Assembly: GCA_009773005.1 (NCBI GenBank)
Contig: WOUT01000020.1
Location: 1-42,637 of the forward strand
Source: Chloroflexota bacterium
Lineage (GTDB): Bacteria; Chloroflexota; Anaerolineae; Anaerolineales; Anaerolineaceae
Direction of reading: 5' to 3'
Length of the DNA stretch: 42,637 nt
Part shown: piece by piece, positions 1-42,637 of the stretch
Position numbering within the stretch: position 1 is the stretch's first letter
Layout of the letters: the number at the start of each line of letters is the position of its first letter
The notes under the pieces: model-generated
What the model saw: the letters and a program-made list of their open reading frames with translations, nothing else
What the model was told of the DNA's origin: nothing
Database searches by the model: none
Position numbers and translations under genes: made by a program

Positions 1-99
1 GGTGATGGCAGCGGTTAGTGTCGTCTTCCCATGGTCAATGTGACCCATCGTGCCTACATTCAAATGCGGCTTGTTCCGTTCAAACTTTTGCTTGGCCAT
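1..99 (-). CDS. tuf: Elongation factor Tu, N-terminal fragment (runs off the left edge)
   Basis: Only the first 33 codons lie in the window, read leftwards from the ATG at 97-99. They encode the canonical EF-Tu N-terminus beginning [20 protein letters not shown], with the G1 nucleotide-binding loop GHIDHGKT at residues 19-26. EF-Tu is the GTPase that delivers aminoacyl-tRNA to the ribosome. An AGGAG Shine-Dalgarno sits about 7 nt before the ATG. The gene follows three tRNA genes on the same strand, an arrangement like the thrU-tyrU-glyT-thrT-tufB cluster of E. coli, so it is probably co-transcribed with them. The rest of the protein cannot be seen. Confidence 0.97.
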
Positions 100-154
100 G
101 ATCCTCTCCTTAATAACCTAATTAACAATATCTTCCAGTACATCCGGCAAAAAG

Positions 155-227
155 AGCCCTCAATGGGAATTGGACCCATGACCTCGCCCTTACCAAGGGC
201 GCGCTCTACCAACTGAGCTATGAGGGC
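155..227 (-). tRNA. tRNA-Thr (anticodon GGT)
   Basis: Complete 73-nt cloverleaf: acceptor GCCCTCA/TGAGGGC, D-arm GCTCAGTTGGTAGAGC, anticodon stem CGCCC/GGGCG around loop TTGGTAA (anticodon GGT), variable loop AGGTC and T-arm ATGGG/CCCAT. No CCA is encoded, so the 3' end must be added by the CCA-adding enzyme. It lies 55 nt before tuf and is followed by a short T-run. Confidence 0.96.
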
Positions 228-273
228 TTGCCGATGATGGGGCTATTTTGGTAGAGTTTTAGCCCCAGTCGAG

Positions 274-357
274 TGGACGGTGAAGGATTCGAACCTCCGA
301 AGGCGTGTCGCCAACTGATTTACAGTCAGTCCCCGTTGGCCACTTGGGTAACCGTCC
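274..357 (-). tRNA. tRNA-Tyr (anticodon GTA)
   Basis: 84-nt class II tRNA with acceptor GGACGGT/ACCGTCC, anticodon loop CTGTAAA (GTA) on stem CTGA/TCAG, a long variable arm as expected for bacterial tRNA-Tyr, and T-arm with GGTTCGAATCC. The discriminator is A and no CCA is encoded. It lies between the two tRNA-Thr genes. Confidence 0.96.
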
Positions 358-383
358 ATTGCCGAGTCGTTACTGGCTCGCAA

Positions 384-416
384 GTGAGGACATCTGATTT
401 CGCGGATGTTTCTCAC
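384..416 (-). other. Spacer hairpin between tRNA-Thr(TGT) and tRNA-Tyr
   Basis: In the transcript GTGAG and ACATC pair with GATGT and CTCAC, separated by a small asymmetric bulge and closed by a 10-nt loop. It has no T-tract, so it is more likely a processing or spacer structure of the tRNA-tuf transcript than a terminator. The role is inference. Confidence 0.45.
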
Positions 417-433
417 TCACCATCCTGTAACTG

Positions 434-506
434 AGCCGACAGGGGGAATTGAACCCTCAACCTGATGCTTACAAAGCAACTGCTCTGCCAATTGAGCTAT
501 GTCGGC
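434..506 (-). tRNA. tRNA-Thr (anticodon TGT)
   Basis: 73-nt cloverleaf: acceptor GCCGACA/TGTCGGC, D-arm GCTCAATTGGCAGAGC, anticodon loop TTTGTAA (TGT), T-arm GAGGG/CCCCC-type with GTTCAATTC. The anticodon stem contains one T-T mismatch. No CCA is encoded. It is the first gene after the promoter at 542-570. Confidence 0.94.
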
Positions 507-541
507 AATTCAATTGTTAAGCTGCACACAGAGCGTGCTAG

Positions 542-570
542 ATTATACCAAAGCATAATCGCCAAGGCAA
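542..570 (-). promoter_or_regulatory. Promoter of the tRNA-Thr/tRNA-Tyr/tRNA-Thr/tuf transcript
   Basis: On the minus strand a perfect -10 TATAAT (542-547) lies exactly 17 nt from a -35 TTGCCT (565-570). Initiation would fall near 535, about 29 nt before the first tRNA. The spacing and near-consensus boxes fit a strong housekeeping sigma promoter. Confidence 0.8.
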
Positions 571-1045
571 GGTTAATAATATAAATAAAGTATTCACCCG
601 GAGGTGAACGGGCTATTTATATCAAACTCCAGGGGAACCGTCAAGGATATTGTGTTCTATTGGAATGGTTTTTATAACACCTTCAATATTTTACCTTGTT
701 GACCAGGTATTTATTGCTGACAAACTAGTTTGTTAACTCTTTTTATTGGCAGTTTCATATCGATTCTTTCAATGTTCTTTCACAACCTTACCGCCGATGT
801 ATTGATTATGCCTGACATCTCCTGATTGATAAGGCGCTCCATCAACCCACGACACTGGCATCATCAATGACGATCAGAGGTAAGCCCCAAAACTGCCGAG
901 CAGAACAACGCCTAATCGTCAGCCATCTTTCTGACTCTTCCTTCTCCAGAGTGATTATGTAACGCTCAATCACAAAAGGTCAGAAGGTCAATCTGTGCGA
1001 TCAATTGATTAACACGGGCGGAACAAATAAAATTCTAAGACGACA
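571..1045. other. Non-coding interval with short inverted repeats
   Basis: About 475 bases without a convincing intact gene. Visible items are a small hairpin TTCACC-CGGA-GGTGAA at 593-608 in AT-rich flanks, and a perfect 14-bp palindrome ACAAACTAGTTTGT at 720-733 of the size of a repressor operator but without an adjacent gene. A possible gene remnant at 769-976 is listed separately. No tRNA or recognised RNA family was seen. Confidence 0.5.
769..976 (-). pseudogene. Possible decayed gene fragment, unrecognised
   Basis: Two short protein-like frames abut on the minus strand. The first begins FVIERYIITLEKEESERW and stops after IDDASVVG. The second, offset by one base, carries a stretch WVDGAPYQSGDVRHNQYIGG and stops at 769-771. 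Their composition looks protein-like and a single frameshift would join them, which suggests the tail of a decayed gene. I do not recognise the family, there is no upstream portion or clear start, and it may be chance. Confidence 0.25.
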
Positions 1046-1071
1046 CCCCTGGTAATTGAAATTCCCAGGGG
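1046..1071 (-). terminator. Terminator downstream of the cation ATPase gene
   Basis: A 7-bp stem CCCCTGG/CCAGGGG (1046-1052 with 1065-1071) closes a 12-nt loop 24 nt past the ATPase stop codon. The downstream minus-strand sequence is T-rich but has no long uninterrupted T-run, so efficiency is uncertain. Confidence 0.6.
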
Positions 1072-1094
1072 CTCTGACTCTGAATTCGATTGAC

Positions 1095-3773
1095 TCAGAC
1101 TAATTTTCCAAACCATCCACGCCGTTGCATCCACTTCGCCAACTCTAAAACTGGCGAAATTGTGAATGCAAGCCCGATGGTAATCACCCAGTCTATGAGG
1201 GGCAGGCTGAAAGTTCCAAACGGCTCCTGCAGGAAGGGAAGATAAACAATCGCTACCAGCATTGCCAAATCTGCCAGAATCGCATAGTTTAACCACTTGT
1301 TGGCAAAGGGTTTGATCAATACCGAATTCCGATCGGAGCGGAAGTTGTAGGCCTTGAAAAACTGGATCAGTACAAGTGAAACGAATGTCATTGTCATTGC
1401 TTCTTCGTGGCTCCGACCCGAATTCCAGGCCCAGGTAAATATTCCAAGGTTGATCATGGTGGACCATAGACCGCCCACTGTCATTAGAGTCACGACTGGC
1501 CGGGTGAAGATCCCTGAACGGGGATTACGCGGCTTGCGACGCATCAGGTCATCTTCCGGTGGATCAACAGACAATGCAAGCGCGGGCAGACCATCGGTTG
1601 CCAAGTTTACCATCAGAATTTGTACCGCGGTTAATGGCAGAGGGAATCCCAAAAGAGTTGCCCCAGCCATCAAACCAATTTCACCAATATTAGAAGAAAG
1701 CAGGAACATCAAATATTTCTTGATATTGCCGAAGATCCCGCGACCTTCTTCAACTGCGGCTACTATAGAAGCGAAATTGTCATCTGTGAGCGTTAAATCA
1801 GATGCCTCTTTAGTCACATCTGTGCCGGTTATCCCCATGGCAATTCCAATATCTGCCTTCTTGAGTGCGGGGGCGTCGTTGACGCCATCTCCTGTCATAG
1901 CAACGATATGACCCAGCTTTTGCAACGCTGAAATTACTCGCAATTTGTGGGCGGGAGAAACACGAGCATAGACTTGGATGCTATCCACTTCGCTTGCAAA
2001 CTCGACGTCGCTCATCGCTTCCAGTTCACTGCCGATGATAACCCGCCCGCCATTGATCAGTCCAAGCTCAAGCGCCACTGCTTTTGCGGTCACAGGGTGG
2101 TCGCCTGTGATCATGATTACTCTTATACCTGCCTGTTCACAGGTCTGAATGGCGGCTTTGGCTTCAGGTCGGGGCGGGTCAATCATCCCCACCAGCCCCA
2201 GGAATGTCATCTCACTCTCGGCAGATTCAATTCTGGCGTCAGGCTTTGCAGATATTGCCAAAACTCGCAGAGCTTCGCCTGCCATCTGCTGCGCCATCTC
2301 CAGAATTTTTTCCTTATCTTGTTGGTTGAGAGCAGTCTCACCACCCTCGGTCAACTGCTTTGTGCAGGTTTCGAGGATCACCTCCGGTGCACCTTTTGAA
2401 TATGCGACGATACCACTTTCGATACTGTGCAACGTGGTCATACGCTTGGTTTCTGAAGTGAAGGGGATCTCGTTGATGCGTGGAAAGCTGGCGTCGAGGC
2501 TGTTTTTATCCAGACCAGCCTTTGCAGCAGCGACAACCATCGCTGCTTCAGTCGGATCACCTTTTACTTGCCAGCGCTGTTCGGTTTGATTGTGTACGAT
2601 GTGGGCATCAGACGCCAGAGCAGCGGCTTGAAGAGTTTGCCTCAACGGCAGGGTCGGTTCCACTATTACGGCATTGCGTGAAAACTGGCCTACTGGTTCA
2701 TAACCCGCGCCCGAAACATCCCATAAACTTCCTGCAGTATATATCTTTCTGGCAGTCATTTCGTCTTTGGTGAGCGTGCCGGTTTTATCGGAACAGATGA
2801 TTGATGTGCTACCCAACGTCTCGACAGCCGGCAGACGGCGCATCAGGGCATTGCGTTTCACCATACGTTGCACGCCAATGGCCAGGGAGATAGTTACAAC
2901 CGCCGGCAGCGCTTCGGGAACAACTGCCACAGCCAGAGCGATTCCAAAAATAAGCATTTCGACAAAAGGTTGGCCGCGAAAAAGACCAAGGGCAACAATG
3001 ATGGCAACGACAACGAAAGCCGCCCGCGCCAGCATGGCTCCGACCTTGTCCAAGTTTTCTTGCAGCGGAGTGCGGCTTGTCTCAACCGTTTGCAACATTT
3101 GAGCGATTTTACCAAATTCAGTGTCCATCCCTGTAGCGACAACTACGGCGCGTCCACGTCCGTATGAAGCAGCCGTGCCACTGTATACCATGTTCTTCCG
3201 GTCGCCAACTGCCAAATCGCCGTTCGAGAGCGGAGCGGTGTGCTTCTCCACTGGAAGAGACTCGCCAGTCAACACAGCTTCTTCAATTTGAAGATTGATT
3301 GATTCGATGAGGCGTGAGTCGGCTGGAATGCGATCTCCCGCTCGCAGAATAATTACATCGCCGGGCACCAGGTCGCGCGCCGGCACCTCAATTTCCTCGC
3401 CATCCCGCAGTGCGGTTGCAGTCGGCGCTGCCATTTGTTTCAAAGCTTCAATCGCCCGTTCAGCGCGATATTCCTGCACAAAGCCCAGAAGCACAGCAAA
3501 AAGCACGATTACTGCGATCGCTATTGCTTCAACACCATGTCCCAGGAAAGCCGATAGCACAATGGCGATAAGCAGGATCACAATCAACACATTTTTAAAC
3601 TGTTCAAAAAGCAGCATCCAAAGGGAAACGCGACGAGCTGCAGTTAGCTCATTTGGTCCGTGCTCCTCCAAACGGCTGGCTGCTTGATCTCCAGACAATC
3701 CTTCAGGAGTGCTTTGTAAGTGGGAGAAAACTTCATTGGTCGAAAGGGCATACCATTGATTTTTAGAATTCAT
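1095..3773 (-). CDS. P2-type cation-translocating ATPase (probable Mn2+/Ca2+ exporter)
   Basis: 892 aa, full length for P2 (SERCA/PMCA-like) ATPases. It has an N-terminal cation-ATPase domain, the actuator TGES motif (169-172), the M4 motif PEALP (286-290), the phosphorylation site DKTGTLT (D329), nucleotide-domain KGAPE (460-464), hinge TGDGVND (627-633), M5 NIGE (695-698) and M6 NLATDGLP (723-730), so most Ca2+/Mn2+ ligand positions of this family are kept. The start at 3773 has an AAGGA ribosome site. It is the last gene of an operon led by a yybP-ykoY Mn2+ riboswitch and a dedA gene. Related ATPases under the same riboswitch in lactococci and streptococci export Mn2+, so Mn2+ efflux is the best guess. 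Ca2+ export, or both, remains possible. Confidence 0.93.
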   Translation of the reverse strand: MNSKNQWYALSTNEVFSHLQSTPEGLSGDQAASRLEEHGPNELTAARRVSLWMLLFEQFKNVLIVILLIAIVLSAFLGHGVEAIAIAVIVLFAVLLGFVQEYRAERAIEALKQMAAPTATALRDGEEIEVPARDLVPGDVIILRAGDRIPADSRLIESINLQIEEAVLTGESLPVEKHTAPLSNGDLAVGDRKNMVYSGTAASYGRGRAVVVATGMDTEFGKIAQMLQTVETSRTPLQENLDKVGAMLARAAFVVVAIIVALGLFRGQPFVEMLIFGIALAVAVVPEALPAVVTISLAIGVQRMVKRNALMRRLPAVETLGSTSIICSDKTGTLTKDEMTARKIYTAGSLWDVSGAGYEPVGQFSRNAVIVEPTLPLRQTLQAAALASDAHIVHNQTEQRWQVKGDPTEAAMVVAAAKAGLDKNSLDASFPRINEIPFTSETKRMTTLHSIESGIVAYSKGAPEVILETCTKQLTEGGETALNQQDKEKILEMAQQMAGEALRVLAISAKPDARIESAESEMTFLGLVGMIDPPRPEAKAAIQTCEQAGIRVIMITGDHPVTAKAVALELGLINGGRVIIGSELEAMSDVEFASEVDSIQVYARVSPAHKLRVISALQKLGHIVAMTGDGVNDAPALKKADIGIAMGITGTDVTKEASDLTLTDDNFASIVAAVEEGRGIFGNIKKYLMFLLSSNIGEIGLMAGATLLGFPLPLTAVQILMVNLATDGLPALALSVDPPEDDLMRRKPRNPRSGIFTRPVVTLMTVGGLWSTMINLGIFTWAWNSGRSHEEAMTMTFVSLVLIQFFKAYNFRSDRNSVLIKPFANKWLNYAILADLAMLVAIVYLPFLQEPFGTFSLPLIDWVITIGLAFTISPVLELAKWMQRRGWFGKLV

Positions 3774-3834
3774 TTTTTAGTCCTTTTTAGCAAGTTATGT
3801 TGCAAGGGTGGCTTCCCCAAATCTTCGGAGCAGG

Positions 3835-3915
3835 TCAATGCTTCTTTGAAGACGCTATGATGAACCAGTATAGCAGCACGACCAGACCGGGAATGGCGGC
3901 GATAGAGGCATAGTT
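3835..3915 (-). other. Short hydrophobic frame between dedA and the ATPase (possible small membrane protein or remnant)
   Basis: A 26-codon frame reads as one membrane segment (PGLVVLLYWFII) with a basic end SSKKH before a TGA. It lacks an in-frame ATG, GTG or TTG. A strong AGGAGG (3921-3926) is 9 nt from an ATG at 3909-3911, but that ATG opens the neighbouring frame, which ends after 18 residues. A one-base change near the start would put the ATG in the hydrophobic frame, so this is either a recently frameshifted small protein or coincidence. Confidence 0.3.
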
Positions 3916-3924
3916 CTAATCCTC

Positions 3925-4596
3925 CTAATCAATCTCGTCTGCTTTTACGAATGCGGTTTGGAGTCGCAACCGCCGCTGGAATAGCCAATAGATTATAAGC
4001 CCAACACACCCGATTGTTAATAATCCGGCTACCATCCAGGGCGAGAATCGCCCTATCAATGTACTGATCAAAGACCATTCATTACCTACGATAAAACCAA
4101 GCCCGATGATCAAAGTGCACCAAATATAAGTGCCTATGAAAGTAAAAATCAGGAATTGAGGAAATGACATGCGCGCCAATCCAGCCGGGATGGTGATCAG
4201 CGTTCGAACCCCGGGAATAATACGTCCAAAGATTATCAATGCCGGCCCCCATCGTTTGAATAATGCTTCTGCATGTTCGATGTGGCGCGGTTCAATCCTG
4301 ATCCAGCGCGTCACTCTGTCTAGCGCGGGCCGTCCACCAAGGCGAACCAGCCAATAGGTAGCCGATGAACCAATTACACTGCCCAAGGCAGCATACATCC
4401 CGCCGACGAGGATCATAGCCGGGGAAGCCCCAGTTGCGGAGAACAAAATCCAACCGGCCATACCCAAAATAATCTCGCTGGGTGTGATGCCGGTAGCATT
4501 CTCAAAAGCCATCAAGCTAGCCACACCAAACCAACCCAATTGATCAAATATGGTTTGAAGGGCCGCGATGATTTGATTTTCAAGTTCAGTAAACAA
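3925..4596 (-). CDS. DedA/SNARE-associated family integral membrane protein
   Basis: 223 aa with several hydrophobic segments. It shows DedA-family signatures: an acidic N-terminal motif FENATGITPSEIILG and the conserved FGRIIPGVRTLITIPAGLARM region (about residues 122-142). DedA proteins act in the cytoplasmic membrane, with roles reported in lipid-carrier recycling and proton-motive-force homeostasis; the substrate here cannot be read from sequence. The start is a TTG at 4594-4596 behind a GAGGTGG ribosome site. It is the first gene after the Mn2+ riboswitch and terminator (4651-4784), and the cation ATPase follows on the same strand, suggesting a role in metal or envelope stress. Confidence 0.9.
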   Translation of the reverse strand: MFTELENQIIAALQTIFDQLGWFGVASLMAFENATGITPSEIILGMAGWILFSATGASPAMILVGGMYAALGSVIGSSATYWLVRLGGRPALDRVTRWIRIEPRHIEHAEALFKRWGPALIIFGRIIPGVRTLITIPAGLARMSFPQFLIFTFIGTYIWCTLIIGLGFIVGNEWSLISTLIGRFSPWMVAGLLTIGCVGLIIYWLFQRRLRLQTAFVKADEID

Positions 4597-4650
4597 AATA
4601 CCACCTCAATTTAGAAATCCAAAAAAATTAATGCCGGCTTGATTATTCAG

Positions 4651-4687
4651 AAAAAAAGACCGTCACAATTTGCAAATTGTGACGGTC
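4651..4687 (-). terminator. Riboswitch expression-platform terminator
   Basis: A perfect 30-bp palindrome (4658-4687, two 15-base arms starting GACCGTCACAATTTG on the minus strand) is followed by seven T residues (4651-4657). The 5' arm contains the 3' strand of riboswitch helix P1 (CAATTT, 4674-4679) and the conserved GACC, so aptamer folding and terminator formation exclude each other. This predicts metal-dependent antitermination (gene ON when ligand is bound). Confidence 0.9.
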
Positions 4688-4784
4688 TCACTCATCGCTC
4701 GAAAGCGTATAAACTGCCGGGAGCATCGCTCCGTCTTGACGGCAATTTATCCTGATATACCAGGAGGTTACTCCCCATCAATTT
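4674..4784 (-). ncRNA. yybP-ykoY (Mn2+-sensing) riboswitch aptamer
   Basis: Read on the minus strand, the element has all four helices of the family. P1 pairs AAATTG (4779-4784) with CAATTT (4674-4679). The signature GGGGAGTA lies at 4769-4776. P2 is CCTG/CAGG. P3 is ATAAATTG/CAGTTTAT enclosing the conserved CGTCAA (4736-4741) and an upper stem GGAGC-GAT-GCTCC (4720-4732). P4 is CGCT-TTCG-AGCG. The 3' conserved GAGACC follows. The order and key bases match the Lactococcus lactis Mn2+ riboswitch as I remember it. It precedes dedA and a P2-type ATPase. Confidence 0.9.
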
Positions 4785-4785
4785 C

Positions 4786-4814
4786 AGTTTACCCTCAAGC
4801 CTGGATTCTGTCAA
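4786..4814 (-). promoter_or_regulatory. Promoter of the riboswitch-dedA-ATPase operon
   Basis: Consensus -35 TTGACA (4809-4814), 17-nt spacer and -10 TAAACT (4786-4791) on the minus strand. Initiation would fall near 4779, right at the 5' strand of riboswitch P1. A direct repeat of ATTGTACGAA begins at the edge of the -35. Confidence 0.7.
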
Positions 4815-4838
4815 TTGTACGAAGTGCCATTGTACGAA
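4814..4838. repeat. Direct repeat ATTGTACGAA x2, possible operator
   Basis: Two identical 10-base copies at 4814-4823 and 4829-4838 have a 15-bp period. The first touches the -35 box of the operon promoter, which is the position of an upstream regulator site. No regulator is identified in the window. Confidence 0.5.
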
Positions 4839-5016
4839 TTGCCACGTTGTAACCCTTGACATTGCCTCGTGCCGCTAACAGGATAACCGGTTCTATTAAG
4901 GTAAATAGAAACTGCAATGCATTTTTATTTAAATAGGCAAAGAATAATTGCGCTTAATTTATTGAGGAAATTGTAAGGTTTTTTAAACGTCATTGCTGGA
5001 CCATCCAGGTATTTAA
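4839..5016. other. Intergenic interval downstream of the cyclase-like gene
   Basis: AT-rich sequence between the end of the 5017-5976 gene and the riboswitch promoter region. A weak 5-bp hairpin at about 4995-5010 lacks a T-tract. No gene or RNA family was recognised. Confidence 0.4.
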
Positions 5017-5976
5017 TTATAATCTTCCTGCTTTCTTTAGGACTGTAAGAGCTTCAACAGTGACAAATTCATTCATCTTCTTGGCACTGACCGGACCCCA
5101 CTGTACCGAGGACACACCAGAAATTTCTTTTTCAGTGACTTTATAATATTTTGCTTCTGCAGGAAATCCCTCAGCGGGAAGGTATTTGGTTTCCAGTAAA
5201 TCCAGAGCATCTTTGCACCTGGGATCATCGATCTTCCCAATTTCGCACATCACTTTGAGAGCAACTAATATGTCGTAGTGCCAATATACGGGGTAAGCTA
5301 ATTGGGTGAAGTTTTTTAGAATTACTTCGCCGCTTGCCAAACCCTTATATAATTTGCGAGAGAGAAAAATATCAGCGGCTCTTTCCATTGCTGCTTTTGC
5401 CCGGACGTCTCCGGAATAATTATAATAAGCATTCATCGCCCTTAATGGCAGCCAGGTTTCATAGAAAGACGAGTGCGAGGCGTTTGGTTTCTTGTCACAA
5501 TTCCATCCGCCATCAGGCCACTGCCATTTGAGCAACAACTCAATCAACTGATCCACTCGCAAATCGGTTAACCCTAATTGAATAAGAGAAAACACAGTTC
5601 CGCCTTCTTGTAAGGCACAACGCCGATATTTTCCTTTGATGAGCGGGATGGCTTTTAATCGCTTCGGGTTAAACAGCCAATCGTTAATTTGTTCTCTGAG
5701 CGGGAAAAGGGTTTGATCTCCAGAAGGATAACCCAGGTCAGCCAAAACTAATAGTGTCCAAAATGCCCCCTTCCACTTTTGATAGGCATGCCATGGAAAC
5801 TCCCCGTCAGAGTTCCGTGCAGCCAGCATGGTTTTTACACGAATTGAATTCCTCACTTTTTCCTGGATACCCTTTACTTCCAAAGAATCCTTTGGTTTGC
5901 CGAACACATCTACACTCATTCGGTAGCGAATTGAAGGTTCACTCGAATTGCTGAGCTGCTGAATAACCGCATCCAT
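5017..5976 (-). CDS. Terpene-cyclase/prenyltransferase-like (alpha/alpha toroid) protein
   Basis: 319 aa, soluble, with no signal peptide. It contains a QW-type motif (WQWPDGGWNCD) and repeated helical W/Y-rich segments (WKGAFWTLLVLADLG, HSSFYETWLPLRAMNAYY) typical of the alpha-barrel fold shared by squalene cyclases and prenyltransferase beta subunits. It is about half the size of squalene-hopene cyclase and lacks a visible DxDD catalytic motif, so cyclase activity should not be assumed. The ATG has a GAGGAG ribosome site. It is the last gene of the PhzF-kinase-esterase operon, 50 nt after the esterase. Its function is unknown. Confidence 0.7.
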   Translation of the reverse strand: MDAVIQQLSNSSEPSIRYRMSVDVFGKPKDSLEVKGIQEKVRNSIRVKTMLAARNSDGEFPWHAYQKWKGAFWTLLVLADLGYPSGDQTLFPLREQINDWLFNPKRLKAIPLIKGKYRRCALQEGGTVFSLIQLGLTDLRVDQLIELLLKWQWPDGGWNCDKKPNASHSSFYETWLPLRAMNAYYNYSGDVRAKAAMERAADIFLSRKLYKGLASGEVILKNFTQLAYPVYWHYDILVALKVMCEIGKIDDPRCKDALDLLETKYLPAEGFPAEAKYYKVTEKEISGVSSVQWGPVSAKKMNEFVTVEALTVLKKAGRL

Positions 5977-6026
5977 TAATTACTCCTCGATTTATTATCC
6001 CGATTGTTGGCTTCGTTTTACGGCCT

Positions 6027-6845
6027 TTATCCAAGCAAAAATTCTAACGGGAAATGCACTCGCTCTCGCCAATACTTTTCTGAATGGTCATGCCCTTCAA
6101 ATTTTTTGGTCAGCCAATCTATTCCTTGAATGTACCCTTTGGCTTGCATGATCTCATCTGCCATCTGCTGATACGGTTCATAGGCAGCATCAAGTGATCC
6201 GGTTCCGAAATCAAAATATATGCGGTGATGAGCTGGATCCGGGAGCTTCGCTTTCATATAATCCAACATCGCGCCTTTTCCGATTGGAAAGTGGGTTGAT
6301 ACACAACCTGCTCCTCCAAAAACTTCGGGGTACTCACACAAGGCATAAAGTGAGATCAACCCTCCCATACTGGAACCCATGATAAAGGTGTCATTGGCAT
6401 TTTTCTTTGTGTGATAATTTGAATCAATAAATGGTTTAAGTTCTTCGACCATAAATCTGAGGTATCGATCAGAATTTGGTGACCCGTGTAGATGCAAATC
6501 CAGGACGATCTTTTTAATCCCACTCACTGCCTTTTGCGGTATATATTCTCGGACTCTGTCTTTGGTGGACCATATTCCAACCACGATTATTTTTTTTATC
6601 TTCCCTTCCTCTATCAATCTGTTAACGGTTTCATCCATTACCCAAGCAAAATGACTTAATTTTGAAAGTTCCGGGTTAAACAGGTTCTGACCATCGGACA
6701 TATACAAAACGGAATATCGCTCTGAGGAATCAGTATATCCCGGTGGGAGCCAAACATCCACAATTCGCGGTGGAACCAACGTTGACGGAAACGGGTTGTA
6801 TCTTTCAATCTGTCCAATTAATCCCGTAAAGTCATAGGGGATCAT
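6027..6845 (-). CDS. Esterase-family alpha/beta hydrolase (enterochelin-esterase-like)
   Basis: 272 aa from the ATG at 6843-6845, chosen because a GGGAGGA ribosome site precedes it and it overlaps the upstream kinase stop as ATGA; the frame is open further upstream but inside the kinase gene. The nucleophile elbow is GSSMG (S159), a likely acid lies in FDFGTGSLDAAY (about 211-222) and the likely histidine is in FEGHDHSEKYW (about 249-259). The fold resembles Fes/esterase-D enzymes, which hydrolyse esters in the cytoplasm. No signal peptide is present. Translational coupling to a sugar kinase suggests a shared pathway, but the substrate is not evident. Confidence 0.82.
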   Translation of the reverse strand: MIPYDFTGLIGQIERYNPFPSTLVPPRIVDVWLPPGYTDSSERYSVLYMSDGQNLFNPELSKLSHFAWVMDETVNRLIEEGKIKKIIVVGIWSTKDRVREYIPQKAVSGIKKIVLDLHLHGSPNSDRYLRFMVEELKPFIDSNYHTKKNANDTFIMGSSMGGLISLYALCEYPEVFGGAGCVSTHFPIGKGAMLDYMKAKLPDPAHHRIYFDFGTGSLDAAYEPYQQMADEIMQAKGYIQGIDWLTKKFEGHDHSEKYWRERVHFPLEFLLG

Positions 6846-7747
6846 CTTAATTCCTCCCAATAATGACCCAGCAGCGCTCTCGTAATCATACGACTTGAAG
6901 AACTTTTTTGAGCGCATTTATACCGCGCTGCGATCTGCCCGCGGCAGACAGATTCGTCCAGACTCTTGCCATCCAAAACATAACTCGTTAAAAATCCCAC
7001 TGCCAGGGCATCTCCAGCGCCATTCGTATCTACAACCGGACTCTCCAAATTGACAGGAGGGTAATAATTAACCCCCGCCTTGGTACCCAAAGCACAGCCT
7101 TTTAACCCCAAGCCTGAAACGATTACCAACTCAGGGTTGAGTTTCAAATATTCCACAATTAAAGGCTCCGGGTCACTGTGATTTGCCGCAGAAAAGAACA
7201 GGAAATCAGCGCTGTTTATAAAATCCAGGCGATATGGATCATGAACCGATACCACATCCTGTATGTCACTGGCAATCTTCAACCCTGCATTTTTGGCAAC
7301 TGGTAATAACTCCCGCGCCCAATTTGGAATATTAAAATGCGCCAGTTTTGCACCTGAAAAGACTTTTGCGGCTGTCTCAACTGAGGGATGCAGTGTCATG
7401 TGCCCTTTGCCATCGTAGAAATTCTTGCGTTGCCCGTCACGAAACATGAAGTTAATACTCCTGTCCGTACCTTGAGAGTCGAAGAATAAGGCGTCCGTGT
7501 TGATCCCTTCGGCATTAAACACACTGCGGATATGATCCCCGGAGTAATCGGCGCCAACGTATCCGATAAATGCAGTTTGAACTCCCAAACCCGCATAACC
7601 ACGGCTGGCATACCCTCCAGCTTGACCTACCATATCCAGGTTCTGGGTGAAATTGGCTTCTACTGATAAATCGATCTCATTCGAAGACAAATAGATATTT
7701 GTATCAATTCCCACATTCCCCACGACTACAACTTCATTGTTGGGCAT
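6842..7747 (-). CDS. PfkB-family carbohydrate/nucleoside kinase
   Basis: 301 aa with the ribokinase/PfkB layout: an N-terminal strand NEVVVVGNVGIDTNIY, a glycine-rich substrate region GQAGGYASRGYAGLG (41-55), and the signature DTNGAGDALAVGF (240-252), in which D246 is the expected catalytic base. The family phosphorylates sugars, nucleosides or related alcohols with ATP. The specific substrate cannot be assigned. It begins 11 nt after the PhzF-like gene and its stop overlaps the esterase start by four bases, so the three are translationally linked. Confidence 0.88.
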   Translation of the reverse strand: MPNNEVVVVGNVGIDTNIYLSSNEIDLSVEANFTQNLDMVGQAGGYASRGYAGLGVQTAFIGYVGADYSGDHIRSVFNAEGINTDALFFDSQGTDRSINFMFRDGQRKNFYDGKGHMTLHPSVETAAKVFSGAKLAHFNIPNWARELLPVAKNAGLKIASDIQDVVSVHDPYRLDFINSADFLFFSAANHSDPEPLIVEYLKLNPELVIVSGLGLKGCALGTKAGVNYYPPVNLESPVVDTNGAGDALAVGFLTSYVLDGKSLDESVCRGQIAARYKCAQKSSSSRMITRALLGHYWEELR

Positions 7748-7758
7748 TTCAAATATCC

Positions 7759-8550
7759 TTAACCAAATAATTCACCAGCAAACACCGTAATTGCCTTTCC
7801 GCCAACGTATGTGCGTTCTGCACTCAAGCGGATGTGCACAATACCGCCACGCTCAGATGCTTGATAGGCAGTCATATGATTCTTTCGAAGTTTAGCCCCC
7901 CAGTATGGACCCAGAATGCAATGGGCTGAACCAGTCACGGGGTCCTCATTGATTCCAATCCAGGGGGTAAAGTAACGCGAGACAAAATCGATTCCCGGCT
8001 TATCTGATATTGCGGTAACAATGAGACCTCGTCCCGATCTTTCCCGCAGTGCGCTAAAATCCGGTTTCATATTTCGGACTACCCTTTCATCATGGTATTC
8101 AAGCAGCCACTTCTCCCCGCTTATCCCAACAAAATCAGGCACGGGTCCCAACGCTTTGATGATTTCTTCTGAAACCTCACCCAGGATTAAAGGCGCCGAA
8201 GGTAAATCCAGCTCAATGATCTCCTCTTTCTTTTCTGCGCTCAACCACCCGGAGCGGGTGGAAAATCGAATACGTTCAGTGGTATTTACACGTTCCATTT
8301 CCCAAAGGATATGAGCTGTAGCTAGGGTGGCATGACCACACAAGTCCACCTCTGTTTCAGGCGTAAACCACTGCAGGCGATACCCGCCTGTCTGCGGATA
8401 TGCAAAAGCCGTCTCAGATAAATTCATTTCGCGTGCAACCAATTGCATCCAAACCGGGTCTCGCGGACCGTCAAGCAAGACCACCGCAGCCGGGTTACCC
8501 TGAAAAAGTTTATCGGTAAACGCGTCAACTTGAAAAATAGGGAATCTCAT
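7759..8550 (-). CDS. PhzF-family isomerase/epimerase-like protein
   Basis: 263 aa from the ATG at 8548-8550, behind GAGAGGTGAAT; a GTG two codons upstream is possible but has a poorer ribosome site. PhzF features are visible: FQVDAFTDKLFQGNPAAVVL at the N-terminus, the catalytic-glutamate motif NLSETAF (E46), the second motif TPETEVDLCGHATLATAH (63-80), and DPVTGSAHC in the C-terminal half. The family has a diaminopimelate-epimerase fold and includes the phenazine isomerase and many proteins of unknown substrate. No phenazine genes are nearby, so a phenazine role is unlikely. It leads a four-gene operon with its own promoter. Confidence 0.88.
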   Translation of the reverse strand: MRFPIFQVDAFTDKLFQGNPAAVVLLDGPRDPVWMQLVAREMNLSETAFAYPQTGGYRLQWFTPETEVDLCGHATLATAHILWEMERVNTTERIRFSTRSGWLSAEKKEEIIELDLPSAPLILGEVSEEIIKALGPVPDFVGISGEKWLLEYHDERVVRNMKPDFSALRERSGRGLIVTAISDKPGIDFVSRYFTPWIGINEDPVTGSAHCILGPYWGAKLRKNHMTAYQASERGGIVHIRLSAERTYVGGKAITVFAGELFG

Positions 8551-8690
8551 ATTCACCTCTCGTGATAAAAATAATTAATCCTTAATTTCACTGCCGTGGA
8601 AGATCTGTCAGCACACCTGCCTGCGATTCAATTGAATAATTCTTCCCACAACATTGGGAGCCGTTCGATAACAAGATTTACGTTTGATTA

Positions 8691-8719
8691 ATTGTATGAG
8701 ATATTCCAAATAAATTCAA
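8691..8719 (-). promoter_or_regulatory. Promoter of the phzF-like operon
   Basis: -35 TTGAAT (8714-8719), 17-nt spacer and -10 TACAAT (8691-8696) on the minus strand. This predicts a leader of about 130 nt before the PhzF start, with no recognised riboswitch. Confidence 0.6.
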
Positions 8720-8760
8720 TGAGTTTATGGGATATATGTTCTATCTCAATTTTTTTATGC

Positions 8761-8766
8761 TACAAT
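8761..8766 (+). promoter_or_regulatory. -10 box of a probable leaderless rarA promoter
   Basis: TACAAT lies six bases before the rarA ATG (8773), so transcription would begin at or next to the start codon. No Shine-Dalgarno is present, and the upstream -35 (TTCTAT) is weak. Confidence 0.5.
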
Positions 8767-8772
8767 CACGCT

Positions 8773-10137
8773 ATGGATCTATTTGAGCATGCCATGAAAG
8801 AGAGTATGACCACCGAAGCCCCCTTAGCTGCCCGGCTGCGCCCGCGCACCCTGGATGAGTTTGTGGGTCAGGAGCATATCATCGGAGAAGGCAAATTGCT
8901 CAGGCGTGCCATCACCACCGATCGTCTTTCTTCGTCGATCATCTTCACGGGCCCACCCGGCACAGGCAAGACCACCCTCGCACGTCTGATCGCCTCTCAT
9001 ACCCAGGCGCATTTTGAAAGCATTTCCGCTGTGCTGGCGGGGGTTGCGGAACTGCGACGGGTGATCGTTGACGCCACTGACCGTCGTAAGTTGTACCAAC
9101 GCAGGACGATCCTCTTTGTTGATGAAGTACATCGTTGGAACAAAGCCCAGCAAGACGCGCTGCTGCCGCATGTAGAAACCGGAATGGTCACGCTCATTGG
9201 GGCGACCACCGAAAATCCTTACTTTGATGTCATTCCTGCCCTTGTCTCGCGCTCACGCATCTTTCAACTCGAATCCCTTTCTCAGGCTAACATGGAGACC
9301 ATCTTCACCCGGGCGCTGAGTGACAAAGAACTCGGTTACGGCAGCCGCAAGATCCTTGTGGACGACAAAGCCCGCGAACATCTTACGCATCTGGCAGGCG
9401 GAGATGCGCGAAACCTGTTAAATGCCATTGAACTCGCGGTTGAAAGTACGTTCCCTGAACCAGATGGTACGATCCATATCACACTAGATGTCGCTCAAGA
9501 ATCGATCCAAAAAAGGGCTCTGCTTTATGACCGCATGGGCGACGCCCATTACGACACCATTTCTGCTTTCATTAAATCTGTGCGTGGCTCGGATCCGGAC
9601 GCAGCTTTGTATTGGCTGGCCAAGATGATCATGGCTGGCGAAGACCCGCGTTTCATTCTCAGGCGGTTGATTGTCCTCTCAAGCGAAGACATTGGGCTGG
9701 CGGACCCCCAGGGCATTCAAGTTGCTTCTGCCGCCGCTTACGCCTATGAATATATCGGCATGCCCGAAGGAATTTATCCGATCGTTGAGGCGACACTATT
9801 CCTGGCAACCGCTCCCAAATCCAATTCTGCCGGGGGATTCTTTAAAGCCAAAGCGAATATTGAAGAAAACGGTACTGGAGCGGTGCCAACCCACCTGATG
9901 GATGGAAACCGCGACGCCAAGGGATTTGGGCACGGTCAGGGCTATCAATATCCACATTCGTTCCCGGGGCATTTCATTCCGCAGCAATATTTACCCACTA
10001 CCCTATTAGGTACACATTTTTTTAGTCCTTCTGATCAGGGGTATGAGGGAAATATGTCAACCTGGTTGGAGCGCTGGCGAAAAGCTCAATCACAAGCGCT
10101 CGGTAAAGAGACTCCCCCTTCCTCAACCAAAAAATGA
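8773..10137 (+). CDS. rarA: Replication-associated recombination protein A (RarA/MgsA AAA+ ATPase)
   Basis: 454 aa from the ATG at 8773. The frame is open 27 codons further up, but those residues do not resemble the family, whose members begin MDLF. Motifs: [19 protein letters not shown] (17-35), Walker A GPPGTGKT (60-67), Walker B FVDEVH (115-120), sensor 1 ATTENP (144-149), and the C-terminal tetramerisation region with [11 protein letters not shown]. RarA is a clamp-loader-like ATPase acting at stalled replication forks. The start has no Shine-Dalgarno and lies six bases after a -10 box, so the mRNA may be leaderless. The stop overlaps the next gene as ATGA. Confidence 0.96.
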
Positions 10138-10730
10138 CCACTCTATTTCTTGTTAGACATGGAAAAACTGAGTCTTCAGGCAAACGCCTTTGCGGAAACC
10201 TGCGAGGTATCCACCTTAATGAGTTCGGAAAACAACAAGCAGAAATTATTGCCAATTACGTGGCCGAGTTTCCGATCAAAGCCATTTTTTCAAGTCCTCT
10301 TGAACGAACGATGGAAACTGCAATGCCGCTGGCACAGAAAAAAAACCTGACAATCACCCCACAAGAATTTTTGAGAGAAATTGATTTTGGCGATTTTCAG
10401 GGAAAGGGCGAGGAACTCCTGGAATCTCCCATCTGGAAGGAATTTAATGAACATCCTGCAAAAGTAAGATTTCCAAACGGAGAAACTATTCATGAATCAC
10501 AGAAACGAGTGGTTGAGGGTCTCGACAAGCTTTGTTCGGAATTTTCAGCGAACGACCAAATCGTAATCGTTTCCCATTGTGAGGCGCTGCGATTGGCAGT
10601 GGCATTTGCGCTAGGTGCGCCGATTGATGCTTACCAACGCTTGACCATTGACCCGGGCAGCATCACAAGAATTGAATGGCAAGATGGACGATACAGACTG
10701 CTCTCGCTTAATGTTTCACCAATCTCATAA
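10134..10730 (+). CDS. Histidine phosphatase family protein (phosphoglycerate-mutase-like)
   Basis: 198 aa. The catalytic RHG motif is at residues 8-10 (LFLVRHGKTES), a second phosphate-pocket arginine lies in SSPLERTMETA, the acid residue in LREIDFGDFQG, and the second catalytic histidine in VIVSHCEALRL. The family covers alpha-ribazole phosphatase, broad phosphatases and cofactor-dependent mutases. The sequence does not separate them, although B12-related genes elsewhere in the window make an alpha-ribazole phosphatase role conceivable. The start overlaps the rarA stop by four bases. The 3' end overlaps the convergent rdgB gene by six bases. Confidence 0.87.
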   Translation: MTTLFLVRHGKTESSGKRLCGNLRGIHLNEFGKQQAEIIANYVAEFPIKAIFSSPLERTMETAMPLAQKKNLTITPQEFLREIDFGDFQGKGEELLESPIWKEFNEHPAKVRFPNGETIHESQKRVVEGLDKLCSEFSANDQIVIVSHCEALRLAVAFALGAPIDAYQRLTIDPGSITRIEWQDGRYRLLSLNVSPIS

Positions 10731-11318
10731 CTTTTTTATTAGCTGTTGAATAGCCTTTTTGACAGCGATGGCACGATGGCTGTACTTGTTTTTCTCTTCT
10801 ATAGTTAACTCAGCCATTGTTTTATCGATTTGAGGGATCCAGAACAAACGGTCGTATCCAAAGCCGTGTTCACCGCGTTCCTGAGTGATGATCTCCCCGG
10901 ATACTTCTCCGTCATATATGGCAACGCATCCATCCGGGTTGGCCAACGCGACTGCACAGCAAAAACGCGCATCCCATGGTTTCGGTTTACCATGCAGTTC
11001 CTGCAGCAGCTTTGAACGGCGATCTGCGTCGGTGGCGCCAATGATCGGAGAAAATCGAGCGGAAAATAACCCGGGTCTTCCGTCCAGAGCGTCCACTTCC
11101 AACCCCGTATCATCTGCCAAGGCAAGGAGTCCTGAAACCTTTGATAAGGTAACCGCTTTTAGTGCCGCGTTTTCTTCATATGTAGATCCTGTTTCATCCA
11201 CTTCGATATGAATTCCGAGGTTTGTTGGAAATACAAGCTCCAATGGCAGATCCTGAAGAAGGGATATAAATTCTCTTTTCTTCCCTGAATTTGTAGTAGC
11301 GATCAATAATTTCATCAT
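10725..11318 (-). CDS. rdgB: Non-canonical purine NTP pyrophosphatase (RdgB/HAM1)
   Basis: 197 aa, typical length. The N-terminal phosphate-binding motif is LLIATTNSGKKREF (4-17). The central motif LADDTGLEVDALDGRPGLFSARF holds the catalytic acids. SHRAIAVKKA is near the C-terminus. The enzyme hydrolyses ITP, dITP and XTP to monophosphates, keeping deaminated purines out of DNA and RNA. The start is one of two adjacent ATGs (11316-11318 or 11313-11315); the first is given. It is a single gene, convergent with the histidine phosphatase. Confidence 0.95.
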   Translation of the reverse strand: MMKLLIATTNSGKKREFISLLQDLPLELVFPTNLGIHIEVDETGSTYEENAALKAVTLSKVSGLLALADDTGLEVDALDGRPGLFSARFSPIIGATDADRRSKLLQELHGKPKPWDARFCCAVALANPDGCVAIYDGEVSGEIITQERGEHGFGYDRLFWIPQIDKTMAELTIEEKNKYSHRAIAVKKAIQQLIKKL

Positions 11319-11355
11319 CCTAAACCTTAATATTTATGATTTAATTCATATAAAA

Positions 11356-11384
11356 TTGACTTCGAGAATCCGGTATGCTATAAT
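11356..11384 (+). promoter_or_regulatory. Promoter of the DUF177-sigma factor operon
   Basis: -35 TTGACT (11356-11361), 17-nt spacer and perfect -10 TATAAT (11379-11384). Initiation would fall near 11391. These boxes overlap a nominally open frame of the DUF177 gene, which argues for a downstream start there. Confidence 0.85.
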
Positions 11385-11424
11385 CTTATTCGTTGAAATT
11401 ATATCCCTGTTCCCGATAGATGCC

Positions 11425-11904
11425 TTGGCCAGTCACCGATTTCCTTTAAGAATTAATGTTGGTTACTTTCACAACCTGCCAATTGGTAGTTATCGAGACA
11501 TCCATTTTGAATTTCCGGATGTACAGCTTCCTCCAGATTTAGACTTAAAGCAATTTACCGGGCTGATTCACATATCACGAACACCACAAGGTCTGCTTTT
11601 TGAGGGAAATTTCCAGGCAGTGATGCCATCAGAGTGTGTCCGGTGTCTTGAACCATTTGACCTTCACCTAAATATCGATTTTGATGAGGTGTTTGCATAC
11701 AAAACCAGTTCGTTTACTGAATCAGGTTTGTATGTTCCAGAAGACGGTAATATCGATCTGAGTCCGGTTATCCGAGAGTACATGATGCTAGATAACCCGA
11801 TGAAACCAATATGCAAACCGGATTGTCAGGGGCTATGCACGGTCTGTGGCGAAGATCTCAATCTTGGCGCTTGCGAACATGAGGCAAGGATCCAATTCGA
11901 TTGA
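11425..11904 (+). CDS. DUF177 (YceD-type) domain protein
   Basis: 159 aa if translation starts at the TTG at 11425 (ASHRFPLRINVGYF). The frame is open back to 11356, but that part is the promoter, so the longer form cannot be made from that transcript. Family features are the core LPPDLDLKQFTGLIHISRTPQGLL and two cysteine pairs, ECVRC and a C-terminal C-x3-C-x3-C-x2-C cluster in CKPDCQGLCTVCG, likely metal-binding. DUF177 proteins are linked to 23S rRNA or ribosome maturation and usually precede rpmF. Here no L32 gene follows; the primary sigma gene does. No good Shine-Dalgarno precedes the TTG, so the exact start is uncertain. Confidence 0.82.
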   Translation: MASHRFPLRINVGYFHNLPIGSYRDIHFEFPDVQLPPDLDLKQFTGLIHISRTPQGLLFEGNFQAVMPSECVRCLEPFDLHLNIDFDEVFAYKTSSFTESGLYVPEDGNIDLSPVIREYMMLDNPMKPICKPDCQGLCTVCGEDLNLGACEHEARIQFD

Positions 11905-11993
11905 GCCGGAATTAGCGGGAAGTCGTCCCGGCGGGATCGATGGATTGGAAGCACAGTATTTTGAACAGTTAACACACAAAAGGAGATTCTTTT

Positions 11994-13175
11994 TTGGCAA
12001 ATCCTGGAAGGCGGGTGCGGAGTACCGAAATCCTGAATATGCTGCTAGAAAAAGCAGATATTCAAGGTTATCTCACCACTGAAGACCTGATGGAATTTTA
12101 TCCGGACGTCAGTAAAGACGCGGAGCGGATTGAATCAGTCATGGTAGCTTTGCGCCGGCATGGGGTTGAAATTCTGGATGGAGAAATCGACCCTGATATG
12201 GGTGATGGAGATTCTTCTCTACCCGCCTCAGATATGGACACATTCAATAATTTAGAGAATATCTCTTCCGATGATACCATCGGTCTATACCTTAAAGAAA
12301 TGTCCCGTGTTCCCCTGCTTAATGTGCATGAAGAATTGGATATTGCCCGCCGGGTTGAGGATGGACGCTCAAGCAAAAAAGAATTGGATCGCTCCAACGG
12401 TGGGTGCACTCCTGAGCGAAAACAAACCTTGATTTCAATGGTGGAAGACGGTGTGCTTGCCCGAGAGCATCTGATTAAAGCCAACACCCGCCTGGTAGTA
12501 AGTGTGGCAAAACGTTATGTTGGGCGCGGAGTGCCGTTTCTGGATCTAATCCAGGAAGGCAACCTGGGTTTAATGAAAGCGGTAGAAAAATTTGACTACC
12601 ATAGAGGTTTTCGTTTTTCCACCTACGCAACCTGGTGGATCCGTCAAACGATCACTCGTTCGATCGCAGATCAAGGACGCACCATTCGCGTCCCAGTTCA
12701 TATGGTTGACCGTATCCGGCAGCTCTACAAATTAACCCACGAAATGGAACAAACTCTTGGACGCGTTCCTAATTCACAAGAACTGGCCGAGAAACTATCA
12801 CTCACCTCAGACAAGATAGAGTGGATGTTGCAGGTCTCGTGGCTGCCGCTCTCGCTTGAAAGTCCGATCAATGATGACGAAGAGGATTCTGAGTTAGGTC
12901 AATTTGTTGAAGATCAATTAACTCCAACCCCAGTGGAGAGTACTTATTCGAAGCTGCTGCGTGAAAAGATAGAAGAAGTGTTGGATACACTCCCCCCCCG
13001 TGAAGCCAGAATATTACGCTTGCGGTTTGGATTGGAAAATGGTCATAACTATACATTGGAAGAAGTAGGGGAAAAGTTTGGCCTCACGCGCGAGCGCATT
13101 CGACAAATTGAAAGCAAAGCCTTGCGTCGTTTGAGGCACCCGCGCCGGTCGCGGCAGCTGCGAGAGTACCTGTAA
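11994..13175 (+). CDS. sigA: RNA polymerase primary sigma factor (RpoD/SigA)
   Basis: 393 aa from a TTG at 11994 preceded by AAAGGAG. Region 1.1-like N-terminus (residues 9-62), region 1.2 DTIGLYLKEMSRVPLL, and region 2 with NTRLVVSVAKRYVGRGVPF, DLIQEGNLGLMKAV and the -10-recognition helix FRFSTYATWWIRQTITRSI. Region 3 begins IRVPVHMVDRI. Region 4 carries the -35-binding helix-turn-helix TLEEVGEKFGLTRERIRQIE. All regions of a group 1 sigma are present, consistent with the TTGACA/TATAAT promoters seen around it. It lies 89 nt after the DUF177 gene and ends at a bidirectional terminator. Confidence 0.96.
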   Translation: MANPGRRVRSTEILNMLLEKADIQGYLTTEDLMEFYPDVSKDAERIESVMVALRRHGVEILDGEIDPDMGDGDSSLPASDMDTFNNLENISSDDTIGLYLKEMSRVPLLNVHEELDIARRVEDGRSSKKELDRSNGGCTPERKQTLISMVEDGVLAREHLIKANTRLVVSVAKRYVGRGVPFLDLIQEGNLGLMKAVEKFDYHRGFRFSTYATWWIRQTITRSIADQGRTIRVPVHMVDRIRQLYKLTHEMEQTLGRVPNSQELAEKLSLTSDKIEWMLQVSWLPLSLESPINDDEEDSELGQFVEDQLTPTPVESTYSKLLREKIEEVLDTLPPREARILRLRFGLENGHNYTLEEVGEKFGLTRERIRQIESKALRRLRHPRRSRQLREYL

Positions 13176-13185
13176 TAAAAACTCA

Positions 13186-13206
13186 CCGCCTTGGTCTTAA
13201 AGGCGG
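13186..13206. terminator. Bidirectional terminator between sigA and the convergent hypothetical gene
   Basis: Stem CCGCCTT/AAGGCGG (13186-13192 with 13200-13206), loop of seven. On the minus strand it is followed by TGAGTTTTTATT; on the plus strand the T-tract is shorter. It fits the convergent arrangement. Confidence 0.8.
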
Positions 13207-13216
13207 CGTTTACTGA

Positions 13217-13957
13217 TTAGCCATTCCCAGAAAGTTTTCGTTCAAGTTCAGCCTCACGTTCCCATTGAGCAGCAGCGGCTCGAATCAATTGTTGGGCATC
13301 CGGGTAAGGAATTGCGTCAATCCCGTCAAATTTTTCCATCCCGATCCAGACATCTACCCCGTGATGTTCGTTTTCGATCAATTTGATGCCTTTTTCTCTC
13401 AATGGGCTGGTCTCGAGCATTTTTTCAATGATCAGGCTAATTTGACCTGCGATGGTCTTGGGTTTTCCAGGTTCAGGTAGTGAAGGTTCAGATTGTCCAG
13501 GTTTTTCAAAGTCAGGGTTCGGATTTATCACTTCAGAAATAGCCTGCCCATGAAATGCATTTGTGGCTGGAAATTCCTCAAACTGGATTGGTTTTAGTTC
13601 TTGACCACCAAATGTTCCAGCTGTCTCGATTTTCTCTACGGACGATTCCGACGTTTTACTTGTCCAATTAGACCAAAGACTGAGAATCCTGAGCACTCTT
13701 TTCTTTTGATCCGGGGAGAGAACCAGAAACTCCCGGTAAAATTCACCATCCAATTCAGTTACAATTTTCTTTCCGCTTGGGCTGTACCATAGTCTAGTTA
13801 CTTCTGCAAAACCCTCATTCGCAAGGTCGGCAGGGGGCGCCTTTTCATCTGCGGATTTAGACTCGCGCGATGAAAACAGGCTGGCAACCAGTAAACCAAT
13901 CAACAATCCTATGACCGCAGCCAAAACAAGAAAGAAAGGGGTAATCTCAATATTCAT
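13217..13957 (-). CDS. Membrane-anchored hypothetical protein
   Basis: 246 aa. One N-terminal transmembrane helix (about residues 7-27, FFLVLAAVIGLLIGLLVASLF), then a soluble domain. Part of that domain (about 55-105) reads like a compact alpha/beta unit: RLWYSPSGKKIVTELDGEFY, then LSPDQKKRVLRILSLWSNWT. A Pro/Ser-rich linker (about 150-175) and a final domain DVWIGMEKFDGIDAIPYPDAQQLIRAAAAQWE follow. I do not recognise the family. It lies 98 nt after mutM on the same strand across an AT-rich spacer and may have its own promoter. Confidence 0.75.
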   Translation of the reverse strand: MNIEITPFFLVLAAVIGLLIGLLVASLFSSRESKSADEKAPPADLANEGFAEVTRLWYSPSGKKIVTELDGEFYREFLVLSPDQKKRVLRILSLWSNWTSKTSESSVEKIETAGTFGGQELKPIQFEEFPATNAFHGQAISEVINPNPDFEKPGQSEPSLPEPGKPKTIAGQISLIIEKMLETSPLREKGIKLIENEHHGVDVWIGMEKFDGIDAIPYPDAQQLIRAAAAQWEREAELERKLSGNG

Positions 13958-14055
13958 ATGCGCCTCAAATCAACCAGCATTTTGGAATAGCGGCTACAAA
14001 AAATATTATTTTAATAATACATGATTTTAGCCAAAAAAGTACAATAAATTTACAT

Positions 14056-14913
14056 CTATTTTCCACAGGGTTGGCATGTTGGGCAGAAATGCGTTCCCCG
14101 TTGATTGATCACCGTACGTTCAATGATCGATCCACAGCGCAGGCATTTCTTTCCGGCACGTTGATAGACTTGGAAGTGATTTTGGAAATCGCCGCCGCGG
14201 TAAACCCAGTCGATACTGGCGCCATTGCGTCTTATGCCTTCTTCCAATACCTCCCGGATTGAAAGCAGCAGAATGCCAGCCGCCTCTCTATCAATCGAAT
14301 TAGCCAAGGTGGAAGGATGGATGCCAGCTTTGAACAATACTTCATCAGTGTATATATTTCCCAATCCTGCCAAAAAAGATTGGTCCAGCAGAAGCGATTT
14401 GATTTGTCTCTTTGCTTTCTGCATTTTCAAAAAAAAGGACTGCGGGGTCAGTTCCGTCGCAAAGGGTTCCGGACCAAGTGAACCGGTCACAATTTCGGGA
14501 TCATCCACCAACCAGACGCGTCCAAATTTTCTAGGGTCATTGAAAACCATCCGGACTTTGTCGTCGAAATTCAGGATTACCCGGTCGTGTTTGAAATTTC
14601 TGTCCCGGTTTTCTTTTTGGACAAGAATATCCCCGCTCATCCGCAGATGAATGAGGAGTGACTGACGCTCCAATTCAATGACGATGAATTTTCCGCGCCG
14701 ATGGACAGCAATGATCTTTTGCTTTTGAATCTGGTTTTGAAATTCATTAACGGATGGAAAAGCAATGCTGCGTTCCCAGAGAACCTGACAGTCTTGAATC
14801 ATTCTGCCAATGATTCCAGGCCGCAAGGTGAGTTGAATATCTTTGCTGAAATGACTGCCGATCGGATTCCGTAATGACCGGACGATCGTTTCTACTTCGG
14901 GGAGTTCAGGCAC
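14056..14913 (-). CDS. mutM: Formamidopyrimidine-DNA glycosylase (Fpg/MutM)
   Basis: 285 aa with a GTG start at 14911-14913. The invariant N-terminus MPELPEVETIVRSL supplies the catalytic proline and glutamate; the lysine in HRRGKFIVIEL and the helix-two-turns-helix LLDQSFLAGLGNIYTDEVLF are present. The C-terminal zinc finger has four cysteines (CLRCG and CPTCQ). The enzyme excises 8-oxoguanine and formamidopyrimidines and cleaves the abasic site. It follows prs by 47 nt on the same strand. Confidence 0.96.
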   Translation of the reverse strand: MPELPEVETIVRSLRNPIGSHFSKDIQLTLRPGIIGRMIQDCQVLWERSIAFPSVNEFQNQIQKQKIIAVHRRGKFIVIELERQSLLIHLRMSGDILVQKENRDRNFKHDRVILNFDDKVRMVFNDPRKFGRVWLVDDPEIVTGSLGPEPFATELTPQSFFLKMQKAKRQIKSLLLDQSFLAGLGNIYTDEVLFKAGIHPSTLANSIDREAAGILLLSIREVLEEGIRRNGASIDWVYRGGDFQNHFQVYQRAGKKCLRCGSIIERTVINQRGTHFCPTCQPCGK

Positions 14914-14960
14914 AAATCTCCATTGGATTTGGTATCAGGAATGGATACCAGGTTTCAAGG

Positions 14961-15956
14961 CTATTCATTAAATAATTCGCCGACGCTTCTACCTTCATTT
15001 GCTCTGCGGATGACTTCACCAAGGAGCGGCGCTATAGAGAGGATGGTAAGCCGGCCATTGAAGACCGCGAGTTTAGCGGGCGGAACTGGAATAGTATCTG
15101 TCGTGACGAATTCGGTCACTGGCAGCGCCGCCATGCGCGCAACGGCATCCGCCGAAAACACTGGATGCACAAACACAACATAAATATTTCTGGCTCCGCT
15201 ATCTTTTGCCAGGTTTACTGCTTGCGCAATTGAACTGCCCGTATCCACTTCGTCATCAACAATTATTGCATCACGGTCGCGCACATCTCCAATTAAAGTG
15301 AGCGCCTGCGCCTTGGAATCATTGGCCACTCGGCGTTTTTCAATGAATGCCAATGGTACGTCAAGCGAGACAGCAAAGTTGCGCGCTTTTTTTGCAAACC
15401 CGAGGTCAGCAGTGACAACCACTGGTTTCATCATTCGTTTACTCTTGACTTTCAAATAATCGATCAAGATGTAGAAAGCAGTTAACACATCACCCGGGAT
15501 CGAGAAAAATCCCTGGATCTGACCCGCATGAAGATCTAAGAACATATAACGATCAGCTCCGGCGACTTCGATCATGTCAGCAACAAGGCGCGCTGTAATG
15601 GGAATGCGGGGTTGGTCTTTTTTGTCGGATCGGGCATAGCACAAAAAAGGCACAACAGCGGTGACACGAGCTGCTGAATCCAGCCGCAGTGTTTGCAGCA
15701 TAATGAGCAATTCCATTAAATTGCGATGGACCGGGACAGAGGTGGTCTGGATCACATAACAATCCTGCCCGCGCACGCTGGAATGCAGTTGAACAAACAG
15801 GTTATCATTTGGAAACAGGATAATATCCCGCTCACAAAGGGGTAAATCCATATAAGTGGCAATGCGAGTTGCTAACTCAGGGCAGGAAGTACCAGCATAC
15901 AACTTGATATCTCCATACTTCATACGATCATGCCGCGCAGAATGAGTGACTGGCAT
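14961..15956 (-). CDS. prs: Ribose-phosphate pyrophosphokinase (PRPP synthetase)
   Basis: 331 aa with an AAGGAGAG ribosome site before the ATG. Family motifs: KLYAGTSCPELA, the flexible-loop region VPFLCYARSDKKDQPR, metal-site FLDLHAGQIQGFFSIP, and the PRPP-binding loop IIVDDEVDTGSSI, which differs from the common DDMIDTAGT. It makes PRPP from ribose 5-phosphate and ATP for purine, pyrimidine, His and Trp synthesis. The divergent loops suggest a second-class or paralogous prs, and activity cannot be judged from sequence. It follows the GNAT gene by 16 nt. Confidence 0.9.
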   Translation of the reverse strand: MPVTHSARHDRMKYGDIKLYAGTSCPELATRIATYMDLPLCERDIILFPNDNLFVQLHSSVRGQDCYVIQTTSVPVHRNLMELLIMLQTLRLDSAARVTAVVPFLCYARSDKKDQPRIPITARLVADMIEVAGADRYMFLDLHAGQIQGFFSIPGDVLTAFYILIDYLKVKSKRMMKPVVVTADLGFAKKARNFAVSLDVPLAFIEKRRVANDSKAQALTLIGDVRDRDAIIVDDEVDTGSSIAQAVNLAKDSGARNIYVVFVHPVFSADAVARMAALPVTEFVTTDTIPVPPAKLAVFNGRLTILSIAPLLGEVIRRANEGRSVGELFNE

Positions 15957-15972
15957 ATTACTCTCCTTGACC

Positions 15973-16512
15973 TTAACTACCTTTCCATTCAGAATGGAGC
16001 ACGCTCATTACCAGTACATCAAGGTATCGACCGTTTTTGTAAACAGCCTCTCTCAAAACACCTTCATGCACAAAACCAGCGGCTTTATAAGCCGCGATAC
16101 CCCGCAAATTGTTTTCATATACATTCAAAAAGATACGATTAAGATTCAGATCTTCAAAGCCGTGTTTCAGGGTGAGAAGTGTGGCTTCCCTGCCGTAACC
16201 CTTGTTCCAGAAATCTTTCTCGCCAATGAAAATCCCAAATTCTGCCGCATTGTGCACGGGTTCGATGTTGTGGATGCCAGTATTACCAATATGAACCCAT
16301 TGGTCGCCAGACAAGGCTTCTATTGCCATAACCTGCGCGCTGGTGATTGGGGCTGCGAGATGACCCTCAAACCACTTTTCTTCCATCGCTTTTGAAAGCG
16401 GGGAGTTCATCAGTAGAAATTCAATTACTTCTCGGTCGTTCAACCACCGCACAAAGTTGGGAATATCATCCCGCTCAATTGCACGTAATCGAACTCTTTT
16501 TCCAGTTATCAT
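15973..16512 (-). CDS. GNAT-family N-acetyltransferase (RimJ/RimL-like)
   Basis: 179 aa. It begins MITGKRVRLRAIERDD and has the acetyl-CoA region AEFGIFIGEKDFWNKGYGREATLLTLKHGFEDLNLNRIFLNV broken only by expected turns, including the Q/R-x-x-G-x-G/A-like signature (NKGYGRE). NNLRGIAAYKAAGFVHEG completes the domain. These enzymes acetylate protein N-termini, amino-sugars or small amines; the substrate is unknown. It sits between aspS (28 nt upstream) and prs (16 nt downstream), so it is probably co-transcribed with both. Confidence 0.9.
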   Translation of the reverse strand: MITGKRVRLRAIERDDIPNFVRWLNDREVIEFLLMNSPLSKAMEEKWFEGHLAAPITSAQVMAIEALSGDQWVHIGNTGIHNIEPVHNAAEFGIFIGEKDFWNKGYGREATLLTLKHGFEDLNLNRIFLNVYENNLRGIAAYKAAGFVHEGVLREAVYKNGRYLDVLVMSVLHSEWKGS

Positions 16513-16540
16513 ATCAACTCTCCAACACTCAGCGAACGTA

Positions 16541-17860
16541 TTACGGGTTCAACCGGGTCGGACCTCGGAAGATGTACACAACTTCCCTGATGTTATTCAA
16601 GTTCAACATCGCCATCATCAAGCGCGACAGACCAAGACCAAACCCGCCATGCGAAGGGCAGCCATAGCGGAAGAAATCCAGGTAAAACTGGATCGGTTCA
16701 AGATGTAAACCTTTTTCCAGGGCTTGCTTTTGAAGCATTTCCACACGATGTTCGCGTTGGGCGCCGGTGGTGATCTCAAGACCGCAAGCAATCAGATCAA
16801 AACTGCGGGTGAGCGTCTGATCTTCTGGGATGCGCATATGATAAAAAGGACGTACGCTGATAGGCCAATCGGTGAGGAAAACGAAATCATGGTTAAATTT
16901 TTCTTTGACATAGGCGGCAATTTCGCGTTCGCCGCCCGGGTCAATGTCACCTTTTTTATCAGCAGGCAGCGCATATCCCCGAGATTTCAAGATCTCGACC
17001 GCTTCACGCATAGGAATCCGCGGGAATGGCACCTCAGGAATGACCAGGTCAACGCCAAATTGCTTTTTAATGGCATCACCGTGTAATTCTTTGACCCTGG
17101 TATAGATGTATTGCAGCCAGCGTTCCTCAAAAGCCATGACATCTTCATGGCTGTTAATCCATGATATTTCCATATCCACACCGGTAAACTCGGTCATGTG
17201 TCTTGAGGTAAACGATGGATCAGCGCGGAAAACAGGACCGATCTCAAAGATGCGTTCAAACCCGGCCGCCATCGCCATTTGTTTGTAGAATTGCGGAGAC
17301 TGAGCTAAATAAGCTTTCCGTTCAAAATAATCAAGAGAAAATAACTCCGCGCCACTCTCGCTTGGAGTTCCCATGAGCTTCGGAGAGTGGACTTCAATGA
17401 ATTTATTTTTAACCCAGTATTCGCGCATCGCCATTTCTACAGAGGTCTGTACCTGGAACAAGAGCGCATTGACCGACCTGCGCAGGTCCATATACCGCCA
17501 GTCAAGCCGATAGTCGATTGTGGGCAGTGTCTCAGCAAATGGGTCAAATGGCAGCGGTATTTCAGCCATGTTATCAACTTCCAAAGACTCCAACTGGATT
17601 TCCAGACCATTCAGCTTAACAATGGGGTTATCAATTACTTTACCGGTAATGGTTAACGCAGTTTCTGCGCCCATTTTTGCGATCAGTTCAGCCAGAACTT
17701 CATCATTGGGTTTCCAGTGGGCAACTTGTGCCAATCCAGTCGGGTCGCGCAAAATCAAAAACTGGATTTTCTTTTGATCACGTAGGGTTTGCAGCCAACC
17801 CTGTAATTTTATTGTTTGCCCAATCACGCTTCGAAGATCTTTAATAAGTGTGCGATCCAT
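16541..17860 (-). CDS. aspS: Aspartyl-tRNA synthetase, archaeal-type (Asp/Asn-tRNA ligase)
   Basis: 439 aa, the short archaeal/eukaryal form without the GAD insertion of bacterial AspRS. It has an N-terminal OB fold (GQTIKLQGWLQTLRD, then KKIQFLILRD) for anticodon binding, motif 2 FEIGPVFRADPSFTSRHMTEF, VDMEISW, and motif 3 GGFGLGLSRLMMAML. It charges tRNA-Asp. Archaeal-type enzymes in bacteria often also aspartylate tRNA-Asn for GatCAB. The residue after GWL, used to judge discrimination, is Gln here, so specificity is unclear. ATG with a GGAG ribosome site. Confidence 0.93.
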   Translation of the reverse strand: MDRTLIKDLRSVIGQTIKLQGWLQTLRDQKKIQFLILRDPTGLAQVAHWKPNDEVLAELIAKMGAETALTITGKVIDNPIVKLNGLEIQLESLEVDNMAEIPLPFDPFAETLPTIDYRLDWRYMDLRRSVNALLFQVQTSVEMAMREYWVKNKFIEVHSPKLMGTPSESGAELFSLDYFERKAYLAQSPQFYKQMAMAAGFERIFEIGPVFRADPSFTSRHMTEFTGVDMEISWINSHEDVMAFEERWLQYIYTRVKELHGDAIKKQFGVDLVIPEVPFPRIPMREAVEILKSRGYALPADKKGDIDPGGEREIAAYVKEKFNHDFVFLTDWPISVRPFYHMRIPEDQTLTRSFDLIACGLEITTGAQREHRVEMLQKQALEKGLHLEPIQFYLDFFRYGCPSHGGFGLGLSRLMMAMLNLNNIREVVYIFRGPTRLNP

Positions 17861-17905
17861 ATTTTTTTCTCCTGACCAATGAGTAATAAGTGCATGAATG
17901 TTTCT

Positions 17906-18898
17906 TTAATTGGATTTCTTAACAAGTTGTTCAACTGCATTTCCAGGCGAGCGGCTCCTTTGAAACACTTCTTCCAATACATCAGCCACAGCCTTTGGAG
18001 AACTCGTCGATTTCCAATTTTCCATTAAGGCGTGCTGCAGTTGATGTTCAAATTCATTTTTCAATCTTTCTCGATCACGTAGTTGATACAAGCCCGTTCT
18101 CTGCAAATATTCTCGGTGATTATTGATCGCAACTATCACCTCCGGGATGCCAGTTTCTTCAATGGCAATCGTCTTGATGATCGGCGGTATCCATTCATCT
18201 GAAGATTCAATCGATGTTTCAGTGAATAAACCATGACCTGATTTTCCATTGACTCTGTTCGAATAACCCAATTCAAGGTTGGCGCGCAATGCCCTTTCAG
18301 TGTTCTCGACCCCGGGCATGTCTGCCTTATTGATCACCAGAATATCCGCAATCTCCAAAATTCCTGCCTTTATTGCCTGTATATCATCACCCATGCCCGG
18401 TGATTCAACCACAATGGTTGTGTGCGCCAAACGCGCAACATCCACTTCAGATTGACCGGCGCCTACAGTTTCAATCAAGATCAAATCGTATCCTGCTGCG
18501 TCCAGTATCTGCACAATGCCTGCGGTTGCCCGAGCCAACCCGCCCAACTCGCCGCGTGATGCCATAGACCTGATAAAAACACCCTGGTCGCCTGCCAGGT
18601 CGCGCATTCTCACCCGGTCACCAAGGATCGCTCCTCCGGTAAAAGGACTGGATGGATCAATCGCCACGATTGCGACGGTCAATTTACGTTCCCGCCGGAT
18701 CAATTGTACAACACGGTTGACGAGAGACGATTTGCCAGTTCCCGGCGCTCCGGTAACACCAATTAAATGAGCTCTTCCAGACCGGGTAAACAACTCATTC
18801 AGCGCCGTTTTGCCCGCACCGGTTTCGTTTTCCACCTCGGTTAGTAATCGGGATAGCGTAAGTCGATTTCCAGATAGTATGGAATCAACCGTGTTCAT
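17906..18898 (-). CDS. meaB: Methylmalonyl-CoA mutase-associated GTPase MeaB
   Basis: 330 aa from the ATG at 18896-18898; a TTG one codon upstream is also open. G1/Walker A GVTGAPGTGKSSL (about 48-60), DPSSPFTGGAILGDRVRM, the switch region with ETVGAGQSEVDVA, and NKADMPG for guanine recognition. MeaB gates cofactor loading into adenosylcobalamin-dependent methylmalonyl-CoA mutase and protects it. It lies 17 nt after the B12-binding subunit gene, forming a two-gene unit. Confidence 0.95.
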   Translation of the reverse strand: MNTVDSILSGNRLTLSRLLTEVENETGAGKTALNELFTRSGRAHLIGVTGAPGTGKSSLVNRVVQLIRRERKLTVAIVAIDPSSPFTGGAILGDRVRMRDLAGDQGVFIRSMASRGELGGLARATAGIVQILDAAGYDLILIETVGAGQSEVDVARLAHTTIVVESPGMGDDIQAIKAGILEIADILVINKADMPGVENTERALRANLELGYSNRVNGKSGHGLFTETSIESSDEWIPPIIKTIAIEETGIPEVIVAINNHREYLQRTGLYQLRDRERLKNEFEHQLQHALMENWKSTSSPKAVADVLEEVFQRSRSPGNAVEQLVKKSN

Positions 18899-18915
18899 CA
18901 AGAATCATTTCTTTC

Positions 18916-19317
18916 TTACACCACGTTAGCGAACGCTTTCACGTCCTCGATAACCGCGACGGTTGAGGTTCCAGGTCCATAAACTGAGTTGACTCCCGCT
19001 GCTTTCAACACAGCCACATCTTCTTCAGGGATGATGCCGCCGACGAAGAAACCCACATCTGTGAGACCGGTTTTTTTGACCGATTCGATCACTTTTGGAA
19101 CCAACACAAGATGAGCGCCTGACAAAATGGACATCCCGATCACGTCCACATCTTCCTGCAACGCGGCTTCAGCGATCATTTCAGGCGTCTGGCGCAAACC
19201 TGTGTATATCACTTCCATGCCTGCATCTCGCAAGGCGCGGGCAATCACTTTTGCGCCCCGATCATGACCGTCCAGTCCAGGTTTTGCGATCAATACACGA
19301 ATTTTTCGATCCGCCAT
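18916..19317 (-). CDS. Cobalamin-binding subunit of methylmalonyl-CoA mutase type
   Basis: 133 aa, the size of a free-standing B12-binding domain. It has the cobalamin signature DxHxxG in [16 protein letters not shown] (14-29), then MSILSGAH and [20 protein letters not shown], as in the small domain of acyl-CoA mutases. It binds the lower face of adenosylcobalamin through His in DGHDRG and needs a separate catalytic subunit, which is not in the window. Coupled with meaB, it fits a methylmalonyl-CoA or related acyl-CoA mutase system. Confidence 0.94.
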
Positions 19318-19346
19318 TGGAATCTCCTCATGAGTTGATGAGTATT

Positions 19347-19352
19347 ATTATA
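19347..19352 (-). promoter_or_regulatory. -10 box of the B12-binding subunit-meaB unit
   Basis: Perfect TATAAT on the minus strand 29 nt before the start codon, with GAGGAGAT near the ATG as ribosome site. No good -35 at standard spacing was found. Confidence 0.5.
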
Positions 19353-19437
19353 CCGCTTGCAGCCTTAATCAACATACGCAAGAAGTCGATTTTTTAGTTT
19401 TTATCATTAATTGGCTATTAATGTTCGCGGAAGTCTG

Positions 19438-19443
19438 TATAAT
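19438..19443 (+). promoter_or_regulatory. -10 box upstream of the first DUF4190 gene
   Basis: Perfect TATAAT 40 nt before the ATG at 19484. The -35 is poor at 17-nt spacing (CTATTA). Confidence 0.45.
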
Positions 19444-19483
19444 TAATTCTAGGAATCGTTTAATTGCAGGATCAGGAGAAAAC

Positions 19484-19819
19484 ATGACCAACCAAGAGCC
19501 CGAACCAGTCAGCATGCCAATGCTGCAAGTAAAAGACAGCGCCCTGGCTATCATCAGCCTGATTGCAGGTATCGCTTCCTGGATATTCATTCCCCTCATT
19601 GGAGAGATCACTGCTGTGGTCACCGGTCACCTGGCGATAAAAGAGATCCGCGAGAGCGCTGGAATGATAAAAGGATATGGTATGGCGATTGCCGGGTTGG
19701 TCCTCGGTTACGTACATCTGGTTTTCACTTTGCTGGTAGGATGCACTTTTTTTACAGTAATTCTTTTTGTGCCAGCCATGAAAGATGTATTTAATAATAT
19801 TATCAACAACCTGCAATAA
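19484..19819 (+). CDS. DUF4190 small membrane protein, copy 1
   Basis: 111 aa from the ATG at 19484, which follows AGGAG; the frame is open further upstream over the -10 box, so the shorter form is chosen. A short polar N-terminus is followed by DSALAIISLIAGIASWIFIP, HLAIKEIRES and GYGMAIAGLVLGYVHLVF, the DUF4190 pattern with two to three membrane helices. The family function is unknown. A paralogue lies immediately downstream and shares DSALAI, TGHLA.KEIR and GMA.AGL.LGY. Confidence 0.85.
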   Translation: MTNQEPEPVSMPMLQVKDSALAIISLIAGIASWIFIPLIGEITAVVTGHLAIKEIRESAGMIKGYGMAIAGLVLGYVHLVFTLLVGCTFFTVILFVPAMKDVFNNIINNLQ

Positions 19820-19935
19820 GCTAATTTTTCCTGCGGGAATTAATGTCGGAATGTATTGCGTCAAGTTTTGCTACTTTCTACCCGCTTTCTCGTAAATGTA
19901 TTGAATATCGATGAGGTAAAAATAGGAGAAAAAAA

Positions 19936-20292
19936 ATGACAACACCTGAAAATCTTAATCAAGCAGCAATCCCTCCCATGGTTTATGGGAAGAAAGACAG
20001 TGCCCTGGCAATTGCCAGCCTTGTATCCGGTCTGGTTGGTTGGACCTTTATTCCTTTGCTTGGCGCAATCGCAGCAATCATAACCGGACACCTTGCCAAA
20101 AAAGAAATCCGCGACAGCGGCGGCGCACTCAGCGGTGACGGAATGGCATTGGCTGGTCTGATCCTCGGATATGTTCAGATCGGTTTGATTGTGCTCACAG
20201 TCATCTGTTTGCTCACATTTGCTGTGGCTTTGATCCCTGCCATCCAATCCGAGATCAACACCTTCACCTCATTACTTCCCGGCATCGTTTAA
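19936..20292 (+). CDS. DUF4190 small membrane protein, copy 2
   Basis: 118 aa with an AGGAG ribosome site. It has the same layout as its upstream neighbour: polar N-terminus, KKDSALAIASLVSGLVGWTFIP, TGHLAKKEIRDSGG, GDGMALAGLILGYVQIG and a further hydrophobic segment. It is a diverged tandem duplicate of 19484-19819, 116 nt away. No catalytic residues are evident and the function is unknown. It is followed by a strong hairpin terminator. Confidence 0.85.
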   Translation: MTTPENLNQAAIPPMVYGKKDSALAIASLVSGLVGWTFIPLLGAIAAIITGHLAKKEIRDSGGALSGDGMALAGLILGYVQIGLIVLTVICLLTFAVALIPAIQSEINTFTSLLPGIV

Positions 20293-20309
20293 CTAGACGA
20301 TCAACCAAC

Positions 20310-20341
20310 AACAAACCAACCTGACATGAGGTTGGTTTGTT
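20310..20341 (+). terminator. Terminator after the DUF4190 pair
   Basis: Perfect 13-bp stem AACAAACCAACCT / AGGTTGGTTTGTT (20310-20322 with 20329-20341) and a 6-nt loop, followed by CGTTTAATTTGTTG. Confidence 0.85.
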
Positions 20342-20446
20342 CGTTTAATTTGTTGTCTAACCTTCGCGGAGCATGACTAGAACCGTATTTCTGATTATGG
20401 TAAACTTACAAGGTAGATCAGAAACTATTCAAGGAAAATAACCCTT

Positions 20447-21550
20447 ATGCCCGCTATTTATCCATTTACCGCAGTTGTTGGACAGGAACGAATGCGCCGC
20501 GCATTGGTACTGAATGCCGTCGATCCGCGTATTGGTGGAGTATTGATCCGTGGAGAACGAGGAACCGCCAAATCCACCGCTGCCCGCGCTCTGGCAGCGC
20601 TTCTGCCATGCGTAAAAGTTGTTGAAGATTGCCGTTTTAGCTGTGACCCAGCTAAACCCGCCACCTGGTGCACCGAATGCCGCGACCGTGCAGCACATGG
20701 TGAAACCCTTAAAGCCGTTGATCGCCATACGCCATTTATTAATCTGCCTATTTCAGCAACCGAAGACCGGGTGGTTGGAACACTCGACATTGAAAAGGCC
20801 ATCCAAAAAGGAGTGCGCGCTTTTGAACCAGGTGTGCTGGCTGCTGCGAACCGCGGTTTACTTTATATTGACGAAGTGAACCTGCTCGACGATCATGTCG
20901 TCGATGTTTTATTAGATGCGGCTGCGATGGGCGTCAATATTGTGGAGCGCGAAGGAATTTCATTTACCCACCCGGCGCGTTTTATTCTGGTCGGAACTAT
21001 GAACCCCGAAGAAGGGGATTTGAGGCCACAACTGCTTGACCGGTTCGCACTTTCTGTTGAAATCCGCGGTATTCGCGAAGCGCGCGAACGCGTCTCGATC
21101 ATGGAGCGCAATCTTTCTTTTGAAGCTGACTCCGCCCAGTTCCGTGATGAATGGCAAGGAAAAGAAAATGAACTTTCAGAACAAATAGAAAAGGGGCGGA
21201 AGCTGGTTGACGGAGTGACATATTCCCGCCAAAACTTGCTTTCCATTGCCGCGCTGACTTCTTCTTTAAATGTGGATGGACACCGGTCTGACTTGGTAAT
21301 TTTGAAAACCGCTCGCGCTCAAGCCGCATTTGATGGACGCACATCCATTACAGACCGCGATATCGCCTTGGCAGCAGAACTTGCTCTACCGCACAGGTTA
21401 AAGAGCGGTCCATTCCAACGCGAAGAGATGGGGATGGAAGAATTGCAGGAACGCATCGAACAACTGCAAGGAGGCACACCCTCCGGTACAAAGCAGCAGT
21501 CCACCTCCAACCTGGGTGATGATGAATCCTCTTCCCCAAAAAAAGTGTAA
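20447..21550 (+). CDS. ChlI/BchI-like chelatase AAA+ subunit (zero-frame product of a chlD-type gene)
   Basis: 367 aa. AAA+ domain with Walker A GERGTAKS (36-43), the cysteine-rich CxxC insert (C..CTEC), Walker B GLLYIDEVNLL, sensor GTMNPEEGDLRPQLLDRFAL, and a C-terminal lid to about residue 325. An acidic/Ser-rich linker ends in SSPKKV and the stop. The family drives Mg2+ or Co2+ insertion into tetrapyrroles. The stop follows directly after an A7 run, and the -1 frame continues without a break into the VWA domain gene at 21658, so this is probably the short product of one frameshifted gene. No photosynthesis genes are seen, so a cobalt-chelatase role is more likely, by inference. Confidence 0.9.
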   Translation: MPAIYPFTAVVGQERMRRALVLNAVDPRIGGVLIRGERGTAKSTAARALAALLPCVKVVEDCRFSCDPAKPATWCTECRDRAAHGETLKAVDRHTPFINLPISATEDRVVGTLDIEKAIQKGVRAFEPGVLAAANRGLLYIDEVNLLDDHVVDVLLDAAAMGVNIVEREGISFTHPARFILVGTMNPEEGDLRPQLLDRFALSVEIRGIREARERVSIMERNLSFEADSAQFRDEWQGKENELSEQIEKGRKLVDGVTYSRQNLLSIAALTSSLNVDGHRSDLVILKTARAQAAFDGRTSITDRDIALAAELALPHRLKSGPFQREEMGMEELQERIEQLQGGTPSGTKQQSTSNLGDDESSSPKKV

Positions 21551-21568
21551 CGCCGGAACAATCCGGCG
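21538..21568 (+). promoter_or_regulatory. Probable programmed -1 ribosomal frameshift signal
   Basis: The slippery heptamer A_AAA_AAA (21538-21544) is in the zero frame of the AAA+ gene. After a 6-nt spacer that contains the zero-frame stop TAA (21548-21550) comes a perfect 6-bp GC hairpin CGCCGG-AACAAT-CCGGCG (21551-21568). Slipping back one base gives AGT GTA ACG CCG and stays open to 22533, joining the ATPase and VWA domains into a protein of about 695 aa. Programmed frameshifting in chlD-type chelatase genes is known from published work as I recall it. Confidence 0.8.
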
Positions 21569-21657
21569 AACAAACCCCGGATCAAGGGGAACCTCAACCA
21601 TCTCCACAAAACGTTTTTAACAAGAATGACGCCTTCTGGTGGGCTGGCGGGCAGAAA

Positions 21658-22533
21658 ATGCCCAATGGAGAAGAATTTAACCCGCGCAAGCTGGATACTC
21701 CGTTAGATAAAATGATGCGGTCTTATGCGGGGCGCAGATCGGTCACGCGCACAGAACGAAAACGCGGACGTTACATCCAATCCCGACCTGCCAATGGCAA
21801 AACTTATGATCTTGCTTTCGACGCCACTTTGCGAGCTGCGGCTCCTTTCCAGCGGGATCGAGGAGAGATTCGCGCGCGTAACAAAGTTGCATTTGCAATC
21901 CGACCCAACGATTACATGAAGAAGATCCGCGTCCGCAAAGCGGCAAATCTGATCCTGTTTCTGGTGGATGCGTCATGGTCGATGGCAGTGGCTGAACGCA
22001 TGGCTGCCACAAAAGGAGCAATCCTATCCTTGTTGACGGATGCCTACCAACGGCGCGACAGGGTCGGATTGATCGTGTTTCAAAAGAATAAAGCCACCCT
22101 GGTGCTTCCACCAACCAATTCCGTATTGCTGGCACAGGAAGCTTTATCAGATGTTCCAGTGGGCGGCAAGACCCCCCTTAGCGCCGGCCTTTTAATGTCT
22201 TATGAAGTTTTGAGAAAAGAAAAACTGCTTCATCCTGAGATCATGCCGCTGCTGATCATTCTCACAGATGGCGCCGGGAACGTGTCAATCGGGCACCAAT
22301 CTCCACAAGAAGAGGCGTTTAACTTTGCGGCATTGATCGCGCAGGACAAAATCCATAGTGTAGTCATTAACATGGAACACGCTGCATTTGACCAGGGTTT
22401 GGCGCAAGCCCTCGCTGACCATCTAAAAAGTCCGTGTTATACCATCACTGATCTAAAAGCAGAAAACCTTTTCGTTACTGTGCAGCAGGAAATCCGCCAG
22501 GCGAACTCAAGCGCAGCGATTGATTTCAAGTAA
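21658..22533 (+). CDS. ChlD/BchD-like VWA domain (C-terminal half of the frameshifted chelatase gene)
   Basis: 291 aa from the ATG at 21658, but the frame is open back to the slip site at 21544, adding a Pro/Gln-rich linker (TPEQSGEQTPDQGEPQP) and FWWAGGQK. The VWA domain has a complete MIDAS site: DASWS in FLVDASWSM, threonine in GGKTPL, and aspartate in ILTDGAGN. The start ATG has no convincing Shine-Dalgarno, which favours production by -1 frameshifting from the upstream AAA+ frame as a ChlD-type subunit rather than as a separate protein. ChlD bridges the ATPase ring and the catalytic chelatase subunit, which is not in the window. Confidence 0.9.
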   Translation: MPNGEEFNPRKLDTPLDKMMRSYAGRRSVTRTERKRGRYIQSRPANGKTYDLAFDATLRAAAPFQRDRGEIRARNKVAFAIRPNDYMKKIRVRKAANLILFLVDASWSMAVAERMAATKGAILSLLTDAYQRRDRVGLIVFQKNKATLVLPPTNSVLLAQEALSDVPVGGKTPLSAGLLMSYEVLRKEKLLHPEIMPLLIILTDGAGNVSIGHQSPQEEAFNFAALIAQDKIHSVVINMEHAAFDQGLAQALADHLKSPCYTITDLKAENLFVTVQQEIRQANSSAAIDFK

Positions 22534-22619
22534 AGCGGTTGATTGCTTTTAGCGCTAAATTAAACGTTCTCGCCCTATCCTTGTCCATAAGTTCTGCCCT
22601 TGATATCCTGAAGGTGAGT

Positions 22620-22625
22620 TAGAAT
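22620..22625 (+). promoter_or_regulatory. -10 box of a probable near-leaderless promoter
   Basis: TAGAAT six bases before the ATG at 22632. The -35 is weak at standard spacing. An AAGGTGAG lies 13 nt from the ATG, too far for an ideal ribosome site. Confidence 0.4.
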
Positions 22626-22631
22626 TATCCC

Positions 22632-23012
22632 ATGATCCAAAATCCAGTCAGGCGCGCACGTCTTCGTTCCACGTTGATCATCATTATCCTCGCCACTCTG
22701 CCTTGTTATCTGCTTGGGATGATCATCTTATGGATCGGAAACACCGCGAAATCACACCAAACGGTTACGCCTTCGTCTATCGTGGCAACCACTGAAGTAC
22801 CTTGGGGTGGCACGCCAACGCTGCCGGTTCCTACCGCATTATTCCCAACTCACACAATTACCTTAACCCCCACGGAAAGTGTTTCTCCAACGATAACGTC
22901 AACTTTTTTCATTCCGTCTTCCACACCGACGGATACACCAACACCTACGTACACACCTACTATTACGCCAACAGTGACTGATACTCTAATCACAACGATT
23001 CCATGGCCCTAG
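22632..23012 (+). CDS. Small membrane protein with Thr/Pro-rich extracytoplasmic tail
   Basis: 126 aa. A basic N-terminus (RRARLR) and one transmembrane helix (about 14-36, LIIIILATLPCYLLGMIILWI) are followed by about 85 residues dominated by Thr, Pro, Ser and Val, with repeated TPT/TDTPTPTYTPT units and no charged residues near the end. Such tails are common in Chloroflexota envelope proteins and may be glycosylated spacers. No enzymatic motif is present. It begins the peptidase operon, ending 9 nt before the first M42 gene. Confidence 0.75.
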   Translation: MIQNPVRRARLRSTLIIIILATLPCYLLGMIILWIGNTAKSHQTVTPSSIVATTEVPWGGTPTLPVPTALFPTHTITLTPTESVSPTITSTFFIPSSTPTDTPTPTYTPTITPTVTDTLITTIPWP

Positions 23013-23021
23013 GTAGAAACC

Positions 23022-24086
23022 ATGACAGAATTTGTTCCATTTTTACTATCCTTGCTTTCAAAACCAGGCTTATCTGGAAATGAAGAACCCATCAGCGCTC
23101 TTATTGCGGAAAAATGGCGTCCTTTGGTTGACGAGCTTTCGACCAGCCGGTTAGGCAGCCTGCACGGATTGCGGCGTGCCGATGCCAAAGACAAGAGACC
23201 CAGCCTGATGATTGCCACCCATATGGATGCGATCGGTCTGATGGTAAAGAAAATCGAACATGGATTATTATTGATCACCCATGTTGGTGGAATAGACCCC
23301 CGCATATTACCTGGACAGCTCGTGACTGTACATGGCAAGCGCGAAATCCCCGGTATTGTGCAGCTTGTGCCAAACCGGTTATTAGACGATAAATTCGTGG
23401 GAAAATCCGCCGAATTTAAAAATCTCTTCATTGATACCGGATTAAAAGAAAGCGAGCTTCTGAAGCAAGTGCAGGTTGGTGATCTTGTTTCATTCGCCCA
23501 AACCCCGTTTGAGATGAGTGGAGGTTATGTTGCCGGGCACAGCCTGGATAACCGCGCCTCGGTGACAGCCCTAACCGTCTGCCTGGAAGAGATAAAAAAC
23601 TACAACTTAAACTGGAACCTAATCGCTGTTGCCACCGTCCAGGAGGAATTGACAATGGCGGGTGCGATCACCTCTGCTTTTGATCTCCGTCCTGACCTCG
23701 CAATAACCGTTGATGTTACTTTTGCCAAGGGTCCGGGCGCAAACGATTACCGCTCTTTCCCGCTAGGGAAAGGTCCATCAATTGGATTAGGCGCCAACAT
23801 TCATCCTGCTTTGGTAAAAAAGTTCACGACCATGGCTGATGAGCTGGATATGCCATATTCAATTGAGACAATGCCGCTTAGCTCCGGCACCGATTCGATG
23901 GCTATTCAGATCTCCGCTGAAGGCATCCCCAATGAAGTGATTAGCGTTCCGATTCGATATATGCACACTTCGGTAGAAATGGTTGCCATGACAGATATTT
24001 TAAGAACCGGACGTCTATTGGCAAGATTCATCACAGAGCTTAACACAGAATCCTTAAACTTCTTGCATGAGGAAAAAAACTCATGA
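23022..24086 (+). CDS. M42-family aminopeptidase, copy 1 (divergent)
   Basis: 354 aa. M42/TET metal ligands are all visible: His in ATHMDAIGL, bridging Asp in SLDNRAS, catalytic Glu pair in TVQEELTMAG, Asp in AITVDVTF and His in RYMHTSVE. It differs from its two downstream neighbours around the catalytic glutamates (QEELTMAGA rather than QEEVG/IGxRGA) and at the N-terminus, so its specificity is likely different. M42 enzymes form dodecameric tetrahedra that trim peptides in the cytoplasm. Its stop overlaps copy 2 as ATGA. Confidence 0.92.
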   Translation: MTEFVPFLLSLLSKPGLSGNEEPISALIAEKWRPLVDELSTSRLGSLHGLRRADAKDKRPSLMIATHMDAIGLMVKKIEHGLLLITHVGGIDPRILPGQLVTVHGKREIPGIVQLVPNRLLDDKFVGKSAEFKNLFIDTGLKESELLKQVQVGDLVSFAQTPFEMSGGYVAGHSLDNRASVTALTVCLEEIKNYNLNWNLIAVATVQEELTMAGAITSAFDLRPDLAITVDVTFAKGPGANDYRSFPLGKGPSIGLGANIHPALVKKFTTMADELDMPYSIETMPLSSGTDSMAIQISAEGIPNEVISVPIRYMHTSVEMVAMTDILRTGRLLARFITELNTESLNFLHEEKNS

Positions 24087-25165
24087 CCCTGCAGCCGCCA
24101 AAACACTTTCGAATAGGTAAGACACAGCTCACCCTGTTGGAAGAATTAACCAACGCAAATGGCGTTTCCGGGAACGAAAAGGAAGTACGCGAACTTGTAC
24201 GAAAACAAGTTGCCCCTCATGCCGATGAAATCAATGTGGACGCAATGGGGAATATGCTGGTCATCAAACATGCCAAAAAAAACAACCCGCTAAAATTAAT
24301 GATGGCCGCTCACATGGATGAGGTTGGTTTAATGATTGTGGATGAAGACAGCGATGGTCTATACTCTTTTGTGGTCGTGGGAGGAATAGATGAAAGACAG
24401 CTGCTCTCCAAAACTGTTAATGTTGGCGATGATAAAATCCCCGGAATCATTGGAAGCAAGCCAATTCATCTTGCTGAATCAGATGAATTGCACTCAATAA
24501 TACCTGTTCAATCCATGCGTATTGATATTGGGCCAGCCAACAAAAGCAAAGTCAAGGTCGGTGATTACGCCGCCTTTGCAACAAAGTTCATGCATTCTGG
24601 TGATTCTCTCTTCGCCAAAGCGCTTGATGATCGATTGGGTGTTGCTGCTCTCATTGAGATCTTAAAAATTGTCCCGGATCACATCGAGTTTCTGGCCGCT
24701 TTCACTGTCCAGGAAGAGATCGGCCTTCGTGGAGCGCGAGTAGCTGCATACGGATTCAACCCAGACCTGGCAATCGTAATCGATTCAACCCCCGCTTTTG
24801 ATCTTCCTCGCCCGGACGAAAATGAAAATACTCAATACAACTGCCGCCTTGACGCCGGACCAGCCATTTATCTTTCTGATGCTGGCACTCTATCGGACCC
24901 ACGCTTGATCCGCTTTCTTGAAAAGATCGCTAAAGAGAATAAAATTCCCTACCAGTTCCGCCAGCCGGGTGGAGGTGGAACCGACGCGGGCGCCATCCAT
25001 AAAACCCGCAGCGGAATCCCGAGTGTCTCGGTTTCAGTTCCGGGTCGATATGCGCATACTCCCATCATGCTCGCGCGCGTCAAGGATTGGGAAAACACAA
25101 TTATTCTTCTTCAAAAAGCCCTCGAAACCATCAGCCCGGCAACCCTGTCTGCAGAAAGAGCTTGA
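24083..25165 (+). CDS. M42-family aminopeptidase, copy 2
   Basis: 360 aa. Ligand motifs AAHMDEVGLMI, ALDDRLGVA, TVQEEIGLRGAR, IVIDSTPAFDL and RYAHTPIM match a full dinuclear M42 active site, and GGGGTDAGAIH is the glycine-rich segment before the last ligand. It overlaps copy 1 by four bases, implying coupled translation, and precedes copy 3 by 40 nt. It is a cytoplasmic peptide-processing enzyme of TET type; substrate preference cannot be told. Confidence 0.95.
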   Translation: MTLQPPKHFRIGKTQLTLLEELTNANGVSGNEKEVRELVRKQVAPHADEINVDAMGNMLVIKHAKKNNPLKLMMAAHMDEVGLMIVDEDSDGLYSFVVVGGIDERQLLSKTVNVGDDKIPGIIGSKPIHLAESDELHSIIPVQSMRIDIGPANKSKVKVGDYAAFATKFMHSGDSLFAKALDDRLGVAALIEILKIVPDHIEFLAAFTVQEEIGLRGARVAAYGFNPDLAIVIDSTPAFDLPRPDENENTQYNCRLDAGPAIYLSDAGTLSDPRLIRFLEKIAKENKIPYQFRQPGGGGTDAGAIHKTRSGIPSVSVSVPGRYAHTPIMLARVKDWENTIILLQKALETISPATLSAERA

Positions 25166-25205
25166 TCGATCACCCAAAACCACATTCGCCTAATCTGGAG
25201 CTTAT

Positions 25206-26201
25206 ATGAAAGCACTTCTACAAAAACTCACCGAGACAGCCTCACCCTCAGGTTTCGAAGATAAAATTCGCGATTTGATCCGTTCAGAAATATCAGCGGT
25301 TACCTCTTCTGTTAAAGTTGACACTCTCGGAAACTTGATCGTCACGATCGGCGAAAAAACCGTAAAAGGGATGCGGGTGATGGTCGCTGCGCATATGGAT
25401 GAGATCGGGCTCATGGTCAGCCATGTTGAGAAAAACGGTCTCGTCAGATTCACCAATATTGGCGCGATTTTTCCCCGATATCTTTCGGGCAACCGGGCAA
25501 TATTTCTTAATGGCGTTACAGGTTGTATCAATAACGACCGCCCGGACGACCTCACCAAAATCCAATCAATAGAAAAGTACTTTATTGATATAGGAGCAAC
25601 CAGCGATAAAGACTGTCCGGTGAAAATCGGGGACGTAGCAGCCATCGAAAGAGGTTTTGTTGATCTCGGCAAGCGGGTAGTTTCAAAGTCACTTGATAAC
25701 CGTTCTTCATGCGCTGTTTTGATCGAAACCATTCAAAACATTAAAAATACACCTCATGAACTAGTATTCGTGTTCAGCGCGCAGGAAGAAGTGGGCGTGC
25801 GCGGTGCACAAACCGCTGCTTACGATATTGACGCTGACTTGGGACTTGCCATTGATGTGACCCCAACCGGCGATATCCTGGGAGTGAAAATGCAAGTCTC
25901 TTTGGGTAACGGTCCAGCCATTAAAGTTCGCGACCAGGGGATGATCTCTGATCCGCGCGTGGTGCGGTGGATCGAAGAAACTGCCCGGAAAAATAAGATT
26001 CCCTACCAGATGGAAGTGTTGGAAGTAGGATCCACAGATGCCCGCATTATGCAAGTTAGTAAAGCCGGTATGTTCACTGGCGCGGTGTCCATCCCATGTC
26101 GCTATGTTCACTCCCCCTCTGAAATGGTCGATATGGATGACTTAAACAATACGGTAAAGCTACTCTCGGCATTGTTGAGCAATCCAATCCTGTTGAAATG
26201 A
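25206..26201 (+). CDS. M42-family aminopeptidase, copy 3
   Basis: 331 aa, the most compact of the three. Motifs AAHMDEIGLMV, SLDNRSSCA, SAQEEVGVRGAQ, LAIDVTPTGDI and RYVHSPSEM give a complete active site. The start has GGAG upstream (AATCTGGAGCTTAT then ATG). Its stop overlaps the lipoprotein gene start as ATGA, so transcription and probably translation continue into a solute-binding lipoprotein. This suggests the operon imports and degrades peptides, by inference. Confidence 0.95.
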   Translation: MKALLQKLTETASPSGFEDKIRDLIRSEISAVTSSVKVDTLGNLIVTIGEKTVKGMRVMVAAHMDEIGLMVSHVEKNGLVRFTNIGAIFPRYLSGNRAIFLNGVTGCINNDRPDDLTKIQSIEKYFIDIGATSDKDCPVKIGDVAAIERGFVDLGKRVVSKSLDNRSSCAVLIETIQNIKNTPHELVFVFSAQEEVGVRGAQTAAYDIDADLGLAIDVTPTGDILGVKMQVSLGNGPAIKVRDQGMISDPRVVRWIEETARKNKIPYQMEVLEVGSTDARIMQVSKAGMFTGAVSIPCRYVHSPSEMVDMDDLNNTVKLLSALLSNPILLK

Positions 26202-27532
26202 AAATTCTTTCAAGCAACAAACGTACACTACTATCCTCGGTTGCGTTGGTCAGCCTGTTACTGGTGTACATTCTCGCTGGATGTCAATTGATGGAAGGTC
26301 TTGGTCCCGCGGGCAATGCCAAACAACCACTGGATATTCAAGACTTAACAGCTACTCCGCCAGTAATTACTGTTCCCCCTGAAGTAACTGCCGCAATAGA
26401 TGCCGAGAACCTACTAACAATTTGGCTGCCTCCGCAATTTGACCCCAAAGATGACTCTCTTGCCGGAAAACTTCTAAAAGCCAGATTAGAAAGTTTTCAA
26501 TCCATAAATCCCGGGGTCGTTGTAAATGTGCGGGTCAAGGCTGTTTCTGGACGAGGAAGTCTGCTCGACTCTTTGACCACTACGAGTTCCGTAGCCCCAG
26601 GGGCGTTGCCCGCATTGATTTTTCTACCTAAAAACGACTTTGAAATAGCTGCATTAAAAGGAGTGATTTTTCCTATAAACGGTTCAACAGTCCCCCTCGA
26701 TGACCCGGATTGGTTCCCTTTTACGCGCGAAATGGCTGAAATCCAGGGAGTTCAATATGGAATTCCTTTTACCAGCGATCCGCTGGTTTTGGCTTACCGT
26801 TCATCGGAAGTAGCTTTTCCTCCAAAAACATGGCAAGAGGTCAGCCAACAGGGGATTGCGCTTTCTTTTCCAGCAGCAGATTTGCAATCTTTGATCCCGT
26901 TATCAATGTATATCTCAGCAGGAGGATCTTTGATTGATACTGAAGGAAAACTTTCTCTTCAATTAGAAACATTAATAAATATCAATCAAATCATTTATAA
27001 TGGCGCAAATTCCGGAGCCTTTCCATATTGGTCAACCCAGCTTGATACATTTGAAAATGCCTGGCTCCCTTTTTCGGAAGGTCGTTCAAAAATGTCAGTA
27101 ACCTGGGCATCAGTGGCTCTTAATAATCCTGTGGAAAATGCATCGATTGCCCCTCTTCCTTCTTATTCATCAGAGCCATTCACCTTTGTTAATGGCTGGT
27201 TATTATGTTTTCCTGATTCGCCATCTGCAGAACGTCCCTCTCTTGCTTTACAATTAGCGGAATACCTGATGGATCCTGTTTTCCAACAAAAATGGTCAGA
27301 GGCGGCAAATTTGCTGCCTACCCGGAGATCAGTGCTCGCGGCATGGGAAGATCAAAACAAATCTTCGACCTTAAAAACGATCGCTGAATCCGCCCATTCC
27401 ATTCCGGCTAACGAAGTATTGGTCCGGGTGGGTATAATACTTGAAGAAACAACCATCGACTTACTTAAACAACAAGTAGATTCCGAACAAGCCGCAGCGC
27501 AAGCAATTCAAAAAATCCAGGCTCAGGATTGA
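26198..27532 (+). CDS. Extracellular solute-binding lipoprotein (family 1-like)
   Basis: 444 aa. Lipoprotein signal: basic start, hydrophobic stretch SVALVSLLLVYI and lipobox LAGC (Cys about residue 29). The mature part has the layout of family 1 binding proteins: LTIWLPPQF near the N-terminus, a middle region with GVQYGIPFTSDPLVLAYRSS, and a C-terminal part with ALQLAEYLMDPVFQQKWSEAANLLPTRRSVL. It would bind a ligand outside the membrane, but no ABC permease or ATPase gene is next to it. It overlaps M42 copy 3 by four bases, so it belongs to the peptidase operon. Confidence 0.87.
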   Translation: MKILSSNKRTLLSSVALVSLLLVYILAGCQLMEGLGPAGNAKQPLDIQDLTATPPVITVPPEVTAAIDAENLLTIWLPPQFDPKDDSLAGKLLKARLESFQSINPGVVVNVRVKAVSGRGSLLDSLTTTSSVAPGALPALIFLPKNDFEIAALKGVIFPINGSTVPLDDPDWFPFTREMAEIQGVQYGIPFTSDPLVLAYRSSEVAFPPKTWQEVSQQGIALSFPAADLQSLIPLSMYISAGGSLIDTEGKLSLQLETLININQIIYNGANSGAFPYWSTQLDTFENAWLPFSEGRSKMSVTWASVALNNPVENASIAPLPSYSSEPFTFVNGWLLCFPDSPSAERPSLALQLAEYLMDPVFQQKWSEAANLLPTRRSVLAAWEDQNKSSTLKTIAESAHSIPANEVLVRVGIILEETTIDLLKQQVDSEQAAAQAIQKIQAQD

Positions 27533-27540
27533 GGGATTCA

Positions 27541-27867
27541 ATGAATATATTTAAAAATATAATTAAGACAATCAAAAAAGAGCCTAACATCGGCGGAAGA
27601 TTAATTCTGGTAATAGCAATAATTGGCGTGTTAATCGTAGCCAACCTGCTCAGCGGTCCAAAACCCGACGATCACATTTCTCAGTCTGTTTCACTAACCC
27701 CGACGTCGATACCTACGACCTTCTTATTCCCCTCTGCGGTGAAGAACAATGAACCACTTTCTGATTACTCCAAAACAACAGGTTTAATTGTCGGCGCGCT
27801 CGCGATTCTTTTAATTATTGAAATAGGAACAATGGTTGAATTAAACCGAAATAAGAAGAGCGATTAA
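27541..27867 (+). CDS. Small two-helix membrane protein
   Basis: 108 aa from the ATG at 27541, 8 nt after the lipoprotein stop, with GAGGG as ribosome site; a TTG four codons upstream is less likely. Two hydrophobic helices (about 20-37, RLILVIAIIGVLIVANLL, and about 79-96, GLIVGALAILLIIEIGTMV) flank a Thr/Pro/Ser-rich loop. I do not recognise a family. It is the last gene of the operon. Confidence 0.7.
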   Translation: MNIFKNIIKTIKKEPNIGGRLILVIAIIGVLIVANLLSGPKPDDHISQSVSLTPTSIPTTFLFPSAVKNNEPLSDYSKTTGLIVGALAILLIIEIGTMVELNRNKKSD

Positions 27868-27928
27868 TCAGCAGAATTATTAAAAGAATTTCCAGGATTA
27901 AGTAGTCAACCATTACTCCAGTTAGTTG

Positions 27929-28942
27929 TTACCCCATGAGAACTTGTAAGTATTGATCAGTTATGTGTTTGATATCAAACGCTTCAACCGCCCGATTGCG
28001 TGCGCCTTTCCGAAAGGTCTCGTGGTCTGAAAGTACTTTTTGTGCCGAGTCTGCCAGGGAATGAATGTTTGGGCACTCCAGTTTCCATGGATCTCCGCCA
28101 TAAGGTGCAATCGATCCGGTCGAATCAGTGACCAATTCTGACAGAGCGCCAGTGTTATAACCGATCACTGGCAGACCGCAAGCCATGGCTTCAATCACTG
28201 AGTTCGGACATGCTGTGTTTATATCCGAAGAAAAGAGGAGGTGGGCAGACCGGTCAATGGCCGGGATCTCCTCTTTTTTGACCACACCTTTCCACAGAAT
28301 GTCCACCCCCATCTCATTTAAGGAATTTTTCAATGAGGTCGGTACGCTGCCAACCACCATCAATTCAACTTTCTTATCCAATCGCTGATTTAACAGTTTT
28401 ACCAAATTTACAGCAGAAACTAGCCCTTGTTCGTATCCGCCCCCCAGATGCCCTTCGACTAATAAAATGCGGTAATGATTCTCTGGGCGAGTTTCAGTAC
28501 CAAATGGAGAGAATTGGTCCAGGTTAACGCCGTTGTAGATTACAACACCGGGAATCTTTGTCTCTCCGTATACACGCGTCCACCATTCTCTGGTGAACTC
28601 GCTTTGATAGACGATCTGGTCTGCCATCCCGCGGATTGTGGATAGGATCAGGTTGTTGACCTCAGCGCGAAAATAATGCCGAAGACCAGTGTGTGTTTTT
28701 CGATGCACCCAATTCATCCCGTTCAAGCGTTGAACGATGTGTACGCCATTTCGCCTGGCTTGTCTGAGCGTAAAGATATGCTTCGTCCCTCCAATAACCA
28801 GAATTGCAGAATTCGCCGGGTCTAACGCGTCACGTGAAACATAATATCCGCGTTCGTTCAACTCACTGACCAACCGCGATTGAAAAGAGGCTGGTCCGCC
28901 TAAGCCAAGTTTATGAGGAAGAATGCAAATGGTTTTGGTCAT
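27929..28942 (-). CDS. Glycosyltransferase, GT4-like
   Basis: 337 aa from the ATG at 28940-28942; a TTG three codons upstream is also open, and neither has a clear Shine-Dalgarno. The N-terminal Rossmann domain begins ICILPHKLGLGGPASFQSRLV, VIYNGVNLDQFSPF marks the interdomain region, and the C-terminal donor domain has SSDINTACPNSVIEAMACGLPVIGY with the expected acidic E in the GT-B E-x7-E region. It transfers an activated sugar, probably to a surface glycan. It is the third gene of a wecC-wecB-glycosyltransferase run. Confidence 0.87.
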   Translation of the reverse strand: MTKTICILPHKLGLGGPASFQSRLVSELNERGYYVSRDALDPANSAILVIGGTKHIFTLRQARRNGVHIVQRLNGMNWVHRKTHTGLRHYFRAEVNNLILSTIRGMADQIVYQSEFTREWWTRVYGETKIPGVVIYNGVNLDQFSPFGTETRPENHYRILLVEGHLGGGYEQGLVSAVNLVKLLNQRLDKKVELMVVGSVPTSLKNSLNEMGVDILWKGVVKKEEIPAIDRSAHLLFSSDINTACPNSVIEAMACGLPVIGYNTGALSELVTDSTGSIAPYGGDPWKLECPNIHSLADSAQKVLSDHETFRKGARNRAVEAFDIKHITDQYLQVLMG

Positions 28943-28984
28943 CGTATGCAATAATTATGAAGTCCAAGTCTAAAAGGGTCGTGA

Positions 28985-30118
28985 TCATTGTGGTTTATAT
29001 TGAAGAATGCCGTTAACAATTCGTTCAGCGGCATGTCCATCCCCAAAGGGGTTTTCGGCGTGTGCCATGGCTTCATAGGCGGCAGTATCATCCAACAAGC
29101 GGGTTGTTTCTGCAACGATCTTGGCGGTGTCTGTTCCAACAAGTTTTAATACTCCGGCTGCCACTCCTTCTGGTCTCTCTGTTTTTTCACGCAACACCAA
29201 AGTGGGCTTGCCTAGCCCAGTGGCTTCCTCCTGAATTCCGCCGGAGTCTGTGAGCACAACCGAAGCTGCTTTCATCAGGTGAACCAGGGGTAAATATCCG
29301 ATAGGGGGCAATAATTCTATTCCGGGAACTTTTCCAAGTATTTGAGATACCGGTTCCTGAATATTCGGGTTTAGGTGAACCGGATAGACAATCTTGACTG
29401 AATCGCCATAATTTTCGGCAATCTTTCGTAATGCACTGCAAATATCTGCCAATGGTTTTCCAAAATTCTCGCGCCGGTGGGCGGTGACCAAAATCAACCG
29501 CTTTTTATCAGTTGCAATTCCCCAATTTTTCAATTGTTCAGCAATCTGGTCTGGGGGTGGCATTTTTGAGATTTGCCGCAAGGCATCGATCACAGGGTTG
29601 CCCGTCACTAGGATTTGCCAGCCAGCAACCCCCTCTTTTAACAGGTTTTCCCGGCTGAGCTGAGTTGGAGCAAAGTGCAAATCGGCGGTAACTCCAGCGA
29701 TCCGCCGGTTGATCTCTTCAGGGAAGGGTTGATGTTTATCACCAGTTCGAAGCCCGGCTTCCACGTGACCAACCAATATTCCGCGGTAAAAAGCAGTCAA
29801 AGAAGCCGCCATCACCGTCGTCGTATCACCCTGAATCAGCACCCAGTCAGGATGTTCGTCTGCCAAGACCGGGTCAAGATGTTCAAGGATTTGAGCGGTC
29901 AATTCAGCCAATGTCTGATTGGGACGCATCAAATTTAGATCGATATCCGGTTTTATCTTGAACAGGGTCAACACCTGATCAAGCATCTCTCTGTGCTGGG
30001 CAGTGACACACACTCTGGATTCGATACCTGGTGTTGCACTTAAAGCCTGAACCACAGGTGCCATTTTAACGGCTTCAGGTCTGGTGCCAAAAATAGAGAG
30101 AACTCGTAAATCTCTCAT
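28985..30118 (-). CDS. wecB: UDP-N-acetylglucosamine 2-epimerase (non-hydrolysing)
   Basis: 377 aa from the ATG at 30116-30118. Motifs FGTRPEAVKMAPVV near the start, VQGDTTTVMAAS-type segment (LIQGDTTTVMAASL), VGHVEAGLRTGD, TAHRRENFG, and TDSGGIQEEATGLGKP with LREKTERPEGV are those of WecB/MnaA. It interconverts UDP-GlcNAc and UDP-ManNAc. It follows wecC almost without a gap, which makes the pathway UDP-GlcNAc to UDP-ManNAc to UDP-ManNAcA explicit. Confidence 0.96.
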   Translation of the reverse strand: MRDLRVLSIFGTRPEAVKMAPVVQALSATPGIESRVCVTAQHREMLDQVLTLFKIKPDIDLNLMRPNQTLAELTAQILEHLDPVLADEHPDWVLIQGDTTTVMAASLTAFYRGILVGHVEAGLRTGDKHQPFPEEINRRIAGVTADLHFAPTQLSRENLLKEGVAGWQILVTGNPVIDALRQISKMPPPDQIAEQLKNWGIATDKKRLILVTAHRRENFGKPLADICSALRKIAENYGDSVKIVYPVHLNPNIQEPVSQILGKVPGIELLPPIGYLPLVHLMKAASVVLTDSGGIQEEATGLGKPTLVLREKTERPEGVAAGVLKLVGTDTAKIVAETTRLLDDTAAYEAMAHAENPFGDGHAAERIVNGILQYKPQ

Positions 30119-30121
30119 CAA

Positions 30122-31402
30122 TTATGAATTCTTTCGATCTCCAAGGCGATAGAGTTTAAATCCGGTAGATTGCCACTCTACAAAATTTAAACTGTTGACC
30201 GCATCGATTATGATGCGTGCCTTGGTAAGTTTTATAACTTCTGCAGGAGAGAGCGACCGGAACTGCAAATGATCAACCAGCAGCAGAATGGCTTCAGCAT
30301 TTAATATTGTTTTTTTAAGTGTAGGCATCACCGATGCTCCTTGAATTTTAAAATCTGATTTGTATGGTTCATAAGCAGTGACTATTGCTCCTGCTTTAAC
30401 CAACAAACGGGACACTTCAACTGCCGGGCTTTCACGTAGATCGTCTACATCTGGTTTAAACGCCAAACCAAGTACTGCGATCTGTTTTCCCTGTATTCCA
30501 CCAAGAGCTCTATCAACCAGTGTAATTACAAATTTCGGTTGTCCGTCATTGACGTTCCTGGCAGTGTGAATCAAAGGAGTAATATCAGGCGCCGCTTCAA
30601 CAAAAAACCACGGATCTACGCTGATGCAGTGTCCTCCAACGCCGGAACCCGGATTGAGGATCTTGACACGCGGGTGCCGGTTGGCGATCTGGATTGCCTC
30701 CCAGACATCCACGCCAAAACGATCAGCCAGGCGTGAGAATTCGTTTGCGATGGCGATATTAACATCACGGTATGTGTTTTCCATCAACTTGACCATTTCA
30801 GAGGTTGTTGCATCGGTGAGTATAATTTCACCTTTAACAAACAACTTATAGAGATCGCGTCCGGCTTCTGCAGAAGCTCTGTCAACCCCGCCGATGACCC
30901 GCGCATTTTCGATCAGCTCTTTAAGGATTTGCCCGGGAAGAACACGCTCGGGGGAGTAAGCAAGCATGAAATCTTTACCGGCTTTCATCCCTGTTTTTTC
31001 AAGGATTGGTTGTACTCGGTCTCGAGTAGTTAACGGCGGAGAGGTAGATTCCAAAATAACGAGGTTGCCAGGACGAAGAATTGGCACGATCGATTCGGCT
31101 GCTGAACAAACGTAACTCAAATCTGCTTTTTTATCATCGTAGAAAGGCGTGGGAACAGCAATAATAAATGCATCCGCGGGAACAGGCGCATTAGCAACTT
31201 GAAGTTTTCCGCTTTTTAAGGCTTTTTCAACAACCTCACCGAGACCCGGTTCATAAATATGCACTTTGCCGGCTTTCAGGCTTTTAACCACATCGGGGTT
31301 GTTATCCACACCCGTGACTTGTATCCCCATGTTGGCAAAGGTACTCGCAGTAGGTAATCCGATATATCCAAGACCGATGATGCAAATATGGTTGATATTC
31401 AC
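30122..31402 (-). CDS. wecC: UDP-N-acetyl-D-mannosamine dehydrogenase (WecC type)
   Basis: 426 aa from a GTG at 31400-31402 behind AGAGGAAAATTT; the frame is open 38 codons further up, but those residues are not part of the family. NAD-binding ICIIGLGYIGLPTAS at the N-terminus, ESTSPPLTTRD, the catalytic cysteine in GSGVGGHCISVDPWF, and the C-terminal VLGLAFKPDVDDLRESPAVEV identify a UDP-sugar 6-dehydrogenase, with the WecC substrate supported by the adjacent wecB. It oxidises UDP-ManNAc to UDP-ManNAcA in two NAD+-dependent steps. Confidence 0.95.
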   Translation of the reverse strand: MNINHICIIGLGYIGLPTASTFANMGIQVTGVDNNPDVVKSLKAGKVHIYEPGLGEVVEKALKSGKLQVANAPVPADAFIIAVPTPFYDDKKADLSYVCSAAESIVPILRPGNLVILESTSPPLTTRDRVQPILEKTGMKAGKDFMLAYSPERVLPGQILKELIENARVIGGVDRASAEAGRDLYKLFVKGEIILTDATTSEMVKLMENTYRDVNIAIANEFSRLADRFGVDVWEAIQIANRHPRVKILNPGSGVGGHCISVDPWFFVEAAPDITPLIHTARNVNDGQPKFVITLVDRALGGIQGKQIAVLGLAFKPDVDDLRESPAVEVSRLLVKAGAIVTAYEPYKSDFKIQGASVMPTLKKTILNAEAILLLVDHLQFRSLSPAEVIKLTKARIIIDAVNSLNFVEWQSTGFKLYRLGDRKNS

Positions 31403-31511
31403 AAATTTTCCTCTTGTAATGGTAATTGAAATGATTATGCCACAGGATTTATCGCTTGGGGAGGTTGGATACTCACCTGAAAACTTGCTTGCATCGATGT
31501 TAACGCCGTGA

Positions 31512-31517
31512 TACACT
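31512..31517 (+). promoter_or_regulatory. -10 box of a probable leaderless promoter for the receiver-transposase-like gene
   Basis: TACACT seven bases before the ATG at 31525, with TTGCAT 17 nt upstream as a weak -35. No Shine-Dalgarno precedes the ATG. Confidence 0.4.
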
Positions 31518-31524
31518 TTTTATT

Positions 31525-33417
31525 ATGCAGCGCGTTATCCTTGTGTGTTCTCCAGACTCTGAGTTTATCCAGCAAATTCGTTCACATCTGGAAGAAGGTG
31601 GGCGTTTTCGCGTTTCCGGAGTCGCTAATGGTCACGATGCATTAACGTTTGCCAATCATAACTTCTTTGATGTGGCAATATTGGATGCGGAGATCAATGA
31701 TATTCCCTTTGTTCCGTTCACGCGTGATCTTGTTGCCATCCAACCCAATCTAAAAATACTCGTTTTCCCCCTTCAAAACAACCCTCATCACCCTGTTCTC
31801 ACAGGACTTGTAGCAAACGGTTTTTTAAACAAACCTTTTTTTGGTCCGGAAGTTGGCAGTGCGCTCGCTGGTCTTTTCCAGGAAATTTCCCCTGAACCCA
31901 AAATCGTGGTTGAAAGGATTGATGATCTGGCAAATCTTTGGTTGAAGCACCCTGAAATGGGCGCCAAAAGAGTTGAACAATTGATCGGCGCAACCACTGC
32001 TACGACAGGATTGCTGGTTATGAGGGGTCAGGTAATAGCAGGGTCAGGGTCAACAGATGACAGCACAATCAGCAACGTGGTCGGTTTTCTTAGCCGATAT
32101 TGGAAGGATGAAGATAATAGCGAATTAGTCCGATTTATGAAGATGGAAGGGGATACCAACGAGCATCTCATTTACGCTACTAAATTGATCAGCAATGTTG
32201 TCCTTGTCCTTTTCTATACCCCTGCAACTTCTATTCAACAGGTGCGCAGCGAGGTAAGTCAAGTCAAAAAAGAATTTCTTCAGGCTTACCCGACTACTGG
32301 AGCATTGCGCCGTGAAATTGCAGGTCAGTCAATTTTTGAACCAGAGCCTGAATATGGGGATCAACAACAAGCCCGGATTTCAGTCCCATTTTTGGATGAA
32401 AAAATTTTTCCTGAATCAGAAGCGCTCGAACCTTTTGAGGCAGCGATTGAGACTGACGACATTGCAAACGTCTTGAGTGAAAAAGAGCTACTAAATCTGG
32501 ATTCATTACTCGCAAATATGCCGCCGCCAGACCCGGAGCTCAGTGATGAAGATGTTTCTGTTCCACCATTACCAATCTCGGAACTCAACTCTCCTGCCTG
32601 GATTGGCGGTCTCGAAGAAACTCAGGAGATTGTTCCATCAGTTGTGGAAATGGACAACGGAATTGAACCCAAACCAGAAGAATCCCCGGAGATAGTTCAT
32701 CCTGTTTTAGATTCGGAAAAGGAAGTTGAGACCCTAAAAGTTGAAACAAGTATCGAACCATTCGTAATTGAAGAAGAACCCGTATCTGAAGAAGTGTCCA
32801 AAATCCAGGAGCTACCGAATTTTGATTTTATACTTCCCTGGGAAATCGAATCCTCTTCAAGTCAGGAAAATTCGATTGCTTCAGATCTTCCTTCCATAAC
32901 CGCTGAGGTTGATCAAATTAATTCAATTTCGACGCCAGTACCTTCCAATATTCAACACTACACACCAGTTGATACGTCAGTATCTTCAAGGCAGGAACCA
33001 GGGACAAAACCGTTGGGATTGAAAAGTTTTCGATTCAATTACACTTGCATTTTGATCCCCGAAAACCCAAAACAATACTTAGCGCGTGATCTCTCAGAAA
33101 GACTCGGTTTTATTCTTCCTCAGCTTCACCTGGCTGAAGGTTGGCGGTTAACCGGCATTTCCATTCGCCCCTTATACCTACTTTGGACTGTCTCTGTTTC
33201 TCTTGAAATTTGCCCATTCCAAATCATTCGTGAGATTCGCAGAAGAACAACCACCCATATTTTCTTGAATTTTCCTGAAATTGCAGAAAAAAACAAAACC
33301 AACGATTTTTGGTCTTCTGATTTTTTAGTTCTCAGCGGATTTGAGCCGCCCTCAGTCAACCTGATCTATGATTTCATCTCACAGACGAGAAAAAATCACA
33401 AACTTGTTGCAAATTAA
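31525..33417 (+). CDS. Receiver - Roadblock-like - acidic linker - IS200/Y1-transposase-like fusion protein
   Basis: 630 aa in four parts. Residues 1-120 look like a CheY receiver: VILVCSPDSEF, a possible phospho-acceptor D54 in VAILDAE, and K103 in FLNKP. Residues about 130-250 resemble a Roadblock/LC7 domain (GATTATTGLLVMRGQVIAGSG). Residues about 265-495 are a low-complexity acidic linker rich in Glu, Pro and Ser. Residues about 501-623 follow an IS200/IS605 TnpA single-strand transposase from end to end, but the HUH motif is replaced (PLYLL, about 549-553). A tyrosine, Y615, lies near the catalytic position. It is therefore probably a domesticated, cleavage-deficient nucleic-acid-binding module. 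The start has no Shine-Dalgarno. polA begins 27 nt downstream. Confidence 0.7.
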   Translation: MQRVILVCSPDSEFIQQIRSHLEEGGRFRVSGVANGHDALTFANHNFFDVAILDAEINDIPFVPFTRDLVAIQPNLKILVFPLQNNPHHPVLTGLVANGFLNKPFFGPEVGSALAGLFQEISPEPKIVVERIDDLANLWLKHPEMGAKRVEQLIGATTATTGLLVMRGQVIAGSGSTDDSTISNVVGFLSRYWKDEDNSELVRFMKMEGDTNEHLIYATKLISNVVLVLFYTPATSIQQVRSEVSQVKKEFLQAYPTTGALRREIAGQSIFEPEPEYGDQQQARISVPFLDEKIFPESEALEPFEAAIETDDIANVLSEKELLNLDSLLANMPPPDPELSDEDVSVPPLPISELNSPAWIGGLEETQEIVPSVVEMDNGIEPKPEESPEIVHPVLDSEKEVETLKVETSIEPFVIEEEPVSEEVSKIQELPNFDFILPWEIESSSSQENSIASDLPSITAEVDQINSISTPVPSNIQHYTPVDTSVSSRQEPGTKPLGLKSFRFNYTCILIPENPKQYLARDLSERLGFILPQLHLAEGWRLTGISIRPLYLLWTVSVSLEICPFQIIREIRRRTTTHIFLNFPEIAEKNKTNDFWSSDFLVLSGFEPPSVNLIYDFISQTRKNHKLVAN

Positions 33418-33444
33418 ACTTCTAGTCACCAACGGACACAGGTT

Positions 33445-36231
33445 ATGCCTCCAATTCTCTATTTAATCGACGGACACGCACTGGCTTATCGTACCTATTT
33501 TGCATTAACATCCGGAATGGCTAACGAACGCTTGATGACAAGCAAGGGTGAACCCACAGCGGGGATATACGGATTTGCCAATGTGATTATGCGCCTTCTT
33601 GAGCAGGAGAAACCGGAGTATCTGGCAGTGGCGTTTGATACCGGAAAAACATTTCGTAACGAGCTGTTCCCCGGGTACAAAGCAACGAGAGCCAAAATGC
33701 CGGATGACCTGCGCCCCCAGATCGAGCGGATCCGTCAACTGGTGGATGCATTCCACCTTCCCAGGCTGGAACAGGAAGGTGTTGAAGCGGATGACATTCT
33801 CGGTACGATCGCTTATCAAGCGGTTGAACAGGGTTTTGGAGTAAAGATCATCACCGGGGATCGTGACCTTTTACAATTAGTCAATGACCGGATTGTTGTC
33901 AGTCTTTCAGGAACAAAAATTTCGGAAGCCAAAAACTACACAGCAGCTGATGTAAAAGCATCTCTCGGAGTCAACCCCGATCAAGTAGTCGATTATAAGG
34001 CCCTCGTTGGAGATACCTCTGACAATATTCCGGGCGTTCCCGGCGTTGGTCAAAAAACAGCAGTCAGTCTGCTGGAGCAATTCCATACCTTGGATGAGAT
34101 CTACGCACATCTTGCCGAGATTCCTGGGCGTGCATCCGTAAAACTTGCAGAAGGAAAAGAATCTGCTTATATGAGTCAAAAACTGGCACAGATCAAAACA
34201 GATGTCGGCATCCTCCTGAAACTTGATGATGCAAAAACCGACCATATTGATGTTCCCGCGGTTGAGACCTTGTTCCGTGAGCTTGAATTTCGCACTTTGA
34301 TTCCCCGTTTACACACAATAACCGCTCCGTTCGTTAAGCAAGCAACCCGCGGGCAACTTAATTTGTTTGACAGCGAGGTCAAGGAAATCGGGTTGCCATC
34401 TCAATACACTCTCGACGTTAAGATTATCGATACCGCAGAAAAACTAATTGAACTGGAGAATATTCTCAATTCCTCCACCAGAATTGCATTTGATACCGAA
34501 ACAACTTCAACCGATCCACTACGTGCTGATCTGGTCGGTATTTCACTGGCAGTAAAAGAAGGGGAAGGTTTTTACATCCCTGTTGGACACACTAAGCTTA
34601 CTGAGCAACTGCCATTGCAGCAAGTGATTGAGGCTCTCACACCGGCTCTTACCAACTCGAAAATCGAAAAAGTCGGCCATAACATAAAATACGATGCTCT
34701 GGTATTGGGCAATTACGGCTTGACCGTATCTCCCCTTTCCTTTGACACCATGATCGCTGAATGGCTGATCGATCCGTCTTCGCATAACCTAGGTCTCAAA
34801 GATATGGCAGGGTCGTATCTCAACGCAAGCATGACCCACATTGAAGAATTGATCGGTAAAGGGAAAACGCAAATCAGTATGGACCAGGTCCCGGTTGCCA
34901 CTGCCGCCCCTTATGCAGCGGCGGATGCTGAAGTAACTTTCAGGTTGGTTCCGCTTCTGGAAAAGAAAATGGCAGACCGTCAGTGCACACAGATTTTTCA
35001 GGATATTGAAATGCCCCTGGTTCCAGTCTTAATGCAGATGGAACGCACTGGTATCGCGCTTGATCGGGGCTTTTTCAAGAAGTTTAGTGACGAGATGGGT
35101 GTGCGTTTGCGCACCATCGAAGACCAGGTTTACCTGGCGGTCGGCTACCCCTTCAATCTCAATTCCACCCAGCAGCTTTCGAAGGTCCTGTTTGAAACAT
35201 TAAGACTCGAGCCGCCTGATCGAAAGAAAAAAACCGCAAGCGGTCATTTTTCAACAGCCGCGGCGGTGCTGGATGAGTTGAGCGGACAGCACCCTGTCGT
35301 TGATCTACTCCTGGAATATCGTGAACTCGCCAAACTCAAATCCACTTATCTGGATTCACTCCCCCTGCAGATCAATCCTCGAACAGGACGTGTCCATACC
35401 AGTTTCAACCAAACCGGTTCTGTCACAGGCAGGCTGGCTTCATCTGAACCTAACCTTCAAAACATACCGACCCGCACAGAGACAGGCAGGCAGGTGCGCC
35501 TGGGTTTTATCGCCTCTCCGGGGCTGGTACTGCTTTCAGTGGATTACTCACAGATCGAATTGCGCATTGTGGCACACATGTCTGGTGACGAAGCAATGTT
35601 AGATGCCTTCCGCGCCGGGCAAGATATACATGCCGCCACTGCTGCCGCCATCCTTGATATTCCACTGACAGAGGTGAACAAAGACCAACGCCGCCACGCC
35701 AAGGCGATCAACTTTGGTTTGATATATGGCATGAGCGCCTTTGGATTAAGCCGGTCGACTGACCTGACCCTTGGAGAAGCTGAAAATTTTGTCAAGGATT
35801 ATTTTGATCATTTCCCGGGTGTGAAAAAATATCTGGATAACATTCGCGTGCTCGCCGCACGGCAGGGGTTTGTTGAAACCATGCTTGGCCGCAGGCGGTA
35901 TTTTCCAAATCTGGCTAACCCGGTTAACATAGCCATGCGCAATCGGGAAGAACGCGAAGCGATCAATGCCCCAATCCAGGGAACTGCAGCGGACATCCTT
36001 AAGATCGCCATGATCCGTTTACAACCAGCACTTTATGCCAGTGGTTTAAATGCCAGAATCTTACTGCAGGTGCATGATGAACTCGTGCTAGAAGCGCCAG
36101 AAAAAGAGTTGAAACAAACTACAAAACTGGTTCAAAGAGTGATGGAGGATGCCTATCATCTTTCCATTCCCCTTCTCACAGAAGCTCGAAGTGGTGTAAA
36201 CTGGGGAAGTATGCAAGTGATCACCGATTAA
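33445..36231 (+). CDS. polA: DNA polymerase I
   Basis: 928 aa, full length with all three activities apparently intact. The 5'-3' exonuclease domain (about 1-290) has YLIDGHALAYR, GVEADDILGT, ITGDRDLLQLV and GDTSDNIPGVPGVG. The 3'-5' exonuclease has Exo I FDTETTSTD, Exo II GHNIKYDALVL and Exo III YAAADAEVTF, so proofreading residues are kept. The polymerase domain has motif A DYSQIELRIVAHMSGD, motif B with KAINFGLIYGMSAFGL, and motif C LQVHDELVLEAP. It fills gaps and processes Okazaki fragments. It lies between the receiver-transposase-like gene and the TPR gene, 27 and 23 nt away, as one operon. Confidence 0.97.
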   Translation: MPPILYLIDGHALAYRTYFALTSGMANERLMTSKGEPTAGIYGFANVIMRLLEQEKPEYLAVAFDTGKTFRNELFPGYKATRAKMPDDLRPQIERIRQLVDAFHLPRLEQEGVEADDILGTIAYQAVEQGFGVKIITGDRDLLQLVNDRIVVSLSGTKISEAKNYTAADVKASLGVNPDQVVDYKALVGDTSDNIPGVPGVGQKTAVSLLEQFHTLDEIYAHLAEIPGRASVKLAEGKESAYMSQKLAQIKTDVGILLKLDDAKTDHIDVPAVETLFRELEFRTLIPRLHTITAPFVKQATRGQLNLFDSEVKEIGLPSQYTLDVKIIDTAEKLIELENILNSSTRIAFDTETTSTDPLRADLVGISLAVKEGEGFYIPVGHTKLTEQLPLQQVIEALTPALTNSKIEKVGHNIKYDALVLGNYGLTVSPLSFDTMIAEWLIDPSSHNLGLKDMAGSYLNASMTHIEELIGKGKTQISMDQVPVATAAPYAAADAEVTFRLVPLLEKKMADRQCTQIFQDIEMPLVPVLMQMERTGIALDRGFFKKFSDEMGVRLRTIEDQVYLAVGYPFNLNSTQQLSKVLFETLRLEPPDRKKKTASGHFSTAAAVLDELSGQHPVVDLLLEYRELAKLKSTYLDSLPLQINPRTGRVHTSFNQTGSVTGRLASSEPNLQNIPTRTETGRQVRLGFIASPGLVLLSVDYSQIELRIVAHMSGDEAMLDAFRAGQDIHAATAAAILDIPLTEVNKDQRRHAKAINFGLIYGMSAFGLSRSTDLTLGEAENFVKDYFDHFPGVKKYLDNIRVLAARQGFVETMLGRRRYFPNLANPVNIAMRNREEREAINAPIQGTAADILKIAMIRLQPALYASGLNARILLQVHDELVLEAPEKELKQTTKLVQRVMEDAYHLSIPLLTEARSGVNWGSMQVITD

Positions 36232-36254
36232 TTAGCATAATCGAGAGAGCCGAC

Positions 36255-38585
36255 ATGAGCGCTGAATCTGCACAATTCCAAACACTGATGAGCCAGGGGC
36301 ATGCTTCCGCATGGGATCAAGATTGGGAAAAAGCTGTCGATGCATATCGTCTGGCTTTGCAGGAATCTCCGGATCATCCGATGGCGCTCGCCAGCCTTGG
36401 ACTGGCACATTATCAGCTAAGACAGTTCGATGAAGCCCTCCGTCTTTACCAGCGCTGTTCTGCCATCACCCCTGACGATCCGATGCCCTTCGAAAAAATT
36501 GCCAGGATTTACGAAAGGGTTGGCTTGCTGCATGAAGCTGTTCAATCCTTCATGCAAGCAGGTGAAATGCAGCTAAAAGCACACGATGTTGATCGGGCAA
36601 TAGCCAATTTCAAAGACGCAATTCGGCTGGAGCCAAAAAACCAGACCGTGCACACCCGATTAGCAATGATCTACGATAAACTCGGAAAAATTGAAGATTC
36701 TATCGCCGAATATCTGATTACCGCTGCAATCATGCAATTCTTAGGTGATAATGCCAAAGCCTTGCAAGTCGTTCAATATGCATTGCAAATGTCTCCGGAT
36801 CATCCAGAAACCAAAAACTCACTCACTATGCTCAAGAGTGGTCATCAATTACCAATCCCGGAACCACAAAAAGGTGGAACTGGGCCTGTGCGCATGGCAC
36901 AAGTGAGGCAAATGGAATCACCGGATATTAAGAATGAACCAACTCCAAGATACGATCCATTAACCGAAACTCGCCTCGCAGCCCTAAAGCAAATGGCAAG
37001 CCTTCTGTTTGATCAATCTGATGAGAGCAAATCTAATGGACACGTCAGCCGTCGCGGCATCCACGCACTTACTCGCGGTACAGGTGGACTGTCGCCTGAA
37101 CAGGCAGAACGAACGCGCATCCAATTACATCTCAGCCAAACCATCGATCTGCAAACCGCCGGGCAGGATGAACAAGGTGCCATAGAACTTGAACGCGCTA
37201 TTGACCTGGGTCTGAACCAATCGGCATCCTATTATGTATTAGGTTTATTAATTCGACATCGAGCTCCACAGAAAGCCCTAAAGAACCTCCAAAAATCGGT
37301 AAAAAATCCCGATTATGCTCTCGCCTCCTATTTGATCATGGCAGAAATCTACGAAAAATCTGAACAATATAAGGAAGCCAGCGCAAATTATCTTCAAGCG
37401 TTAAGGCTGGCAGACGCGCAAACGGTATCACCCGAAGAAGCAGATGAACTCATGCAGCTCTATGAGCCAATTTTTGAATCACAGCTACGGGTCCATGAAG
37501 AGAAAGATCTTCGTAATCTCTGTACAGTCATCAACGGGCAATTGATACGCTCTGACTGGCGTGAGTATCTAAAAGAAGCCCGCAACCAGTTGCCACTTCA
37601 GTCAGAAGGAAGTCCACCCCTGCCACTTGCAGAAATGCTGCTGGAAACCACCAGCAGCCATGTAGTTGAGGCTTTGGTTGTTGTGAAACAATTGGCTTCA
37701 GAAGGCAAACTACGTACAGCAATGGAAGAAGCATTCCATGCCCTGATGTACGCTCCCACGTATCTACCATTGCACATCCAAATCGGCGAATTGTTGATCA
37801 CAGAAGGTCGGATTCTGGAAGCCACCGAAAAGTTCATGGTTGTTTCAAATCTGTACATTGTCCGGGGTGAGACAGCCCAGGCAATCCGGCTGCTTAACCG
37901 CGTCACAAAACTTGCCCCCATGGATCTGTCTGTGAGAAGTATGTTGATTGACCTGTTAAAGTCCATTGGGCGGGTCGATGACGCGATCCAACAATATGTG
38001 GATTTAGCAAACGTTTACTATCTTCTTGCAGAATTGGATATGGCGAGACAGACCTATCAGGCGGCTCTGGCTCTTTCGCAGCAGACCAGTTCAACGCGCG
38101 CATGGGCTGTGCAGGTGCTTAATAAACTGGCTGATATTGAATTGCAAAGCCTGGATTGGAAACAGGCTATCAAATTCTTTGAGCAGCTTCGCAGTTTGGA
38201 ACCTCTTGAACCATCTCCGCGTGCTACTCTGATCGATCTGTATCTGCGAATCGGTTTACCTTCAGCAGCGTTTAATGAATTGGATGCCTATCTCAAATTG
38301 ATCAACTCACCAGAACAATTGTCTAAAGCCTCCCGTTTCCTGGATGATTTACTTGCTGAGAGGCCTGATAATATTGAGATCCAGAAAAGATTGGTAACTT
38401 TTTATGCATCACAAAATCAGGTTCCAGTGATCATCGAAAAACTGGATGCACTAACCGAGAAATGTTTGGGACAGGAAAACATTGAAGGCGCTCTTGCAAC
38501 TCTGCATCACCTTATATCTATAAACCCACCCAACCTGAAAGAGTATTTAAAACTCTATGACGATTTGATGAACCAGAAAAAATAA
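36255..38585 (+). CDS. Large tetratricopeptide-repeat protein
   Basis: 776 aa, no signal peptide or membrane helix. TPR units are clear in the N-terminal third (AVDAYRLALQESPDHPMALASLGLAHYQL, then EALRLYQRCSAITPDDPMPFEKIARIYERVG, and further units to about residue 190). A charged linker (about 200-285) is followed by more TPR-like helices to the end. Such proteins act as scaffolds; no catalytic motif is visible. GAGAGAG precedes the ATG. It is the third gene of the receiver-transposase-like/polA operon and ends at a strong terminator. Confidence 0.9.
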   Translation: MSAESAQFQTLMSQGHASAWDQDWEKAVDAYRLALQESPDHPMALASLGLAHYQLRQFDEALRLYQRCSAITPDDPMPFEKIARIYERVGLLHEAVQSFMQAGEMQLKAHDVDRAIANFKDAIRLEPKNQTVHTRLAMIYDKLGKIEDSIAEYLITAAIMQFLGDNAKALQVVQYALQMSPDHPETKNSLTMLKSGHQLPIPEPQKGGTGPVRMAQVRQMESPDIKNEPTPRYDPLTETRLAALKQMASLLFDQSDESKSNGHVSRRGIHALTRGTGGLSPEQAERTRIQLHLSQTIDLQTAGQDEQGAIELERAIDLGLNQSASYYVLGLLIRHRAPQKALKNLQKSVKNPDYALASYLIMAEIYEKSEQYKEASANYLQALRLADAQTVSPEEADELMQLYEPIFESQLRVHEEKDLRNLCTVINGQLIRSDWREYLKEARNQLPLQSEGSPPLPLAEMLLETTSSHVVEALVVVKQLASEGKLRTAMEEAFHALMYAPTYLPLHIQIGELLITEGRILEATEKFMVVSNLYIVRGETAQAIRLLNRVTKLAPMDLSVRSMLIDLLKSIGRVDDAIQQYVDLANVYYLLAELDMARQTYQAALALSQQTSSTRAWAVQVLNKLADIELQSLDWKQAIKFFEQLRSLEPLEPSPRATLIDLYLRIGLPSAAFNELDAYLKLINSPEQLSKASRFLDDLLAERPDNIEIQKRLVTFYASQNQVPVIIEKLDALTEKCLGQENIEGALATLHHLISINPPNLKEYLKLYDDLMNQKK

Positions 38586-38602
38586 TTATCTCTTCACAAA
38601 AA

Positions 38603-38634
38603 AAACAGCCCCGAAAACAATTTCAGGGCTGTTT
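38603..38634. terminator. Bidirectional terminator
   Basis: Stem AAACAGCCC/GGGCTGTTT (38603-38611 with 38626-38634) extended by GAAA/TTTC across a C-A mismatch, loop ACAA. On the minus strand it runs into eight T residues; on the plus strand TTTGCTGGGTTTT follows. It serves the convergent TPR and secreted-protein genes. Confidence 0.9.
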
Positions 38635-38647
38635 GCTGGGTTTTGGG

Positions 38648-39598
38648 TTACCACCAAATGCGGAACCAGGTCCTCCCGGATGCAAATTCCCCACGGATAT
38701 TAATCTCAGCTTCGACATTAACTACAGACCGAATGGGTAGATTGCCTGTAGAAAAAGCAAATTGGCTAATACCGAATTCATTTGTCTCTGTCAGCCGGTA
38801 AAATTCTTTGGTTTTATTAGGGAAATGCAAGGTCACGCCGACCTGAGCATTTTCAAGAGGCCGCAAGAATTGGTCTTGTGCAATTACAAACACCGTTTGC
38901 TGATCGCCCGAACCAATTAACGATTTTAGCGCAAAAACTCGAACCACGGGATTGACCAGTTTTCCTGCAATATTTGCTGGCGGGCTGGATTTCAACAATT
39001 CGGGATTCGCAACTACTTTATCAAAATAGATACGCCCCAGATCGGTTAATACAACACGCTGCCCGGTCGGTCGATCTGGCCACCACTCCATGCGCGCAAA
39101 ATCAAAATACTGCACATAATGCCCATCAATGACTTCGACTTCTGAAATCGGGTTACCGAATCTTGCCTCACCCTCATAAGCATCATAAAACTGTAAAAAG
39201 GCATAGCATACCGAATAACCCGAACTGAATGATCGGCAAGTTGGACCATCCCTTGGTATATCCGCTAGTGGAGCCCCTGATTCATGCAGGAGCTGACCAA
39301 GTGGAGCAATTTGGATTTGTGGTCCTTGGGAAGTATCAACCAGATCAAAACGGGCGCGTTGAAAGTATTGCACACGTTGGTTCGTGATCGGGTCCATAAA
39401 ATCATCTGTGATTGGATATCCAAAGTAGAGCAATGGATCAGAGACGCTGTTATAGGTGCGTAAAAAATCTCCCCAAATCCAGTGCCCGGTTTCTGAAACA
39501 TAAACCGAGTCTGAGGATTGGGCGGAGACCGCTTGTGTCATACCTGCTGCGATCAGCGTTAAAAGAACGAGAAATGAGACCCAACGAATCATTTTCAT
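38648..39598 (-). CDS. Secreted protein of a Chloroflexota-type family with repeated G-x-P/VQYF motifs
   Basis: 316 aa from the ATG at 39596-39598, chosen because a promoter -10 lies nine bases upstream; the frame is open 21 codons further but over that promoter. The signal peptide is MKMIRWVSFLVLLTLIAAG with a likely cleavage after VSA-Q. Two related units follow: GHWIWGDFLRTYNSVSDPLLYFGYPITDDF with VQYFQRARFDLV, and CYAFLQFYDAYEGEARFGNPISEV with VQYFDFARMEWW. A C-terminal Ig-like beta domain (ALKSLIGSGDQQ to the end) completes it. It is probably extracellular or surface-bound. Its function is unknown. Confidence 0.8.
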   Translation of the reverse strand: MKMIRWVSFLVLLTLIAAGMTQAVSAQSSDSVYVSETGHWIWGDFLRTYNSVSDPLLYFGYPITDDFMDPITNQRVQYFQRARFDLVDTSQGPQIQIAPLGQLLHESGAPLADIPRDGPTCRSFSSGYSVCYAFLQFYDAYEGEARFGNPISEVEVIDGHYVQYFDFARMEWWPDRPTGQRVVLTDLGRIYFDKVVANPELLKSSPPANIAGKLVNPVVRVFALKSLIGSGDQQTVFVIAQDQFLRPLENAQVGVTLHFPNKTKEFYRLTETNEFGISQFAFSTGNLPIRSVVNVEAEINIRGEFASGRTWFRIWW

Positions 39599-39607
39599 CT
39601 GTTTAAT

Positions 39608-39636
39608 ATTATACAGACTTCGATGGCTATTCGCAA
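39608..39636 (-). promoter_or_regulatory. Promoter of the secreted-protein gene
   Basis: -35 TTGCGA (39631-39636), 17-nt spacer and perfect -10 TATAAT (39608-39613) on the minus strand. The ATG at 39598 is only nine bases from the -10, giving a leader of a few bases at most. The region lies just beyond the end of the MFS pseudogene. Confidence 0.7.
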
Positions 39637-39657
39637 TAGCGTTCCAATCATTAGGAT

Positions 39658-40902
39658 TCAATTCAATTGAACATTTGAAGCAGGTGAATCTTCTCGAGTG
39701 TTAGGGGCGTTTTTAAACTTTATTGTCAGGAACAGGAACGCCATTATACTCACCGCCCCAATTACTGCACCTCCGAACCAGATCGTTTTTGGACCATAAG
39801 TATCGTTGAGAAAGCCTCCCAATATGGGTGCAATTCCAAAAGCAATGCTCCAGGTGAGTCCTTAAACGCTCATATACCTTCCGCGCATATCCGCGGGGGC
39901 GATATTAGCTGTATAGGTGGTCGCAGAAGGAATCAAAATGAGCTCGCCAATGGTCATGATAACCATACAAAACCAAAAACCCCAAAAACCAGTAAATAAC
40001 ACCACCAGACCTGTTGCAATCGCATAAAATGCTGTTCCGACAGTCATTACTGACAACGGCTTGTGTCGTTTAGTAACTAACGTGACCATATATTGAAAGG
40101 CAACCACCATAATCGCATTGGTCGTCGGGATGAATCCATACTGATTTTCGGGTACGTGATAATTAGTATTGGAATAAACAGGCAGCAGGATCCAAATAAG
40201 TGAGGCCAACATGGATGTCAAGGTAAATGCAGAGACAAAACCGATAAATTCCCGGTCTCGAAAAATGCGACCGTAGCCTGAAACGATCGATTTGCCTTTC
40301 AATTGCGCAGATGAGCCGGTTGGCAAGGTCTCTTTGGCTTTTAGGGCAATCAGGATTCCATAGACCATTAACCCGGCTGCTGCAATATAAAATGCCAACG
40401 CGTAAGATTGGGTTGCCACGATTCCGCCTATGGCTGGTCCAATCGAGCCACCGGCATTATTACTCATCCGCATGAGCGAATAAGCATCCGGACGCTTCTC
40501 AGTCGGGATTAGATCCGCCATCATCGCATCGGCGCCGACTCGATAAAGAGGGCTTAACGCCCCCATCAGACATTGGGTGATCGCAAACTCTACATAAGTA
40601 GCGGCTGCGCTCATGTATAAGTACATGACGCCAGTGCCCATTAAACTTATCACCATCACCCATTTTCGGCCAAAACGGTCAATGATCGGTCCAGCGATAA
40701 AAGAAAAGACCAACCCCATGATCGCGTTCAAAGTCATCAAACTGGCAACCTGGATAAGCGGAAGCATCAATTTTTTGGATACATAGATCATCAAGAACGG
40801 CCAGATCATGGAAGCGCCAATCGTGCTGATCAACATCCCTGCAAATAAGACCCAAAACTGACCAGGGTATTCATTTCTTACGCGATTGAATCGATTTAAC
40901 AT
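39658..40902 (-). pseudogene. MFS transporter interrupted by an in-frame TAA near the C-terminus
   Basis: The frame from 40902 gives 346 aa of a 12-helix MFS drug-efflux-type transporter, then a TAA at 39862-39864. The same frame continues another 67 codons to a TGA at 39658-39660 and still encodes transporter sequence (GLTWSIAFGIAPILGGFL, then an aromatic helix and a polar tail). The intact upstream paralogue has tyrosine at the stop position (RYMSLYTLTWG against RYMSV-stop-GLTWS), so one base change explains it. Without readthrough the last two helices are lost. The gene starts 10 nt after the paralogue. The lesion looks recent because the distal part is unspoiled. Confidence 0.85.
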
Positions 40903-40912
40903 TGGAATCTAC

Positions 40913-42148
40913 CTAATTCGCCAATGGAGTCAGCGAATTTTTATTCTTCTCTATTTTCTTTTGATTTCGAGCATTGATCAAAAACATAAATGCGCCAACC
41001 AAGCCTGCAATTCCTCCACCGATCCAGGTTGCGGCGGGGTTGACGCGGTCACTTAATACACCTCCAAACAGCGGGCCTAACCCTGTGCCAATCCCCCAGG
41101 TTAAAGTGTACAGACTCATGTAGCGGGCTCGCATGTTTTCAGGCGCCAGTCGCGACACATAGGTTGTGGAGGTGGGTAGAAGGATCATCTCGCCAAGTGT
41201 TGCGATCACCATGCAAAACCAGAACGCCCAAAATCCACGCCCAAAGGCCACTGCAAAAACCGCAATGGCATAAAACAACGCACCCAAAGCCATTGAAGGA
41301 ATTGGAGCCCTTTTTTTAACCCATCTCGTAACGATGATCTGAAACAAAATGACCATAACGGCGTTCGTCATCGGGATGAACCCAAAGAGCCGTTCTGAAA
41401 TTCCAAAATTCTGTTTGGCGTAAACAGCTAAAAGCAGCCACAGGATCGAAGAGCAAATTCGATTGAATGTAAAGGAACCAAGCATATTCACAAAATTGCG
41501 GTCTTTTAGTGCTGAAAGGTATCCTTTGACTGGTTTTTCGTTAACAATCTCTTTATGCGTAAGCTGAGGAATCGTCTCGATCGAGAAGAGTGCGATGAGC
41601 AGCCCGCATCCGAATAACCCGGCACCCGTTATCGCAAAGGAGATATTATAGGAAATGGCAGCCAAAAAGCCCCCTATAGCGGGTCCAAGCGCAACTCCCA
41701 GATTGTTTCCAAGGCGCATCACAGAATAAGCATCAATTCGGTTCTCTTGAGGGATTACATCAGCAATCATGGCATCGGCTGCCAGTCGGTAAAGCGGAGT
41801 AGAAGCGCCTGTTAAAGCCATCAGAATTGCAAAAAGCGGCAGTGTGCCGGCAAGCCGGAAAGAGTACCACGAAACTGCACAAAAAATCAACGAAAAAGCC
41901 ATAACCCACTTACGTCCAAAACGGTCTGCGATTGCACCTCCAATAAACGTAGTGACCAAACCTGTTGCGGAATTGAGGGTTAATAAACCTGCAACAGCAG
42001 TGAGCGGCTGGTTTAATTTTTGGCTGGCGTAAAGTATAAGAAATGGCCATATCATGCTGTGAAAGGACCAGGCAAGCATCATGACCAATGCCAACAACCA
42101 AAACTGGCGCGGGTAAGAGTTATAAGCACGTCGAATGCGAAAAATCAC
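40913..42148 (-). CDS. MFS transporter, intact paralogue
   Basis: 411 aa with a GTG start at 42146-42148, aligned with the start of its downstream paralogue (YPRQFW against YPGQFW). It has about 12 hydrophobic helices. MFS signature between helices 2 and 3: GGAIADRFGRKWVM. Other conserved parts are DAYSVMRLGNNLGVALGPAIGGFL and TLGEMILLPTSTTYVSRLAPENMRARYMSLYT across expected breaks. It is probably a proton-driven exporter of small hydrophobic compounds in the cytoplasmic membrane; the substrate is unknown. No clear Shine-Dalgarno precedes the GTG. An insertion sequence begins within about 85 bases upstream. Confidence 0.9.
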   Translation of the reverse strand: MIFRIRRAYNSYPRQFWLLALVMMLAWSFHSMIWPFLILYASQKLNQPLTAVAGLLTLNSATGLVTTFIGGAIADRFGRKWVMAFSLIFCAVSWYSFRLAGTLPLFAILMALTGASTPLYRLAADAMIADVIPQENRIDAYSVMRLGNNLGVALGPAIGGFLAAISYNISFAITGAGLFGCGLLIALFSIETIPQLTHKEIVNEKPVKGYLSALKDRNFVNMLGSFTFNRICSSILWLLLAVYAKQNFGISERLFGFIPMTNAVMVILFQIIVTRWVKKRAPIPSMALGALFYAIAVFAVAFGRGFWAFWFCMVIATLGEMILLPTSTTYVSRLAPENMRARYMSLYTLTWGIGTGLGPLFGGVLSDRVNPAATWIGGGIAGLVGAFMFLINARNQKKIEKNKNSLTPLAN

Positions 42149-42229
42149 GAGGATAATTCTATCATGGAGGATTTTAATTTTCTAAATAGCGAATTGACTC
42201 AAAACAAATCTTACTATAGCATATAACGA

Positions 42230-42637
42230 TGGCTCATTAAGAATGTTACTCTAAAGCGGAAAAAAGTTCCGCAGAGAGAGAAAATGATGAGTCAACGGAG
42301 CAAACGAGAGATGATCGAATCAATTCGTCCAAGGTATTTGAAGGCCAATAGAACTACTAAAACAAAAATCCTGGATGAATTTATCGCAACCACCGGCTAT
42401 CACCGGAAATATGCACTTCGGGTTTTGAAGCACGGACCCAAGCCAAAAAGTTTCAAGAAGATTGGCCGCCGAAAAATATATCAAGGTGAAGTGGTTCAAG
42501 CTCTGGAACAAGTCTGGGAAATATATGGACGGATCTGTTCTAAAAGATTACATCCATTCTTGTCCGAAGGAGTCATAGTTCTAGAACGATGCCATGAACT
42601 CAGCTTGTCTCCAGAGGTAAAGCAACTGCTGTTGAGC
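42230..42637 (+). mobile_element. Left part of an insertion sequence (runs off the right edge)
   Basis: The transposase gene at 42284 implies an element whose left end lies near 42230, where TGGCTCATTAAG begins; the exact end is a guess because the right inverted repeat is outside the window. A hairpin GCGGAA-AAAAG-TTCCGC (42256-42272) sits just before the transposase start, a position where IS elements often block read-through translation. Confidence 0.5.
42284..42637 (+). CDS. Transposase/integrase-core family protein, N-terminal fragment
   Basis: 118 codons from the ATG at 42284 (a second ATG follows directly) run open to the window edge. The N-terminal part reads RSKREMIESIRPRYLKANR, then KTKILDEFIATTGYHRKYAL and GRRKIYQGEVVQALEQVWEIYG, a helix-turn-helix-rich region that I recognise from transposases with a DDE/rve integrase core. 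The catalytic part is outside the window and the IS family is not assigned. A GAGAGAG stretch serves as ribosome site. It points away from the divergent MFS genes. Confidence 0.8.
   Translation, partial: MMSQRSKREMIESIRPRYLKANRTTKTKILDEFIATTGYHRKYALRVLKHGPKPKSFKKIGRRKIYQGEVVQALEQVWEIYGRICSKRLHPFLSEGVIVLERCHELSLSPEVKQLLLS

Follow-up and report, generated by a model that had tools for sequence, protein, structure and literature searches.

How does a protein that begins as a response regulator come to end in a transposase domain, and what might it do one gene ahead of DNA polymerase I? The question is raised by gene T, which lies in a 42,637-nucleotide contig of an Anaerolineaceae bacterium (WOUT01000020.1, assembly GCA_009773005.1; this whole stretch is called the window here). 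T is a single open frame from an ATG to a TAA, its stop codon lies 27 nt from the start of polA, and a TPR gene comes next; the first-pass annotation, made from the sequence alone, was right to place T first in a polA operon. The features concerned are as follows.

31525..33417, plus strand: gene T, 630 aa, receiver, Roadblock, acidic linker and an apparently dead TnpA (Y1) domain (open reading frame; architecture common to relatives)
31525..31884, plus strand: CheY-like receiver, residues 1-120 (Response_reg match below cut-off, structural model, census of 36 sequences)
31909..32298, plus strand: Roadblock/LC7-type domain, about residues 129-258 (MglB profile matches, Robl_LC7 in some relatives, alignment)
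32299..33015, plus strand: acidic linker, about residues 259-497 (composition; pLDDT over its first 14 residues)
32497..32538, plus strand: linker motif 1, LDSLLANMPPPDPE, residues 325-338 (MPPPDPE-like pattern)
32824..32850, plus strand: linker motif 2, DFILPWEIE, residues 434-442 (LPWE-like pattern)
33016..33414, plus strand: IS200/IS605 TnpA-derived domain, residues 498-630, catalytic residues lost (PF01797, structure, profile, census)
33445..36231, plus strand: polA, DNA polymerase I, 928 aa (open reading frame, Pfam, NCBIfam, linkage)
36255..38585, plus strand: TPR-repeat protein, 776 aa, third gene of the operon (Pfam TPR families; T-polA-TPR order in relatives)
38603..38634, strand unassigned (listed on the minus strand): terminator-like stem of 14 pairs, 3' of the TPR gene (consensus scan only)

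The polA product passes the NCBIfam cut-offs for DNA polymerase I and has 5'-3' exonuclease, 3'-5' exonuclease and polymerase domains. Terminator-like stems overall numbered 10 against 7.7 in shuffles, which is not above chance, and promoter-like sites within 31300-38900 showed no excess either (10 against 9.6). The gene 5' of T encodes a UDP-sugar dehydrogenase in divergent orientation; its called start at 31516 leaves a gap of 8 nt to T, although the gap may be larger because the conserved dehydrogenase domain begins only about 40 residues in.

We confirmed that the C-terminal domain of T has the fold of the IS200/IS605 transposase TnpA and is homologous to it. Pfam Y1_Tnp (PF01797) matches residues 502-604 at 25.7 bits (curated cut-off 23), and the NCBIfam IS200 transposase model stays below its cut-off (21 bits, cut-off 55); T is a 630-aa fusion, as against the short, core-only TnpA of about 150 aa. 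A profile of 39 fused C-terminal domains, with canonical TnpA left out, reached the TnpA structures of the PDB at E 1.3e-22. An AlphaFold2 model of the domain (pLDDT 93.8, pTM 0.85; the input alignment contained standalone TnpAs) matched TnpA chains at Z 14.3-16.1, mostly with an rmsd of about 1.8, and the REP transposase 4er8 more weakly at Z 8.5, the next other chain scoring 7.8. TnpAs of Sulfolobus, ISDra2 and IS608 led both structural comparisons, with Foldseek E-values down to 7.3e-9. The first-pass annotation had proposed a Y1/HUH-type fold here and had looked to structure prediction for a possible refutation; the prediction returned that fold.

A single-sequence phmmer search of the domain against the PDB finds TnpAs only at E 0.12, below significance, as might be expected if the similarity were due to chance or the domain belonged to a decaying pseudogene. 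We regard this explanation as refuted, given the profile match, the structural scores up to Z 16, the long open frames found across the class and a dN/dS that has a median of 0.13 and a maximum of 0.45 for the dead domain (Nei-Gojobori on 1901 pairs, of which many have high dS). The fold is maintained by purifying selection. Mean pairwise identity, calculated over 36 sequences for each domain, is likewise greater in the C-terminal domain (0.40) than in the Roadblock domain (0.34) and the receiver (0.27).

The nuclease, for its part, is judged dead from the loss of its catalytic residues in an alignment of 175 distinct C-terminal domains, 136 of them 'fused' (starting at least 150 residues into the frame) and 39 'standalone'. 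Both HuH histidines were found in 1 of the 136 fused domains as against 26 of the 39 standalone ones, and the histidines together with the tyrosine in none as against 25. The columns that hold H, H, Y and Q in TnpA are occupied in T by Y551, L553, F617 and T621, the HuH site reading Y551-L552-L553. Both histidines are therefore gone, as the first-pass annotation had seen; the tyrosine that it placed near the catalytic position, Y615, is two residues off, and the catalytic column itself is F617. Across the fused domains the tyrosine column holds F in 75 and Y in 58, and the +4 glutamine survives in 5 of 136. A retooled active-site pocket was considered and rejected: across 42 non-redundant domains of the order, the conservation of the former catalytic columns comes 26th, 61st, 9th and 53rd out of 120, so that only the aromatic residue at the tyrosine column stands out. 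Of the 13 standalone rows that lack HuH, three are T genes in truncated or split form (L044, L046 and L123), five more are proteins whose place in the tree is among the fused domains (L082, L245, L246, L250 and L254), and the last five cluster with TnpAs.

Could such a domain pair with an active, resident IS200/IS605 TnpA and block it, in a kind of dominant-negative immunity? The TnpA-Y1 classification cited here as PMC6006769 is presumably that of Quentin et al., 2018. Passages of this source describe TnpA as working as a dimer (PMC6006769), and the genome of the window does carry a standalone HuH TnpA (contig C59). Yet the domain has long diverged from true TnpAs, and short standalone rows turn up alike in genomes of the order with and without T (by eye and uncalibrated), and we hold such an immunity to be highly improbable.

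The first-pass annotation had suggested that T senses or binds hairpins of single-stranded DNA or RNA. In a reading of this kind, which we consider possible but doubtful, the dead domain would bind such hairpins without cutting them, and would thereby guide or restrain Pol I or the operon transcript. The TnpA fold and the linkage to polA are in its favour, as is the binding of subterminal hairpins by TnpAs, described in parts of PMC6006769. The domains of the window's own order moreover keep two basic columns of TnpA, 513 (R in 86%, although E in the window) and 572 (R in 91%); further conserved arginines, at 541, 548, 569, 622 and 624 (R in 75-91%), are gains. Against it, the mean net charge of the domain core, +6.0 in 26 HuH TnpAs, is down to +1.4 in the order's 118 fused domains and is negative, at -3.8, in the 18 drawn from the class's other families, the window standing at 0; the basic columns at window positions 515, 577, 598 and 616 are mostly lost in the own-order domains; and a scan of the window with Rfam yielded three tRNAs only, no family matching the operon. 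Taken over the aligned domains, charge and basic columns speak against a simple retention of nucleic-acid binding, although a new binding face may be possible. The hairpin suggestion is weakened by these losses.

The receiver and Roadblock-like domains named by the first-pass annotation were both recovered. Response_reg (Pfam) matches residues 5-106 at 28.4 bits, slightly under the cut-off of 30.2, and in a model of the first 272 residues (pLDDT 85.1, pTM 0.50) the receiver reaches Z 18.9. Receivers are marked by an acidic pair after strand 1 and a Thr or Ser after strand 4. In the window the phospho-acceptor D54 and K103-P104 are kept, the acidic pair is replaced by S9-P10 (with D11 next), and P82 stands after strand 4. 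Among 36 fused sequences (35 own-order proteins and L083), D54 is present in all 36 and the conserved lysine in 24, whereas D or E occupies column 9 in only 3, and column 82 is Ser in 4 and Thr in none; in fused proteins from other families the phospho-acceptor Asp is kept in 9 of 16. With the acidic pair of the receiver and most of the net positive charge of the TnpA domain lost in Anaerolineales, a non-catalytic adaptor is favoured over a sensor of ssDNA or RNA hairpins.

The Roadblock segment of the window had no match of its own in Pfam as a single sequence. A profile of 50 Roadblock regions, however, reached MglB at E 7.8e-6, the eight best matches all being MglB; Robl_LC7 matched 6 of 50 family members (best 3.1e-8), and R203 and R241 are invariant in 36 sequences. 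Rag GTPases, whose C-terminal half is Roadblock-like, lead the Foldseek list for the N-terminal model and are aligned over both domains, but with TM-scores of about 0.3, and the Z list for this model covers residues 1-123 only; the assignment therefore rests on the family profile. Eight fused proteins had no Roadblock match: six belong to the window's genus, with one frame that includes the TnpA domain, L031 is split and L177 is cut by the contig end.

Between the Roadblock and TnpA domains lies the linker, described at first pass as some 230 acidic, disordered residues. Residues 259-498 comprise 240 aa with 53 D+E and 11 K+R, and the linker is probably disordered, pLDDT over its first 14 residues, where the N-terminal model ends, being about 45 and 41. 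Own-order linkers are rich in P, E and A. Two short patterns recur in 36 non-redundant linkers: the MPPPDPE-like pattern of motif 1 in 16 (shuffled mean 1.6, maximum 5 in 500) and the LPWE-like pattern of motif 2 in 11 (shuffled mean 0.29, maximum 2 in 500), both having been picked and tested on the same, related sequences. Motif 1 is absent from the other 20 linkers and motif 2 from 25. One of the 16 matches to motif 1, that in L059, looks like chance. In 18 fused proteins from other families motif 1 was seen in L087 and L095 only, and motif 2 in none. The resemblance of both motifs to docking sites is suggestive.

How the fusion may have arisen can be read in part from its relatives. In a tree of the C-terminal domain built on 93 rows and 137 columns, in which many forks stay unresolved, 30 standalone TnpA-type rows fall on one side of a branch (SH-aLRT 98) and all 55 fused rows on the other, together with 8 standalone rows tied to the fused ones. 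This split sets TnpAs apart from all fused rows and therefore fits a single domestication of TnpA, although it falls short of proof. All six members of family f49 (369-445 aa) retain exactly one HuH histidine, but this is a weak sign of an intermediate because 12 of 118 own-order domains have a single one too. Four families (f24, f55, f59 and f64) have receiver-Roadblock proteins in which no TnpA domain was found. Receivers from 12 of these 14 proteins were aligned: all 12 have the Asp that follows strand 1 and the Lys, and 11 have the phospho-acceptor Asp. Since these receivers are intact and the fused ones degenerate, the TnpA domain would have been added to a receiver-Roadblock protein, the receiver degenerating later. 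It may be that the one-histidine members of f49 and the TnpA-less relatives record steps of the domestication.

The architecture is widespread. Matches to T occurred somewhere in 51 of 61 genomes (the window's and 60 relatives), the C-terminal domain standing in an open frame at 39 of 40 loci retrieved (the exception is L058), and in the order Anaerolineales 92 of 181 genomes have a T-like row and 89 have none. Within the class Anaerolineae, proteins with Roadblock and TnpA domains were also found beyond this order, in families f34, f48, f49, f60, f62 and f69. Their long linker lies mostly between receiver and Roadblock (f49 excepted), and the median spacing from Roadblock to TnpA is 30.5 aa in 18 such proteins, compared with 154 aa in 110 from the window's order. 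From the phylum, 400 genomes were drawn and up to six candidates scored in each, so that a fused gene could be missed; among the matches listed, those outside Anaerolineae covered only the TnpA half. These lie in frames of at most 290 aa, except for G507 (a 580-aa frame with an internal stop), and two out-of-class matches start at profile positions 88-90 through read-through of stops. A pattern scan of 84,980 species, with a pattern that would miss divergent forms, gave 181 relatives, and all 80 listed carry names of Chloroflexota type. One 'Herpetosiphon' and one 'Ca. Aquidulcis' MAG among them are suspected of being misnamed, since the polA genes beside T score there as Anaerolineales ones do. 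The first-pass annotation had held that a fusion not conserved in relatives would count against it, and had called for a search for the architecture and its polA linkage in other Chloroflexota: the fusion recurs across Anaerolineae, and the linkage is found in several of its families.

The position of polA was listed for 79 of the 92 T-bearing genomes of the order: 70 carry it downstream of T, in the same orientation and no more than 1.5 kb away, four have it at 2.7-3.6 kb and five on another contig. At the named loci polA is downstream, on the same strand and within 1.4 kb, in 70 of 80, one of the other ten having only 36 nt of contig left; the two sets overlap in species, and common descent links their members. 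In Longilinea arvoryzae KOME-1 (L124), T, polA and the TPR gene follow in that order. Elsewhere in the class, polA directly follows T in L086, L087, L088, L094, L097 and L225, is separated from T by one opposite-strand gene in L096 and by two opposite-strand ORFs in L224, and is not adjacent in L083, L084, L091-L093, L222, L223, L226 and L234; the contig of L095 ends without a polA match. The conserved place before polA argues against T being mobile.

T could instead be a signalling protein with no part in DNA metabolism, its link to polA being an inherited order or shared expression; this is in our view unlikely, even though part of the evidence is of the kind this would predict. Genomes keep polA without T: all ten relatives lacking a T match have it, and another gene stands upstream in all eight of those with more than 1 kb of sequence there (the other two, L201 and L210, have 230 nt or less), so T is dispensable. 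The TPR gene follows polA without T in L202, L205 and L208 (Pfam) and in L201 and L203 (by eye), and several T genes of other families sit away from polA. The T-polA pair nonetheless persists across families whose genes upstream of T differ.

For the reading that we prefer, reasons to believe and reasons to doubt are about balanced: a captured TnpA, joined to a receiver-Roadblock protein, would now be a non-catalytic signalling adaptor, most likely one that adjusts Pol I. An IS200/IS605 TnpA would have been captured by an ancestor within the Anaerolineae and fused to such a protein; its nuclease residues were lost, and purifying selection has retained the fold. This fold, dimeric in transposases, could serve as a dimerisation or docking module, dimerisation perhaps being carried over, by analogy, from the TnpA dimer. 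The Roadblock domain would dimerise or bind an MglA-type GTPase, the degenerate receiver would supply an input surface, and the disordered linker would bear the docking motifs. Upon a signal, T might then alter how much Pol I there is, where it sits or how active it is, or do the same to a partner produced alongside it; that Pol I should be the target is suggested by gene order. A more specific proposal, in which T is a dedicated Pol I regulator of Anaerolineae whose dimeric, decatalysed TnpA on a motif-bearing tether relays receiver/Roadblock input to Pol I where DNA is single-stranded or forms hairpins, seems to us distinctly unlikely.

The nearest known systems each share a part of this design. 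T has the fold and sequence profile of the IS200/IS605 TnpAs (IS608, ISDra2; PF01797) but, unlike them, has lost HuH, the catalytic Tyr and the +4 Gln, has a lower net charge, and is fused to signalling domains next to polA, under purifying selection. TldR proteins (TnpB-like RNA-guided transcription factors) arose from TnpB by loss of nuclease activity; TnpB-derived and RNA-guided, they are not known to carry a receiver or Roadblock domain, unlike T. What they have in common with T is the reuse of a transposon-type protein for regulation (PMC13418256). TnpA-REP (RAYT) proteins resemble T in being TnpA relatives not tied to typical insertion sequences, and several of their subclasses lie by REP sequences, but parts of the classification describe them as keeping HuH and Tyr in a Y---NP context (PMC6006769), a feature absent from T. 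According to passages of the same source, HuH and Y are common to every member of the TnpA-Y1 classes, and a few proteins were removed for being unexpectedly long (PMC6006769); the T family would therefore probably have been left out of that survey. ISDra2 TnpA activity has been tied to single-stranded DNA arising in repair, in passages without direct bearing on T (PMC2806898). The Roadblock domain is common to T, MglB and other Roadblock/LC7 proteins, and in T it is one module of a larger protein. Passages of a survey of prokaryotic Ras-like GTPases connect MglA both with Roadblock proteins and with response regulators; RomR and others of the latter that work with MglA are receiver-based and linked to a small GTPase, and, unlike T, are mentioned there without a Roadblock or TnpA domain (PMC4316618).

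In the open-licence PMC literature we found no published description of the T architecture, no account of an IS200/IS605 TnpA as a signalling module and none of a signalling gene that stays beside polA through much of a bacterial class. The passages of a review of prokaryotic exaptation name Cas9 and Cas12 as drawn from this transposon family and include no TnpA turned signalling module (PMC8987985). Exaptation of transposon proteins is already known, and TnpA as a signalling module would add to it; the gene order of T suggests a transposase reused as a part of the cell. New here are the two short linker motifs and the TnpA-less relatives with intact receivers. Should T act on Pol I, it would become possible to test directly how a signalling protein controls a housekeeping polymerase.

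As to a GTPase partner, Arf-family matches occur in 26 of 26 genomes but also in 12 of 14 control genomes and are not specific. In G004, G005, G008 and G010, all own-genus genomes in which T is without a Roadblock domain, an MglA-like gene precedes T by about 4-6 kb in the same orientation, at L040 behind a DUF4388 (PATAN) gene. An MglA-operon link to T is no more than noted here, the intervening genes looking unrelated and a fifth such genome, G011, having no match on that contig.

Standalone proteins of 148-194 aa carrying the dead TnpA domain are encoded in genomes of family f12 (loci L082:4615-5199, L245, L246, L250 and L254). Both the receiver and the Roadblock domain are absent from them, and in the tree they join the group formed by the TnpA-derived C-terminal domains of the fusion protein T and its homologues. 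Within the window's own genus, the T proteins of five loci (L034, L035, L038, L040 and L041) are missing the Roadblock domain, and in four of the five genomes concerned (G004, G005, G008 and G010) an MglA-like gene is situated some 4-6 kb upstream; at L040, a DUF4388 (PATAN) gene adjoins the MglA-like gene. At two further loci (L031:7032-9849 and L044:4873-6442), T is seemingly encoded in two overlapping frames, one for the receiver-Roadblock part and one for the TnpA part, an arrangement that appears to have arisen by frameshift or by true gene fission.

The window's genome also encodes a standalone TnpA of 145 aa (contig C59:194-559; L081:152-589), in which the HVH and YI--Q motifs are intact. 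It is likely to be an active IS200-type transposase.

In one genome that lacks T, the gene immediately preceding polA is a 221-aa ORF (L206:771-1436), for which a search for a Pfam family match found none; visual inspection suggests that it may be what is left of a Roadblock domain. At L083:3597-4349 (family f48), the neighbour of T is not polA but a ComF-like gene, whose product combines DZR_2 and phosphoribosyltransferase domains. The gene preceding T encodes an endonuclease/exonuclease/phosphatase domain at two f49 loci (L223:3063-5585 and L234:5653-7866).

Elsewhere, the window contains:
155-506, minus strand, three tRNA genes at the beginning of the window
23022-26201, plus strand, three homologous genes in succession, forming one BLAST cluster
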